Positions 1 through 64,000 of a DNA stretch of 64,000 nucleotides are shown here, piece after piece. Numbering within the stretch: the stretch's first letter is position 1; every line of letters starts with the position of its first letter. Both the position numbers and the translations under genes were made by a program. The DNA comes from Paucimonas sp. (lineage in GTDB: Bacteria > Pseudomonadota > Gammaproteobacteria > Pseudomonadales > Pseudomonadaceae): NCBI GenBank assembly GCA_031253995.1, contig JAIRVG010000078.1, positions 1 to 64,000 of the forward strand. Direction: 5' to 3'. The notes beneath the pieces are model-generated. The model had not been told where the DNA came from. It ran no database searches and saw only the letters and a list, made by a program, of their open reading frames with translations.

Positions 1-35
1 GCTTCTCCATGTGAGAGTAGGTCATCGTCAAGATT
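1..35 (+). rRNA. rrf: 3' end of 5S rRNA (partial, truncated by window start)
   Basis: CCATGTGAGAGTAGGTCATCGTCAAGAT is the conserved 3' end of Pseudomonas 5S rRNA; a strong terminator follows. Confidence 0.9.
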
Positions 36-43
36 AAATTCCG

Positions 44-83
44 AAACCCCTATCTGCGTATGCAGGTAGGGGTTTTGTCTTTT
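44..83 (+). terminator. Rho-independent terminator of rRNA operon
   Basis: AAACCCCTATCTGC-GTAT-GCAGGTAGGGGTTTT hairpin followed by T-rich tract. Confidence 0.9.
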
Positions 84-135
84 CCGGGCCGAAAAGATCG
101 AAAGAAAATCGCGGGGCCAGGCCCCGCGAGGATGT

Positions 136-915
136 TCAGCCCGCAAGCTGAATGAAGGAGGCCAGTCGACCGCTGCGTAACATCTCATGGTAGCGATCAA
201 GGTCGTCGACCGTGTCCACTTCCAGCCAGCCGTTGTCGGTGAACGCCGCACGGGCGCTCCAGCCGTCGTCGATCAGGCTTTGCAGGAAGGTAGTCATGTA
301 CATGTTGTCGAAGTCCTTGCCATCGCGCAGCAAGGAACGGTCCATCTGATGCCATGCGCGGCGGAATGCGGCCACGTGATCACCACGAACCTTGATCAGG
401 CCCATGTACTGGCCCTGGATCTCGCTGTAGTCCTTGGGTTTGCGGCCCAGTTCGACGATGTAGCCGGCGGCGTCCAGCTTCAGGGTTTCGGCGTCGGCCA
501 AGGGATTGTCCATACGGATTTCCCAGAACCGGCGCCATTCCCGATCGATGGCGATTGCCAGTGGCGCATCGGTAGCCAGCAGGCTTTCCAGCACCGATGG
601 CTGGTAGATGATGTCGCCATACGCGATCAGCAGGTCTTCTCCGTCCACCATGAACTGTTCCGCACAGAAGAGGGTGGAAACCATGTTGGTTTCGGCGAAG
701 CGAGGGTTGATAACCAGTTCGGCGCCTTGATCCTGCAGGCACTCGGCGCGATAGCCGCCGACCAGCGTGATGTCATTCAGTCCTCGTGCATGCAGGACGT
801 CCAGTTGGCGGTGTAGCAAAGCCCGCCCCTGCAACTGCACCAGGCACTTCGGACGGTCGTCAGTGTAGGGGCGCAGACGCGTGCCTTGTCCGGCCGCCAG
901 AATGATCACGCGCAT
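136..915 (-). CDS. NTP transferase (CTP:phosphoglutamine/phosphocholine cytidylyltransferase-like)
   Basis: MRVIILAAGQGTRLRPYTDDRPKCLVQLQGRALLHRQL: sugar/choline-phosphate nucleotidyltransferase signature; ATG at 915 preferred over the longer ORF start at 996. Confidence 0.85.
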   Translation of the reverse strand: MRVIILAAGQGTRLRPYTDDRPKCLVQLQGRALLHRQLDVLHARGLNDITLVGGYRAECLQDQGAELVINPRFAETNMVSTLFCAEQFMVDGEDLLIAYGDIIYQPSVLESLLATDAPLAIAIDREWRRFWEIRMDNPLADAETLKLDAAGYIVELGRKPKDYSEIQGQYMGLIKVRGDHVAAFRRAWHQMDRSLLRDGKDFDNMYMTTFLQSLIDDGWSARAAFTDNGWLEVDTVDDLDRYHEMLRSGRLASFIQLAG

Positions 916-1556
916 GGTAGGTCCTTGAATGAAAAAAGATAACGTATGAGACGGCTGTCCAGGTCGGTGTTGTTCGACGGACGCTCGGGATGCCACATGA
1001 TGCCGACCCAGGGCAGATGCTCATGAGTCACGGCCTCGACGGAGCCATCAGCAGCCTGGACTCTGGCAAGGAGGGACGGGGCGAGGGTGTTCGGCACGAT
1101 GCCCCAGTTGTGGAAACTGTTCACCTCTGTGTACTGCTCGAAACGCTCATCGACGCCAAGGGGAACGACCGGATGCATGCAGCCAGCGTGCCCACCCAGC
1201 GGAACCAGGCTGCCACCGAGGAAGTGGTTGAGCATCTGCAGGCCGCGGCACACGCCCAGCACTGGCAGTCGCCGGGATCGGGCCAGTGACAGCAGGGCGG
1301 TTTCGGTGGCGTCGCGTTCCGGCGCAGTGTTGCTTGCCGCTGGCAAGTGCGCAAGATCGTTACCGCCACTGAGGATCAGCCCCTCGACCCCCTGTCGCAG
1401 TAGCCATGCCTCTGGATCAAGCAGTCTGTTGGGAACCGGCACCGGATCGATACCGAGACCTTCCAGCAAGACGGCCCATCGCTGGTCGAGGCAATCGCGG
1501 CGTTCGCCATGTCCGGCAATTGTTTCTACCCGCTGGGTGATCGCGATACGCATCAC
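906..1556 (-). CDS. Class I glutamine amidotransferase-fold hydrolase (peptidase C26 / gamma-glutamyl hydrolase-like)
   Basis: LILSGGNDL, GVCRGLQMLNHFLGG nucleophile elbow, and GIMWHPER His/Glu motif; overlaps both neighbours by a few nt. Confidence 0.88.
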   Translation of the reverse strand: MMRIAITQRVETIAGHGERRDCLDQRWAVLLEGLGIDPVPVPNRLLDPEAWLLRQGVEGLILSGGNDLAHLPAASNTAPERDATETALLSLARSRRLPVLGVCRGLQMLNHFLGGSLVPLGGHAGCMHPVVPLGVDERFEQYTEVNSFHNWGIVPNTLAPSLLARVQAADGSVEAVTHEHLPWVGIMWHPERPSNNTDLDSRLIRYLFSFKDLPCA

Positions 1557-4500
1557 TGGATCACCCTGATGGTGCGGTTGCCCGCATCCAGTTCCAGCAC
1601 CCTGGCACCGGCCAGGGCGTTGTAGTGGGTTTCGCCGACACCGAGGGCAGCTGGCAGTCCGAACTCGGCAGCGCGAATCGCCATGTGCGAGTTAGCGCCA
1701 CCATACATGGTGATCAGTCCCGCAATCTGTCGACCGAACAGCCAGTCGTAACCAGGGTCGGCTTGCGGGATCAGGGCGATGCGTCCTGCCAGGTCGTGTT
1801 CGTCGGCGCAGTGGCTGAGGTCGATGCAAGCGGCACGCACTTGTCCCGCACCAACGAAGTTGGGCTGGGTTGCCGGATAGAGGAACACCTTCAAGTCCTC
1901 GGCGGTGCAAAGCAGCGGCGGCAGTTCGATGGCTTGTAGCTGCTGGTGCAAGGCCTGGCTGGCCCGCGCGCTCGTGCGCAGCTGCTCCCCCATTACCGGG
2001 TTCGCAGAGGCATCGTCGGGCAAGGCAAGCAGGGTTTCGATGTCAAGGTAGGCCAGCTTCTCGCGGGGGATTCCCAGCGAGTCGGCCCAGGCGACCAGCT
2101 CATCGAGCGCCAGCGACAGGTTGCGGGTAAAGGCGAACTTTGCGTACTCGCGGCCCTCGATTGATTGGCGCAGGAAGCTTTCCAGGCTCTCGGGGTCGTG
2201 CGCCAGGCCATGTTCGGCAAGCGCGGCGACGAAGCGTGGTCGCGCCGCTTGCCAGAGGAGTCCGGTATTGTCCGTCACGTTGGCGTGCTGTTCGCTGACG
2301 TTGTCGACCAGGGGCCGCAGATAGCGTTCCGGGTCGGCGCGATAGCTCGGCGAATTGATGTCGTAGGTTCCGGGACGCAGGTGGCCGTATCGCTCGACGA
2401 AAGCCTCCCAGCTCAACTCCCCGCGAGCGCAGCTTTGTGCGTCGTGGGTCAGCTGGTGGCTGACCGTGCGGATGGAGTTGAGGAAGTCGTCCATTTCCGC
2501 CTCGCTCAACACCCCGCTGCTGACAGCCGAGCGCAGCAACGTGACGGCGACGAAGGCGCTGCGTGCCAGATGGGCAAATGGCAGGGTGCCATAGGTGCGG
2601 CAATCGAAGAGCAGGGCGCGGACTTTCGCCAGCGCTGGCATTGCGTGCTGGCGCAGTTGTTCGAAACGCTGCTCCAGTTTGTGGATCTGCGCCAGATCGC
2701 CACCACTGCGGCGTATTGCCTGGGCGCTGATATCACGAAGTCCTGCACGCAACCGATCGATCTCGTCGTGGGAAAACCCACCCTCCGTGGCCAGGCGTTG
2801 ACGCCAGCGATCGAAGTCGAGGGCGAAGCAGGTCGGGACCACATCGAACTCGACCTTGTCGTGCAGATGGGGATGGCGCTCCAGCCAGCCAAGGTAGAAA
2901 TCCACCAGGCGGGTGGCCAGTGCTTCGTCCAGCGTTGCGGGAATGAACGAGTTGAAGCTGGCACGGATATTCACGTAGGGATGGCCGGCGAAGTTGACCA
3001 GCAGCGGTGCAGGACGCACGTCCCGGTAGCCGTATTCCGCCCGCTGGGTCGCCCAGGTCTCGTCCATGATCAGGTGCCGGTAGAGGCTGGAAGCGAGGGG
3101 GTGGGGCCTGGTGCCGATGATCTCGGCCGGGTTCCAGTCCGGCATGATGCCGAACAGTGCTCGCGTGCCTGCCATGAAGGGTGACGGCGCCTGCAAGTGC
3201 TCGAACTGTTGGCTGGCCTTGTCCAGATGGGCGTAGATCTGCTCGTCGCCACCCTCCCGGCGCGAATGATCCACCGCGATCGGACGGACCTGGAGGATAT
3301 GCAGGCCTGCTTCGGCGGTGATGGCGAACTCCACGTCGAGCGAGTCGTAGCCCAGCAGCCCTTCGATTTCCCGCAGCGCGGGCAGCAGGCTCTGCAGGTT
3401 ATGCGGAATGTTACTGCTGAGATCGTCGGCGCGACGTTGTATCACCAGGGTCTTGTGCTGGTCGCTGGTACCACTGGTGATGGACTCGGTACTGCCGCTG
3501 ACATCGTCGTAGTTGACCAGGTAGTACGGAGCGCCGCTGCTCAGGCCGCGGGTGAAGGCGACGCCGCTGACCAGCACGTCATCCAGCATCGGTTGAACCA
3601 GCACCTGGTTCTGCGGGTTGTTGTCCGGGTAGGAGTCAATGACCTGTTCGATGGCGTCGCGCAGTGTGGTTGGCTCACTGCCGTCGATGTCCAGCAGGCT
3701 GGCGTACGCTCCCGCGTTGGAGTGGCTGAAACCATCCTCCGACAGCGCGCTGCTGCGAATCACCAGGCGTTGCTGGGGGAAGTGCGCCTGGATTCCGTCC
3801 AGTACCTTTCCTTCGTTCTCCCGCCATTGCGCCACGGTAAAACTGACCTGGTCCTCGATGCGGCTGCAGCGGACCATGCGCCGCAGGCGGCGCAGGGTCT
3901 GGGCCTTGGTGCCGAGGACGAAGTGGGCCAGGTCGCGGGGCTCGTTGAGTTCGGCCCAGTCGCCTTGCACATCGATTGCTTCGACGCTCAGGCCATTGCA
4001 ACGCAGCATCTCTACCAGGTCGGACAGGTTGCCCTTGCGGAACTGCTGTTGCAGCGCAACCTTGTGCTCCAGGAGGAAGGCGATGGCATTGGGTCCGAAA
4101 TGAACGCAGCCGACGAACTCGGCCGAGGCGAGGGCAGGTGATATGTCCGCGCCCAGGCGGGTGATGACCTGCTTGTGCAGGGATACCTTTTCGCAGCGTT
4201 CAAGGTCTACCCCGGTACGTCCCGCGAAACGGGTGCGCCAGTGGCTGTCCACTGCGACGCAGACATCAGCCTGGCTGGCACTCAGCGCGGTAGCCAGGCT
4301 GCGGCGGAACAGCACGTCGGAATAGCACACCAGGCAACGCTGTTGCTCGCTGAGGTCGACCTGGAGGAACGAGAACGCCGCCTGGGTGGACTGCCAGTCG
4401 GCGTTCTCCCAGTAGTGCAACTGCGGATAACGTTCGCGGACCGATTCGAGCCGGTAGCCACCGACGAAATGTACGGTGGACATGAGCGAGTCCGTGGCCT

Positions 4501-4609
4501 GGATCTGCCAGTCGATGACCCGGGTATGCCCGGAAGCACTGCGCAGCGCGGAGTGTTCATCGCCTTGATAGGGCCGGCCCGCGCCCAGGAAAATTACCGA
4601 TGACTGCAT
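1553..4609 (-). CDS. PEP synthase-like kinase (glutamine-kinase-like) with N-terminal nucleotidyltransferase-like domain
   Basis: N-term VHFVGGYRLESV...DWAELNEPRDLAHF resembles the NTP transferase fold; then VIRSSALSEDGFSHSNAGAYAS (PEP/pyruvate-binding ATP-grasp), DVEFAI...LHILQVRPI, and C-terminal GGANSHMAIRAAEFGLPAALGVG (PEP-utilising mobile domain, catalytic His). Confidence 0.85.
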   Translation of the reverse strand: MQSSVIFLGAGRPYQGDEHSALRSASGHTRVIDWQIQATDSLMSTVHFVGGYRLESVRERYPQLHYWENADWQSTQAAFSFLQVDLSEQQRCLVCYSDVLFRRSLATALSASQADVCVAVDSHWRTRFAGRTGVDLERCEKVSLHKQVITRLGADISPALASAEFVGCVHFGPNAIAFLLEHKVALQQQFRKGNLSDLVEMLRCNGLSVEAIDVQGDWAELNEPRDLAHFVLGTKAQTLRRLRRMVRCSRIEDQVSFTVAQWRENEGKVLDGIQAHFPQQRLVIRSSALSEDGFSHSNAGAYASLLDIDGSEPTTLRDAIEQVIDSYPDNNPQNQVLVQPMLDDVLVSGVAFTRGLSSGAPYYLVNYDDVSGSTESITSGTSDQHKTLVIQRRADDLSSNIPHNLQSLLPALREIEGLLGYDSLDVEFAITAEAGLHILQVRPIAVDHSRREGGDEQIYAHLDKASQQFEHLQAPSPFMAGTRALFGIMPDWNPAEIIGTRPHPLASSLYRHLIMDETWATQRAEYGYRDVRPAPLLVNFAGHPYVNIRASFNSFIPATLDEALATRLVDFYLGWLERHPHLHDKVEFDVVPTCFALDFDRWRQRLATEGGFSHDEIDRLRAGLRDISAQAIRRSGGDLAQIHKLEQRFEQLRQHAMPALAKVRALLFDCRTYGTLPFAHLARSAFVAVTLLRSAVSSGVLSEAEMDDFLNSIRTVSHQLTHDAQSCARGELSWEAFVERYGHLRPGTYDINSPSYRADPERYLRPLVDNVSEQHANVTDNTGLLWQAARPRFVAALAEHGLAHDPESLESFLRQSIEGREYAKFAFTRNLSLALDELVAWADSLGIPREKLAYLDIETLLALPDDASANPVMGEQLRTSARASQALHQQLQAIELPPLLCTAEDLKVFLYPATQPNFVGAGQVRAACIDLSHCADEHDLAGRIALIPQADPGYDWLFGRQIAGLITMYGGANSHMAIRAAEFGLPAALGVGETHYNALAGARVLELDAGNRTIRVIQ

Positions 4610-4630
4610 CTTCTAGCGCTCGTTCCTTCG

Positions 4631-4656
4631 AAAAAAAACCACCTGGCGGTGGTTTT
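4631..4656 (-). terminator. Rho-independent terminator downstream of queD
   Basis: AAAACCACC-TGGC-GGTGGTTTT hairpin with a T tract when read on the minus strand. Confidence 0.8.
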
Positions 4657-4669
4657 CAAGGATGTCACA

Positions 4670-5035
4670 TCATTCGCCCTGATAAATACAGCCACTCGTG
4701 CAGGTCTCGTGAATCCGCACCTTGCTCAATTCAGGCAACAGCGGCTTGACCTGGTCCCAGATCCATTTGGCGATCACTTCGCTGGTGGGATTCTCCAGGC
4801 CAGGAATGTCGTTCAGGTAGTTGTGGTCCAGTTGCTCATAGAGCGGCTTGAAGATCGCCTTGATCTCGGAGAAGTCACGAATCCAGCCGGTATGTGGATC
4901 CAGCGGGCCGGTCAGGTGCAGGGCGACCTTGAACGAATGGCCGTGCAGGCGGCCACACTTGTGGCCGGCGGGGACGTTCGGCAGGCGGTGTGCCGACTCG
5001 AAGGTAAATTCCTTGAAAATTTCCAAAATAATCAA
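4670..5035 (-). CDS. queD: 6-carboxytetrahydropterin synthase QueD
   Basis: [28 protein letters not shown]...LDHNYLND...[11 protein letters not shown]...ETCTSGCIY. Confidence 0.93.
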
Positions 5036-5077
5036 CTCTGAGAACCAATGCTGGGACGCAGTTTACCAGCAAGGCCG

Positions 5078-6157
5078 TTACAAGGCTTGCAGATGGTCGG
5101 CCAGGGTGCCGCGGGCCACCAGTTCGAGAAAACTGTCGCCCAGGCGCCGGCTTTCGTCCATCGCCGTATGCCAGTAGCGCTGGCGGGCCGCGGCATCGCC
5201 CATGAAACGCTTGAAGTCGCTGCGGTCTGGCAGTTTGCCGTAAGGCAGGCGCGCCAGGTACTGCGGCGAGGGCGCCAGCAGCAACACATCCCGCAGGCGT
5301 TCGGCGTCGCCACGGCGCCAGGGCAGGGCCTTGTCGAACCAGCCGGGAATCACCTTGTCGGTGAAATGCGGGTAGAGCACGATGTCCTCGCCGCTGTAGG
5401 GCAGGTCCAGGTGATAGTCGAGCAGGCCGCCATCGCGATAGGTGCCGGCGCCGGCCCCGGGGATATCGCGCACGCCTTCCATCACCATGGGGATCGAGCC
5501 GGAGGCCAGCAGGGCATGGCGCAGGTTCTCGCCGGCCAGCGGCAGGTAGCGCGACGGGAAGTCGGTCAGCGCCTGTAGCGGCGGTGCGCTGCGCGCGTCA
5601 TGCAGGATGACCCGCTCGAAATGGCGGGCCAGCCGTGGCCGGCCGATCAGGTTGTCCGCGATCACCGACGACAGGCCGATGCCCAGGCGCCCGCGATGGT
5701 CGTCGGCGAGCAGGCCGTGACTCTTGACCACGACGATATTCAGGCGGTAGTCGGGATTGTCGAGGATCCTCGCATCTCGTCCCTCCAGCAGGTCGTCGAG
5801 CATGCGCTGGCAACTCAAGGAAACTTCGCTCGGGGTCACGCCCTTGGCGAAGTCCTGCGCGGTGTACAGCTCGCCGAGGCGGCGAATGGCGCTGGCCGGA
5901 TCGGGCAGGCAGGCACTGGCGAAACGCCAGGAACCGATGGACGCGCCGATCAGCGCTCGCTCCCTCGCGGCGCCCGGCAGCCATTCACCGAACAGCGCCA
6001 GGTCCAGTCCCTGGATGCCCAGGGCCTTAGGTCCACCCGCCGCCCCTGGCAATACACCGACATCCGCAGCGCTCAAGCCGCGCTGGCGAATCCGCGCCAG
6101 TGCGCGTTTGCCGGCCTTGAGGGTCAACGCGGGATATTTGCTGTGGATGGCGGTCAT
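5078..6157 (-). CDS. Patatin-like phospholipase family protein
   Basis: GVLPGAAGGPKALGIQGLD glycine-rich loop, GASIGSWR nucleophile Ser, downstream YRDGGLLDYH Asp-Gly motif. Confidence 0.82.
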   Translation of the reverse strand: MTAIHSKYPALTLKAGKRALARIRQRGLSAADVGVLPGAAGGPKALGIQGLDLALFGEWLPGAARERALIGASIGSWRFASACLPDPASAIRRLGELYTAQDFAKGVTPSEVSLSCQRMLDDLLEGRDARILDNPDYRLNIVVVKSHGLLADDHRGRLGIGLSSVIADNLIGRPRLARHFERVILHDARSAPPLQALTDFPSRYLPLAGENLRHALLASGSIPMVMEGVRDIPGAGAGTYRDGGLLDYHLDLPYSGEDIVLYPHFTDKVIPGWFDKALPWRRGDAERLRDVLLLAPSPQYLARLPYGKLPDRSDFKRFMGDAAARQRYWHTAMDESRRLGDSFLELVARGTLADHLQAL

Positions 6158-6199
6158 ACGGCTCTCGCTGTGCTCTGCGCTATCATGGCGCCAGCTGTT

Positions 6200-6215
6200 T
6201 TCAGGTTCAATTAAG
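6200..6215 (+). promoter_or_regulatory. Candidate BqsR/PmrA-type tandem operator TTCAG-N6-TTAAG
   Basis: Direct repeat with 11-nt period upstream of the PepSY/two-component operon; close to the reported BqsR motif TTAAG-N6-TTAAG. Confidence 0.45.
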
Positions 6216-6270
6216 TTCGCTTCGATAGACTTTCCACCGTACCCGATTGATCCCTGTGGAGGAAACCAAC

Positions 6271-6579
6271 ATGAAGACCCTGACCGCCCTGTTCGCTACC
6301 GCTGCCCTGGCCCTGAGCGCCAACGTCGCCCTGGCCAAGGACGTACAACCCGATGAAGTGGTGAAGCTGGTGCAGAGCAAGCAGATCCAGTCCCTCGACG
6401 AGCTCAAGCAGAAAGCCCTGGCCAAGCACCCCGGTGCCACGGTCAAGGACAGCGAGCTGGAAAACGAATACGGCCGCTACATCTACAAGGTCGAACTGCG
6501 TGACGCGCAGAACGTCGAATGGGACGTGGACATGGACGCCAAGACCGGCGAGATCCTCAAGGACGCCCAGGACCACTGA
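6271..6579 (+). CDS. PepSY domain-containing periplasmic protein
   Basis: Signal peptide MKTLTALFATAALALSANVALA; YIYKVELRDAQNVEWDVDMDAKTGEIL PepSY core. Confidence 0.85.
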   Translation: MKTLTALFATAALALSANVALAKDVQPDEVVKLVQSKQIQSLDELKQKALAKHPGATVKDSELENEYGRYIYKVELRDAQNVEWDVDMDAKTGEILKDAQDH

Positions 6580-6893
6580 TGCCGCACCTTGCGCAAACCG
6601 CCCGCTGGCTAGCCCTCGTGCTGCTGGCGGGCTGCTCGCTGGCCCTGGCCCGCGACCTCGATCAGGACGAAGCCCTGCACCTGCGTCGCGAGGGCGTCAT
6701 CCTGCCTCTCGAACAGCTGCTGCAGTCCGCCCTGGGGCGTTATCCCGGGGCGCGCCTGCTGGAAGCCGAACTGGAAGAGGACGATGATATCTATGTCTAT
6801 GAAGTCGAACTGCTGACCAACGAAGGCGTGGTCCGCGAGATCAAGCTCGATGCCGCCAAGGGCACGCTGCTCAAAGATGAGGAAGATGACTGA
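6579..6893 (+). CDS. Second PepSY domain-containing secreted protein
   Basis: Signal peptide, [33 protein letters not shown] overlap with the previous gene. Confidence 0.82.
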
Positions 6894-7561
6894 TGCGCTT
6901 GCTGCTGGTCGAGGATAACGTCTCACTTGCGGACGAGCTGACCGCGAGCCTGCAACGCCAAGGCTACGCGGTGGACTGGCTGGCCGATGGTCGCGATGCC
7001 GTCTACCAGGGCGCCAGCGAACCCTATGACCTGATCGTGCTGGACCTCGGCCTGCCCGGCGTGCCCGGCCTGGAAGTGCTGCAACAGTGGCGCGCCGGCG
7101 GCCTGGTGACACCGGTGCTGATCCTGACCGCGCGCGGCTCCTGGGCCGATCGCATCGAGGGGCTCAAGGCCGGCGCCGATGACTACCTGAGCAAGCCCTT
7201 CCATCCCGAAGAGCTGCAACTGCGCATCCAGGCCCTGCTGCGCCGCGCTCGCGGCCTGGCCAACCAGCCGACCCTGGAGGCCGCCGGCCTGCACCTGGAC
7301 GAAGGCCGCCAATGTGTCAGCCGCGGTGACGAAGATGTGCAACTGACCGCTGCGGAGTTCCGCCTGCTGCGCTATTTCATGCTGCACCCGCAACAGATCC
7401 TCTCCAAGAGCCATCTCGCCGAACACCTCTACAACGGTGAAACCGAGCGCGACTCCAATGTCCTCGAGGTCCACGTCAACCACCTGCGCCGCAAGCTCGG
7501 CCGTGGCGTGGTCGAGACCCATCGTGGCCAGGGCTACCGGTTTGGCGGGGCGGTGGAGTGA
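6893..7561 (+). CDS. OmpR-family response regulator
   Basis: [19 protein letters not shown] domain, C-terminal winged helix [14 protein letters not shown]...[11 protein letters not shown]. Confidence 0.93.
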
Positions 7562-8880
7562 AGTCGATCCAGTCGCGTCTCAGCCTTGGACTGGCGGGAA
7601 CGCTGGTGGTGGTCGGACTCGGCCTGGCCCAGGTCAGCCTGTGGCTGTTCGAGGTCGGCCTGCACCGCTACCTGGAAAGTGGCCTGCGCAAGGAAAGCGA
7701 AAACCTGCTGGTGGCCCTGATTCAGGGCCAGAACGGCCTGGAGCTGGATCAGCGACGGATTTCCGCGGCCTACAACCGGCAGTTCTCCGGTTACTACTTC
7801 CGCATCGATTTCGACGGCAAGGCCTGGCGCTCGCGCTCGCTGTGGGATACCGAATTGCCACGGCCGAATGCTGCCGGCCTGCGCGATGGTCTCGAACCGG
7901 GTCCGGAGGGTCAGCAACTGCTGGTGCTGCGCGCGGACTACAAGCGTCAGGGCCAGGCCATTTCCATCAGCGTCGCGCAGGACTACAGCCCCATGCGCGA
8001 CGGTTTTCGCCGCATGCAGCAGATCGGCCTGGGCCTGGGGTTGCTGGCCCTGGTCATGGTCCTGATCCTGCAACGGCTGATCGTCAAGCGATCGCTGGCG
8101 CCACTCGAACGCTCGCGACAACAGATCGCCCAACTGCAGCAGGGCAAGCGCACCCAGCTGGACAGCGAAGTGCCCAGCGAGCTGGAGCCGCTGGTGGCGC
8201 AGATCAACCACCTGCTGGCCCACACCGAGGACAGTCTGCGCCGCTCGCGCAATGCCCTCGGCAATCTCGGCCATGCCCTCAAGACGCCGCTGGCGGTACT
8301 GCTCAGCCTGGCCTCCAGCGAGCGCCTGCGGCAATCGCCGGAGCTGGCCGCGCAACTGCGCGAGCAACTGGAGCAGATCCAGCAGCGCCTCAGCCGCGAG
8401 CTGAACCGTGCGCGCCTGGCCGGTGACGCCCTGCCCGGTGCGCATTTCGACTGTGACGGAGAGTTGCCAGGGCTGCTCTCGACCCTGGGCATGATCCATG
8501 GCGATGGCCTGCTGATCCGCCGTGACGTCCCGGCTGGACTGTCCTTGCCGTGGGACCGTGAAGACTTGCTGGAACTGCTCGGCAACCTGCTGGACAACGC
8601 CTGCAAATGGGCGGACAGCGAGGTCTGCCTGGGTATCCGCCAGGCCGCGGACAATTATCAGCTATGGGTCGACGACGACGGTCCGGGCATTCCCGAGGAT
8701 GCCCGCCAGGGTGTGCTGGAGCGCGGTGCGCGGCTGGACGAGCAGGTTGCCGGGCATGGCCTGGGGCTGGGGATCGTGCGGGATATCGTCGAGGCCTGGC
8801 ATGGCCGGATGGACCTGCGGGAGAGTCCGCAGGGCGGGTTGCGGGTATATATCGAGTTGCCGCGCAGGGCAGGGCGCTAG
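7558..8880 (+). CDS. Sensor histidine kinase (two TM helices, PhoQ/BqsS-like architecture)
   Basis: GTG start overlapping the RR stop; [15 protein letters not shown]-box, [13 protein letters not shown]-box, [17 protein letters not shown]. Confidence 0.92.
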
Positions 8881-8918
8881 ACCGCAAGTGCGTCGCGATC
8901 CGCGCCGTCCCTGCTAAA

Positions 8919-11066
8919 TCAGACCTGGAAATGATCCATCAGGCTCTGCTGCTGGTTCGCCAGGCTGTTCAGCGCCTGGCTCACCCGCGCCGATTCCTCG
9001 GCCTGGTGCGACAGCGACTCGGTCACGTCGCGAATGGTCGCCACGTTGCCGCTGATCTCCTCGGCCACTGCGCTCTGTTCCTCGGCGGCACTGGCGATCT
9101 GCAGGTTCATGTCGGTGATCACCGCCACTGCCTCGCCGATCTGGCGCAACGCGGTCACCGCCTGGCCGACCTGCTCGACGCTGCCCTGGGCCTGGCGATG
9201 GCTGCTGTCCATCGCACCCACCACTTCGCGGGTACCGGCCTGCAACTGCTCGATCACCTGGCGGGTTTCCTCCACCGATTCCTGGGTGCGCCGGGCCAGG
9301 TTGCGCACCTCGTCGGCGACCACCGCGAAGCCGCGCCCGGCCTCGCCGGCACGGGCCGCCTCGATGGCCGCGTTGAGCGCCAGCAGGTTGGTCTGCTCGG
9401 CGATCGAACGGATCACCTCCAATACCGAACCGATCTTCTCGCTGTTCTCGGCAAGGCCTTCGACCTGGCCCATGGCGGTGTTCATGTTGGCCGCCAGCGA
9501 GTCGATGCTGTTGGTGGTCTGGTTGATCACCGTCAGGCCCTGGCGGGTCGCCTGGTCGACATCGCGAGCAGCCTGGGCGGCCTGCGACGCACTGCGGGCG
9601 ACATCATGGGCGGTGGCGCTCATCTCGTGGGAAGCGGTGGCCACCTGGTCGACCTGGCGATACTGCTGCTCCATGCCGGCGCTGGTCTGGCTGGCGATGG
9701 CCGAGGACTTGTCGGCGGTGTCGCGGGCGGCGTGCACCGACTGCTTCACCTCGGCGATGGTCGGTTGCAGCTTGTCGAGGAAGCGGTTGAACCAGCCGGC
9801 CAGCTCGCCCAGCTCGTCCTGCTTGCTGTAGGCCAGGCGGCTGGTGAGGTCGCCGTCGCCGCTGGCGATCTCGCGCAGGCGATGGGCCACATGGAGGATC
9901 GGCCGGGTCACGCCGCGGGCCAGCAGCCAGATCAGCAGCAGGCCGACCACGGCGGCCAGCAGGCCCAGGCCCAGTTCGATCACGGCACCGCTGGTGTTGC
10001 GCTGGTCGAGTTCCTGCTTGAGGGCTTCGGCCGGGCCGATCAGGGCACTTTCCGGCACGTCCAGCAGCACGCCCCAGGGCTTGGCGCCCGGGGTGGGGGA
10101 GAACGAGGCGAGGATCTTCAGGCGACCTTCATGCTGCACGCTGTGCAGCGTCTTGCCGTCGCCCAGCAGGCGCAGCAGTTCGGCGCCGGTGTCCTTGTCC
10201 ACTTCGCTCAGGCGCTGGGCCAGCTTGCTGGCATCCGGGCTGTAGCCGGCCAGCAGGCCGGCCGGGCTGATGATGCCGATCTGCGTCTGGCCGCCGTAGA
10301 GGTTGGCGCTGGCCTGCTTGCTCAGGGCCTGCAGGCTGTTCAGGTTGATGTCGATGGACAGGGTGGCAATCACCTTGTCGTCGACGATCAGCGGGAACAC
10401 GATGCTGGTCATCAGCACCTGCTGGCCGGCGATCTCGTAGAAATAGGGTTCGGTGATGCAGGTCTTGCGCGTGGTCCGCGGGCACACCGACCAGGTGTTG
10501 GCCGGCTCGCCGCTCGGGCCGATGCTGGTGTCGGCCATGTCGCGCTCGGGCAGGGCCATGGAGGTCAGCTGGCCCGGGGTCGGTTGCGACCAGTACAGGG
10601 CGAAGCGCCCGGTTTCGTTGCTGCCGATGGCTTCCTGGTTGGCGAACAGCTCGTCCTTGCCGTCCAGCGCGTTCGGCTCGAACACCAGCGACAGGCCGAG
10701 CAGGTCGGGGTTGGCCTGCAGCGCCGAGCGCACCTGGCGGGTCATGTCCTCGCGCAGGTCGAAGGCGTCGAGGAAGCGCTTTTCCGCCTGTTCGCGAAGG
10801 AACAGCACCTGGCGCGAGAACCCCGCACCGTACTGGTAGGCGTCCATGAACTGGCGGCGGATGCTCAGTGCCTGGACTTCGCCCTGGGACTCGATGCGGC
10901 CCTCGGCCGCTTCGGTGAGCATCTTCATGCTGCTGGCCTTCACCAGCTCCGTCGTGTGCTCCATGCGATACAGCGAAAGACCGACCAGCAGGGTGACGAT
11001 GCCAGCGAGGCACAGTCCGGCAAGCAGGGTGATCTTCCATTGGATGGAAAGCTGTCTGAGCGACAT
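8919..11066 (-). CDS. Methyl-accepting chemotaxis protein with dCache-type periplasmic domain
   Basis: N-terminal TM, long periplasmic region, HAMP, conserved [35 protein letters not shown]. Confidence 0.92.
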
Positions 11067-11340
11067 TTGGCGAAATCCTTTGAACCAGAATAAAAAGACA
11101 CTGCCGACTTTAACGGCCGTTTCGCTTGTTTCTTTATTCAAACAGTCAATTGAATTGCGCCCTTTTCGTTCATTCAAGCGACCCCCGCACCAGCAGTGGG
11201 CGTTGCGCTTTGACAATGGGGGAGGCCTGCTTCAGAGTGGGCGCCTTCCAATAAAACATACCGTCATTCGGCCAGTGCCTGAGGGCAAAACTGTCGCCGA
11301 AGCTTTGGCTTTTCGTCTGTTTCCAAGGGGTTTCCAAGCA

Positions 11341-12660
11341 ATGAATGCAGTTATTGCCGCGGTCGGCATCATGCTGGTACTGAGCCTGTCCCGCGTGCAT
11401 GTGGTCATCGCCCTGATCATCGGCGCGCTGGTGGGCGGGCTGGTGGGTGGCCTGGGTATCGAAGGCACGCTCAAGGCCTTCAACGGCGGGCTGGGCGGGG
11501 GCGCCACGGTAGCGCTGTCCTACGCCTTGCTTGGCGCCTTCGCGGTGGCCATCGCCAAGTCCGGCCTGGCCCATGCCCTGGCCGATCGTGCCCTGGCGAT
11601 GTTCCATGGCCAGAGCGAAGGCCAGGGGCGCCGGGTCAAGTGGCTGCTGGTGGGGCTGATGCTGGTGGTGGCGATTTCCTCGCAGAACATCCTGCCGATC
11701 CACATCGCCTTCATTCCGCTGCTGGTGCCGCCGCTGCTCTACGTGCTGACCCGCCTGCAGATCGACCGGCGCCTGGTGGCCTGCGTCATCACCTTCGGCC
11801 TGATCACCCCGTACATGTTCCTGCCGGTGGGTTTCGGCAACATCTTCCTCAACGAGATCCTCCTGGCCAACGTCGCCCGCAGCGGCGTGGACATCAGCGG
11901 CGTCAACGTCACCCACGCCATGGCTATCCCGGCCGCCGGCATGCTCGCCGGGCTGCTGATCGCGGTGTTCTTCAGCTATCGCAAGAAGCGCGTCTATGAC
12001 CTGGAGAAGATCGAGCAGGTCGAGCAGGTGGCGGTCAGCTACAACCCGCTGACCCTGGTGGTGGCGGGGTGCGCGATTGCCGCGGCCTTCGTCATCCAGC
12101 TGTGGCTGGACTCGATGATCATCGGCGCCCTGGTCGGCTTCCTGATCTTCTCGGTATCCGGCATCGTGCGCTGGAAGGACACCGACAGCCTGTTCACCGA
12201 AGGCATGAAGATGATGGCGATGATCGGCTTCATCATGATCGCCGCCTCCGGCTTCGCCGAGGTGATGAAAGCCACCGGTGAAGTGAAGACCCTGGTGGAA
12301 GCCTCGGCGGTGTGGATCGACCACAGCAAGGGCATCGGCGCGCTGCTGATGTTGCTGGTGGGCTTGCTGGTGACCATGGGCATCGGCTCGTCGTTTTCCA
12401 CGGTGCCGATCCTCGCGGCGATCTTCGTGCCGCTGTGCGTGCAACTGGGCTTCGATCCGCTGGCCATCGTGTGCATCGTCGGCACCGCCGGGGCGCTGGG
12501 GGATGCCGGGTCGCCGGCGTCGGACTCGACCCTCGGGCCGACCTCGGGGCTGAACGTCGATGGCCAGCACCACCATATCTGGGACACGGTGGTGCCGACC
12601 TTCATCCACTACAACCTGCCGCTGCTGGCAGCGGGGTGGGTGGCGGCGATGGTGTTGTAA
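11341..12660 (+). CDS. Na+/H+ antiporter family protein (NhaC/GntP-like permease)
   Basis: Multiple hydrophobic helices; [25 protein letters not shown] motif. Confidence 0.75.
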
Positions 12661-12706
12661 ATCAGTCGGGCGGGCAGCGCGGACTTTGTGGGAGCGGGTC
12701 CGCTCT

Positions 12707-13723
12707 TCAGCCTTTCTTCGGCGGCGGCGAGATCCGGTTCAGCACCGTATCGCCGTTCTTGTCCTGGGTCAGGTACACCGGCAGCACCTTGGGCAAGGTG
12801 CGCACCAGGCGCTTGACGTCGCGGGTGTTGTAGATGCCGCTGATACGCACGCTGCCGGTGCTGGCGTCGGCCAGGCGCAGCGGGCTGTCGAGGTAGCGGT
12901 TGATCAGCGGCAGGGCCTGGTCGAGGGTGAGGTTGTCGATCACCAGCTTGCCGTTGCGCCAGGCCAGGCTGGAGTCGTTGGCGTAGGTCTGGTTCAGGCT
13001 CGGTTCGAGGTCGCCGGCCTGGTAGCTGGCCTGCATGCCCGGGCCGAGACGATAACCGCTGCCCAGCTTGAAGCTTTCGCTGCTGACCAGCACCGAACCT
13101 TCCACCAGGGTCACCTTGACCTGGTCGCGGTACTTCCACACGTTGAACTGGGTCCCGGTCACCTGGGTCTGGCCACTGCCGGCACGGACCACGAACGGGT
13201 GCTGGACATCATGATGAACCTTGAAGAACGCCTCGCCCTTGCTCAGGGTGACCCGGCGCTCGTCCTTGTAACGCAGGTAGCGCAACGAGGTGCCGAGGTT
13301 CAGCTCGACTTCGCTGCCGTCGCCGAGGGTGACGGTCATGCGGCTGTCGGTGCTTTCCACCGACTGGTAGTCGTTGGGCAGCCAGCCCTGGTCCCAGCCG
13401 ATCCAGCCGGCCAGCGGCAGGGCCAGCAGGGTGATCACCGCCGCCGAGGCATAGTGCCGCGCACGCTGGGGCTGGCGCCGTGGCCTCACCGGCAAATGCA
13501 GGATCTGCGCAGGGACGGGAGGGCGGGGCAGGTGGTCGGCAGTGACCCAGATTTCCTGCATCGCCTGGTATTCCTGGCGGTGCAGCTGGCTCGCGGTGAG
13601 CCATTGCTCGAATTCGGCGTGTTCCTGTTCAGTGCAGTCTTCAGCGTGCAAGCGCATGCACCAATGCGCGGCGGCATCGGTGATGGCATTCAACTCGTCA
13701 TCGCTGGGGCTGACCTGATTCAT
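12707..13723 (-). CDS. FecR-family anti-sigma/sensor protein
   Basis: DUF4880-like N-term AAHWCMRLHAEDCTEQEHAEFEQWLTAS, TM, VTLGDGSEVELNLGTSLRY FecR motif. Confidence 0.88.
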   Translation of the reverse strand: MNQVSPSDDELNAITDAAAHWCMRLHAEDCTEQEHAEFEQWLTASQLHRQEYQAMQEIWVTADHLPRPPVPAQILHLPVRPRRQPQRARHYASAAVITLLALPLAGWIGWDQGWLPNDYQSVESTDSRMTVTLGDGSEVELNLGTSLRYLRYKDERRVTLSKGEAFFKVHHDVQHPFVVRAGSGQTQVTGTQFNVWKYRDQVKVTLVEGSVLVSSESFKLGSGYRLGPGMQASYQAGDLEPSLNQTYANDSSLAWRNGKLVIDNLTLDQALPLINRYLDSPLRLADASTGSVRISGIYNTRDVKRLVRTLPKVLPVYLTQDKNGDTVLNRISPPPKKG

Positions 13724-13853
13724 TGAGACTCCCGGTTTTGGCCATTCTACCCTCGCGCGGCAGGGTGCAGGAACCGAGATCATGGCGAATCACTATCAGT
13801 TGTGTGATTTATTTGCAGGAAATCCCCTACAAAATCGATTTTTCCCGCACAAA

Positions 13854-13868
13854 CCGACCAATGGTCGG
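13854..13868. promoter_or_regulatory. Palindrome CCGACC-AAT-GGTCGG (possible TetR-type operator)
   Basis: Perfect 6-bp arms in the intergenic region upstream of fecR-like gene. Confidence 0.35.
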
Positions 13869-13897
13869 AAAAAACCGGCGAGTGCGTTGCTCGCCGG
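13869..13897 (-). terminator. Terminator downstream of acyl-CoA dehydrogenase
   Basis: CCGGCGAG-N7-CTCGCCGG stem with a T tract on the minus strand. Confidence 0.75.
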
Positions 13898-13910
13898 CTT
13901 TCGCCAAGGC

Positions 13911-15683
<1,773 letters not shown>

Positions 15684-15708
15684 GGTTCTCGTATATAAGG
15701 AAGAAGGG

Positions 15709-17331
15709 TCAGAGCGCCTTGGCCCAGTCGCGCAGCAGGTACTTCTGGATCTTGCCCGTGGAGGTCTTGGGCAGTTCGCGGAATACCACGGTCTTGGGCA
15801 GCTTGAAGCCGGCCAGGTGCTCGCGGCAGAAGGCGATGATCTCGGCCTCGCGGGTGTCCTCGAAGCCGGGCTTGAGGGTGATCCAGGCGCAGGGCGTCTC
15901 GCCCCATTTCTCGTCCGGGCGGGCGACCACCGCGGCTTCCAGCACCGCCGGGTGACGGTAGAGGGTGTCTTCCACCTCGATGGTGGAGATGTTCTCGCCG
16001 CCGGAAATGATGATGTCCTTGAGCCGGTCCTTGATCTCGACGTAGCCGTCGGGGTGGCATACCGCCAGGTCGCCGGTATGGAACCAGCCGCCGCGGAAGG
16101 CTTCGGCGGTGGCCTCGGGGTTCTTCAGGTAGCCCTTCATCACCGTGTTGCCGCGCATGAAGATCTCGCCCAGGGTGTTGCCGTCGCGAGCCACCGGTTC
16201 GAGGGTCTGCGGGTCGGCGACCATCAGGCCTTCCAGGGTGGCGTAGCGCACGCCCTGGCGCGACTTGATCCGCGCCCGTTCCTGCAGCGGTTTCTCATCC
16301 CACTCGGCATGCCAGGCGCACACCGTCACCGGCCCGTAGACCTCGGTCAGGCCGTAGACATGGGTGACCTTGATGCCCATCTCCTCGACCGCGCCGATCA
16401 CCTTGGCTGGCGGCGCGGCGCCAGCGACCATGGCGTTGACCGGGTGGTCGATGGCAGCCTTGGCCGAGTCCGGCATGTTGATCAGCGCGTTGAGCACGAT
16501 CGGCGCGCCGCACAGGTGGCTGACCTGGTGCTCGCGGATCAGGGTGAGGATCTTCTGCGGATCGACCCGGCGCAGGAACACATGGGTGCCGGCCAGCGCA
16601 GTGACGGTCCAGGGGTAGCACCAGCCGTTGCAGTGGAACATCGGCAGGGTCCACAGGTACACCGGGTGGTTGCCCATAGCCCAGGTCATCTGGTTGCCCA
16701 GGGAGTTGAGGTAGGCGCCACGGTGGTGATAGACCACGCCCTTGGGGTTGCCGGTGGTGCCGGAGGTGTAGTTCAGCGAGATCGCCTGCCACTCGTCCTC
16801 CGGCCACTGCCAGGCGAATTCCGGGTCGCCCTCGGCGAGGAAGGCCTCGTAGTCCAGCTCGCTGACCGCGCAGCCTTCGCCGTACTCGGGGTCGTCGACA
16901 TCCACCACCAGCGGCGGATGGGCCATGAGTTTCAGGGCTGCGGCGATCACCTTGTGGAACTCGCGGTCGGTGATCAGCACCTTGGCCTCGCCGTGTTCCA
17001 GCATGAAGGCGATGGCTTCGGCGTCGAGGCGCACGTTGAGGGCATTGAGCACGGCGCCGATCATCGGCACGCCGAAGTGCGCTTCGAGCATCGCCGGGAT
17101 GTTGGGCAGCATCACCGCCACCGTGTCGCCCTGGCCGATGCCGCGGCCGGCGAGGGCGCTGGCGAGACGGCGGGAGCGCTGGTAGGTTTCCCGCCAGTTG
17201 CGCCGGATCGAACCGTGGATCACTGCGGGGTAGTCGCCATAGACGGCGGCGGTGCGTTCGATGAAGCTCAGCGGGGTGAGGGCGACGTGATTGACAGCGG
17301 CGGGCTGCAGGCCCTGGGAGAAGATCGACAT
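15709..17331 (-). CDS. AMP-dependent acyl-CoA synthetase (DmdB-like)
   Basis: LNYTSGTTGNPKGVVYHHRGAYL AMP-binding motif; GWFHTGDLAVCHPDGYVEIKDRLKDIIISGGENIS. Confidence 0.92.
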   Translation of the reverse strand: MSIFSQGLQPAAVNHVALTPLSFIERTAAVYGDYPAVIHGSIRRNWRETYQRSRRLASALAGRGIGQGDTVAVMLPNIPAMLEAHFGVPMIGAVLNALNVRLDAEAIAFMLEHGEAKVLITDREFHKVIAAALKLMAHPPLVVDVDDPEYGEGCAVSELDYEAFLAEGDPEFAWQWPEDEWQAISLNYTSGTTGNPKGVVYHHRGAYLNSLGNQMTWAMGNHPVYLWTLPMFHCNGWCYPWTVTALAGTHVFLRRVDPQKILTLIREHQVSHLCGAPIVLNALINMPDSAKAAIDHPVNAMVAGAAPPAKVIGAVEEMGIKVTHVYGLTEVYGPVTVCAWHAEWDEKPLQERARIKSRQGVRYATLEGLMVADPQTLEPVARDGNTLGEIFMRGNTVMKGYLKNPEATAEAFRGGWFHTGDLAVCHPDGYVEIKDRLKDIIISGGENISTIEVEDTLYRHPAVLEAAVVARPDEKWGETPCAWITLKPGFEDTREAEIIAFCREHLAGFKLPKTVVFRELPKTSTGKIQKYLLRDWAKAL

Positions 17332-17535
17332 GAAAGCGTCCTGTGCAGGAGGCAGCCCGCGCCGAAGCGCCTGCTGAAACCTCCGATGGCTGATTGTTAG
17401 CTCTGATCAGGTTTCGTGGAACGGCTCACGGGGGGCCGGTTCCGGTGATGCTATTTTTACGCTGTTCGCCATGTTACCTGGAAGATAGACTATAGCAATA
17501 TGGTACAAATACTATAAAACGCCGGAGCCATTGCT

Positions 17536-19332
17536 GTGACCCTGATTCCCTCGGCCTTGCTCGACAAGGACCCGCAGCCCTCGCTGCTGCTCGATGCCGG
17601 TGCCGTGCTGCGCGCGGCCAACCCGGCCATGCTCGCCGAACTCAATGGCTGGCCGGCGCAAAGCCTGGCGCTGCTGCTGCCGGCCAACCATGCCGCGCTG
17701 GTCAGCGCCTGCCTCGGCCAGCAGCGGGCGATCAGCGATGTGGAAAGCCAGGCCGGCGAGCGCATCCTTCTCTGGACCTTCATTCCAGCGGGGGCGGACC
17801 AGGTCATCGCCCGCTGCCGCGACGCTACCAGCGAGCGCCGCGCCGAGCGCGAGGCGGCCCAGGCCCGGCGCCTGTACCGGCTGATCACCGAGAACACCAC
17901 CGACCTGATTTCCCGGCACACCCCCGACGGCTGCTTCCTCGATGCCTCGCCGGCGTCGTACCGCCTGCTCGGCTACTGGCCGGAAGAGCTGCGTGGCGTG
18001 CCGGTGCAGTCGCTGCTGCATCCCCACGATTGCCGCCAGTACCTGGCCCAGGCCTCGGCGGCGCTGGAGCGCGACGGCTACCAGACCATGACCTGCCGGG
18101 TTCGCCACCGTGATGGCCGCGATCTCTGGTTCGAGATCGCCAGCCGCGCCATCCGCGAGACCTACACCGGGGCGGTGGTGGAGATCGTCAGCGTTTCCCG
18201 GGATATCAGCGTGCGCATCGAGGCCCAGGAAAACCGCCGGCGCCTGGCCGAAGTGGTGGAAGCCAACACCGACCTGGTGCTGTTCACCGACCCGGAAGGG
18301 CGCCTCACCTACCTCAACCGTTCGGCCCGGCGAGCCCTGGGCCTGACCGATGTGGAGGTGGTGCCGCCGCTGCGCGAACTGCTCGACGGCGAGGCCCAGC
18401 AGCGTCTCGACGACGAAGGCTGGCTGTGCGCCGAGCGTGACGGCGTCTGGCAGTGCGAGGCGCGCCTGGCACCCTACGACGATGGCGCGGCGTTTCCTGT
18501 GTCGCTGGTGCTGCTGGCGCACCGGGCCACGGGCGGCGAGCGCTACTACTCACTGGTGGCCCGCGACATGACCGAGCGCGAACTGCGCGAGACCCAGCAA
18601 CGCCGCCACCAGGACGAACTGGCCCACACCGCGCGCCTGGTGACCCTGGGCGAGCTGGCCTCGGGCATCGCCCACGAGATCAACCAGCCGCTGGCCGCCG
18701 TGCTCAACTACGCCGGCGCCAGCCAGCGCTACCTGCGCACCCTGGAGAGTGATCCCCAGGCTGCCGGCCGGGTCGCCCAGGGTTTGCAGCGGATCAGCGA
18801 ACAGGCGACCCACGCCGCCGAAGTGATCAAGCGCTTGCGTGCCTTCCTGCGCAAGGAACCGCGGCGCCTGCAAGCCTTGTCCGTCGCCGCGGTGGCGCGG
18901 GAAGCGGTGCGCCTGTGCGCCTGGGAAGCCAACCAGGCGCAGGTGACGATCGAGCAGCGAATGACGGACAATCTGCCGCCGGTCTACGCCGACCGGGTGC
19001 TGCTGGAACAGGTCCTGCTCAACCTCCTGCGCAATGCCATCGACGCCAACCGCGAGTGCCAGCCCGGACAGCCGTCGCGGGTACTGCTGTGTGGCGAGCA
19101 GGAAGGCGGGCGCCTGCTGGTGCGGGTGATCGACCAGGGGCCGGGGGTGGCGCCGGAGCAACTGGACGGCATTTTCACCCCGTTCACCACCAGCAAGCCG
19201 GAAGGGCTGGGGCTTGGCCTGAGCATGAGCCGCAGCATCGTCGAAGGTTTCGGCGGCACCCTCACGGCCAGTCCGGGGGAAGGCGGGGGATTGATTCTGA
19301 ACTGTCGGCTGGCGCCGGCGGCGAGTGTTTGA
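17536..19332 (+). CDS. PAS-domain sensor histidine kinase
   Basis: GTG start; PAS segments, LGELASGIAHEINQPLAAVLNYA H-box, GPGVAPEQLDGIFTPFTTSKPEGLGLGLSMSRSIV. Confidence 0.9.
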   Translation: MTLIPSALLDKDPQPSLLLDAGAVLRAANPAMLAELNGWPAQSLALLLPANHAALVSACLGQQRAISDVESQAGERILLWTFIPAGADQVIARCRDATSERRAEREAAQARRLYRLITENTTDLISRHTPDGCFLDASPASYRLLGYWPEELRGVPVQSLLHPHDCRQYLAQASAALERDGYQTMTCRVRHRDGRDLWFEIASRAIRETYTGAVVEIVSVSRDISVRIEAQENRRRLAEVVEANTDLVLFTDPEGRLTYLNRSARRALGLTDVEVVPPLRELLDGEAQQRLDDEGWLCAERDGVWQCEARLAPYDDGAAFPVSLVLLAHRATGGERYYSLVARDMTERELRETQQRRHQDELAHTARLVTLGELASGIAHEINQPLAAVLNYAGASQRYLRTLESDPQAAGRVAQGLQRISEQATHAAEVIKRLRAFLRKEPRRLQALSVAAVAREAVRLCAWEANQAQVTIEQRMTDNLPPVYADRVLLEQVLLNLLRNAIDANRECQPGQPSRVLLCGEQEGGRLLVRVIDQGPGVAPEQLDGIFTPFTTSKPEGLGLGLSMSRSIVEGFGGTLTASPGEGGGLILNCRLAPAASV

Positions 19333-19346
19333 ACCGAGGATTTTTC

Positions 19347-19973
19347 ATGCAGGAACCAAAGGTCTATGTGGTCGATGACGACCAGGGCATGCTCGACTCC
19401 ACGGTCTGGCTGCTGGAGTCGGTGGGCCTGGAGGCGTTGCCTTTCACCAGTGGCCAGGCGTTTCTCGATGCCTGCGACGGTGACCTGCCGGCCTGCGTCC
19501 TGCTCGATGTGCGCATGCCCGGGATGGGTGGCTTGAGCGTGCAGGAAGCGTTGCGGGCGCGGGGTATCGAGTTGCCGGTGATCTTCGTCAGCGGGCATGC
19601 CGACGTGCCGATCGTGGTGCGGGCGTTCAAGGCCGGGGCCTGCGATTTCATCGAGAAGCCGTACAACGACCAGATGCTCCTGGACAGCGTGCAGGAGGCG
19701 TTGGGGCGTTCGTCGAAGGTCCAGGTCGGCAGCCGCCAGCGCGAGGCGGTGCAGGCGCGGATCGACAGCCTTACCCCGCGCGAGCGCGATGTGTTCGTGC
19801 CGTTGGTGCGGGGTTATACCAATCGGGAGATTGCCGAGCAGTTGGAAGTCAGCGTGAAGACGGTGGACCTTTACCGGTCGCGGGTGATGAAGCGGATGCA
19901 GGCCGAGCATTTGCCGGAACTGGTGGGGATGGCGATCGGGTGTGGGGTGGTGGATCCGTTGCAGCTGCGCTGA
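19347..19973 (+). CDS. FixJ-type response regulator (REC + LuxR HTH)
   Basis: VYVVDDDQGMLDSTVWLLES...VLLDVRMPGMGGL; LTPRERDVFVPLVRGYTNREIAEQLEVSVKTVDLYRSRVMKRM. Confidence 0.92.
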   Translation: MQEPKVYVVDDDQGMLDSTVWLLESVGLEALPFTSGQAFLDACDGDLPACVLLDVRMPGMGGLSVQEALRARGIELPVIFVSGHADVPIVVRAFKAGACDFIEKPYNDQMLLDSVQEALGRSSKVQVGSRQREAVQARIDSLTPRERDVFVPLVRGYTNREIAEQLEVSVKTVDLYRSRVMKRMQAEHLPELVGMAIGCGVVDPLQLR

Positions 19974-19974
19974 G

Positions 19975-20052
19975 AAGCCAGCTCCCACAGGGACCGCACC
20001 GCTTGCAAGGGCAGCGGAGAACCTGTGGGAGCTGGCTTGCCAGCGATGAGGC
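19975..20052. repeat. REP-type inverted pair
   Basis: AAGCCAGCTCCCACAGG ... CCTGTGGGAGCTGGCTTGCCAGCGATGAGG. Confidence 0.8.
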
Positions 20053-20071
20053 CCTCAAGGGCAATGAGGAT

Positions 20072-20392
20072 TCAGGACCTGCGCCCCAGCAACAACCCGA
20101 TCACCAGCCCGAACCCCGCCGAAATCGCCACCGTCTGCCACGGATGGCCACCAATGTAGCTCTCGGTGGCATCCACCACCGGGCGAGCCTTTTCACGCAC
20201 GCTGCCCACGGCATGGCTGGCCTGCTTCAGCTTCAGGCGTAGCTGCTCGCGCAGGGTCTCGGCGTCTTCGCCGATCAGCGCGGCGCTGTCGTTGAGCAGC
20301 TTCTCCGACTCCTCGATCAACGCCTGCAACTCGCTGAACGCCTGGTCCTTGATCTGCTCGCTATCGCTGTGATGCGTGGTTTTCCTGGCCAT
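20072..20392 (-). CDS. DUF883 / ElaB-YqjD family inner-membrane protein
   Basis: Amphipathic helix then SYIGGHPWQTVAISAGFGLVIGLLLGRR C-terminal tail anchor. Confidence 0.85.
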   Translation of the reverse strand: MARKTTHHSDSEQIKDQAFSELQALIEESEKLLNDSAALIGEDAETLREQLRLKLKQASHAVGSVREKARPVVDATESYIGGHPWQTVAISAGFGLVIGLLLGRRS

Positions 20393-20525
20393 CTGCGCTT
20401 CCTCGGATTAAATGATCGTTCGTCCTGAATGGATGCCCGCCGGTACGGAAAGTTGCAGTGGTTTGCCGGGCATCGGCGGCTACAGTGTAAGATAGCGCCC
20501 ATTTTCACGTGGCAGGAATTACCCC

Positions 20526-20792
20526 ATGAGTTTCAATCTGGCCAACAAGAGCTTCGCCGAACGGGCCGAGATCGAAGACGAAAAGGCCCGGCTTTTCGAG
20601 CTGTGGCAGACCAACCTGGCCAAGGCCAAGGGCGAGGCCGCCCGGCTGATCGGCGAGAAGCCGCGGCGCAAGGGCAAGTGGGCGGAATGGGTGCGTGCCG
20701 AGCTGGACACCATGTCGCCGCCGGAGTACGCCAACATGGTGCGTGGCGAAGTCAACAAGCTGATGGCGGCGGCCAGCGCCGGCAAGGCCTGA
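20526..20792 (+). CDS. Conserved hypothetical small basic protein
   Basis: Good ORF with AGGAATTACCCC upstream; MSFNLANKSFAERAEIEDEKARLFELWQTN. Confidence 0.6.
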   Translation: MSFNLANKSFAERAEIEDEKARLFELWQTNLAKAKGEAARLIGEKPRRKGKWAEWVRAELDTMSPPEYANMVRGEVNKLMAAASAGKA

Positions 20793-20795
20793 TCC

Positions 20796-21266
20796 TCAGC
20801 GCGGCAACTCGAAGGTGCCACGGTCGCGGAAGCGCACGCTGCCGAAGGCACCGCCGGCCAGCTTGCCGTGGACCTCGTAGGGCATGCCGTCGAGGCTGTC
20901 CATCCGGCTCAGACCCAGGGCCTGGCGCAGCACCGAAAACGCCGTGATGCTCACCGGCACCACCAACACCTCCTCGCTGAACCGCTCGATGCGGCCCTGC
21001 TGGTTGCTGACCCCGGCGGCCAGCGGCTGGCCGTTCACCTCCAGGTTCAGGGCCAGGCCGTTGTAGTCGATCGGCGTTTCGTTGGGGTTCTGCACCCGCA
21101 GCTTCACCGCCATGCGCACCTCAAGGTCCTGGCCGGGCAGCGGATCGATGCCGATCACATTGATGTTCACCGGGTCGCGACCCTGGAACAGGGCGCAGGC
21201 CGACAGGGCCAGGACCATGAGCAGGCCGGCAGCATTGCGCAACAAGCGGGAAAGGCGGGCGGGCAT
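20796..21266 (-). CDS. LEA type 2 family lipoprotein
   Basis: Lipobox MVLALSACALF; VKLRVQNPNETPIDYNGLALNLEVNGQPLAAGVS. Confidence 0.8.
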   Translation of the reverse strand: MPARLSRLLRNAAGLLMVLALSACALFQGRDPVNINVIGIDPLPGQDLEVRMAVKLRVQNPNETPIDYNGLALNLEVNGQPLAAGVSNQQGRIERFSEEVLVVPVSITAFSVLRQALGLSRMDSLDGMPYEVHGKLAGGAFGSVRFRDRGTFELPR

Positions 21267-21343
21267 CGGGGGATCTCCGGGAAAGCAGTGCCCGTGAGTG
21301 TGGCAAATGCACGGCGGCGTTGAAAGTCGGACGCGAATTGAAA

Positions 21344-21368
21344 GATACTCCTTCTCATTCACGTTATC
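21344..21368. promoter_or_regulatory. Candidate Fur box upstream of ECF sigma gene
   Basis: GATACTCCTTCTCATTCACGTTATC; partial match to GATAATGATAATCATTATC. Confidence 0.4.
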
Positions 21369-21392
21369 TTTCAGCGGCGACCCTACCCACTC

Positions 21393-21911
21393 ATGCTGAC
21401 GTCCCCCGTGTCCGGGCTGCTGGCCAGTTTCCAGGAACATTACGATGACCTGCTGCAGTTCCTGACCCGGCGCATGAACGACCGCCAGCGGGCGGCCGAT
21501 GTCGCCCAGGAAACCTACCTCAAGCTGGTGAAGATCGACGAGCAGGACGTGCCGGTGCTGCACGCGCGCAGTTTCATCTTCCGTGTCGCCGGCAACCTGG
21601 CCATCGATACCCTGCGCCGCGAGCAGCGCCAGGAGACCAATCTTGGCGACAGCGATGCCGCGGTCCAGGTGGTCTGCCCGGCCCCGGCGCCCGAGGCGGC
21701 CTTGCTGGCCCGCGAGCGCCTGGCCATTCTCGACGAAGCCCTCCTGCAACTGTCCGACAACGCCCGCCAGGCCTTGCTCCTCAACCGCGTCGAAGGCCTG
21801 ACCCAGGCGCAGATCGCACAACGGCTGGGCGTTTCCGAGAGCATGGTGGCAAAATACATCGGCCAGGCCCTGCGCCATTGCCGCGACTGGCTCAAGCACA
21901 ACCATGACTGA
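21393..21911 (+). CDS. FecI-like ECF sigma factor
   Basis: LTRRMNDRQRAADVAQETYLKL; LDEALLQLSDNARQALLLNRVEGLTQAQIAQRLGVSESMVAKYIGQALRHCRDW. Confidence 0.92.
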   Translation: MLTSPVSGLLASFQEHYDDLLQFLTRRMNDRQRAADVAQETYLKLVKIDEQDVPVLHARSFIFRVAGNLAIDTLRREQRQETNLGDSDAAVQVVCPAPAPEAALLARERLAILDEALLQLSDNARQALLLNRVEGLTQAQIAQRLGVSESMVAKYIGQALRHCRDWLKHNHD

Positions 21912-22779
21912 AGCCCGCATGTCCGAACCCTTGCCCTTTACCGACGTGTCCGACGATGCCCTCGACTGGCAGGTCCTGCTGCATTCGGGCAACGCCACTG
22001 CGGCCGATCGCGACCGCTACCAGCGCTGGCGCGGGCTCAGCGCCGAGCACCTGGCCGCCGCCGAGGACGCCGAGGCGCTGTGGGGCGATATCGGCCAGAC
22101 CGAGGCGGCCGCGCAACTGCCGGCGGCACCCCGGCGCCGCCGCCACTGGGGCTCGGCCATCGCTGCCTCGCTGGTGCTGGCGCTGGTCGGTTATGGCGGC
22201 TGGCTGCAGGCGCCGGCATTGCTGGCGGACTACCACACCAGCACCGGCGAGCGGCGTACCGTCACCCTGGAGGATGGCTCACGGGTCACCCTCAACAGTG
22301 CCAGTGCGTTTTCCGTGAACTACAGCAACGAGCGCCGCACGGTTTCCCTGCGTGAGGGCGAGGCGCTGTTCGAGCCCGCGGCTGACCCGCGTCCCTTCGT
22401 GGTCGACAGCGGCGGCGAGGCAGTGCAGGGCAGTGGCGCGGTGTTCAGCGTGCGCCGTCAGGGCAGGGCCACGGCGGTGGTAGTGGCCCAGGGCGAAGCG
22501 CGCGTTGGCCAACGCCTGGTCCAGGCCAGTCCCGATGCCCAGGCGCAGACAGCCTGGCAACGCGGCAAGCTGATCTTCAACGGTCGTCCGCTGCGGGAAG
22601 TGATCGCCGAGCTGGAGCGCTACCAGCACGGTCGCATCCTGGTTTCCGACAGCCAGCTGGGGGCGATGGAGGTCAGCGGCGTGTTCGACCTGAACGATCC
22701 CCACGGGCTGCTGCGCACCCTCGAACAGCGGTATGCGCTGAAGGTCACCTACCTGCCGTGGCTGGCTGTCCTGTACTGA
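21904..22779 (+). CDS. FecR-like anti-sigma factor
   Basis: WRGLSAEHLAAAEDAEALW; TGERRTVTLEDGSRVTLNSASAFSVNYSNERRTVSLREGEALF. Confidence 0.92.
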   Translation: MTEARMSEPLPFTDVSDDALDWQVLLHSGNATAADRDRYQRWRGLSAEHLAAAEDAEALWGDIGQTEAAAQLPAAPRRRRHWGSAIAASLVLALVGYGGWLQAPALLADYHTSTGERRTVTLEDGSRVTLNSASAFSVNYSNERRTVSLREGEALFEPAADPRPFVVDSGGEAVQGSGAVFSVRRQGRATAVVVAQGEARVGQRLVQASPDAQAQTAWQRGKLIFNGRPLREVIAELERYQHGRILVSDSQLGAMEVSGVFDLNDPHGLLRTLEQRYALKVTYLPWLAVLY

Positions 22780-22923
22780 TAGCTTGACGCGGACCGTTCC
22801 GGCGAATTCCGGAGCCAGAAAAAAATTTCGCAACCGCACTGCAAGTTCTTCGCAGCCCAATCGTCGTAGTGAGACTGATCAGCAAGCCATTCTCATTTAC
22901 GTCATTTGTCCTGGAAGAAAACA

Positions 22924-25365
22924 GTGAAAGGTCCGTCCACGTCCTCAGCACGTTCCACCCGTTCCTTCAAGCATGCCCTGCTGGCCTCCTCGGTGGTCGC
23001 CAGCCTGCTCGGCGCCGCCGTCGTCCACGCCGCCGAGGCGGCCAGCCCCGCGCAGATCAGCGCTTCCCAGGCCCGCCAGGTCGAGCTCGACCTGCCGCCG
23101 CAGAGCCTCGACCAGACCCTCACCCGGTTCGCCGACCAGGCCGACCTGCACCTGCTGTTCACCACCCGCGACGTGGCCGGCCTGAGCAGCCCGGGCCTGC
23201 GCGGCAGCTACAGCATCGAGCAGGCGCTGCAGCAACTGCTGGCCGGCAGCGGCATGAGCTGGCAGTTCAGCGACGCGCGCACGGTGATCCTGCGCAAGGG
23301 CGAGCCCCAGGCCGCCGTGGCCCTCAAGCCCATCGAAGTCAGCGTCGCCTCGCGCACCAGCACGGCCATCAGCGAGATCCCCGGTACCGTCTGGGTGGTC
23401 GACCAGGAACAGCTCAAGGAACAGATCAGCAGCGGCGTCAGCCTCAAGGAGGCCATCGGCAAGCTGGTCCCGGGCCTCGACCTGGCGCCGGAAGGGCGTA
23501 CCAACTATGGACAGAACATGCGCGGGCGCAACGTCCTGGTGATGATCGACGGGGTCAGCCAGAACAGCTCCCGCGGTCTGTCCCGACAGTTCGACAGCAT
23601 CTCGCCGTTCAACGTGCAGCGCGTCGAAGTGCTCTCCGGGGCCAGCGCCATCTACGGCGGCGGCGCCACCGGCGGCATCATCAACATCGTGACCAAGAAG
23701 GGCGAGCCGGGCCCGGCCCGCTTCGAAACCCAGCTTGGCGCCAGCAGCGGCTTCAACAACAGCGACGACCTGTCCACCCGCATCGCCCAGTCGGTGAGCG
23801 GCGGCAACGAGCGCATCAATGCCCGCCTGGGCGTTTCCGCCGAGCAGAACGAAGCCTTCTACGACGGCGCCGGCGAGCAGATCTTCATCGACAACACCCA
23901 GACCGACCTGCAGTACAACCGCACCATCGACGTGATGGGCAGCCTGGGCATGCAGTTCACCGATGAGCAGAGCCTCGACCTGCTGGCCCAGTACTACGAC
24001 TCGGGCAACCATGGCAGCACCGGCATCTACTTTCCGCACCTGAACTACAATGCGCCGTCCGACCTGGAAGACGCCGAGCTGCGCAGCGGCCTGTCCACCG
24101 ACCTGGAACCGCGCACCCGGCGCCTGCTGCTGAACGCCAACTACCACCACGCCGATGTGCTCGGCCAGGACTTCTACCTGCAGGCGTCGTACCGCAAGGA
24201 AGACGACAACTTCTATCCGTTCCCGTACTACAACAGCGGCACGCCACGGGGTTCCCGCGGGGTGTACTTCGCCGCCTCGCAGCAGAACTTCGAGGTTTCC
24301 AGCCTCAAGGCGCTGTTCGCCAGGCAATGGGACACGCTCAAGCTGACCTACGGCGTCGACCTCGACCGCGAGCGTTTCAACGCCGAGCAGACCACCTTCG
24401 ATGCACGCAGCTCGTCCAGCAGCGGCGGCCTCGACCTGGAGGCCGCGAGCAAGGCGCCGCGCTATCCCAGCTACCGCGTCGACGGCCTGTCCGCCTATGC
24501 CCAGCTGGACTGGCACCTCACCGACAACCTGACCCTGTCCGGCGGTGCGCGGCGCCAGCAGATGGACGTGGATGTCGGCAACTTCAAGGGTATTCCCGGC
24601 GGTAGCAACGACTATCAGGTCGACCTGTACAACCTCGGCGCCATCTACGACTTCAAGAACGGCCACCAGGTCTGGACCAACTACGGCGAGGGCTTCGACC
24701 TGCCGGACCCGGCCAAGTACTACGGCAAGGCCGGCGTCAGCGTCGAGAACAACCCGCTCGCCGGGATCAAGAGCCGCCAGGTGGAAATGGGCTGGCGCTT
24801 CGCCGACCTGGACTGGGATGCGCAGGCGGCGTTGTACTACATCTGGTCGGACAAGCTCATCGTGCCAGACCAGACGACGCTGACCATCAACGTCGAGGAC
24901 AAGAAGAAGCGCGACTTCGGTTTCGAGGGCGCCCTGACCCGGCACTTCCAGAATGGCTGGCAGGCCGGTGGCACCCTGCACCTTGTGCGCTCCGAGGAAA
25001 AGGACGCGACGGGAGACTGGATCAAGCGCGATGCGCGGGAAGCCTCGCTGTCCAAGTCCACCGCCTTCGTCGGCTGGAAGGACGACGGCCGCAGTGCACG
25101 CCTGCAGGCCAACCGGGCCTTCAGCCTGAAGGACGACGCCGACCACAAGATCTCCGGCTACACCACCTTCGACCTGCTGGGCAGCCAGGAAACCGGCTTC
25201 GGCACCTTCAGCGCCGGCATCCAGAACCTGCTGGACAAGCAGTACAGCACCGTCTGGGGCCAGCGTGCGACGCTGTTCTACTCGCCGACCTACGGCCCGG
25301 CCTACCTGTACGACTACCAGGGCCGCGGGCGCACCTACACCCTGACCTGGTCGCTGGCCTATTGA
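22924..25365 (+). CDS. TonB-dependent siderophore receptor with STN domain, IutA/ChtA-like (hydroxamate-citrate/aerobactin type)
   Basis: STN QSLDQTLTRFADQADLHLLFTTRDVAG; plug RTNYGQNMRGRNVLVMIDGVSQNSSRGLSRQFDSISPFNVQRVEVLSGASAIYGGGATGGIINIVTKKG; C-term YSTVWGQRATLFYSPTYGPAYLYDYQGRGRTY. GTG at 22924 has a GGAAG Shine-Dalgarno; the ORF track starts at TTG 22906. Confidence 0.88.
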   Translation: MKGPSTSSARSTRSFKHALLASSVVASLLGAAVVHAAEAASPAQISASQARQVELDLPPQSLDQTLTRFADQADLHLLFTTRDVAGLSSPGLRGSYSIEQALQQLLAGSGMSWQFSDARTVILRKGEPQAAVALKPIEVSVASRTSTAISEIPGTVWVVDQEQLKEQISSGVSLKEAIGKLVPGLDLAPEGRTNYGQNMRGRNVLVMIDGVSQNSSRGLSRQFDSISPFNVQRVEVLSGASAIYGGGATGGIINIVTKKGEPGPARFETQLGASSGFNNSDDLSTRIAQSVSGGNERINARLGVSAEQNEAFYDGAGEQIFIDNTQTDLQYNRTIDVMGSLGMQFTDEQSLDLLAQYYDSGNHGSTGIYFPHLNYNAPSDLEDAELRSGLSTDLEPRTRRLLLNANYHHADVLGQDFYLQASYRKEDDNFYPFPYYNSGTPRGSRGVYFAASQQNFEVSSLKALFARQWDTLKLTYGVDLDRERFNAEQTTFDARSSSSSGGLDLEAASKAPRYPSYRVDGLSAYAQLDWHLTDNLTLSGGARRQQMDVDVGNFKGIPGGSNDYQVDLYNLGAIYDFKNGHQVWTNYGEGFDLPDPAKYYGKAGVSVENNPLAGIKSRQVEMGWRFADLDWDAQAALYYIWSDKLIVPDQTTLTINVEDKKKRDFGFEGALTRHFQNGWQAGGTLHLVRSEEKDATGDWIKRDAREASLSKSTAFVGWKDDGRSARLQANRAFSLKDDADHKISGYTTFDLLGSQETGFGTFSAGIQNLLDKQYSTVWGQRATLFYSPTYGPAYLYDYQGRGRTYTLTWSLAY

Positions 25366-25491
25366 GACCCAGGGAAATCCTGTCCATGTAACAAAATGAA
25401 TTACCTCGGGCGTCCCTGAGGCTTTCTGTCCGAACCTCTCGCGCCGTAGGCTATCCAACCGTTGGAGATGCCTGTTGTGCGGGAGGTGACC

Positions 25492-25791
25492 ATGTCCAGA
25501 TTCATCCTGCCGATCCTGATCGGCACCACGCTCGTCGTGCTCGGCGGTGCGGTCCATGCCGCGGACCCGAACAATCCGCGCAACAGCCCGATCCGCGCGA
25601 TCAATCCCAACAGCCAGCAGGGCACGGTGCCCGACACCCCGCCCGTGCGCGGCCCCTCCACGCAACCCGACCCGCGCCGGCCGACCCTCGACAACCGCGG
25701 TATCGGCAACGGCGACAACCTGCGCCGCGAACAGCAGACGCCGCGCCTGGAACCCATCCGCCCACCCCGCGACTCACAGCGCGCGCCGTGA
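25492..25791 (+). CDS. Small secreted Pro/Asn/Arg-rich protein of unknown function
   Basis: Signal peptide MSRFILPILIGTTLVVLGGAVHA followed by low-complexity P/N/R-rich chain. Confidence 0.6.
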   Translation: MSRFILPILIGTTLVVLGGAVHAADPNNPRNSPIRAINPNSQQGTVPDTPPVRGPSTQPDPRRPTLDNRGIGNGDNLRREQQTPRLEPIRPPRDSQRAP

Positions 25792-25817
25792 TCGCCCCCG
25801 CAGATAAGGAATCCCGC

Positions 25818-26966
25818 ATGACTTCACGCTCATGGCTCCTCGCCCTCGGTGCCGCCGCACTGCTGCCCCTGGCCGCCCACGCCGCGCCGGAACGCACCTT
25901 TCCCAGCGAGGAAGGCACGCTCAAGGTGGCGACCCTGGCCGAAGGCCTGAAACACCCGTGGGCCCTGGCTTTTCTCCCGGACAACCAGGGCATCCTGGTC
26001 ACCGAGCGCCAGGGCAACCTGCGGGTGATCGGCGCGGAAGGCCGGGTCGGCGCGCCGTTGAGCGGGGTGCCGGAAGTCTGGGCCAAGGGGCAGGGCGGGT
26101 TGCTCGACGTGGTGCTGTCGCCGACGTTCAAGAAGGACCGGCTGGTGTACCTGTCCTACGCCGAGGGCGGTGGCGAGGGTGACAAGGCCGGTACTGCGGT
26201 GGGGCGCGGGCGCCTGTCCAGCGACCTGACGCAACTGGAGGATTTCAACGTGATCTTCCGCCAGGAACCCAAGCTCTCCACCGGCAACCACTTCGGCTCG
26301 CGACTGGTGTTCGACCGTGACGGCTACCTGTTCATCGCCCTTGGCGAGAACAACCAGCGGCCCACCTCGCAGGACCTCGACAAGCTGCAGGGCAAGGTGG
26401 TGCGCATCCTCCCTGATGGCGAGATTCCCAAGGACAACCCTTTCGTCGGGCAGAAGAACGTGCAGCCGGCGATCTGGTCCTACGGCCACCGCAACCAGCA
26501 GGGCGCGGCGCTCAATCCGTGGACCGGGCAGCTGTGGACCCACGAGCATGGCCCGCGCGGTGGCGACGAGATCAATATCCCCAAGCCCGGCAAGAACTAC
26601 GGCTGGCCGCTGGCGACCCACGGCATCAACTATTCGCTGACGCCGATTCCCGAGGCCAAGGGAAAGGAAGTCGAGGGTACCGTGGCGCCGCATCATGTCT
26701 GGGAGAAATCACCGGCCATCAGTGGCATGGCCTTCTATGACGGCGGGCGGTTCAAACCGTGGGACCACAACCTGTTCATCGGCGCGCTGGCGGCGCAGGA
26801 AGTGATCCGCCTGCAGCTGGACGGCGACAAGATCGTGCATGAGGAGCGCCTGCTGGGGCAGTTGAATGCCCGGGTGCGCGATGTGCGGGTGGGGCCGGAT
26901 GGGTTCCTGTACCTGCTGACTGATGAAGAGGATGGGCAACTGTTGAAGGTGGGGTTGGCTGAATAG
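25818..26966 (+). CDS. PQQ-dependent soluble aldose sugar dehydrogenase family protein
   Basis: LKHPWALAFLPDNQGILVTERQGNLR; STGNHFGSRLVFDRDGYLFIALGE; YGHRNQQGAALNPWTGQLWTHEHGPRGGDEIN. Confidence 0.92.
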   Translation: MTSRSWLLALGAAALLPLAAHAAPERTFPSEEGTLKVATLAEGLKHPWALAFLPDNQGILVTERQGNLRVIGAEGRVGAPLSGVPEVWAKGQGGLLDVVLSPTFKKDRLVYLSYAEGGGEGDKAGTAVGRGRLSSDLTQLEDFNVIFRQEPKLSTGNHFGSRLVFDRDGYLFIALGENNQRPTSQDLDKLQGKVVRILPDGEIPKDNPFVGQKNVQPAIWSYGHRNQQGAALNPWTGQLWTHEHGPRGGDEINIPKPGKNYGWPLATHGINYSLTPIPEAKGKEVEGTVAPHHVWEKSPAISGMAFYDGGRFKPWDHNLFIGALAAQEVIRLQLDGDKIVHEERLLGQLNARVRDVRVGPDGFLYLLTDEEDGQLLKVGLAE

Positions 26967-26983
26967 AGGGATGGTGCTCTCCC

Positions 26984-27018
26984 GGACCTCATCGCTGGCA
27001 AGCCAGTGCTGAGGCCCG
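26984..27018. repeat. Single REP-like element
   Basis: GGACCTCATCGCTGGCAAGCCAGTGCTGAGGCCC. Confidence 0.6.
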
Positions 27019-27094
27019 GAAAGACAATAAAAATCCCCACACTCCATAAGCCCTTCCTGAGGTACCCTGTGCCCTTTTTCCCACAGGGCCCTCC

Positions 27095-28204
27095 ATGTCC
27101 AGCGATACTCCCCTGGCGCTCTACCAGCAGGCCATCCGCGACCAGGGTTTCGTCGTCGACCCAGCCCAGCTCGCCGCCGCCGAGGCCTTGCAAGCCTGCT
27201 TCGACGCCGTGCAGCACGGCCAGCCCGCCCGGGGCGTGTACCTGTGGGGCCCGGTCGGCCGTGGCAAGACCTGGCTCATGGACCAGTTCCACCGCTGCCT
27301 CACCATCCCCGCCCGCCGCCAGCATTTCCATCACTTCATGCGCTGGACCCACCAGCGCCTGTTCCAGCTCAACGGCACCGCCGACCCGCTGCAGGCCCTG
27401 GCCCGGTCCCTGGCCGAAGAAATCCGCGTGCTGTGCTTCGATGAACTGTTCGTCAACGACATCGGCGACGCCATCATCCTCGGTCGCCTGTTCCAGGTGC
27501 TGTTCGAGGCGGGCGTGGTGGTGGTCGCCACCTCCAACCTGCCACCCCGGCAGTTGTACGCCGATGGCTTCAACCGCGAGCGCTTCCTCCCGGCCATCGA
27601 CGCCATCGAGGCGCACATGGCGGTGGTACCGGTCCACGGCGAGCAGGACCACCGCCTGCACCCCGGCGCCGGGCAACAGCGCTACTGGGTACGCCAGCCG
27701 GACCAGCCCTGCGCCCTGGCCGCGGTGTTCGACGCCCTGAGCGGCGACCTGCCCGCGACCGACGCCGACCTGGAAGTCGGCTACCGCACCGTGCAGGTGG
27801 TCCGGCGCAGCGACAAGGTGCTCTGGTGCGACTATCCGCACCTGTGCGAAGAACCCCTGGCCGCCATGGAGTTCATGGCCCTGTGCGAGCAGTTCGAGGC
27901 GATCCTGCTCAGCGGCGTGCCGGCCCTCGGTGCCCCCCGACAGGCGGGACGGATCGCCCGTGGCACCGAGGACGGTGCCGAGCGGGTGGTGGCGGGCGAC
28001 CGCGAGCTGCCGCAACTGTCGCCGAAGGACAACGGCGTGCGGCGCTTCATCGCCCTGGTCGACGAATGCTACGACCAGCGCGTGGCCCTCTACCTGGAAG
28101 CCGAAGTCCCGTTGGAAGCGCTCTACACTCAAGGGTATCTGGAGTTCCCGTTCCGACGGACACTCAGCCGTCTGCGGGAGATGCAATTGCAACGCTTCCG
28201 CTGA
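27095..28204 (+). CDS. zapE: Cell division protein ZapE (AFG1-like ATPase)
   Basis: VYLWGPVGRGKTWLMDQFH Walker A; VLCFDELFVNDIGDAIILGRLFQVLFEAGVVVVATSNLPP. Confidence 0.9.
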   Translation: MSSDTPLALYQQAIRDQGFVVDPAQLAAAEALQACFDAVQHGQPARGVYLWGPVGRGKTWLMDQFHRCLTIPARRQHFHHFMRWTHQRLFQLNGTADPLQALARSLAEEIRVLCFDELFVNDIGDAIILGRLFQVLFEAGVVVVATSNLPPRQLYADGFNRERFLPAIDAIEAHMAVVPVHGEQDHRLHPGAGQQRYWVRQPDQPCALAAVFDALSGDLPATDADLEVGYRTVQVVRRSDKVLWCDYPHLCEEPLAAMEFMALCEQFEAILLSGVPALGAPRQAGRIARGTEDGAERVVAGDRELPQLSPKDNGVRRFIALVDECYDQRVALYLEAEVPLEALYTQGYLEFPFRRTLSRLREMQLQRFR

Positions 28205-28214
28205 GGACGTGCAC

Positions 28215-28805
28215 ATGAGCGAGCCCCTGTCGCACCACCTGCTGACCATGGCCTACAACAACGCCTGGGCCAACCACCGCCTGTACAAGGCCTGTCGCCA
28301 ACTGAGCCGCGACGAACTGGTGGCGCCGCGCTGCAGTTTCTTCCCGTCGATCAAGGCCACCCTCAATCACCTGCTCACCGTCGACTGGTTCTACCTCCAG
28401 GCACTGGAGTGCGAGCTGCGCGGCGAGCCGCCGGACGCCGAGGCCGGGCGCTTCTTCGAGCCGGAGGAGCCCTTCGATGACGCCGAACAGCTGCACCGCG
28501 AACAGGCCCAGAGCGACCGGCGCCTGATCGCCTACTGCAGCCAGTTGCGCGACGACGGGTTGCAGCGCCACGTGAGCATCGTGCGGCCCGAACGGCTCCA
28601 GCGCGATTCCCGCCTGCGCCTGCTGGCGCACCTGTTCGAGCACCAGATCCACCACCGCGGACAGGTCCACGCCATGCTCGCGGACACCGACGTGCAGCCG
28701 CCGCAACTGGACGAGTTCTTCTGTGCAGAGGAGGCTCACCTGCGGGCGCAGGACTTCGCCGAACTGGGCTGGACCGAGGAGATGATCTGGTCGACTAGCG
28801 GCTGA
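28215..28805 (+). CDS. DinB family protein
   Basis: MAYNNAWANHRLYKACRQLS...ATLNHLLTVDWFYLQAL...LLAHLFEHQIHHRGQVHAML. Confidence 0.9.
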   Translation: MSEPLSHHLLTMAYNNAWANHRLYKACRQLSRDELVAPRCSFFPSIKATLNHLLTVDWFYLQALECELRGEPPDAEAGRFFEPEEPFDDAEQLHREQAQSDRRLIAYCSQLRDDGLQRHVSIVRPERLQRDSRLRLLAHLFEHQIHHRGQVHAMLADTDVQPPQLDEFFCAEEAHLRAQDFAELGWTEEMIWSTSG

Positions 28806-29229
28806 ACCAGCCCAGGGTGATCAGCGCCAGCACCAGGTAGCGCGCGCCCTTGGCGACGGTGACCAGCAAAACGAAACGCCAGAACGGCTCGCGCATGATC
28901 CCGGCGATCAGGGTCAGCGGATCGCCGATCACCGGCATCCAGCTCAGCAGCAGCGACCACTGGCCGTAGCGGCGGTAGCGCTGCTGGGCCTTTTCCAGTT
29001 GCGCGGCGGAGAAGGGGAACCAGCGCTTGTCGCGCCAGCGCTCGACGGCACGGCCTAGCAGCCAGTTGACGATCGAGCCGAGCACATTGCCCAGGGTCGC
29101 CACCAGCAACAGGCTCGCCACCGCCTGCGGCTCGTGCAGCAGCAGGCCGACCAGCACCGCTTCGGACTGCAGGGGCAGCAAGGTGGCGGCGCCGAAGGCG
29201 GCAAGAAACAGACCCCAGTAGCTCAGCAC
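28795..29229 (-). CDS. YqaA/DedA-family inner-membrane protein
   Basis: LGNVLGSIVNWLLGRAVERWRDKRWFP...YGQWSLLLSWMPVIGDPLTLIAGIMR. Confidence 0.85.
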   Translation of the reverse strand: MLSYWGLFLAAFGAATLLPLQSEAVLVGLLLHEPQAVASLLLVATLGNVLGSIVNWLLGRAVERWRDKRWFPFSAAQLEKAQQRYRRYGQWSLLLSWMPVIGDPLTLIAGIMREPFWRFVLLVTVAKGARYLVLALITLGWFSR

Positions 29230-29242
29230 GGCAAGGACGGTA

Positions 29243-29611
29243 TCAGTGACGGAAGGGCTTGCAGGATACCGCCCGCCAGCTCAAAGGCGTACTCCCTTGC
29301 GCGCGTACGAAACTCCGGCAGAAATGCGCCTGGTCGCAGAACCCGCACTCCAGCGCGATCTGGCTCAGGCTCAATGCCGTGCGCCGCAGCAGGCGCCGTG
29401 CCCGCAGGATCCGCTGTCGATGAATCCACACCTGCGGCGACACCCCGGTACTGCGCTTGAACGCCCGGGAAAAGTGACTGCGGGTCAGGCAGCAGGCCGC
29501 TGCCAGTGCCTGCACCTCGATCCCGCTGGCCAGGTGCTCGCGGACCAGGCGCTTGACCAGTCGCTCACGTGCCGGACTCAACTGGCCGGACGCGGAAGAA
29601 GAGGCTGCCAT
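29243..29611 (-). CDS. Short AraC-family transcriptional regulator
   Basis: LAAACCLTRSHFSRAFKRSTGVSPQVWIHRQRILRARRLLRRTALSLSQIALECGFCDQAHFCRSF. Confidence 0.88.
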   Translation of the reverse strand: MAASSSASGQLSPARERLVKRLVREHLASGIEVQALAAACCLTRSHFSRAFKRSTGVSPQVWIHRQRILRARRLLRRTALSLSQIALECGFCDQAHFCRSFVRAQGSTPLSWRAVSCKPFRH

Positions 29612-29693
29612 GAGGCGCTGTCCATCGAGGAAATCCAGCGCCCATTGTTCGTAGCCGGGCCGCGTTGCACGAGTTAATCGTTGTTAAGTCGCC

Positions 29694-30935
29694 TCAGAAC
29701 CGCCCCGCCAGCGGGTACTCGACGATCAGGTAGACCCGGTCGATATCGTCGCCAGGCTGGGCGGCATTGCCGCGATGGCTGACATGGGACAGCGACACCG
29801 ACAGGTTCTTCGCCGTGCCGCCTTGCACCACGTACTTCAGGTCGATATCCCGCTCCCAGTGCTTGCCGCCCTGGCCGTACTGCAGGTAGGCACCGTCCGC
29901 CGGCGCATGGCTGCCGTCGATCCCGCGGCCGCTGACATAGCGTCCCATCAAGCTCAGGCCCGGCACGCCGAACCCGCCCAGGTCGAGGTCGTAGCGCAGC
30001 TGCCAGGAGCGTTCGCCCGGGCCGTTGAAGTCGGCGTACTTGATCGAGTTGGCCAGGTAGATGGAATCGCCGCCGACGAAATCGAACGGCGTGTCGCCCT
30101 GCACCTTCTGCCAGGCCAGGGTCAGCGCCTGGGCGCCGAAGCGGTACTTGCCGGCGAGGCTCCAGGCCAGGGTATCGATGGCCCCGACGCTGGCCGCGCC
30201 GGTGTCGCGGGTGTCGTAGAGATTGCCGTCGAAGCGCCAGTCGCCAAGGTGGTAGTTGAGATTGAGGTAGGCCTGGCGCCAGGTGTCCTGCAACTGCCCG
30301 GCGAACAGCGCGCCACCCAGGGCGCCGCTGCCGCTGTAGGTCGCCCCGGCGAGGCTGATGGCATGGCCGCGGGTGCTGGCGCCGTAGCCGTCGAAGTCGT
30401 CAAGGCTGGCGCTGCTGTCCTGGTTGCTGAAGGCGGTGAAGCGTCCGGCCTGCAGGCGCCAGTCCGGCAGGTCGGTGTTTTCCAGCAGCCAGCCGGTGGC
30501 GTACTCCGGGTGCAGGCGCTTGTCGCCGGTGTCGAACACCGGGGTTTCCACGGTCATTTCGCCGTAGCGCAGCAGGGTGTTGCCGGCGCGCAGCTTCAGC
30601 GCGGCACCGGCGCTGGAATAGGTGGATTCGGCGCGACCGTCGCTGTCCCGTGGCAGCAGGCCGGTACCGGCGTGGCCGCGGCCGCCGTCGAGCTTGAGGC
30701 CGAGAAAACCGTGGGCATCGATGCCGATGCCAACCGTGCCCTCGGTGAAGCCGGAGCGCAGCTCGCCGATGAAACCCTGGGCCCATTCCTGGCGATAGCT
30801 CTGGCCGCTGCCGGACGGGGTGCGGTAGTCGTTGTGCAGGAAGTAGTTGCGGTTGAGCAGCGACCAGCTGGCGTCGTCGGCCAGGGCCAGGATGGGCGCG
30901 AGGGCGGCTAGGCCGGCGAGCAGGCGAGGGGGCAT
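29694..30935 (-). CDS. OprD-family outer membrane porin
   Basis: LLNRNYFLHNDYR...EWAQGFIGELRSGFTEGTVGIGIDAHGFLGLKLDGG; C-term YPLAGRF. Confidence 0.9.
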   Translation of the reverse strand: MPPRLLAGLAALAPILALADDASWSLLNRNYFLHNDYRTPSGSGQSYRQEWAQGFIGELRSGFTEGTVGIGIDAHGFLGLKLDGGRGHAGTGLLPRDSDGRAESTYSSAGAALKLRAGNTLLRYGEMTVETPVFDTGDKRLHPEYATGWLLENTDLPDWRLQAGRFTAFSNQDSSASLDDFDGYGASTRGHAISLAGATYSGSGALGGALFAGQLQDTWRQAYLNLNYHLGDWRFDGNLYDTRDTGAASVGAIDTLAWSLAGKYRFGAQALTLAWQKVQGDTPFDFVGGDSIYLANSIKYADFNGPGERSWQLRYDLDLGGFGVPGLSLMGRYVSGRGIDGSHAPADGAYLQYGQGGKHWERDIDLKYVVQGGTAKNLSVSLSHVSHRGNAAQPGDDIDRVYLIVEYPLAGRF

Positions 30936-31035
30936 GGCGGGTTCCGCTGGGTTAGGGGGTGTCACTGTGGGCAGGTCCGCGGTACGGGTCTTGTACCCAT
31001 GTGCTGAATCACTGACGCGGAGCTGGCATCACCAC

Positions 31036-32823
31036 TCAATCGACATCGGACTCGAACAACCTTTCCAGCTCCACCCGCGCTTCCTGCGCCGTCTGCATCA
31101 CCTTGGCCTTGTCATCCCGCACCCGCCCCTGGGCCGCCAGCACTTCCTCGTCATGCCGGGTGAACCGCCGGATCCGCTGCGCCGCCTGCTGCTCGCTCAA
31201 GCCCAGCCCCACCAGGGCCATCCGGCTCATCTCCAGGCTCGAATGGAAGGTCTCGCGAATCGGTTCGGCGCCCACGTCCACCAGCTTGTGCACATGCTGG
31301 CGGTTGCGCGCACGGGCCAGCACCTTGAGGTGCGGGTACAACTGCTTGACCCGCTCCGCAGTCCGGGTGGTCACCTCCGGATCATCGGTGGTAATGACGA
31401 AGTACTCGGCCTCGCCGACCTTGGCCGCATGCAGCACCTCGGGACGCTGCGGGTCGCCATAGAACACCGGGACCTGTTCGAACATCCGCGTCATCTCGAT
31501 GGCATCCACCGAGGTTTCCAGGGCGACGAAGGGAATCTTCTGCGCCCGCAGGATCCGCGCGACGATCTGGCCCATGCGCCCCATGCCGACGATCACCACC
31601 CGCGGCGCATCCGTGGCGATGGCCTTGTACTGCTCCGGCACCTCGCGGGCCGCCGGCGGGCGCTTGACCAGCCGTGCGCAGCCCAGCAGCAGGAGCGGGG
31701 TGATGGCCATGGACAGGGTGATGGTCATCAGCAGCAGGTCGTAGGTCTGGGCATCGAACAAGCCCTGGTCACGACCCAGCTTGAACACCACGAAGGCAAA
31801 TTCGCCGCCGGCCGCCAGCACCACGCCCAGGCGCAGGGCATTGAGGGTGTTCAGGCCACCGGCGAAACGCCCCACCAGCATCAGCAGCGGCAGCTTGATG
31901 CCCACCAGCAACAGGGTCAGGCCGATCACCAGCAGCGGCATGTCCACCAGCAGGCGCAGGTTGGCGCCCATGCCCACGCTGATGAAGAACAGCCCCAGCA
32001 GCAGGCCCTTGAAGGGTTCGATCTGCGATTCCAGTTCGTGGCGGTACTCCGAGTCCGCCAGCAGCAGGCCGGCGAGGAAGGCGCCGAGGGCCATGGAGAT
32101 CCCGGCCTGTTCCATCAGCCAGGCGGTGCCGATCACCACCAGCAGGGCGGTGGCGGTGGAGACTTCCGGCAGGCCGGTGCGGGCCACGGTGCGGAACAGC
32201 GGGCGCAGCAGGTAGCGCCCGCCGACAATGACGATGGCGATGCTGGCGAAGACCCGCAGGCCATGGCTGAGGCTGTCGCCGTGGCTGGTGTCCGGACCGG
32301 TCGCGGCCAGCAGCGGCACCAAGGCGATCAGCGGGATCGCGGCGATGTCCTGGAACAGCAGGATGGCGAAAGCCAGGCGGCCATGGGGCGCGTTGAGCTG
32401 CTTGCTTTCCGCCAGGCTCTGCAGGCCGAAGGCGGTGGACGACAGGGCCAGGCCCAGACCGAGGACGATCGCCGCCGGCAGCGACTGGGCGAAACCGAGC
32501 AGGGCGATGCCGCCGATTACCGCGCCGGTCAGCAGCACCTGCGCCAGGCCGACGCCGAACACCGACTTGCGCATCAGCCAAAGCCGCCGTGGCGACAGTT
32601 CCAGGCCGATGATGAACAGCAGCAGGACCACGCCCAGCTCGGAAATATGCGCGACGCTCTGGGTATCGCGGATCAGCCCCAGGGCCTGCGGACCAATGAC
32701 CACGCCGGCCAGCAGGTAGCCGAGCACGGCGCCGAGTTGCAGGCGCTTGGCCAGAGGGACAGTGATGACGGCGGCAAGCAGGAAGATCACCGCGGTTTGC
32801 AGAAGGCTGCCTTCGTGGGGCAT
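31036..32823 (-). CDS. Kef-type monovalent cation:proton antiporter (CPA2 with TrkA-N domain)
   Basis: LGAVLGYLLAGVVIGPQALGLI; VVIVGMGRMGQIVARILRAQKIPFVALE. Confidence 0.92.
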   Translation of the reverse strand: MPHEGSLLQTAVIFLLAAVITVPLAKRLQLGAVLGYLLAGVVIGPQALGLIRDTQSVAHISELGVVLLLFIIGLELSPRRLWLMRKSVFGVGLAQVLLTGAVIGGIALLGFAQSLPAAIVLGLGLALSSTAFGLQSLAESKQLNAPHGRLAFAILLFQDIAAIPLIALVPLLAATGPDTSHGDSLSHGLRVFASIAIVIVGGRYLLRPLFRTVARTGLPEVSTATALLVVIGTAWLMEQAGISMALGAFLAGLLLADSEYRHELESQIEPFKGLLLGLFFISVGMGANLRLLVDMPLLVIGLTLLLVGIKLPLLMLVGRFAGGLNTLNALRLGVVLAAGGEFAFVVFKLGRDQGLFDAQTYDLLLMTITLSMAITPLLLLGCARLVKRPPAAREVPEQYKAIATDAPRVVIVGMGRMGQIVARILRAQKIPFVALETSVDAIEMTRMFEQVPVFYGDPQRPEVLHAAKVGEAEYFVITTDDPEVTTRTAERVKQLYPHLKVLARARNRQHVHKLVDVGAEPIRETFHSSLEMSRMALVGLGLSEQQAAQRIRRFTRHDEEVLAAQGRVRDDKAKVMQTAQEARVELERLFESDVD

Positions 32824-32957
32824 CGCTCGGACTCCATGAGCTGCAAGGGGGCAGCGTTGAAAAAGGAGTGTGCATTCTGCAAGCGAGAGTAGACCAAGAC
32901 AATCGGGGTGAGGGGAGACGGATTGTCCTCTTCAGCGGGACAATCCGTCAGGCGAAC

Positions 32958-33386
32958 TCAGTACTCTGCCACCACCTCATCCTTGCCATCACGGGTCAGG
33001 CCGATGACCTGGTAGGCGTCCTTGTGGTCGCCCATCTCCATGCCCGGCGAGCCCATGGGCATGCCCGGCACGGCGATGCCTTTCAGGTCCGGGCGCTTGC
33101 CCAGCACGGCGATCTGCTCGGCGGGGACATGGCCCTCGATGAATTGGCCGTTGATGACGCCGGTGTGGCAGGACGCGAGTCGCGGCGCGACGCCGAGCTT
33201 CTGCTTCACCGCGCTCATGTTCGACTCGACATGGTCGTTGACCGTGAAGCCGTTGTCGCGCAGGTGGGTGATCCATTCCTTGCAGCAACCGCAGTTCGGG
33301 TCGCGGTAGACATCGATGGTCTGGCTGGCCTGGGCCAGGGTGCTCAGGGCCAGCAGGCCCAGGGCGATCAGGTTCTTCTTCAGCAT
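32958..33386 (-). CDS. DUF411 metal-binding periplasmic protein
   Basis: VYRDPNCGCCKEWITHLRDNGFTV; ASCHTGVINGQFIEGHVPAEQI; VPGMPMGSPGMEMG. Confidence 0.9.
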   Translation of the reverse strand: MLKKNLIALGLLALSTLAQASQTIDVYRDPNCGCCKEWITHLRDNGFTVNDHVESNMSAVKQKLGVAPRLASCHTGVINGQFIEGHVPAEQIAVLGKRPDLKGIAVPGMPMGSPGMEMGDHKDAYQVIGLTRDGKDEVVAEY

Positions 33387-33490
33387 GGATTTCTTCTCCT
33401 TCGGCATTTCAGTTCGCAGCTGGCGGTGTTTTTCAGGACTTTGTCGTTGCATGAGCATCTTCCACAAGGATTGCAGTCCGGCACCCGGGA

Positions 33491-34225
33491 TCAGAACCGC
33501 AATCGAACCCCCGCCACCCAGCGGGTCTGTCCGATGTCACCGTCTTCATCCCGGGTCAGTCCGGCGGTATTGCCATGCACCCGGTTGAAACTCACCCCCA
33601 CATAGGGCGCGAACCCCGGCGTGATTTCATACCGCAGACGCAACCCCGCCTCACTGTCCGACAACCCCGCACCCTGGGTACGGCTGAGGTCATCGCGGCC
33701 ATGGAAATTCACTTCCAGATTAGGCTCAAGCCGCCAGCGCTGGGTCAGCAGGATAGCGTAGGCCGCCTCCAGCCGCAGCGCGGTCTGTTGTCGCTCGCCC
33801 GCGTATAACGTGGCTTCCAGCTCCAGGTTGTAGAGCGGCGTGCCCTGGATGCCGAGGGCTGCCCAGGTCTGTCCGCTGGCCGGCTTGAAGTCCTGGCGCA
33901 GCCCCGCGACCACTTCCCACCAGGGGCTCACGGCATGGCCCCACAGCGCCTGCAACTCGGCCTTGTGCGTGCGCCCCTGTTCCCGCTCGCCCTCGCTGCG
34001 CAGCCAGAGCCGGTCGATATCGCCGCCGATCCAGGCGTTGGCGTTCCAGTTCAGCGCGCTGCTGCTTTCGAAATCCTGGTACTCCAGTTGTTCGACGGTC
34101 ACCGCCCAGTTGATCTGTCGGTCATGCACCTGGTGATTCATCTCCATGGCCCGTACGTCCTCGCTGCCCAGCAACAGCAGCATGCCAAGGCCGCCGAGCA
34201 GCGGCCGTTCGAGTCGTTCATTCAT
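33491..34225 (-). CDS. copB: Copper resistance protein B
   Basis: WIGGDIDRLWLRSEGE; HAVSPWWEVVAGLRQD; FAPYVGVSFNRVHGNTAGLTRDEDGDI; overlaps copA stop. Confidence 0.9.
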   Translation of the reverse strand: MNERLERPLLGGLGMLLLLGSEDVRAMEMNHQVHDRQINWAVTVEQLEYQDFESSSALNWNANAWIGGDIDRLWLRSEGEREQGRTHKAELQALWGHAVSPWWEVVAGLRQDFKPASGQTWAALGIQGTPLYNLELEATLYAGERQQTALRLEAAYAILLTQRWRLEPNLEVNFHGRDDLSRTQGAGLSDSEAGLRLRYEITPGFAPYVGVSFNRVHGNTAGLTRDEDGDIGQTRWVAGVRLRF

Positions 34226-35954
34226 CGACGCGTACCTCGCGGAACATGCCGGTCTCCATGTGGTAGAGCAGGTGGCAGTGGTAGGCCCAGCGGCCCAGGG
34301 CATCGGCACTGACCCGGTAGCTGCGGCGGCTGCCCGGCGGCATGTCGATGGTGTGCTTGCGCACCTGGAAGCGGCCGTGCTCATCCTCCAGGTCGCTCCA
34401 CAGGCCGTGCAGGTGAATCGGGTGGGCCATCATGGTGTCGTTGACCAGGACGATGCGCAGGCGCTCGCCATAGCGCAGGCGCAGGGGCTCTGCGTCGGAG
34501 AAGCGGATGCCGTCGAACGACCAGGAGAAGCGATCCATGTGCCCGGTCAGGTGCAACTCGATCTCCCGTCCCGGCTCGCGGCCGTCGGGGTCGGCGAAGG
34601 TGCTTCTCAGGTCGGCGTAGGTCAGCCCCCGGCGGCCGTTGTCGCGCAGGCCGAGGCCGGGATCGTCGAGCTTGGCAGTGGGCATCATGGTCTGCATGTC
34701 CACCAGCGGGTTGTTCGTTTCCGATTCCGGGTGCTGCTGCATGCCAGGCATGGCGTGGTTCATGCCGGCCATGTTGCCGTGGTCCATGCCCGCCATGTCC
34801 ATCCCCGCCATGGCGCCGTGATCCATGCCCTGCATGTCGCCATGGCCCATGTCGGCCATGCTCAGCTGCGGGCGTGGATCCAGCGCCGGCACCGGCGCGC
34901 TCAGTCCCGGCGCACGGGCCAGGGTGCCGCGGGCGTAGCCGCTGCGGTCCATGCTCTGGGCGAACAGGGTATAGGCGGGCTCATCGCCGACGCTGACCAG
35001 CACGTCGTAGGTCTCCGCCACCGCCAGGCGCAGTTCGTCCACCGTCACCGGCTGCACCGGCTGGCCGTCGGCGGCGATCACGGTGAGTTTCAGGCCAGGG
35101 ATGCGGAAGTCGAAGTAGGTCATCGCCGAGCCGTTGATCAGGCGCAGGCGCAGGGTTTCGCCGGGCTGGAACAGGCAGGTGAAGTTGCCGTCCGGGGCCA
35201 GGCCGTTGAGCAGGTAGGTGTAGGTGGCGGCGCTGATATCGGCGATGTCGGTGGGTGTCATGCGCATCTGCGCCCACTGCGTGCGCTCGGCGACGGTGGC
35301 GCGCCATCCGTCGCGGGCGACGTCGTCGATGAAGTCGCCGACGGTGCGCTGCTGTCGGTTGAAGTAGTCCGCCTGCTTCTTCAGTTGCCCGAGCAGGGCC
35401 GCGGGTTTCTCGTCGCTCCAGTCACTGAGCAGCAGCACGCAGTCGCGCTGGTAGACATGGGGCTCCGGGGTCTTCGGTTCGATGACGATGGCGCCATAGA
35501 CCCCGGCCTGCTCCTGCAGGCCCGAGTGGCTGTGGTACCAGTAGGTGCCGTGCTGGGTGAGGGTGAAGCGGTACAGGTAGTCGCTGCCCGGCTCGATACC
35601 GGCGAAGCTCAGGCCCGGCACGCCGTCCATGTCGGCCGGGAGGATGATGCCGTGCCAGTGCAGCGAAGTGCTTTCCTCCAGGCGGTTGCGCACCCGCAGG
35701 GTCACCGTGTCGCCCTCGCGCCAGCGCAGCACCGGGCCGGGCAGGCTGTTGTTGATGGTCAGGGCGGTGCGCGGGGTGCCGGTGATGTTCACCGCGGTCT
35801 GGCCGATGAACAGCTCGAAATGCTCGCCATCCAGCTCGGCGAAGTCATGTGGGCCGCGGGCCCAGGCGGTCGGCCGCCAGAGCCCGAGGCCGCCCAGGGC
35901 GCCGGCCGCGGCCAGGCCCTTGACGAAGGTACGGCGTGAGGGAAGGTTGGGCAT
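34218..35954 (-). CDS. copA: Multicopper oxidase CopA, Tat signal, Met/His-rich insert
   Basis: SRRTFVKG Tat motif; LHWHGIILP, HGTYWYHSHSGLQEQAG, MGHGDMQGMDHGAMAGMDMAGMDHGNMAGMNHAMPGM, WAYHCHLLYHMETGMFR. Confidence 0.95.
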   Translation of the reverse strand: MPNLPSRRTFVKGLAAAGALGGLGLWRPTAWARGPHDFAELDGEHFELFIGQTAVNITGTPRTALTINNSLPGPVLRWREGDTVTLRVRNRLEESTSLHWHGIILPADMDGVPGLSFAGIEPGSDYLYRFTLTQHGTYWYHSHSGLQEQAGVYGAIVIEPKTPEPHVYQRDCVLLLSDWSDEKPAALLGQLKKQADYFNRQQRTVGDFIDDVARDGWRATVAERTQWAQMRMTPTDIADISAATYTYLLNGLAPDGNFTCLFQPGETLRLRLINGSAMTYFDFRIPGLKLTVIAADGQPVQPVTVDELRLAVAETYDVLVSVGDEPAYTLFAQSMDRSGYARGTLARAPGLSAPVPALDPRPQLSMADMGHGDMQGMDHGAMAGMDMAGMDHGNMAGMNHAMPGMQQHPESETNNPLVDMQTMMPTAKLDDPGLGLRDNGRRGLTYADLRSTFADPDGREPGREIELHLTGHMDRFSWSFDGIRFSDAEPLRLRYGERLRIVLVNDTMMAHPIHLHGLWSDLEDEHGRFQVRKHTIDMPPGSRRSYRVSADALGRWAYHCHLLYHMETGMFREVRVDE

Positions 35955-36026
35955 GGGAGTGTCAGTCCATCAACAGGGATGGGCTGACATTAGTCTGATG
36001 GTGCTGACAGAAAACTGAGGTTTGAA

Positions 36027-36040
36027 TTACAGATTTGTCA
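36027..36040. promoter_or_regulatory. Candidate CopR box upstream of copA
   Basis: TTACA-GATT-TGTCA, imperfect inverted repeat about 75 bp upstream of copA ATG. Confidence 0.45.
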
Positions 36041-36116
36041 GCGAGAAAATACCCCACCGCCCGGCCAGCCGGTCGGATCATGGGGATTGAACGATCGGGT
36101 TGCACTTGGAGTAGCA

Positions 36117-36863
36117 ATGGACAAGGTCATCATCATTACCGGGGCCAGTCGCGGCATCGGCGCCGCCACCGCGCTGCTGGCCGCGCGCGAGGGGTATCGG
36201 ATCTGCATCAACTACCACACCGACGATGAAGCGGCGCAGGGCGTGCTGGCCCAGGTACGCGAGCTGGGGGCGAAGGCCATCGCCGTGCGCGCCGACGTCA
36301 GCGTCGAGGACGAAGTGATCCACCTGTTCGACCAGGTCGACCACGAGCTGGGGCGGGTCACTGCACTGGTCAACAACGCCGGGACCATCGGCCAGAAGAG
36401 CCGGGTCGAGGAGATGTCCGAGTTCCGCCTGCTGAAGCTGATGAAGACCAACGTGGTCGGCCCGATTCTCTGCGCCAAGCACGCCCTGGCGCGCATGTCG
36501 ACGCGGCATGGCGGCAGCGGTGGCGGGATCGTCAACGTGTCCTCGGTGGCCGCGCGCCTGGGCTCGCCCAACGAGTATGTGGACTACGCCGCTTCCAAGG
36601 GCGCCCTGGACACCTTCACCCTTGGCCTGGCCAAGGAAGTGGCGGCGGAGGGCGTGCGGGTCAATGCGGTGCGGCCGGGGTATATCTTCACCGGGTTCCA
36701 TGCCCTGAGCGGCGATGCCGACCGGGTCAGCAAGCTGGAGCCGAGCATTCCGATGGGGCGTGGCGGGCAGGCCGGGGAAGTGGCCGAGGCGATCCTGTGG
36801 TTGCTGTCGGACAAGGCGTCGTATTCGACGGGGAGCTTCATCGATCTCGGGGGCGGGCGGTAA
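36117..36863 (+). CDS. SDR family oxidoreductase
   Basis: VIIITGASRGIGAATALLAAREG; LVNNAGTIG; YVDYAASKGALDTFTLGLAKEV. Confidence 0.92.
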   Translation: MDKVIIITGASRGIGAATALLAAREGYRICINYHTDDEAAQGVLAQVRELGAKAIAVRADVSVEDEVIHLFDQVDHELGRVTALVNNAGTIGQKSRVEEMSEFRLLKLMKTNVVGPILCAKHALARMSTRHGGSGGGIVNVSSVAARLGSPNEYVDYAASKGALDTFTLGLAKEVAAEGVRVNAVRPGYIFTGFHALSGDADRVSKLEPSIPMGRGGQAGEVAEAILWLLSDKASYSTGSFIDLGGGR

Positions 36864-36884
36864 TTTGATGGCGCTGTGGGAGGT

Positions 36885-37031
36885 CGCGCAGAGAACACAA
36901 GTCGAGGGCTCTACGCAGACCTGTGGGAGCGGGTTTACCCGCGATAGCGATGGTGAATTCACTACCGTAATCGCGGGTGAACCCGCTCCCACAAGGTCCG
37001 CGTAGAGCATTCGACCCTTGTTCTCTGCGCG
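36885..37031. repeat. Extended inverted repeat containing REP-type cores
   Basis: Left CGCGCAGAGAACACAAGTCGAGGGCTCTACGCAGACCTGTGGGAGCGGGTTTACCCGCGAT; right arm reverse complement CGCGCAGAGAACAAGGGTCGAATGCTCTACGCGGACCTTGTGGGAGCGGGTTCACCCGCGAT. Confidence 0.85.
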
Positions 37032-37071
37032 ACAGCGCAGCCCAGCGGGCTGGGTGGACTCTCATGAAAAA

Positions 37072-39156
37072 TCAGCCATCCCCGAGCATCTGCTCCACCT
37101 GCAGCACCAGCGCCTCCAGCCCGAACGGCTTGGTCATCACGCTCATTCCCGCCGCCAGGTGCCCGTCGCTCAGCGCCGCGCTTTCGTCGTAGCCGGTGAT
37201 GAACAGCACCGGCAACTGCGGATGCACCCTGCGCACCGCCTCCGCCAGTTGCCGGCCGTTCAGCCCGCTCGGCAGGCCGATATCGCTGATCAGCAAGTCC
37301 GGCGCCGGCCCTTCCTTCAGGGCCGGCAGGGCGGCGACCGCGCTTTCGTAGGCTTCCACCCGGTGCCCCGACTCTTCCAGCACCTCGCCGATCACCATGC
37401 GCAGGGTTTCCTGGTCTTCCACCAGCACGATCCGCACGCCGCGCCCAGGGACGCCGGCCGGCAACCCTTCGGCACGGGGCTTCACCTGCGCCGGCGCCTG
37501 ATGGTGCCGTGGCAGGTACAGTTCGATCCGCGTGCCCTGGCCCGGGGTGCTGACGATGCGCAATTGCCCGCCCGACTGGCGCACGAAACCATAGGCCATC
37601 GACAGGCCGAGCCCGGTGCCCTGGCCCAGCGGCTTGGTGGTGAAGAACGGATCGATGGCCCGCGCCGCGACATCGGCGGACATGCCCAGGCCGTTGTCCT
37701 TGACGCTCAGGCGCAGGTAGTCGCCGGTCGCCAGGTCCAGCGCTCGCCCGCGTTCGTCGTCGAGGACGATGTTCTCGATCTGGATCTCGATCACTCCACC
37801 CCTAGGCAACGCATCCCGGGCATTGATGCACAGGTTGAGCAGGGCGCTTTCCAGTTGCGGCGGGTCGATGAAGGTCGGCCACAGGTCCTCGGCGAACCGG
37901 CTGCGCACCTCGATGGACGGGCCGACGCTGCGGCAGATCAGTTCCTCCATGTCGCGGATCAGGGCGCCGACATGGGTCGCCTGGGGTTGCAGGGTTTGCT
38001 GGCGCGAGAACGCCAGCAGCCGGTGCACCAGCGAGGCAGCGCGCTGGGCCGAACCGCTGGCAGCGTCGAGCAACGGACCGAGGTCGCCGTGGCGCTGCTG
38101 GTGCAGGCGCTGGTGCATCAGCTCATGGGCGCCGAGGATGCCGCCGAGCAGGTTGTTGAAGTCATGGGCGATGCCGCCGGTGAGCTGGCCCACGGCTTCC
38201 ATCTTCTGCGCCTGGCGCAGGGCCTCTTCGGCGCGCAGCAGGCGCTGCTGTTCCTCGATCCGCAGGGTGATGTCGTAGGCGAACAGGTAGGCGCCGCGTA
38301 CCTGGCCATTGTCGTCGTGCAGGGCGTTGAAGCGCAGTTCGTAATGCCGCCTGCGCTGGCCATTGCCGAACCCGGCGTTATCGGTGAAGGCTTCACCGGC
38401 CAGGGCCCGCTGCCACAGGCGCAGGCCGAGTTCGCAGTCACGGGGATTGCCGCGCAGGGTATCGGCGACGCTGTCACCGATCCGAGGCACATGGTCGTAG
38501 AGGAAGTGGAAGTCCTTCAGCGATTGCTGGTTGAGCGCCTGCCAGCGCAGCGCAGTGTCCACCACCTGGACGCAGGCCGCGCTGCTGTCCACCAGCATGG
38601 CGAACAGCTCGCGTTCGGCCACGGCGTCGAGGACGCGCTGCTCCAGTTGCTCGTTGAGCCGTTGCAGGCTGTTCTCGGCCCGACGCCGCTCGGTGACGTC
38701 CGTGAACAGCACGGCCACCTGGCGCCGCTCGGCCGGTTCGATACGGAAGGTGGTGATCGACAGCACCCGGCCGGTGGCCACCAGTTCCTGCTCGAAGTGC
38801 AGCGGCTGGCCGGTGCGCAGGACCTCGCCGTAACGAGCGACCCATTCGTCGGCCTCGTCTGGCACCATTTCCCGCAGCTTCTGCCCGACCACGTTGGGGA
38901 TCCCGGCATGTCGGGCATAGGCGGCGTTGGCCACCACGTGGATGTAGTCGCTCAGCGGGCCATGGGGGCCGTCGAAGAACTCGATGACACAGAAGCCTTC
39001 GTCCATGGTGTCGAACAGAAAGCGATAGGTGTCCTCGTCCAGCGGGCGCTGTTGTACCAACTGCTGTTCGAGGACGGTATTGCGTTGCTGCAGCTCGTGC
39101 AGCTGCAGGCGCAATGAATCGAGTTCGCTGGAGGGCATGGAATAATCCGGACACAA
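37072..39156 (-). CDS. Hybrid sensor histidine kinase with PAS and C-terminal receiver domain
   Basis: AVGQLTGGIAHDFNNLLGGILG H-box; DNGLGMS...FFTTKPLGQGTGLGLSMAYG; IVLVEDQETLRMVIGEVLEESGH...LLISDIGLPSGLNG. Confidence 0.92.
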   Translation of the reverse strand: MCPDYSMPSSELDSLRLQLHELQQRNTVLEQQLVQQRPLDEDTYRFLFDTMDEGFCVIEFFDGPHGPLSDYIHVVANAAYARHAGIPNVVGQKLREMVPDEADEWVARYGEVLRTGQPLHFEQELVATGRVLSITTFRIEPAERRQVAVLFTDVTERRRAENSLQRLNEQLEQRVLDAVAERELFAMLVDSSAACVQVVDTALRWQALNQQSLKDFHFLYDHVPRIGDSVADTLRGNPRDCELGLRLWQRALAGEAFTDNAGFGNGQRRRHYELRFNALHDDNGQVRGAYLFAYDITLRIEEQQRLLRAEEALRQAQKMEAVGQLTGGIAHDFNNLLGGILGAHELMHQRLHQQRHGDLGPLLDAASGSAQRAASLVHRLLAFSRQQTLQPQATHVGALIRDMEELICRSVGPSIEVRSRFAEDLWPTFIDPPQLESALLNLCINARDALPRGGVIEIQIENIVLDDERGRALDLATGDYLRLSVKDNGLGMSADVAARAIDPFFTTKPLGQGTGLGLSMAYGFVRQSGGQLRIVSTPGQGTRIELYLPRHHQAPAQVKPRAEGLPAGVPGRGVRIVLVEDQETLRMVIGEVLEESGHRVEAYESAVAALPALKEGPAPDLLISDIGLPSGLNGRQLAEAVRRVHPQLPVLFITGYDESAALSDGHLAAGMSVMTKPFGLEALVLQVEQMLGDG

Positions 39157-39194
39157 ACCAATTGCGCCACTTTAGACCGACGCCCGGCTGGCGG

Positions 39195-40610
39195 CTAGAA
39201 AGAACGCACGATCCGTCCGAGGGTTTCCATGGCTTTTTCCGACTGCTCGCTCCAGGGGCTGCCGTAGTTCAGGCGGATGCAGTTACGGAAGCGCCGGGTC
39301 GGCGAGAAGATCGGTCCGGGCGCGATGCTGATGCCCTGGGCCAGGGCCATCTGGAACAGCTTCAGCGAATCCATGCCCTCCGGCAGTTCCAGCCACAGGA
39401 AGTAGCCGCCGGACGGATGGCTGACCCGCACCGAGGCCGGGAAATGCCGGCCGATGGCCGCGAGCATGGCGTTCTTCTGTTCTTCCAGGGCGTAGCGCAG
39501 GCGCCGCAGGTGGCGGTCGTAGCCACCGTGCTGGAGATAGTCGGCGATGGCCGCCTGGGCCGGCATCGAGGCACACAACGAGGTCATCAGCTTCAGTCGC
39601 TCGATCTTCTTCGCGAAGCGCCCGGCGGCGACCCAGCCGATGCGGTAGCCCGGCGCCAGGCTCTTGGCGAACGAGCCGCAGTGCATCACCAGGCCCTCGC
39701 TGTCGAAGGCCTTGGCCGGTTTCGGCGCCTGCTGGGCGTAGTACAGCTCGGCGTAGACATCGTCCTCGATCAGCGGCACCTGGTGCTGGCGCAGCAGTTC
39801 CACCAGCGCCTGCTTCTTGTCTTCCGGCATGCTCGCGCCCACCGGGTTCTGGAAGTTGGTCATGCACCACACGGCCTTGACCGGATGCCGTTCCAGGGTC
39901 TGCGCCAGCACGCCGAGGTCGATGCCCTCGCGCGGGTGCACGGGGATTTCCACGGCCTTGAGCTTCAGCCGCTCCAGCACCTGCAGGCAGGCATAGAAGG
40001 CCGGCGCCTCGATCGCCACCAGGTCGCCCGGCTCGGTCACCGCTTGCAGGCACAGGTTCAGCGCTTCCAGGGCGCCGTTGGTGATCAGCAGTTCCTCCAT
40101 CGGCAACATCAGCCCGCCGACCATGTAGCGCAGGGCGATCTGCCGGCGCAGCTGCGGGTTGCCCGGCGACAGGTCGGTGACCACCATGCGCGGGTCCATG
40201 TCGCGGGTGGCGCTGGCCAGGGAACGGGCCAGGCGTTGCAGGGGAAACAGCGTCGGGCTGGGGAAGGCCGAACCGAACGGGACGGTGTGCGGGTCCTTGA
40301 TCGATTCGAGGATGGAGAACACCAGCTCGCTGACGTCCACCTGGGTCGACTCGCTGGCCGGCTCGCCGATCTGCGGTTCGCTGAAGGGTCGCGGCGCGTG
40401 GGCGTTGACGAAGTACCCCGAGCGCGGCCGCGCGCGGATCAGCCCGCGGCGCTCCAGCAAGTAATAGGCCTGGAACACCGTGGACGGGCTGACCCCGTAG
40501 GTCTGGCTGGCATAGCGCACCGACGGCACCCGCTGCCCGGGGCCGAGGACCCCGGTGTAGATCAGCTCGGCGATGTCGTCGGCGAATTTCTCGTAGCGTT
40601 TCATTGTCAT
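39195..40610 (-). CDS. MocR-type transcriptional regulator (GntR HTH + aminotransferase class I fold)
   Basis: KFADDIAELIYTGVLGPGQRVPSVRYASQTYGVSPSTVFQAYYLLERRGLIRARPRSGYFV; YCGSFAKSLAPGYRIGW-like PLP lysine region. Confidence 0.9.
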   Translation of the reverse strand: MTMKRYEKFADDIAELIYTGVLGPGQRVPSVRYASQTYGVSPSTVFQAYYLLERRGLIRARPRSGYFVNAHAPRPFSEPQIGEPASESTQVDVSELVFSILESIKDPHTVPFGSAFPSPTLFPLQRLARSLASATRDMDPRMVVTDLSPGNPQLRRQIALRYMVGGLMLPMEELLITNGALEALNLCLQAVTEPGDLVAIEAPAFYACLQVLERLKLKAVEIPVHPREGIDLGVLAQTLERHPVKAVWCMTNFQNPVGASMPEDKKQALVELLRQHQVPLIEDDVYAELYYAQQAPKPAKAFDSEGLVMHCGSFAKSLAPGYRIGWVAAGRFAKKIERLKLMTSLCASMPAQAAIADYLQHGGYDRHLRRLRYALEEQKNAMLAAIGRHFPASVRVSHPSGGYFLWLELPEGMDSLKLFQMALAQGISIAPGPIFSPTRRFRNCIRLNYGSPWSEQSEKAMETLGRIVRSF

Positions 40611-40633
40611 TCTGGCTGTTTCGAAGTGCACGC

Positions 40634-40733
40634 GAGGGAGCTTCAAGCTTCAAGCCCCAAGCTGCAAGAAAAAGAAGCCCGCAGCGCGGATTGCTCTTTC
40701 TTGTGGCTTGAAGCTTGTAGCTTGCAGCTGCGG
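40634..40733. repeat. AAGCTTCAAGC-type palindromic repeat
   Basis: CAAGCTTCAAGCCCCAAGCTGCAAGAAAAAG ... CTTTCTTGTGGCTTGAAGCTTGTAGCTTGCAGCTGC. Confidence 0.7.
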
Positions 40734-42164
40734 TTAACGGTTCAGCGGCGCGACGAATCGGCTGCGGGCGACGCTGCGGATGTCCGGCTGGTCGCTGTCG
40801 ACCAGCTCGAAGTCCAGCTCCAGGGAACTGCTGGCCGGACGCTCGGCGAGCATCGCCACCGACACCGGCAGTTCGGCCATTTCCCCGGCCGGGATGCTGA
40901 AGCGGGTCTTGCCATGCAGCTCGAAGCCCTCGGCGTTGACCAGGCGCAGCTGGTACTCCTGGGCCTGCGCGGTCTTGTTGATGACCTTGAGGATGTAGAT
41001 GTTCTCGATCTGGCCCTGGGCGTTCTCGCGGAACAGGCCGCGGTCCTTGATCACGTCCATGGACACCATCGGCCGCTCGTGCAGGGCGATGACGAGGGCA
41101 CCGATCATCGCCACCAGCACGGTGACGTAGCCCAACAGGCGCGGGCGCAGCCAGTGGGTCTTGCCGCCCTGCAGGGTGTGCTCGGACTTGTAGCCGATCA
41201 GGCCGCGGGGGTAGTTCATCTTGTCCATGATGCTGTCGCAGGCGTCGATGCAGGCGGCGCAGCCGATGCATTCCATCTGCAGGCCGTCGCGGATGTCGAT
41301 GCCGGTGGGGCAGACCTGCACGCACATGTGGCAGTCGATGCAGTCACCGAGGCCCTGGGCGTGGTGGTCGGCTTCCTTCTTGCGCGGTCCGCGGGATTCG
41401 CCACGGCGCGGGTCGTAGGCCACGGCCAGGGTGTCCTTGTCGAACATCACGCTCTGGAAGCGCGCATAAGGGCACATGTGCATGCACACCGCCTCGCGCA
41501 TCCAGCCGGCGTTGATGTAGGTGGCGCCGGTGAAGAACAGGATCCAGAACAGGCTGACGCCGCCGGCCTGCAGGGTGAACAGCTCCTCGGCCAGCGGGCG
41601 GATCGGCGTGAAGTAGCCGACGAAGGTCAGGCCGGTGAGCACGCTGATGGCCAGCCACAAGCTGTGCTTGAAGGCGCGCCGGGCCAGCTTGTTCGGCCCC
41701 CACGGCGCCTTGGCCAGCTTCATGCGCTGGTTGCGGTCGCCCTCGGTGACCTTCTCGCACCACATGAACAGCCAGGTCCAGGTGCTTTGCGGGCAGGTGT
41801 AGCCGCACCACACCCGTCCGGCGAAGACGGTGATGGCGAACAGGCCGAAGGCGCAGATGATCAGCAGGGCGGACAGGAGGATGAAGTCCTGCGGCCAGAA
41901 GGTCGCGCCGAAGATGTGGAACTTGCTCTCTGCCAGGTCCCAGAGCACGGCCTGGCGGCCGTCCCAGTCCAGCCAGGCGGTGGCGAAGAACAGCAGGAAA
42001 AGGAAACCCGCGCCACCCAGGCGCAGGTTGCGGTACAGACCGGTGAAGCTGCGGGTGTAGATGTGTCCGTCACTGCTGGCGGCCTTCTTGTGGCCACTGC
42101 TGTCGGCGTTCCTCTTGTGGGAAGGCTCGACATGAATGATCTGGACGGGGATGTGTTCGCTCAT
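40734..42164 (-). CDS. ccoG: Cytochrome c oxidase accessory protein CcoG (FixG/RdxA)
   Basis: FAGRVWCGYTCPQSTWTWLFMW; CMHMCPYARFQSVMFD; GDCIDCHMCVQVCPTGIDIRDGLQMECIGCAACIDACD two 4Fe-4S motifs. Confidence 0.95.
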   Translation of the reverse strand: MSEHIPVQIIHVEPSHKRNADSSGHKKAASSDGHIYTRSFTGLYRNLRLGGAGFLFLLFFATAWLDWDGRQAVLWDLAESKFHIFGATFWPQDFILLSALLIICAFGLFAITVFAGRVWCGYTCPQSTWTWLFMWCEKVTEGDRNQRMKLAKAPWGPNKLARRAFKHSLWLAISVLTGLTFVGYFTPIRPLAEELFTLQAGGVSLFWILFFTGATYINAGWMREAVCMHMCPYARFQSVMFDKDTLAVAYDPRRGESRGPRKKEADHHAQGLGDCIDCHMCVQVCPTGIDIRDGLQMECIGCAACIDACDSIMDKMNYPRGLIGYKSEHTLQGGKTHWLRPRLLGYVTVLVAMIGALVIALHERPMVSMDVIKDRGLFRENAQGQIENIYILKVINKTAQAQEYQLRLVNAEGFELHGKTRFSIPAGEMAELPVSVAMLAERPASSSLELDFELVDSDQPDIRSVARSRFVAPLNR

Positions 42165-42285
42165 GGTTCGTCGCTCATCAGGCCTCGATCAGGCCAGAGC
42201 ACTATGGCGACCCATCTGTTTGCATAACAGGCTCAGGTATTTCTGTAAAAACCGTATCAGATTGTCGGTTGAATCGCTCCAGGCC

Positions 42286-42525
42286 TTAGATTATCGAGCC
42301 TGGCGCGCTGCTCTTGAGATGCCTGCGACCATCCACCGCACCGGCCACGGTGAGCGCATCGGCCTCGGCTTCGGTGATCGGCACGCGCTTGCCGGCCAGT
42401 TCCGCGACCGACATGCGCAGCTGTTCGTCGGTCAGCACCTGCACTTCCTCGGCGGCGCCTTCCACATTCAGGTCGTCGCCGATCAGGGTGCAGCGGCGGG
42501 TCTTTTCGTTGATCTCGATAGGCAT
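42286..42525 (-). CDS. Small conserved hypothetical protein (possible DUF3203)
   Basis: 79-aa ORF MPIEINEKTRRCTLIGDDLNVEGAAEEVQVLTDEQLRMSV. Confidence 0.55.
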   Translation of the reverse strand: MPIEINEKTRRCTLIGDDLNVEGAAEEVQVLTDEQLRMSVAELAGKRVPITEAEADALTVAGAVDGRRHLKSSAPGSII

Positions 42526-42658
42526 GGCGTGATCCTCGTCAGGGGGCTTATTGCTTGTGACCGTCGCGCCGCCGGGGTTACCGCCGCCAGCCGATCAGCG
42601 GTCGCATCGCACTTTGCCGATCCGCTCGTTGTCCACCGTCTGACTTCCCTGAGAACGG

Positions 42659-43198
42659 ATGACAGCCATGGACGCCTGGTGGCATGAAGTGTGGGTGACA
42701 CTGGTGGCGGAATTCGCCGATATCACCGATGCCAAGCAACTGACCCAGGTTTCGGTGCGCCTGCTGATGGCCGCGCTGCTGGGCGCGGTGCTCGGGTTCG
42801 AGCGGGAGATGAAGGGCAAGGCCGCCGGGGTGCGCACCCATATGCTGGTGGCCATGGGCGCGGCGCTGTTCGTGCTCGTGCCACGCATGGCCGGGGTCGA
42901 CGATGCCGCGTTGAGCCGGGTGGTGCAGGGGATCGTCGCCGGTATCGGCTTTCTTGGCGCGGGGACCATTCTCAAGGGGCACGATATGGATGCCAGTCAC
43001 GTCAAGGGGCTGACCACCGCTGCCGGCCTGTGGATGACCGCCGCCATCGGCGTGGCCGCCGGCATGGGGCGCGAGGCCACGGCGGTGCTGAGCACGTTGC
43101 TGGCGCTGGCGGTGTTTGCTGTGATGCCGTGGGTGGTGGACCTGTTCGAGGACAAGGACCACAGGCAGGACAAGGGGGACGAAAGTGGTGGGGCCTGA
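42659..43198 (+). CDS. MgtC/SapB family protein
   Basis: LLMAALLGAVLGFEREMKGKAAGVRTHMLVAMGAALFVLV...GIGFLGAGTILK...GLTTAAGLWMTAAIGVAAGMG. Confidence 0.93.
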   Translation: MTAMDAWWHEVWVTLVAEFADITDAKQLTQVSVRLLMAALLGAVLGFEREMKGKAAGVRTHMLVAMGAALFVLVPRMAGVDDAALSRVVQGIVAGIGFLGAGTILKGHDMDASHVKGLTTAAGLWMTAAIGVAAGMGREATAVLSTLLALAVFAVMPWVVDLFEDKDHRQDKGDESGGA

Positions 43199-43203
43199 AT
43201 GCA

Positions 43204-43566
43204 CTGAGGGGAGCCGAAGCTCCCCTCAAAGATTGTTGCGTGCTCTTTTTTTGTTATTGGAGGGCGGTCTATTGTTGTTTTTGGCAACCGTTGCCTCTTC
43301 TTGCTGTTTTGTGCGATCCCCATCCGGGATCAAGAGCAAACGTATTTTTTTGAGCGCTGATCGACCTTCATCAATCTGATCCAACCTGACGGGCGCTACC
43401 TTGAGGTAGTTTTATTGTTCTCTGCCTGGTTGCGGGGCACGCCCCCGAAAAGCCATCCACTTCAAAAAAATCAGTTAGCTTCGTCTCTGCCGTTTTGTTC
43501 TTGTTATGTCAGATCCGGTACGTCTTGTTTTTATTGGGTTTGCAGCATTTTTTATTCTTGTTGTGC
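43204..43566 (-). ncRNA. crcY: CrcY-type small RNA (Hfq/Crc-sequestering)
   Basis: Minus-strand RNA would begin GCACAACAAGAATAAAAAATGC and contain several A-rich AAnAAnAA-like motifs (e.g. AACAAGAACAAAAC, AAAAACAACAATAGA, CCAATAACAAAAAAAG), ending in GAGGGGAGC-UUCG-GCUCCCCUC; located between mgtC-like gene and mvaB. Confidence 0.85.
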
Positions 43567-43576
43567 CAGAGATATA

Positions 43577-43592
43577 GCAGGTGCCGTGCCAA
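43577..43592 (-). promoter_or_regulatory. Sigma54 -24/-12 promoter of crcY
   Basis: Minus strand TTGGCACGGCACCTGCT: GG-N10-GC; predicted +1 falls near 43566. Confidence 0.85.
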
Positions 43593-43672
43593 CTTTTCAA
43601 AACCCAATGAAACCGGGGGTTTGGCAGGGTTCGCGAAAAATCCGGGCCGGGAAAATCCGCTGATTTGTTTCC

Positions 43673-43743
43673 GTGTTACCCGGATTTTCCCTGGGAAGTG
43701 TGAAGGCGGTAACACTTTGTGTCCGTGTGTGGGGTGTTACCGC
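43673..43743. promoter_or_regulatory. Candidate CbrB upstream activating sequences
   Basis: Perfect inverted repeat GCGGTAACAC (43706-43715) / GTGTTACCGC (43734-43743) plus a third GTGTTACC half-site at 43673-43680. Confidence 0.7.
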
Positions 43744-43749
43744 GAGGTG

Positions 43750-44649
43750 TCAGCAGGCGTTACGGGCGCGCGCCACGCGGGAGCCGCTGGCACGGCCGAG
43801 CACCGAGCTGATGCGCTGGCCGGCGGCGATCAGCTTGTCCAGGTCGATGCCGGTGTCGATGCCCAGGCCCTGGAGCATGTACAGCACGTCCTCGCTGGCG
43901 ACGTTGCCACTGGCGCCCTTGGCATAGGGGCAGCCGCCCAGGCCTGCGACCGAGCTGTCGAACACGTTGATGCCTTCCAGCAGGCTGGCGTAGACGTTGG
44001 CCAGGGCCTGGCCGTAGGTGTCGTGGAAATGCCCGGCCAGTTGCGGGCGCGGCACCTGGGCGCCGACCACGTTGAACAGGTGGCGGGTGGCGCCGGGGGT
44101 GCCGGTGCCGATGGTGTCGCCCAGGGACACCTCATAGCAGCCCATTTCATACAGCTCGCGGGCTACCGCAGCCACCTGCGCCGCGTCCACATTGCCCTCG
44201 TAGGGGCAGCCGAGCACACAGGACACGTAGCCGCGCACCCGCACCCCGTGCTGGCGCGCGGTATCCATGATCGGCACGAAGCGCTGCAGGCTCTCGGCGA
44301 TGGAGCAGTTGATGTTGCGCTGGGAGAAGGCCTCGGAGGCGGCGGCGAACACCGCGACTTCCTTGACCCCGGCGCCCAGGGCGTCCTCGAAACCGCGCAT
44401 GTTGGGAGCCAGGGCGGCGTAGGTCACCCCGGCCTTTTGCCGGATGCCGGCGAAGACGTCGGCGGAACCGGCCATCTGCGGCACCCACTTCGGCGAGACG
44501 AAACTGCCGACCTCGACGTAGGACAGTCCGGCGTCGGTGAGGTCATCGACCAGGCGCACCTTGTCGGCGACGCTGATGGGTTGGGCTTCGTTCTGCAGAC
44601 CGTCGCGGGGGCCGACTTCGACCAGACGAACTTTGGCGGGCAATGGCAT
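43750..44649 (-). CDS. mvaB: Hydroxymethylglutaryl-CoA lyase
   Basis: VRLVEVGPRDGLQNEAQPI; VSLGDTIGTGTPGATRHLF; AGHFHDTYGQALANVYASL; GLGGCPYAKGASGNVASEDV. Confidence 0.95.
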   Translation of the reverse strand: MPLPAKVRLVEVGPRDGLQNEAQPISVADKVRLVDDLTDAGLSYVEVGSFVSPKWVPQMAGSADVFAGIRQKAGVTYAALAPNMRGFEDALGAGVKEVAVFAAASEAFSQRNINCSIAESLQRFVPIMDTARQHGVRVRGYVSCVLGCPYEGNVDAAQVAAVARELYEMGCYEVSLGDTIGTGTPGATRHLFNVVGAQVPRPQLAGHFHDTYGQALANVYASLLEGINVFDSSVAGLGGCPYAKGASGNVASEDVLYMLQGLGIDTGIDLDKLIAAGQRISSVLGRASGSRVARARNAC

Positions 44650-44672
44650 GGCGTGGGGTTTCCTGGTTGGGC

Positions 44673-45074
44673 TCAGTGGCCGTTGTTCTGTTTGTTCAGG
44701 GTGGCGGTGAGTGCCTGCATGCAGCGCTCTTCGGCGGTATCCAGCTCCAGCTGCATCTGCTGGATGTCGAGCAGCTGCTGTTCCAGCTGGGCGCGGCGCT
44801 CGGCGATCTTCGCCAGCATGCTGTTGAGCTGCTTGGTGTTGCCGCTGGACGGGTCGTAGAGCTCGATCAGCTCGCGGCATTCGGCGAGGGAGAAGCCGAT
44901 GCGCTTGCCCCGCAGGATCAGCTTCAGGCTGACCTTGTCGCGGGCCGAATAGATGCGTTCCAGACCGCGGCGCTCGGGGCTGAGCAGGCCTTGTTCCTCG
45001 TAGAAGCGGATGGCCCGGGTGGTGATGTCCAGCTCGCGGGAGAGGTCGGAGATGCTGTAGGTCTGGGTGCTCAT
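44673..45074 (-). CDS. liuR: MerR-family regulator, LiuR-like
   Basis: YSISDLSRELDITTRAIRFYEEQGLLSPERRGLERIYSARDKVSLKLILRGKRIGFSLAECRELIELYD; directly upstream of mvaB. Confidence 0.85.
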   Translation of the reverse strand: MSTQTYSISDLSRELDITTRAIRFYEEQGLLSPERRGLERIYSARDKVSLKLILRGKRIGFSLAECRELIELYDPSSGNTKQLNSMLAKIAERRAQLEQQLLDIQQMQLELDTAEERCMQALTATLNKQNNGH

Positions 45075-45276
45075 GGGTGGGGCTCTGGGAGGCAATGAGG
45101 GTTAACCTAAAGCCAGGTTGACGTTTACGTCAAGGTGCGGTGTGGGTCATGGGCGCAGGAAGTTGCTGTGCTTTGCCCAGTCGGCGAGCAGGAGGGGGCG
45201 GGTTTCGGCGGTGGCGTGAGCCGCTGGACGGCGGGATCAGCGGCTTGGGTGCTAGATGATCAACGACACCGTCAGA

Positions 45277-45522
45277 TCAGCTTTTCGAGGGCTTTTCGAT
45301 CTCGGCTGATGGGGGGGGAAAGTCTCTATTTTTAAAATCCTCCCAAGATGTATACATGGCGTTGGGCTCATAGTCGCGAAGAATTACGCTTATTTCACCG
45401 CTACCTGCAGGAAATTTGGCTTGAACCAATTTCTCCGCTTCTGCCCTGCTGGCTGCGGTCAAGGTCCCATGTTTTCGTTGACCGGTTATGGCTGCGATGC
45501 CTTCGTAAGTGAATTGCGGCAT
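45277..45522 (-). CDS. Small protein with GspF/PilC N-terminal-like motif
   Basis: 81-aa ORF MPQFTYEGIAAITGQRKHGTLTAASRAEAEKLV with GGAG Shine-Dalgarno. Confidence 0.55.
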   Translation of the reverse strand: MPQFTYEGIAAITGQRKHGTLTAASRAEAEKLVQAKFPAGSGEISVILRDYEPNAMYTSWEDFKNRDFPPPSAEIEKPSKS

Positions 45523-45724
45523 TTTGATTCTCCTTGCAAGCGTGAGTGTGCTGGCGTGTCCGTTGGTTTGGTCACGTCTCCTTCATAGTGAGCGCCTTCC
45601 TCTGCTTGTCTACTGGCAGAAATATCAGGTCGGCTGATGCTGAGAGGCCAACGAATCAAACGCACGGCAGGCGTGCTCGCGATGCGCCGCCCGCGCGGCG
45701 CTCGATCTCAAGGGCGCAACAAAA

Positions 45725-46393
45725 CTACCGGCGAGCCCCTTCAGCCAATTCCGCAATCACCTCCCACAACCGCGGATCCTCGAAATCCGCCACCACCAGG
45801 CTCGCACCCGCCGCCATCAAGGCCTCCGCCGACTGGCTGGTGCTCAACCCCACGGTAAAGATCCCCGCACCACTGGCCGCCTTCACCCCTGGCACCGAAT
45901 CCTCGAAGGCCAGGGCATTGCCGGCCTGCGCGTCCAGGCGCTGCAAGCCGGTGAGATAGGGCAGGGGATCCGGCTTGGCCTTCTCCAGTTCCTCCGCCAC
46001 CAGCACATGCCCGAACCGTCCCTCCAGCCCCAGCGCCGCCAGCATGTGCACGGCATTGGCCCGCGGCGCATTGGTCACCACCGCCATGCCGATGCCGTTG
46101 CCTTCTGCGTGCTCCAGCAAACGCACCAGCCCGGGCGTCGGTTGCAAGGTCGGCGACAGCGCGCGGAAACGCGCTTCCTTGCGATCGGCAAAGGCCAGGT
46201 GCTCGTCCAGTGGCCGGTCGGGAAACAGGTAGCGGCACAGGTCGGCATTGGCCCGCCCGCTGATATGCGCGTCGAACTCCGCCTCGGTCAGGGTGCGGCC
46301 GTCTTCGTGCAGCAGTTGCTGCATGGCCAGCAGGTGCAGCTTGTCGGTATCGGCAAGGGTGCCGTCGAGGTCGAAGAGCAGGGCGTCGAGCAT
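45725..46393 (-). CDS. HAD-superfamily phosphatase (phosphoglycolate phosphatase-like)
   Basis: LLFDLDGTLADTDKLHLLAMQ; VVTNAPRANAVHML; KPDPLPYLTGLQRL...LAFEDSVPGVKAASGAG. Confidence 0.92.
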   Translation of the reverse strand: MLDALLFDLDGTLADTDKLHLLAMQQLLHEDGRTLTEAEFDAHISGRANADLCRYLFPDRPLDEHLAFADRKEARFRALSPTLQPTPGLVRLLEHAEGNGIGMAVVTNAPRANAVHMLAALGLEGRFGHVLVAEELEKAKPDPLPYLTGLQRLDAQAGNALAFEDSVPGVKAASGAGIFTVGLSTSQSAEALMAAGASLVVADFEDPRLWEVIAELAEGARR

Positions 46394-46468
46394 GGTTCGC
46401 TTCCTTGGATCGGTAGCTGGCTATCATACCCGTCGATCAGCGGGGCTGGTCAGCGGGATACGAAAAGA

Positions 46469-46480
46469 GTACAAATGTAC
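46469..46480. promoter_or_regulatory. LexA2-type SOS operator GTAC-AAAT-GTAC
   Basis: Matches the reported P. putida LexA2 motif AGTAC-N4-GTGCT except for the last positions; immediately upstream of lexA2. Confidence 0.65.
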
Positions 46481-46483
46481 CCC

Positions 46484-47092
46484 ATGACCAGACTCTCTCC
46501 CAAACGCAGCGCCATCCTCACCTTCATCCGCGATCGCATCACGGGGGAAGGACGCCCGCCGAGCCTCGCCGATATCGCCCAGGCCTTCGGCTTCGCCTCC
46601 CGCAGCGTGGCGCGCAAGCATATCCAGGCCCTGTGCGAGGCCGGCTTCATCGAGGTCACGCCGAACCAGGCGCGCAGCATCCGCCTGGCCGGGCCGTTGC
46701 GCCGTCCCGAGGTGCTGGAGATCCCGGTGCTCGGCCAGGTCGCCGCCGGCCGGCCGATCGGCCCGGACGTCGATATCCACGAGCAGCTCATGCTGGACGC
46801 CCACCTGTTCAGCCGTACCCCCAGCTACCTGCTCAAGGTCCGCGGCGACTCGATGATCGACGACGGCATCCTCGACGGCGACCTGGTGGGCATCCGCCAG
46901 CAGGCCGAGGCCCGCGACGGGCAGATCGTCGTCGCCCGCCTCGATGGCGAGGTGACCATCAAGCGCTTCGAGCGAGGCGACGGCCACTACCGCCTGCTGC
47001 CACGCAACCCGGCCTACGCACCGATCATCGTCGGCCCGGATCGCGACTTCGTCATCGAAGGCGTGTTCTGCGGCCTGGTGAGGCGTGACTGA
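46484..47092 (+). CDS. lexA: LexA repressor (LexA2 of the imuAB-dnaE2 cassette)
   Basis: LSPKRSAILTFIRDRITGEGRPPSLADIAQAFGFASRSVARKHIQAL; VLGQVAAGRPIGPD cleavage site; LKVRGDSMIDDGILDGD. A further in-frame ATG lies at 46475 inside the operator. Confidence 0.93.
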   Translation: MTRLSPKRSAILTFIRDRITGEGRPPSLADIAQAFGFASRSVARKHIQALCEAGFIEVTPNQARSIRLAGPLRRPEVLEIPVLGQVAAGRPIGPDVDIHEQLMLDAHLFSRTPSYLLKVRGDSMIDDGILDGDLVGIRQQAEARDGQIVVARLDGEVTIKRFERGDGHYRLLPRNPAYAPIIVGPDRDFVIEGVFCGLVRRD

Positions 47093-47709
47093 TGGGCGCG
47101 GTGGTCAGCCTCGACGGGCTGCTCGACACCCGCCGGGTCTGGAAGGGCCGGCCGCTGGTGGAAAGCCATGGCCTGCAACCCACCGGGCATGCTGCGCTGG
47201 ACGCCGTGTTGCCGGGCGGTGGCTGGCCGCCGGCGGCGCTCAGCGAACTGCTCCTGTCCGGCGAGGGCGGCGGTGAACTGCAACTGCTCTGGCCCAGCCT
47301 GGCGCGCTTGAGCCAGGCGGGGGAGCGGGTGGTGCTGGTAGCACCACCCTTCATTCCCTATCCGCCCGCCTGGCAGGCGGCCGGGGTCGACCTGCGCGGG
47401 CTGATGGTGGTCGAGGCCGATGCCGGCCAGAGCCTCTGGGCCGCCGAGCAATGCCTGCGCTCCGGCAGTTGCGCCGCCGTGCTGTGCTGGCCGCAACGGG
47501 CCGATGATCGTGCCCTGCGGCGCCTGCAGGTGGCCGCGGAAACCGGCCAGGCCCTGGCCTTCGCCTGTCGCGACCAGGGCGCCGCGCTCAACCCGTCGCC
47601 GGCCGCCCTGCGCATCGCCATCGACACCCGCCCGGCGCAGTGGCGGGTGCTCAAGTGCCGTGGTGGCCTGGCGCCGAACCGGCCGATCGCGGCCGGACTC
47701 GCGGGGTGA
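47092..47709 (+). CDS. imuA: Translesion DNA synthesis-associated protein ImuA
   Basis: LDAVLPGGGWPPAALSELL...GELQLLWPSLARLSQAGERVVLVAPPFIPYPPAW; gene order. Confidence 0.92.
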   Translation: MGAVVSLDGLLDTRRVWKGRPLVESHGLQPTGHAALDAVLPGGGWPPAALSELLLSGEGGGELQLLWPSLARLSQAGERVVLVAPPFIPYPPAWQAAGVDLRGLMVVEADAGQSLWAAEQCLRSGSCAAVLCWPQRADDRALRRLQVAAETGQALAFACRDQGAALNPSPAALRIAIDTRPAQWRVLKCRGGLAPNRPIAAGLAG

Positions 47710-47715
47710 AGTGCC

Positions 47716-49137
47716 ATGCTCTGGGCCTGCATCCTGTTGCCGCAACTGGCGCTCGACAGCGTCCTGCGCGGGCGTGACGACGCCGACCAGCCGCTGGTGC
47801 TGCTCAGCGGCCCGGCCAATCGCCGGGTGCTGCAGGCGGTCAACCCGGCCGCCCGTGCCCTCGGCCTGCGCGCCGGCCTGAGCCTGACCAGCGCCCAGGC
47901 CCTGGCCCAGGGTTTCGCCACGGTCGAGCACGATCCCGCCGCCACCGAGCGCCAGCAACAACTGCTCGCCGCCTGGGCCTATCGCTTCAGTTCCCAGGTC
48001 AGCCTGCATTACCCGCGGGCCTTGTTGCTGGAGGTGGAATCCAGCCTCGGCCTGTTCGGTCCCTGGCCGCGTTTCGAGGCGCGCCTGCGGGAAGAACTGC
48101 GCGCCCTGGGCTTTCGTCATCGCATCGTCCTGGCCAGTAATCCGGTGGCCGCGCGCATGCTGGCCAACGCCCATGACGGCCTGGCCGCCAGCGATCCCGA
48201 AACGACCCGAGCCGCCCTGGCCGCCATGCCCATCGACCGCCTCGGCCTGCCGGTGGACGCCGCCACGGCCTTCTCCCGCATGGGGCTGCGCCAGCTCGAT
48301 CAGATACTGAAGCTGCCACGGGACACCCTGGCCCGGCGTTTTGCCGCCGAGGTGCAGTTGCACCTGGACCGCCTGCTAGGCCTGCGCGCCATGGCCCTGG
48401 ACTGTTACCTGCCGCCGGACCGCTTCGAGTCGCGGCTGGAGCTGAATTTCGACGTGGAATCCAGCCAGGCCCTGCTGTTCCCGTTGCGGCGGATGATCGA
48501 GGACCTGGCCGCCTTTCTCGCCGGACGCGATGCCGGGGTGCAGCGCTTCAGCCTGTTGATGGAGCACGCCGAAGGCGCCGACACCCTGCTGCAGGTCGGC
48601 CTGCTGGCCGCCGAGCGCGAGGCCGGGCGCCTGCTGGAACTGGCTCGCGGGCGCCTCGAACAACTGACCCTTCGCGCTCCGGTGCGCAACCTGCGCCTGG
48701 TGGCCGAGGAACTGCCGGCCTTCGTGCCCCAGGCCGGCGAGCTGTTCTCGGCGCGGGCCCAGCAACAGCAGAACTGGGAACAACTGCGCGAGCGCCTGCG
48801 GGCGCGCCTTGGCGATGAGGCCGTGCGCAGCGTCGGTGTGGTCGCCGACCACCGTCCTGAATGCGCCTGGCGTGGCACCGGTCTGCCCGTGGCGAATGCC
48901 GGCACCTGCACGGCGCCGCGTCCCGGCTGGTTGCTGGAGGAACCCCGGACGCTGCCCTTGGCCGGGCTGCGCCTGCTGGCCGGACCGGAGCGCATCGAAT
49001 CCGGCTGGTGGGACGGCGGCGATGTGCGCCGCGACTACTACCTGGTCGAGACCGAGGCCGGCCAGCGCGGCTGGGCCTATCGCCAGTGCGGTGACGAGCG
49101 CGACAGCCCGCTGTGGCTGCAGGGCTGGTTCGCATGA
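47716..49137 (+). CDS. imuB: ImuB, Y-family DNA polymerase-like protein
   Basis: [48 protein letters not shown]; gene order. Confidence 0.93.
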
Positions 49138-52100
49138 GCGGTTATGCCGAGCTGCACTGCCTGTCCAACTTCAGTTTCCAGCGCGGTGCCTCCAGTGCCC
49201 TGGAGCTGTTCGCCCGGGCGAAACAGCAGGGCTACCAGGCCCTGGCGATCACCGACGAATGCACCCTGGCCGGTATCGTCCGTGCCTGGCAGGCGTCGTT
49301 GAAGACCGAAGTCCCGCTGATCGTCGGCAGCGAAATACGCGTGGACTACGGGCCGAAGCTGGTGCTGCTGGTGGAAGACCTCACCGGCTACCAGCACCTG
49401 TGCGCCCTGATCACCCGTGCCCGGCGCCGGGCGGAAAAGGGCAGTTACCAGGTGGTGCGGGAAGACTTCGAACACCCCATGGATGGCCTGCTGGCGCTCT
49501 GGGTGCCGGACCAGCCGCACGATCCCGCGCCGGGTCGCTGGCTGCGCGATATCTTCGGCGAACGCCTGTGGCTGGCAGTGCACCTGCACCACGGCCATGA
49601 CGACCGCCAGCGCCTGCACGACCTGCTGGCCCTGGCCCGCGAACTGGAGATCACCCCGGTGGCCTGCGGCGACGTGCACATGCACAGCCGCGGCCGGCGC
49701 GCCCTGCAGGACTGCATGACCGCCATCCGCCATCACACCACCGTGGCCGAGGCCGGGCATCGCCTGTTCGCCAACGGCGAGCGCCACCTGCGTGCCGTGC
49801 CACAACTGGCGGCGCTGTACCCGCCGGCCCTGCTGGAGGAAAGCACGCGGATCGCCGCCCGTTGTCGCTTCAATCTCAAGGACGATCTCAAGTACCAGTA
49901 CCCCCATGAAGTCGTGCCGCCTGACCACAGCCCCGCGAGCTGGCTGCGGGACCTGTGCGAGCGACGGATTCCCCAGCGCTGGCCCGAGGGCATCAGCGAG
50001 AAGAACCGTATCGCCCTGGACCGCGAGCTGGCCCTGATCATCGAACTCAAGTACGAGTCCTATTTCCTCACCGTCCACGACATCGTCCGCTTCGCCCGCG
50101 AGCAGGGCATTCTCTGCCAGGGTCGCGGTTCGGCGGCCAATTCGGTGGTGTGCTTCGTGCTCGGCATCACCGAACTGGACCCGAGCAAGACCGACCTGCT
50201 GTTCGAGCGCTTCCTGTCCCGCGAGCGCAACGAGCCGCCGGATATCGACGTGGACTTCGAGCACGACCGCCGCGAGGAAGTCCTGCAATACGTGTTCAAC
50301 CGCTACGGTCGCCATCGCGCGGCGCTGACCGCGGTGGTCAGCACTTACCATGCCTCCGGCGCGGTGCGCGATATCGGTCGGGTGCTGGGTCTGCCGCCGG
50401 ACCAGCTGGGCGCCTTGTCCGACTGTTGCGGGCGCTGGAGCGATCGCGTGCCCTCGGCGGAGCGTCTCGTCGAGGCCGGCTTCGACCCGGACAGCCCGCT
50501 GCTGCACCGGGTCCTGACCCTGACCGGCGACCTGATGGGCTTCCCCCGGCACCTGTCGCAGCACCCCGGCGGCTTCGTCATCAGCGAGCAGCCGCTGGAC
50601 ACCCTGGTGCCGGTGGAGAACGCCGCCATGGAAGACCGCACGGTGATCCAGTGGGACAAGGACGACCTCGATGCCGTCGGCCTGCTCAAGGTGGATGTGC
50701 TGGCGCTGGGCATGCTCAGTTGCCTGCGCCGCTGTTTCGATCTCTACCGACTGCATCGCGGGCAGCAGTTGACCATCGCCGGGATCCCCGCCGATGACCA
50801 CCCCACCTACGACATGATCAGCCGCGCCGACACCATCGGTGTGTTCCAGATCGAGTCGCGGGCGCAGATGGCCATGTTGCCGCGGCTCAGGCCGAAGGAG
50901 TTCTACGACCTGGTGATCCAGGTGGCGATCGTGCGGCCGGGGCCGATTCAGGGAGACATGGTTCACCCTTATCTGCGGCGGCGGAGCAAGGAAGAGCCGG
51001 TGGTCTATCCGTCGGAAGCACTCAAGGCGGTCTTCGAGAGAACCCTGGGAGTGCCGCTGTTCCAGGAACAGGTCATGTCCCTGGCCATCGTTGCAGCCGA
51101 CTACACCCCCGGCGAAGCCGATGAACTGCGTCGCTCCATGGCCGCCTGGAAACGCCATGGCGGCCTGGAGCCACACCGCATCCGCCTGACCGAGGGCATG
51201 CTGCGCAATGGCTACGACCTGGAATTCGCCGAACGCATCTTCGAACAGATCAAGGGCTTCGGCAGCTACGGCTTCCCCGAGTCCCATGCCGCCAGCTTCG
51301 CCCTGCTGACCTACGCCAGTTGCTGGCTCAAGTGCCATGAACCGGCGATCTTCGCCTGTGCCCTGATCAACAGCTGGCCCATGGGCTTCTACAGCCCGGA
51401 CCAGGTCCTCCAGGATGCGCGCCGGCACCGCATCGAGATCCGCGCGGTGGATGTGCACCACAGTCATTGGGATTGCACCCTGGAGCCGGGTGAGGGTGGC
51501 GCGCTGGCTATCCGTATCGGCCTGCGGCAGATCCGCGGTTTTCGCCAGGAGGATGCCGAGCGCCTTGCACGGGTGCGCCAGGCACGGTCGTTTCGCGATG
51601 TCGGTGACCTGTGCCTGCGCGCCGGACTGGACGGCCGCGCCCGCGACCTGCTGGCCGATGCCGGCGCCCTGGCGGCGATGGCCGGGCACCGCTATCAGGC
51701 GCGCTGGGAAGTGGCGGCGGTACAGGCGCAACTGCCGCTGTTCGCCGCTGTCGAACCGACCCCGGAAGTACCAGTGCAACTGCCGGCGCCCAGCGTTGGC
51801 GAAGACCTGTTCGCCGACTACGACAGCGTCGGCACCACCCTCGGCCCCCATCCGCTATCGCTGTTGCGCCGCCGTCTCACCGGCCTGGGTTGCCGCAGTT
51901 CGCAGGCGCTGGACGGTGTCGAGCACGGCGACAGCATCAGCGTGGCCGGGCTGGTGGTTGGCCGACAGCGGCCGCAGACCGCCAGCGGCGTGACCTTCGT
52001 CACCCTGGAAGACGAGTTCGGCATGCTCAACGTGGTGGTCTGGCGCGACCTGGCCGAGCGCCAGCGGCGGGTGCTGGTGGGGTCGAAGCTGATGCAGGTG

Positions 52101-52211
52101 CGGGGCAAGCTGGAATACGCCGATGGCGTGCGTCACCTGATCGCTCGTCGCCTGGAGGATCTCAGCCCGCTACTGAGCGGGCTGGATGTGCGCAGCCGGG
52201 ATTTCCACTGA
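49134..52211 (+). CDS. dnaE2: Error-prone DNA polymerase DnaE2
   Basis: PHP domain [100 protein letters not shown]. Confidence 0.96.
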
Positions 52212-52214
52212 GGG

Positions 52215-53036
52215 TCAGACCATCGCCAGGCGCTGCTTGCGGGTCGGGGCAGGGAAGGCCTGGTCCAGCTCGCGCAGGTCTTCGCTGGTGAGCTGCAACT
52301 GGCCCGCCGCGGCATTGAGCTGGACGTGGCGCGGTTCCACCGCCTTGGGAATGGCGATCACCCCGTCCTCGCGGGTGACCCAGGCCAGGCTGACCTGGGC
52401 CGGGGTGACGCCGTGGCGCTCGGCGATCCGCGCCAGCACCGGGTTGCGCAGCAGGCGCCCGGCCTGGGCCAGCGGGCAGTAGGCCATGACCGGGACGCCG
52501 TTGTCGCGGCACCAGGGCAGCAGGTCGAACTCGATGCCGCGCTGTTCCGGGTTGTACAGCACCTGGTTGGTCGCGCAGGCCGGGTTGTCCAGCTCGCGCA
52601 TATCGTCGGTGTCGAAGTTGGACACGCCCCAACGGCCGATCTTGCCGGCCTCGCGCAGGCGCTCGAAGGCGTCGACGGTTTCTTCCAGCGGGTACTGGCC
52701 GCGCCAGTGCAGCAGGTACAGGTCGATATGGTCGGTGGCCAGGCGGGCCAGGCTGCGTTCGCAGGCGGTGATGGCGCCTTTGCGGCTGGCGTTGTGCGGG
52801 TAGACCTTGCTCACCAGGAAGACCTGGTCGCGACGGCCCGCCAGGGCTTCGCCGACCACTTCCTCGGCGCCGCCTTCGGCGTACATTTCCGCGGTATCGA
52901 CCAGGGTCAGGCCGAGGTCGATGCCTTGCTGCAGGGCCGAGACTTCGCGGCGGCGCAGGCCAGGGTCCTCGCCCATGTACCAGGTGCCCTGGCCGATGAC
53001 CGGGACCTGATGGTTGCCGAGTGTTGTTGTTCTCAT
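52215..53036 (-). CDS. Aldo/keto reductase
   Basis: GQGTWYMGED; GLTLVDTAEMYAEGGAEEVVGEAL; LVSKVYPHNASRKGAI; IDLYLLHWRG. Confidence 0.93.
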   Translation of the reverse strand: MRTTTLGNHQVPVIGQGTWYMGEDPGLRRREVSALQQGIDLGLTLVDTAEMYAEGGAEEVVGEALAGRRDQVFLVSKVYPHNASRKGAITACERSLARLATDHIDLYLLHWRGQYPLEETVDAFERLREAGKIGRWGVSNFDTDDMRELDNPACATNQVLYNPEQRGIEFDLLPWCRDNGVPVMAYCPLAQAGRLLRNPVLARIAERHGVTPAQVSLAWVTREDGVIAIPKAVEPRHVQLNAAAGQLQLTSEDLRELDQAFPAPTRKQRLAMV

Positions 53037-53088
53037 CTGTGAAACTCCTCCTGAATTTTCTTTGTGGCTGATGCCAGCGATGAGGCCA

Positions 53089-53997
53089 TCAGCCACACCA
53101 CAAATCACAACCAGGATCGGTGACCTCAGCCACCAACACCTCCAAAACAGCCTGCGCCGCCGCCGACAGCTTGTGATCCGCCAGCATCGTCACCCCGATC
53201 CTGCGTTCCACCACCGGCTCCACCAGCGCCACGCACTGCGCCCCCAGCTCCCTCATCTGCCCGATGCACAACGCAGGCACCGCACTGACCCCCAGCCCGT
53301 TGGCCACCATCCGGCCAATGGTAGACAACTGATGGCTTTCGAACGCCACCGCCAGCTTGCCGTGATCCGCCGCCACATGCCGCTCCAGCAACAGGCGCAC
53401 CGCCGAGGGCCGTTGCAGGGCGATGAAGTCCTCGCGCAGCAGTTCCTTCCAGCTGACCTGGGCCTGCCCGGCCAAGGGCGAATCCTTCGGCACCACCGCC
53501 ACGAACCGGTCCAGGTACAGCGGCCGGAACAGCAACGGCTCGCCGGCTTCCGGTTCGAAACCGATACCCAACTCGACCCGGCGGTGCCGCACCAGTTCCA
53601 GCACCTGTTCGTTGATCACGTCATGGACGGTGACATTCACCCGCGGATAGCGCTGGCGAAACAGCTTGAGCACCGGCGGCAGCAGGTTGCCGGCAAAGGC
53701 CGGCATGGCGGCGATGGACACCCGCCCCAGTTGCAGGGTGAAGCGCTGGCGCAGCAGTTCCTCGGTGTTTTCCCAGTCCGCCAGCAGTTGCCGGGCCAGG
53801 GGCAGCAGCACTTCGCCCTCCGGGGTCAGGCTGACGCTGCGGGTGGTGCGGGCGAGCAGGGCGCCGCCCAGGTGCTCTTCGAGGCCCTTGATGGTCAGGC
53901 TCAGCGCCGGCTGCGAAAGGTGCAGGTGCTCGCCGGCCTGGGCGAAGCTCTGGTAGGTGGCGACGGCGACGAAGGCCCGCAGTTGCTTGAGGTTCAT
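53089..53997 (-). CDS. LysR-family transcriptional regulator
   Basis: [61 protein letters not shown]. Confidence 0.95.
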
Positions 53998-54128
53998 GTA
54001 TTGTTTTGAAATCCAAATCAATCGATGAGAAAAACAAAATTAACAAATCAGTCGGCTCAGGTGAAGATGCGCCTCAGACGCTTCCCGACAGCCTGTCGGG
54101 TTCTTACAACGACAACAAGGCGGATCAC

Positions 54129-54827
54129 ATGGCCGGACTGGACAAGCGCGTTGCAACCTACGAACAGGCCCTCGAAGGCCTGACCGACAACATGACGGTA
54201 CTGGCCGGCGGCTTCGGTCTGTGTGGCATCCCCGAGAACCTCATCGCCGAAATCAAGCGCCGCGGCGTCAGCGGCCTGACCGTGGTCTCCAACAACTGCG
54301 GCGTCGACGGCTTCGGCCTCGGCGTGCTCCTGGAAGACCGCCAGATCCGCAAGATGGTCGCCTCCTACGTTGGCGAGAACGCCGAATTCGAACGCCAGCT
54401 GCTCAGCGGCGAGCTGGAAGTGGAACTGACCCCGCAAGGCACCCTGGCCGAGAAGATGCGCGCCGGCGGCGCCGGGATCCCGGCCTTCTACACCGCCACC
54501 GGCTACGGCACCCCGGTTGCCGAAGGCAAGGAAGTGCGCGAGTTCAATGGCCGCCACTACATTCTCGAAGAAGCCATCACCGGCGACTTCGCCATCGTCA
54601 AGGGCTGGAAAGCCGACCACTACGGCAACGTGGTGTACCGCAACACCGCGCAGAACTTCAACCCGCTGGCCGCCACCGCCGGCAAGATCACCGTGGTCGA
54701 GGTCGAGGAAATCGTCGAGCCGGGCGTGCTGCTGCCGACCGAGATCCACACGCCGGGCATCTATGTCGACCGGGTCATCGTCGGCACCTTCGAGAAGCGC
54801 ATCGAAAAGCGCACCGTCAAAGCCTGA
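54129..54827 (+). CDS. 3-oxoacid CoA-transferase subunit A
   Basis: [53 protein letters not shown]. Confidence 0.95.
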
Positions 54828-54864
54828 CCCGTCCCCGCACAAGAACAACGAAGAGATCCTGACC

Positions 54865-55521
54865 ATGGCACTTACCCGCGAACAAATGGCCCAGCGCGTC
54901 GCCCGCGAACTCAAGGACGGCTACTACGTCAACCTCGGCATCGGCATCCCGACCCTGGTGGCCAACTACGTCCCGGCGGATATGGACGTGATGCTGCAAT
55001 CGGAAAACGGCTTGCTCGGCATGGGCGAATTCCCCACCGAAAGCCAGCTCGACGCCGACATGATCAACGCCGGCAAGCAGACCGTGACCGCCCGCCGCGG
55101 CGCGTCGATCTTCAACTCCGCCGAGTCGTTCGCGATGATCCGCGGCGGCCATGTGGACCTGACCGTGCTCGGTGCCTTCGAGGTGGACGTGGAAGGCAAC
55201 ATCGCCTCGTGGATGATCCCCGGCAAGCTGGTCAAGGGCATGGGCGGGGCGATGGACCTGGTGGCGGGGGCGGAGAACATCATCGTCACCATGACCCACG
55301 CCTCCAAGGACGGCGAGTCCAAGCTGCTGCCGCGCTGCAGCCTGCCGCTGACCGGCGCCGGCTGCATCCGCAAGGTGCTGACCGACCTGGCCTACCTGGA
55401 AATCGAGAACGGCGCCTTCATCCTCAAGGAGACCGCGCCGGGGGTGAGCGTCGAGGAAATCATCGAGAAGACCGCGGGCAAGCTGATCGTGGCCGATGAT
55501 GTGAAGGAAATGACCTTCTGA
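54865..55521 (+). CDS. 3-oxoacid CoA-transferase subunit B
   Basis: YYVNLGIGIPTLVANYVPADMDVMLQSENGLLGMGEFP catalytic Glu motif ENG. Confidence 0.95.
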   Translation: MALTREQMAQRVARELKDGYYVNLGIGIPTLVANYVPADMDVMLQSENGLLGMGEFPTESQLDADMINAGKQTVTARRGASIFNSAESFAMIRGGHVDLTVLGAFEVDVEGNIASWMIPGKLVKGMGGAMDLVAGAENIIVTMTHASKDGESKLLPRCSLPLTGAGCIRKVLTDLAYLEIENGAFILKETAPGVSVEEIIEKTAGKLIVADDVKEMTF

Positions 55522-55530
55522 TCTTCCGTT

Positions 55531-55644
55531 CTCGAGGACCCTATCGCTGGCAAGCCAGTCCCTCCAGGGCCTGGAGTCAAACGGTGGGCCCGCTTACTAC
55601 GCTGGCCCTGTGGGAGCTGGCTTGCCAGCGATAGGGCCCTCGAG
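55531..55644. repeat. REP/BIME-like inverted pair, 28-bp arms
   Basis: CTCGAGGACCCTATCGCTGGCAAGCCAG ... CTGGCTTGCCAGCGATAGGGCCCTCGAG; one mismatch between arms. Confidence 0.85.
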
Positions 55645-55712
55645 AACACCTTGAGCAACAAGCCGGTCCGGGGCAGGGAACCACGCACTTCCTGCCGCAG
55701 ACCGGCTCCCGC

Positions 55713-56639
55713 CTACTGCTTCGCCTCCCGCTCATCCTGCGCCACCACCGTCTGGCACAACTCGATGATCTGTTCGCGCATCCAGCGATTCGCCGGGTCC
55801 TGGTCGGTGCTCTCGTGCCAGTACAGATGGGTTTCCAGCGGCGGCACGTCGTTCACCGGCAGGCTCGCGTAGTTGAGCTGGTGGCGGCGGGCGAAACGCT
55901 CCGGCACGGTCATCACCATGTCGGTCTGCTGCAACACCTGCGAAGCCATCAGGTAATGCTGCGAGCGCAGGGCGATGCGCCGCTGCAGGCCCATCTTGCC
56001 CAGCGCCAGGTCGACATAGCCCAGGCCATTGCGGCGGCTGGAGATATGGATGTGGGTCAGGCCCATGTACTCGTCGAGGCTGATCCTGTCCTTGGCCAGC
56101 GGATGGCCTTGGCGCATGGCGCAGACGTACTGGTCCTGCATCAGCTTGACGTGGCGCACCTGCGGGTCGGTGTTGAGTGGCGCGTCGACGGCGAAGTCCA
56201 GGCGCCCGGCCGCAAGTTCCTTGGTGGTCTCGCGGCGCTTGCACAGGAAACTCTCGATCACCACCGCCGGCGCCAGGCGGCGCAGGCGCTGGAACAGCGG
56301 CGGCAGCACCACCGCCTCGGTGAGGTCGGTCATGCTGATGCGGAAGGTCTTGTTGGCCTGCAAGGGGTTGAAGATGCGGCTTTCCTGCACCGACACCCGC
56401 AGCAAGGAGAGGGCGTTGCGCACCGGGCCGATGATGTTCTGCGCCATGGGCGTCGGCACCATGCCCTGTGCGGTACGCACGAACAGCGGGTCGTTGAAGG
56501 TCTCGCGCAACCGCGCCAGGGCGTTGGACACCGCCGGCTGGGTGATGCCGACGATCTGCCCGGCACGGGTCAGGTTGGCTTCGGTGTAGATCGCGTCGAA
56601 GACGATGAACAGATTCAGGTCGACCTTGTTCAGGTTCAT
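55713..56639 (-). CDS. LysR-family transcriptional regulator
   Basis: MNLNKVDLNLFIVFDAIYTEANLTRAGQIVGITQPAVSNALARLRETFNDPLFVRTAQGMVPT. Confidence 0.95.
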   Translation of the reverse strand: MNLNKVDLNLFIVFDAIYTEANLTRAGQIVGITQPAVSNALARLRETFNDPLFVRTAQGMVPTPMAQNIIGPVRNALSLLRVSVQESRIFNPLQANKTFRISMTDLTEAVVLPPLFQRLRRLAPAVVIESFLCKRRETTKELAAGRLDFAVDAPLNTDPQVRHVKLMQDQYVCAMRQGHPLAKDRISLDEYMGLTHIHISSRRNGLGYVDLALGKMGLQRRIALRSQHYLMASQVLQQTDMVMTVPERFARRHQLNYASLPVNDVPPLETHLYWHESTDQDPANRWMREQIIELCQTVVAQDEREAKQ

Positions 56640-56666
56640 GGGCACCGCTCTTGTTGGTGTTATCGG

Positions 56667-56681
56667 CCGATCATATATCGG
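56667..56681. promoter_or_regulatory. Palindrome CCGAT-CATAT-ATCGG in divergent lysR / acyl-CoA dehydrogenase promoter region
   Basis: Dyad symmetry with a LysR-type T-N11-A context. Confidence 0.45.
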
Positions 56682-56777
56682 TTATGAATGTTTATACACG
56701 CCGAAAATAGACTAGGTGGATTTTGATCGGTGATCTAGCATCCTTTCCAGATCCCTTTCACGAAGAAGGTACTGCTC

Positions 56778-58007
56778 ATGGATTTCGCCTACTCACCCAA
56801 GGTCCAGGCCCTGCGCGAACGTGTCACCGCGTTCATGGACGCCTATGTCTATCCCGCGGAGCCGGTGTTCGAGCAACAGGTTGCCGAGGGCGATCGCTGG
56901 CAGCCGACGGCGATCATGGAAGAACTGAAGAACAAGGCCAAGGCCGAGGGCCTGTGGAACCTGTTCCTGCCCGAGTCGGAGCTGGGTGCCGGCCTGACCA
57001 ACCTGGAATATGCGCCGCTGGCGGAAATCATGGGCCGCTCGCTGCTGGGCCCGGAGCCGTTCAACTGCTCGGCGCCGGACACTGGCAACATGGAAGTGCT
57101 GGTGCGTTACGGCAGCGAGGAACAGAAACGCCAGTGGCTGGAACCGCTGCTGCGCGGCGATATCCGTTCCGCCTTCGCCATGACCGAGCCGGACGTGGCC
57201 TCGTCGGACGCCACCAACATGGCCGCCCGTGCCGTGCGCGACGGTGACGAATGGGTGATCAACGGCCGCAAGTGGTGGACCTCCGGCGCCTGCGACCCGC
57301 GCTGCAAGGTGATGATCTTCATGGGCCTGAGCAACCCGGACAACCCGCGGCACCAGCAGCACTCGATGATCCTGGTGCCCACCGACGCGCCGGGGGTGAA
57401 GATCGTCCGGCCGCTGCCGGTGTTCGGCTACGACGATGCGCCCCATGGCCATGCCGAGGTGCTGTTCGAGAATGTGCGGGTGCCTTACGAGAACGTGCTG
57501 CTCGGTGAAGGGCGCGGCTTCGAGATCGCCCAGGGGCGCCTCGGTCCTGGCCGGATCCACCACTGCATGCGCTCCATCGGCATGGCCGAGCGGGCCCTGG
57601 AGCTGATGTGCAAGCGCTCGGTGGAACGCACTGCGTTCGGTCGTCCGCTGGCACGGCTGGGGGGTAACGTCGACAAGATCGCCGACTCGCGGATGGAGAT
57701 CGACATGGCCCGCCTGCTGACCCTGAAGGCGGCGTACATGATGGACACCGTGGGCAACAAGGTGGCCCGCAGCGAGATTGCCCAGATCAAGGTGGTGGCG
57801 CCGAACGTGGCGCTGAAGGTGATCGACCGGGCGATCCAGATCCATGGTGGGGCCGGGGTGTCCGGGGACTTCCCGCTGGCCTACATGTACGCCATGCAGC
57901 GCACCCTGCGCCTGGCCGATGGCCCGGATGAAGTGCACCGGGCGGCGATCGGCAAGTACGAGATCGGCAAGTATGTGCCGAAGGAGCTGCTGCGTAGCAG
58001 TCACTGA
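56778..58007 (+). CDS. Acyl-CoA dehydrogenase
   Basis: [81 protein letters not shown]. Confidence 0.95.
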
Positions 58008-58025
58008 CCTCCAGGCTGATCACCG

Positions 58026-58063
58026 AACCCTGTGGGAGCTGGCAAGCCAGCTCCCACAGGTTC
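58026..58063. repeat. REP-type perfect palindrome between convergent genes
   Basis: CCTGTGGGAGCTGG-CAAG-CCAGCTCCCACAGG. Confidence 0.8.
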
Positions 58064-58068
58064 AGCGG

Positions 58069-59064
58069 TCAGCTTTCCTTTTGGGGTGATTTCTCATCCC
58101 GGGTCTTGAACAGCGACAACACCACCCCACCCGCCAGCAACCCGAAGGTCACTCCCAGCGACACCAGCGCCGGGATCTTGCCGATGAAACCGTGCAGGAA
58201 GATCTTCCCGCCAATGAAGATCAGCACCAGCGCCAGCGCGTACTTCAGGTACACGAACCGGTGCATCAGCGCCGCCAGCGCGAAATACAACGCACGCAGG
58301 CCAAGAATCGCGAAGATGTTCGACGTATAGACGATGAACGGATCCTGGGTGATGGAGAAGATCGCCGGCACGCTGTCCACGGCGAACACCAGGTCGGCCA
58401 GTTCGATCAGCACCAGGGCGAGGAACAGCGGCGTCGCATACAGGATCGCCTTCGACCCGCCCGGTGGCGTCAGGCGCACGAAGAAGTGCGCGTCATGCAG
58501 GCGGTCGGTGACCCGCACATGTTTCTTGATGAACCTGATCAGCGGGTTGTTGGCCAGGTCCGGGTGCGCGTCCTCGCGGCTGAACAGCATCTTCACCCCG
58601 GTGATCAGCAGGAAGGCGCCGAACACGTAGAGAATCCAGTCGAACTCCTTCACCAGCGCACTGCCGACACCGATCATGATCGCCCGCAGCACCACCACCC
58701 CGAGAATCCCCCAGAACAGCACGCGGTGCTGGTAGCGGCGGGGAATGCCGAAGAAGCCGAAGATCATCGCCATGACGAAGACGTTGTCCATCGACAACGA
58801 CTGTTCCACCAAGAGCCCGGTGTAGAACTCCAAGGCACTCTGCGCGCCCATCTCGTACCAGATCCAGCCACCGAACATCACGCCGACGCTGAAGTAGCCG
58901 GCGTACAGCAGCAGGCTCTCGCGCATCTCGATTTCACGCTGGTCGCGGTGCAGCACCCCGAGGTCGAAGACCAGCAGGGCAATGACGATAACGATGAAGG
59001 CCAGCCAGAGCAGGCTGCTGGTGCCGAGGAATTCGCCGCTGAAAAAATCATGCAGAGCTGTCAT
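58069..59064 (-). CDS. TerC/Alx-family integral membrane protein
   Basis: ALLVFDLGVLHRDQREIEMRESLLLYAGYFSVGVMFGGWIWYEMG; QSLSMDNVFVMAMIFGFFGIPRRYQHRVLFWGILGVVVLR; ELADLVFAVDSVPAIFSIT. Confidence 0.93.
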   Translation of the reverse strand: MTALHDFFSGEFLGTSSLLWLAFIVIVIALLVFDLGVLHRDQREIEMRESLLLYAGYFSVGVMFGGWIWYEMGAQSALEFYTGLLVEQSLSMDNVFVMAMIFGFFGIPRRYQHRVLFWGILGVVVLRAIMIGVGSALVKEFDWILYVFGAFLLITGVKMLFSREDAHPDLANNPLIRFIKKHVRVTDRLHDAHFFVRLTPPGGSKAILYATPLFLALVLIELADLVFAVDSVPAIFSITQDPFIVYTSNIFAILGLRALYFALAALMHRFVYLKYALALVLIFIGGKIFLHGFIGKIPALVSLGVTFGLLAGGVVLSLFKTRDEKSPQKES

Positions 59065-59216
59065 GAGCCCCTCCCTATGTCGAAGAAGTGACTCCGACAT
59101 GGCGGCTGGATAACCGTCAGAGGGGCCCGCAGTCACAGGCTTGAGCCTAGTCGGCGCATGACCCGGGGGAGTGGGGAGAGAGTTACAAAATCCTACAGAG
59201 GCTCAGGAAATGTCCT

Positions 59217-60506
59217 TCAGTAAACCCAGGCCTCGACACGCCGGTTGCGGATCCGTCCCTGGGGATCGGTGTTGGCCGCCACCGGCAGTTCGGCGCCCAG
59301 GCCGATGACATCGCGCAGCACCACGCCTTCGCGCACCAGCTCGCGCCGCACCGCCATGGCCCGCAGGCGCGAGAGCAGGTCGGCGCGGCGGGCGTCGTCC
59401 TTGGCATCGCCGAAGCCCACCAGCACCACCTTGCGGTCGAGCTTGCGGTTCTGCTTCAGGTACTCGACGACCCGCTGCACATCCCGCAGGGCCTTGTTGT
59501 CCAGGGTGGCGCTGCCTTCCTGGAAGCGGAAGTTGACCGACAGGCGCTGCGCCTCGCCGGACAGGCGCCGGTAGCTGGGCGGCATGTCCGCCTGCGGTGC
59601 TTCGCTGAGGGTGCGCACGCGCTGGTCGATGAAGCCGTTGCTGGCGACGATGGCCTGGCCGCGCGGGCCCTGGGTGAAGTCCAGCAGGGCGCGGGCGAGG
59701 GGATTGGGCTGCGAGGGCGGCAGGTAGAAGTACAGGCGGCGCGACAGCGGGTAGTCTTCGCTGGCTATCTGCTCGGGGCTCGGCAGCATGGCCCGCGAGG
59801 CGCCGTCGGCCACCGCCAGGACCCGCGCACCGTGCACCGTGCTCAGGCTGCTGAAACCGATGGCATGGCGGTCCTGGCGCACGGCCTCGGCCAGTTCCTC
59901 GCCGGATTCGAAGCGTTTCGCGGTGCTGGCCAGGGACTGTCGATGCGGGTCGAGCACGAGGGCCTTGAAGGTTTCCCAGGTGCCGGAGCGGTCGTCGCGG
60001 GCATACAGCTGAATGGGGCCGCCGCCGACGCCGAGTTGTTCCCAGGTGGTGATCTGGCCGGAAAAGATCTGCGCCAGTTGTTCGATGGTCAGTTGTGGCA
60101 AGGGATTGTCCGGGTGCACCAGCACGGCGACGCCGTCGAGGGCGATGACCTGCTCGGCGTCGGCGCTGGTCAGGTTGCCGAGGGCCTGCAGGTCGGCGGC
60201 TTCGCTGTCCTTGATGGGGCGCGAGGCGGCGGCGAGGTCGGCGTTGCCGGTCTTCAGGGCGATGAAGCCGGTGCTGCTGCCGTGTGCGGCGATGTCTACC
60301 TGGATAGCGCCACCGAGGATGCGCACTTCATTGGCCTGGTCGCCGGGTTCGCTGCGGATGTCCTGGATGCCCCGGCTTTCCAGCAGGCCGCGCACCAGGG
60401 CCGGGGCCAATGCCGCGCCGATGGTGTTGGAACCCTGGATGCGCAGGGTGTCGGCAAGCGCCAGGGGGGTGAGCAGGGCGAGCAGCAGGGCGCAGGGGCG
60501 GATCAT
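59217..60506 (-). CDS. PstS-like phosphate-binding protein fused to OmpA-like C-terminal domain
   Basis: N-term LRIQGSNTIGAALAPALVRGLLESRG...YARDDRSGTWETFKALVL; C-term NFRFQEGSATLDNKALRDVQRVVEYLKQNRKLDRKVVLVGFGDAKDDARRADLLSRLRAMAVRREL. Confidence 0.88.
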   Translation of the reverse strand: MIRPCALLLALLTPLALADTLRIQGSNTIGAALAPALVRGLLESRGIQDIRSEPGDQANEVRILGGAIQVDIAAHGSSTGFIALKTGNADLAAASRPIKDSEAADLQALGNLTSADAEQVIALDGVAVLVHPDNPLPQLTIEQLAQIFSGQITTWEQLGVGGGPIQLYARDDRSGTWETFKALVLDPHRQSLASTAKRFESGEELAEAVRQDRHAIGFSSLSTVHGARVLAVADGASRAMLPSPEQIASEDYPLSRRLYFYLPPSQPNPLARALLDFTQGPRGQAIVASNGFIDQRVRTLSEAPQADMPPSYRRLSGEAQRLSVNFRFQEGSATLDNKALRDVQRVVEYLKQNRKLDRKVVLVGFGDAKDDARRADLLSRLRAMAVRRELVREGVVLRDVIGLGAELPVAANTDPQGRIRNRRVEAWVY

Positions 60507-60596
60507 TGCCGGTGGGCACTCTCGATGGACGAAGGTGGCGGCAGATTAAGACAGAAAGATGAAACAAAGATGACGACTACGACGCAGGCCCCTGTC

Positions 60597-60623
60597 TGTG
60601 GGAGCTGGCTTGCCAGCTCCCAC
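60597..60623. repeat. REP-type palindrome
   Basis: TGTGGGAGCTGG-CTTG-CCAGCTCCCACA. Confidence 0.75.
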
Positions 60624-60636
60624 AGGGTTCGTGTTG

Positions 60637-61449
60637 TCAGCTCAATTCCAGCCAGATCGGCGCGTGGTCCGAAGGCTTTTCCATCCCGCGCAGCTCATAG
60701 TCGACCCCGGCCGCCTTGACCCGTGGCAGCAGGCCATGGGACGTCATGATCAGGTCGATGCGCAGCCCGCGCTTGGGCTCGTCCTCGAAGCCGCGGCTGC
60801 GGTAGTCGAACCAGCTGAACTGGTCGATCACTTCCGGGTACAGGTGGCGGAAGCTGTCGGTCAGGCCCCAGGCCTTGAGTTTCTCCATCCACTCGCGCTC
60901 TTCCGGGAGGAAGCTGCACTTGCCGGTCTTCAGCCAGCGCTTGGCGTTGTCCGCGCCGATGCCGATGTCGCAGTCTTGCGGGGAGATGTTGACGTCGCCC
61001 ATCACCACCAGCGGCTGGTCGTTCTTGAACTGGGTTTCCAGCAGGGCCTGCAGGTCGGCGTAGAAGCGCTGCTTGGCCGGGACCTTGGTGGGGTGGTCAC
61101 GGCTTTCGCCCTGGGGGAAGTAGCCGTTCATGATGGTTACCGGGGTGCCGTTCTCATCGGCGAAGGTGCCCCAGATGAAACGACGCTGGGCGTCCTCGTC
61201 GTCGGTGTGGAAGCCCTTGTGCAGGCTCAGCGGCGCCTGGCGCGAGAGCAGGGCGACACCGTAATGGCCTTTCTGGCCGTGGTAGTGCACGTGGTAGCCG
61301 AGGGCCTGGACGTCCGCCAGCGGGAACTGATCGTCCGAGACCTTGGTTTCCTGCAGGCCGATCACATCCGGCTGGTGCTTGTCGATCAACGCCGCCAGTT
61401 GGTGCGGCCGGGCGCGCAGGCCGTTGATGTTGAACGAGACGATCTTCAT
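60637..61449 (-). CDS. xthA: Exodeoxyribonuclease III
   Basis: [69 protein letters not shown]. Confidence 0.95.
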
Positions 61450-61637
61450 GGAAGGACAATCCTGGGGGAAAAGGCAGGATGCTAGCTGAGTCCTGCGCCG
61501 CGGGCCAGTTCGCAAACCCTGTGGGAGCACAGCCTATCCCGGATTCCGCTTCTATACTCCAGCCGGACAGGAAGGAACGTTGGCGCCGCCCACCCCTCAA
61601 AGGGCAATGCCCAACCGCCATCAGGAGATCCGCGACC

Positions 61638-62288
61638 ATGCCTCAATCGACCCCCGCGCCGGCCGAAGTGCGTCTGCTCGACGGCGGCTACAGCCGCGAG
61701 GCGCGTTCCCTGCTGTATCACGCCTATCGCCACGAACCCACCTACGGCTACCTGTTCGAATCCGAACGGCCCGGCTTCGACCAGCGCGTGCGGGCACTGG
61801 TGCGTGAGCGGGTGCGCCAGCACTTTCTCCAGGACCTGCCGGCCATCGGCCTGCTGGTCGAGGATCGGCTGATCGGTGTCGCCCTGATCTCGCCACCGGT
61901 GCGCCGCCTGGGCGTGACCGAGAGCTGGGCCTGGCGCATGCGCATGGTGCTGTCCACCGGTTTGCGCTGCACCCGCCGCTACCTCGAATACCGCGCCGCG
62001 CTCATGGCCTGCCTGCCCGGCGATGCCGTGCATGTCCTGCCGCTGCTGGGCATCCACCCGCAGTTCCAGGGCCAGCACTACGGCGAACAGCTGCTCGCCG
62101 CCGTGCACGACTGGTGCGCGGAAGACGACAGTTCCCGCGGCGTGGTCCTCGATACCGGCAACGAACATTACCTGGCCTTCTACCAGCGCCAGGGCTACGT
62201 GGAAATCGGCGAAGTGGCCGTCGGACCGATCCGCGAACACCTATTCTTCCATCCCAGTCCACAGCGGATCGACCGGGCGCGGGCTTGA
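61638..62288 (+). CDS. GNAT family N-acetyltransferase
   Basis: LLGIHPQFQGQHYGEQLLAAVHDWC; GVVLDTGNEHYLAFYQRQGYVEIGE. Confidence 0.85.
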   Translation: MPQSTPAPAEVRLLDGGYSREARSLLYHAYRHEPTYGYLFESERPGFDQRVRALVRERVRQHFLQDLPAIGLLVEDRLIGVALISPPVRRLGVTESWAWRMRMVLSTGLRCTRRYLEYRAALMACLPGDAVHVLPLLGIHPQFQGQHYGEQLLAAVHDWCAEDDSSRGVVLDTGNEHYLAFYQRQGYVEIGEVAVGPIREHLFFHPSPQRIDRARA

Positions 62289-62343
62289 TCCAGACGGCTT
62301 TCGGCATGCAAGCCGACATCCTCGTCTGGTAGCATCCGCGCCT

Positions 62344-64000
62344 ATGACGTATTCAGGACGATTTTCCCTGGGTTTGATCCTGTGCCTGGCCAGCAGTCTC
62401 GCGGCCGCGGCGCAGAGTGAACTGGTTGTCCGCATCAAACCCGCCAACACCGCACTCAAGGCCAATGTCGAGGGCTATATAGGCAGCCTCGGCGAGCGCG
62501 ACGAAGAGGCGCTGGTGCGCTTCAGCCGTGGCGCCGAGGAGCAGGCTCGCAAGGCCGCCCAGGCCCTGGGTTACTACCAGCCGCAGATCACCAGCGAAGT
62601 ACTGGCGCCGAAGGACGAGGACAAGGGCCCGCGCCTGCGCCTGACCATCGAGCCGGGCGAGCCGATCCACCTGCGCAACGTCAGCGTGCGCATCGAAGGC
62701 CCGGCCAGCCAGATGAAGGCTTTTCGGGTTCCCGACAGCAAGGCGCTGCGCAGTGGCGAAGTGCTCAACCACGGGCACTACGAGGACGCCAAGCGCCTGA
62801 TCCAGAACCAGGCCTCGCGCTACGGCTTCTTCAAGGGCCACTTCACCCGCAACCGCCTCTCCGTTGACCCTGCTGCCGGCGTCGCCGATATCGAACTGGT
62901 CTACGACAGCGGCCCGCGCTTCACCCTCGGCAAGGTGCAGTTCGACGGCGACTCGCCGTTCGACGAAGACCTGCTGCAACGCATGGTGCCGTTCAAGGAA
63001 GGCACGCCCTACGACTCGGAACTGATCGCCGAACTCAACAACGCCCTGCAGTCCAGCGGCTACTTCGAAGGCGTGCGGGTCGATGCCGCGCCCACCGCAG
63101 CCGTGGGGCAGAGCATTCCGGTGGACGTCAACGTGCAGACCCGCAAGCCCCGGACCATGGGCCTGGGCCTGGGCTTCTCGACCGACGTCGGGCCACGCGC
63201 CAAGGCCAACTGGACCCGCCACTGGGTCAACCCGCAAGGCCACAGCTACGGGATCGAGAGCGAGCTGTCGGCACCGCGGCAGAACATCGGCCTGTGGTAC
63301 GACATTCCCCTGGACCCGCCGCTGACCGACAAGCTGCGTTTCGCCGGCGGCTACCAGAACGAAGAGATCGCCAACACCGACACCCTCAGCAAGCTGCTCA
63401 CCGTCGGCCCGGAGTGGCACAGCAAGCTGCCCAGCGGCTGGCAGCGGGTGATCTCGCTGAAATGGCAGCGCGAGGAATATCGCCTCGGCGACGACTCGGG
63501 GCTGAGCACCCTGTTGATGCCGGGCATCAGCTACACCTACCTGCGCAGCGACAACCGCATCGACCCGCACAACGGCTACCGCATCCAGTTCGATGCACGG
63601 GTGGCCAAGGAGGGGCTGCTGTCCGACACCAACCTGCTCAACGGCACGGTGCTGCTCAAGGGCCTCACCACCCTCGGCCAGAACCACCGTTTCCTCGGCC
63701 GCGTGCAGTTCGGCGGCAGCGCCACCAACGGCTACAAGTCGGTGCCGCCGTCGCTGCGCTTCTTCGCCGGTGGCGACCAGAGCGTGCGCGGCTACGACTA
63801 CCAGACCCTGTCCCCGGAAAACAGCGACGGCGACCGCATCGGCGGGCGCTACATGGTCGCCGGCAGCGCCGAGTACCAATACCAGATCGCCGACAAATGG
63901 CGCCTGGCGACCTTCGTCGACCAGGGCAACTCGTTCAACAACCTGGAACTGCCCAGCCTCAAGACCGGTGTCGGTTTCGGCGTGCGCTGGGTATCGCCGG
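62344..64000 (+). CDS. tamA: TamA-like autotransporter assembly outer-membrane protein (Omp85 family; 3' truncated by window end)
   Basis: Signal peptide, POTRA-like repeats (FTLGKVQFDGDSPFDEDLLQRMVPFKEGTPYDSELIAELNNALQSSGYFEGVRVD), RFFAGGDQSVRGYDYQTLSP barrel motif; open at window edge so absent from ORF track. Confidence 0.88.
   Translation, partial: MTYSGRFSLGLILCLASSLAAAAQSELVVRIKPANTALKANVEGYIGSLGERDEEALVRFSRGAEEQARKAAQALGYYQPQITSEVLAPKDEDKGPRLRLTIEPGEPIHLRNVSVRIEGPASQMKAFRVPDSKALRSGEVLNHGHYEDAKRLIQNQASRYGFFKGHFTRNRLSVDPAAGVADIELVYDSGPRFTLGKVQFDGDSPFDEDLLQRMVPFKEGTPYDSELIAELNNALQSSGYFEGVRVDAAPTAAVGQSIPVDVNVQTRKPRTMGLGLGFSTDVGPRAKANWTRHWVNPQGHSYGIESELSAPRQNIGLWYDIPLDPPLTDKLRFAGGYQNEEIANTDTLSKLLTVGPEWHSKLPSGWQRVISLKWQREEYRLGDDSGLSTLLMPGISYTYLRSDNRIDPHNGYRIQFDARVAKEGLLSDTNLLNGTVLLKGLTTLGQNHRFLGRVQFGGSATNGYKSVPPSLRFFAGGDQSVRGYDYQTLSPENSDGDRIGGRYMVAGSAEYQYQIADKWRLATFVDQGNSFNNLELPSLKTGVGFGVRWVSP

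Follow-up and report, generated by a model that had tools for sequence, protein, structure and literature searches.

A predicted crcY small RNA behind mvaB in a Paucimonas genome and the half-sites upstream of its promoter

Results

The stretch of DNA analysed here in its full length of 64,000 nucleotides (hereafter the window) carries, on the minus strand and between mvaB and a gene of the MgtC/SapB family, a small RNA locus together with its promoter, whose features are collected in Table 1. The initial annotation had read from the letters a GG-N10-GC element at 43577-43592 and a transcription start at about 43566, and both readings stand: TTGGCACGGCACCTGCT runs from 43592 to 43576 on the minus strand, its GG occupying 43590-43589 and its GC 43578-43577, and is conserved in relatives, the -24/-12 element having an identical placement in the related loci with a located promoter, while the predicted transcript begins with GCACAACAAG at 43566 (-). 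A scan of the region found no sigma-70 promoter.

Table 1. Features of the crcY locus in the window, with promoter positions relative to the predicted start of the RNA; promoter counts refer to the sample of 98 loci described in the text
Feature	Position	Strand	Remarks
mvaB, hydroxymethylglutaryl-CoA lyase	43750..44649	-	NF004283, 492 bits; upstream neighbour of crcY
R0, extra upstream reverse half-site GTAACA (-174)	43735..43740	-	28/73 crcY and 23/25 crcZ promoters
F1, forward half-site TGTTAC (-148)	43709..43714	-	73/73 crcY promoters; F1 of PMC6296734
R', reverse half-site GTAACA (-113)	43674..43679	-	73/73 crcY promoters; corresponds to the P. putida crcY R', whose centre is at -112 (PMC6296734)
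R2, probable degenerate CbrB site GAAACA	43666..43671	-	within conserved block GGAAACAAAT; putative assignment by the spacing rule of PMC8871633
IHF consensus position (-57)	43611..43623	-	decayed to CAAACCCCCGGTT, 3 mismatches
sigma54 (RpoN) -24/-12 promoter	43576..43592	-	TTGGCACGGCACCTGCT; GG-N10-GC; conserved position
crcY sRNA	43203..43566	-	about 362-364 nt; RF01675 match and crcY clade; promoter-based prediction of the +1, precise ends inferred
A-rich Hfq/Crc motif cluster 1	43549..43562	-	
A-rich Hfq/Crc motif cluster 2	43525..43535	-	
A-rich Hfq/Crc motif cluster 3	43495..43505	-	
A-rich Hfq/Crc motif cluster 4	43412..43419	-	
A-rich Hfq/Crc motif cluster 5	43272..43282	-	
A-rich Hfq/Crc motif cluster 6	43248..43258	-	
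3' hairpin, 10-bp stem, UUCG loop	43205..43228	-	TGAGGGGAGC-TTCG-GCTCCCCTCA; 6 nt past the mgtC stop
MgtC/SapB-family gene	42659..43198	+	NF007431, 100 bits, below the equivalog cut-off; convergent with crcY

The Rfam search that had been proposed for this locus returned a match of 330.9 bits to the covariance model RF01675 (CrcZ), against a gathering score of 95 (E=4e-92), which rules out a lack of similarity to known Crc RNAs; the match covers 43564-43173 (-) and model positions 1-398, that is, the whole model. The genome holds only two members of this family, the second lying on another contig (C6, 340.5 bits) between cbrA-cbrB and pcnB, which is the position of crcZ. At least one RF01675 match occurs in all of 120 sampled Pseudomonas genomes, and two in most of them. 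Elsewhere in the window, at 59085-59138 (-), the Rfam terC RNA (RF03067) scores 47.5 bits, its gathering score being 39.9.

The tree and the motif counts use 98 loci anchored on their promoters (73 crcY and 25 crcZ), a sample partly drawn by similarity to the window whose counts are not genus-wide frequencies. In the maximum-likelihood tree crcY and crcZ separate at 100/100, and the window RNA falls within crcY, where it adjoins P. bharatica CSV86 and P. japonica; its nearest relatives are all crcY, the closest being 98% identical. A looser crcY cluster, presumed to include P. putida, is about 76-78% identical to the window over 721 bp, KT2440 itself not being among the aligned sequences. The RNA lies directly downstream of mvaB, a position that marks crcY rather than crcZ, and we place it as crcY because mvaB adjoins it as in the PP3539-mvaB-crcY transcript of P. 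putida, the reported source of the processed form CrcY* (PMC6292655). Of the mvaB/mgtC neighbourhood that the initial annotation ascribed to P. putida, the mvaB side thus holds, but the mgtC neighbour is not general: among about 60 mgtC relatives outside the window's group, none adjoins crcY or mvaB.

Two open frames, 68 and 82 codons long, lie across crcY, and an ORF caller would propose a small protein gene here. The coding explanation was rejected, and we give it practically no chance, as these frames are open in just 25 and 27 of the 73 relatives while the RNA is conserved throughout; the warning in the initial annotation about false ORFs was therefore sound. The CrcY-type sRNA proposed there agrees with the evidence from Rfam, synteny, phylogeny and promoter anatomy alike, and from these sequence comparisons we put the probability that the window RNA is crcY at about 97%.

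The body of the RNA bears the multiple A-rich motifs that had been noticed, in exactly six AANAANAA clusters within 364 nt, a number that none of 2000 dinucleotide shuffles reaches (mean 1.2); windows away from the crcY locus have at most one such cluster each. All six are predicted to be unpaired, with a mean probability of 0.95-0.99 vs 0.51 overall, and six clusters recur in 96 of the 98 Crc RNAs (71/73 crcY, 25/25 crcZ). From the predicted start to the end of the hairpin the RNA measures about 362 nt, in line with the 363 nt or so estimated beforehand. The UUCG-capped hairpin, taken in the initial annotation for the end of the RNA, does lie at 43228-43205 and is kept across crcY relatives (a few have another loop) and in the crcZ of the genome, but no U-tract follows it in the window crcY, in the crcY relatives or in this crcZ. 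Since the U-tract is missing in the copies examined, the hairpin is not a textbook terminator; a scan of the region calls no terminator on the minus strand, reading the hairpin as an intrinsic terminator finds no support, and the 3' end given here is putative; it may form by termination or by processing, in this copy as in the family.

Upstream of the promoter, the published CbrB sites are the non-palindromic F1, R1 and R2, plus R' at crcY, and the published rule reads TGTTAC-N12-14-GTAACA-N15-19-GTAACA (PMC8871633). F1 and R' sit at fixed distances from the sigma54 promoter in all 73 crcY loci, the window included, as is proper to crcY. The probable degenerate R2 begins 43 bp past F1, within the published spacing of 39-45, and R1 is not recognisable, the window promoter having no good match at the spacing TGTTAC-N12-14-GTAACA. 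It is worth noting that R' is as invariant as F1 across crcY promoters despite being dispensable in P. putida, where its substitution was without effect in reporter tests (PMC6296734).

The same stretch contains an exact inverted repeat, whose arms GCGGTAACAC (43743-43734) and GTGTTACCGC (43715-43706) are separated by N18 and hold R0 and F1. The initial annotation regarded this repeat and a third half-site as CbrB sites; the arms and the third half-site, GTAACA at 43679-43674, are exact, but the repeat does not correspond to a published CbrB site. Its left arm at -174 cannot be called an expected crcY site either, as it is found in only 28 of the 73 crcY promoters, the invariant sites being F1 and R'. 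Among crcY loci the R0 arm is confined to some lineages, and at crcZ it is common (23/25). We also observed that crcZ promoters widely carry R0, at a distance of 25-26 bp on the upstream side of F1.

The pattern GGTAACA-N(15-23)-TGTTACC has two matches in the entire 6.3-Mb genome, one at crcY and one upstream of crcZ, and the reversed control pattern has none. In a set of 400 Pseudomonas genomes, the pattern is matched in 221, the control in about 29, and about 16 genomes carry two matches to the pattern; in the 17 listed matches that were paired by hand, the dyad lies 176-178 bp upstream of the start of the crcZ RNA.

Discussion

Apart from minor differences in the switch region, the window crcY is intact and unremarkable, and its biology is known; CrcY has not previously been pointed out in the source species, and the genome gains a clean crcY annotation. 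The differences concern the R0 arm and the IHF position, and each of them invites a reading of its own.

In the accessible parts of the text of the CbrB papers, only F1, R1, R2, R' and a distant F' are mentioned, and R0 is absent. It is tempting to hypothesize, at somewhat less than even odds, that the published CbrB target at Crc promoters is incomplete, and that R0, a fourth half-site widespread at crcZ across Pseudomonas and gained or kept at the crcY of this clade, pairs palindromically with F1 to form a pair that CbrB binds, contrary to the non-palindromic description. The repeat might instead be the terminator of mvaB, as it begins 7 bases past the mvaB stop and could form a 10-bp stem; the loop of 18 bases, the missing U-tract and the presence of the same dyad at an equal promoter distance before crcZ, which lies behind cbrB and not mvaB, make this very unlikely. 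The R0-F1 dyad singles out both Crc promoters genome-wide and could refine the prediction of CbrB targets.

Activation of crcZ and crcY is reported to be assisted by IHF (PMC6296734). An IHF site near -57 is a conserved accessory feature that has not been published as defining crcY: the consensus YAANNNNTTGATW is present with 0-1 mismatch in 72 of the 73 crcY promoters, and the window, with three mismatches, is the sole outlier and lacks this feature. This decay therefore predicts a weaker or IHF-independent output of crcY in the strain, and the output could be lower than with an intact site. One may go further and suppose that crcY is present but weakly used, crcZ doing most of the work, a reading with which the singular position of the window and the description of some Crc RNAs as genetically redundant (PMC8871633) would agree; yet the RNA body, the six motifs, the promoter, F1 and R' are all intact, and a good IHF match at that position is missing from many crcZ promoters as well, so we consider it unlikely.

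In the CrcY/CrcZ family, CbrB activates transcription under limitation of the preferred carbon, and the RNA ties up Hfq/Crc (PMC6292655, PMC8871633). The partner genes are all found in the genome, as cbrA-cbrB-crcZ-pcnB, a gene for Hfq, and crc beside pyrE-like genes. By analogy with the other species in which binding, induction and titration were described, CbrA/CbrB would act at the half-sites upstream of crcY when preferred carbon is scarce and would drive transcription by RpoN polymerase at the -24/-12 promoter; CrcY, about 360 nt long, would display six single-stranded A-rich sites binding Hfq (with Crc), and the titration of Hfq/Crc would relieve the translational repression of catabolic mRNAs. 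Some basal CrcY may arise by processing of mvaB-crcY read-through, as reported in P. putida. Two crc genes were seen (C96:99820-100578 and C7:223-981), each with a pyrE-like neighbour and 90% identical over 1532 bp; because assembly completeness is 93% and contamination 2.9%, the second may represent a second strain and not a duplication.

Compared with CrcY of P. putida KT2440, the window crcY has in common the locus behind mvaB, the RpoN promoter, the half-sites F1 and R', and membership of an sRNA family whose A-rich motifs bind Hfq/Crc; it differs by the extra half-site R0 at -174 and by the loss of the IHF consensus. With CrcZ (RF01675) of P. aeruginosa and others it shares the RNA family and the mechanism, and with crcZ promoters the R0-F1 dyad, whereas crcZ sits between cbrB and pcnB, unlike the window crcY behind mvaB, and has reverse sites at -129/-107 in place of the R' of crcY at -113. 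The CrcX of P. syringae belongs to the same sRNA family (PMC8871633), and six A-rich Hfq motifs are likewise described for CrcZ/Y of A. vinelandii (PMC6292655).
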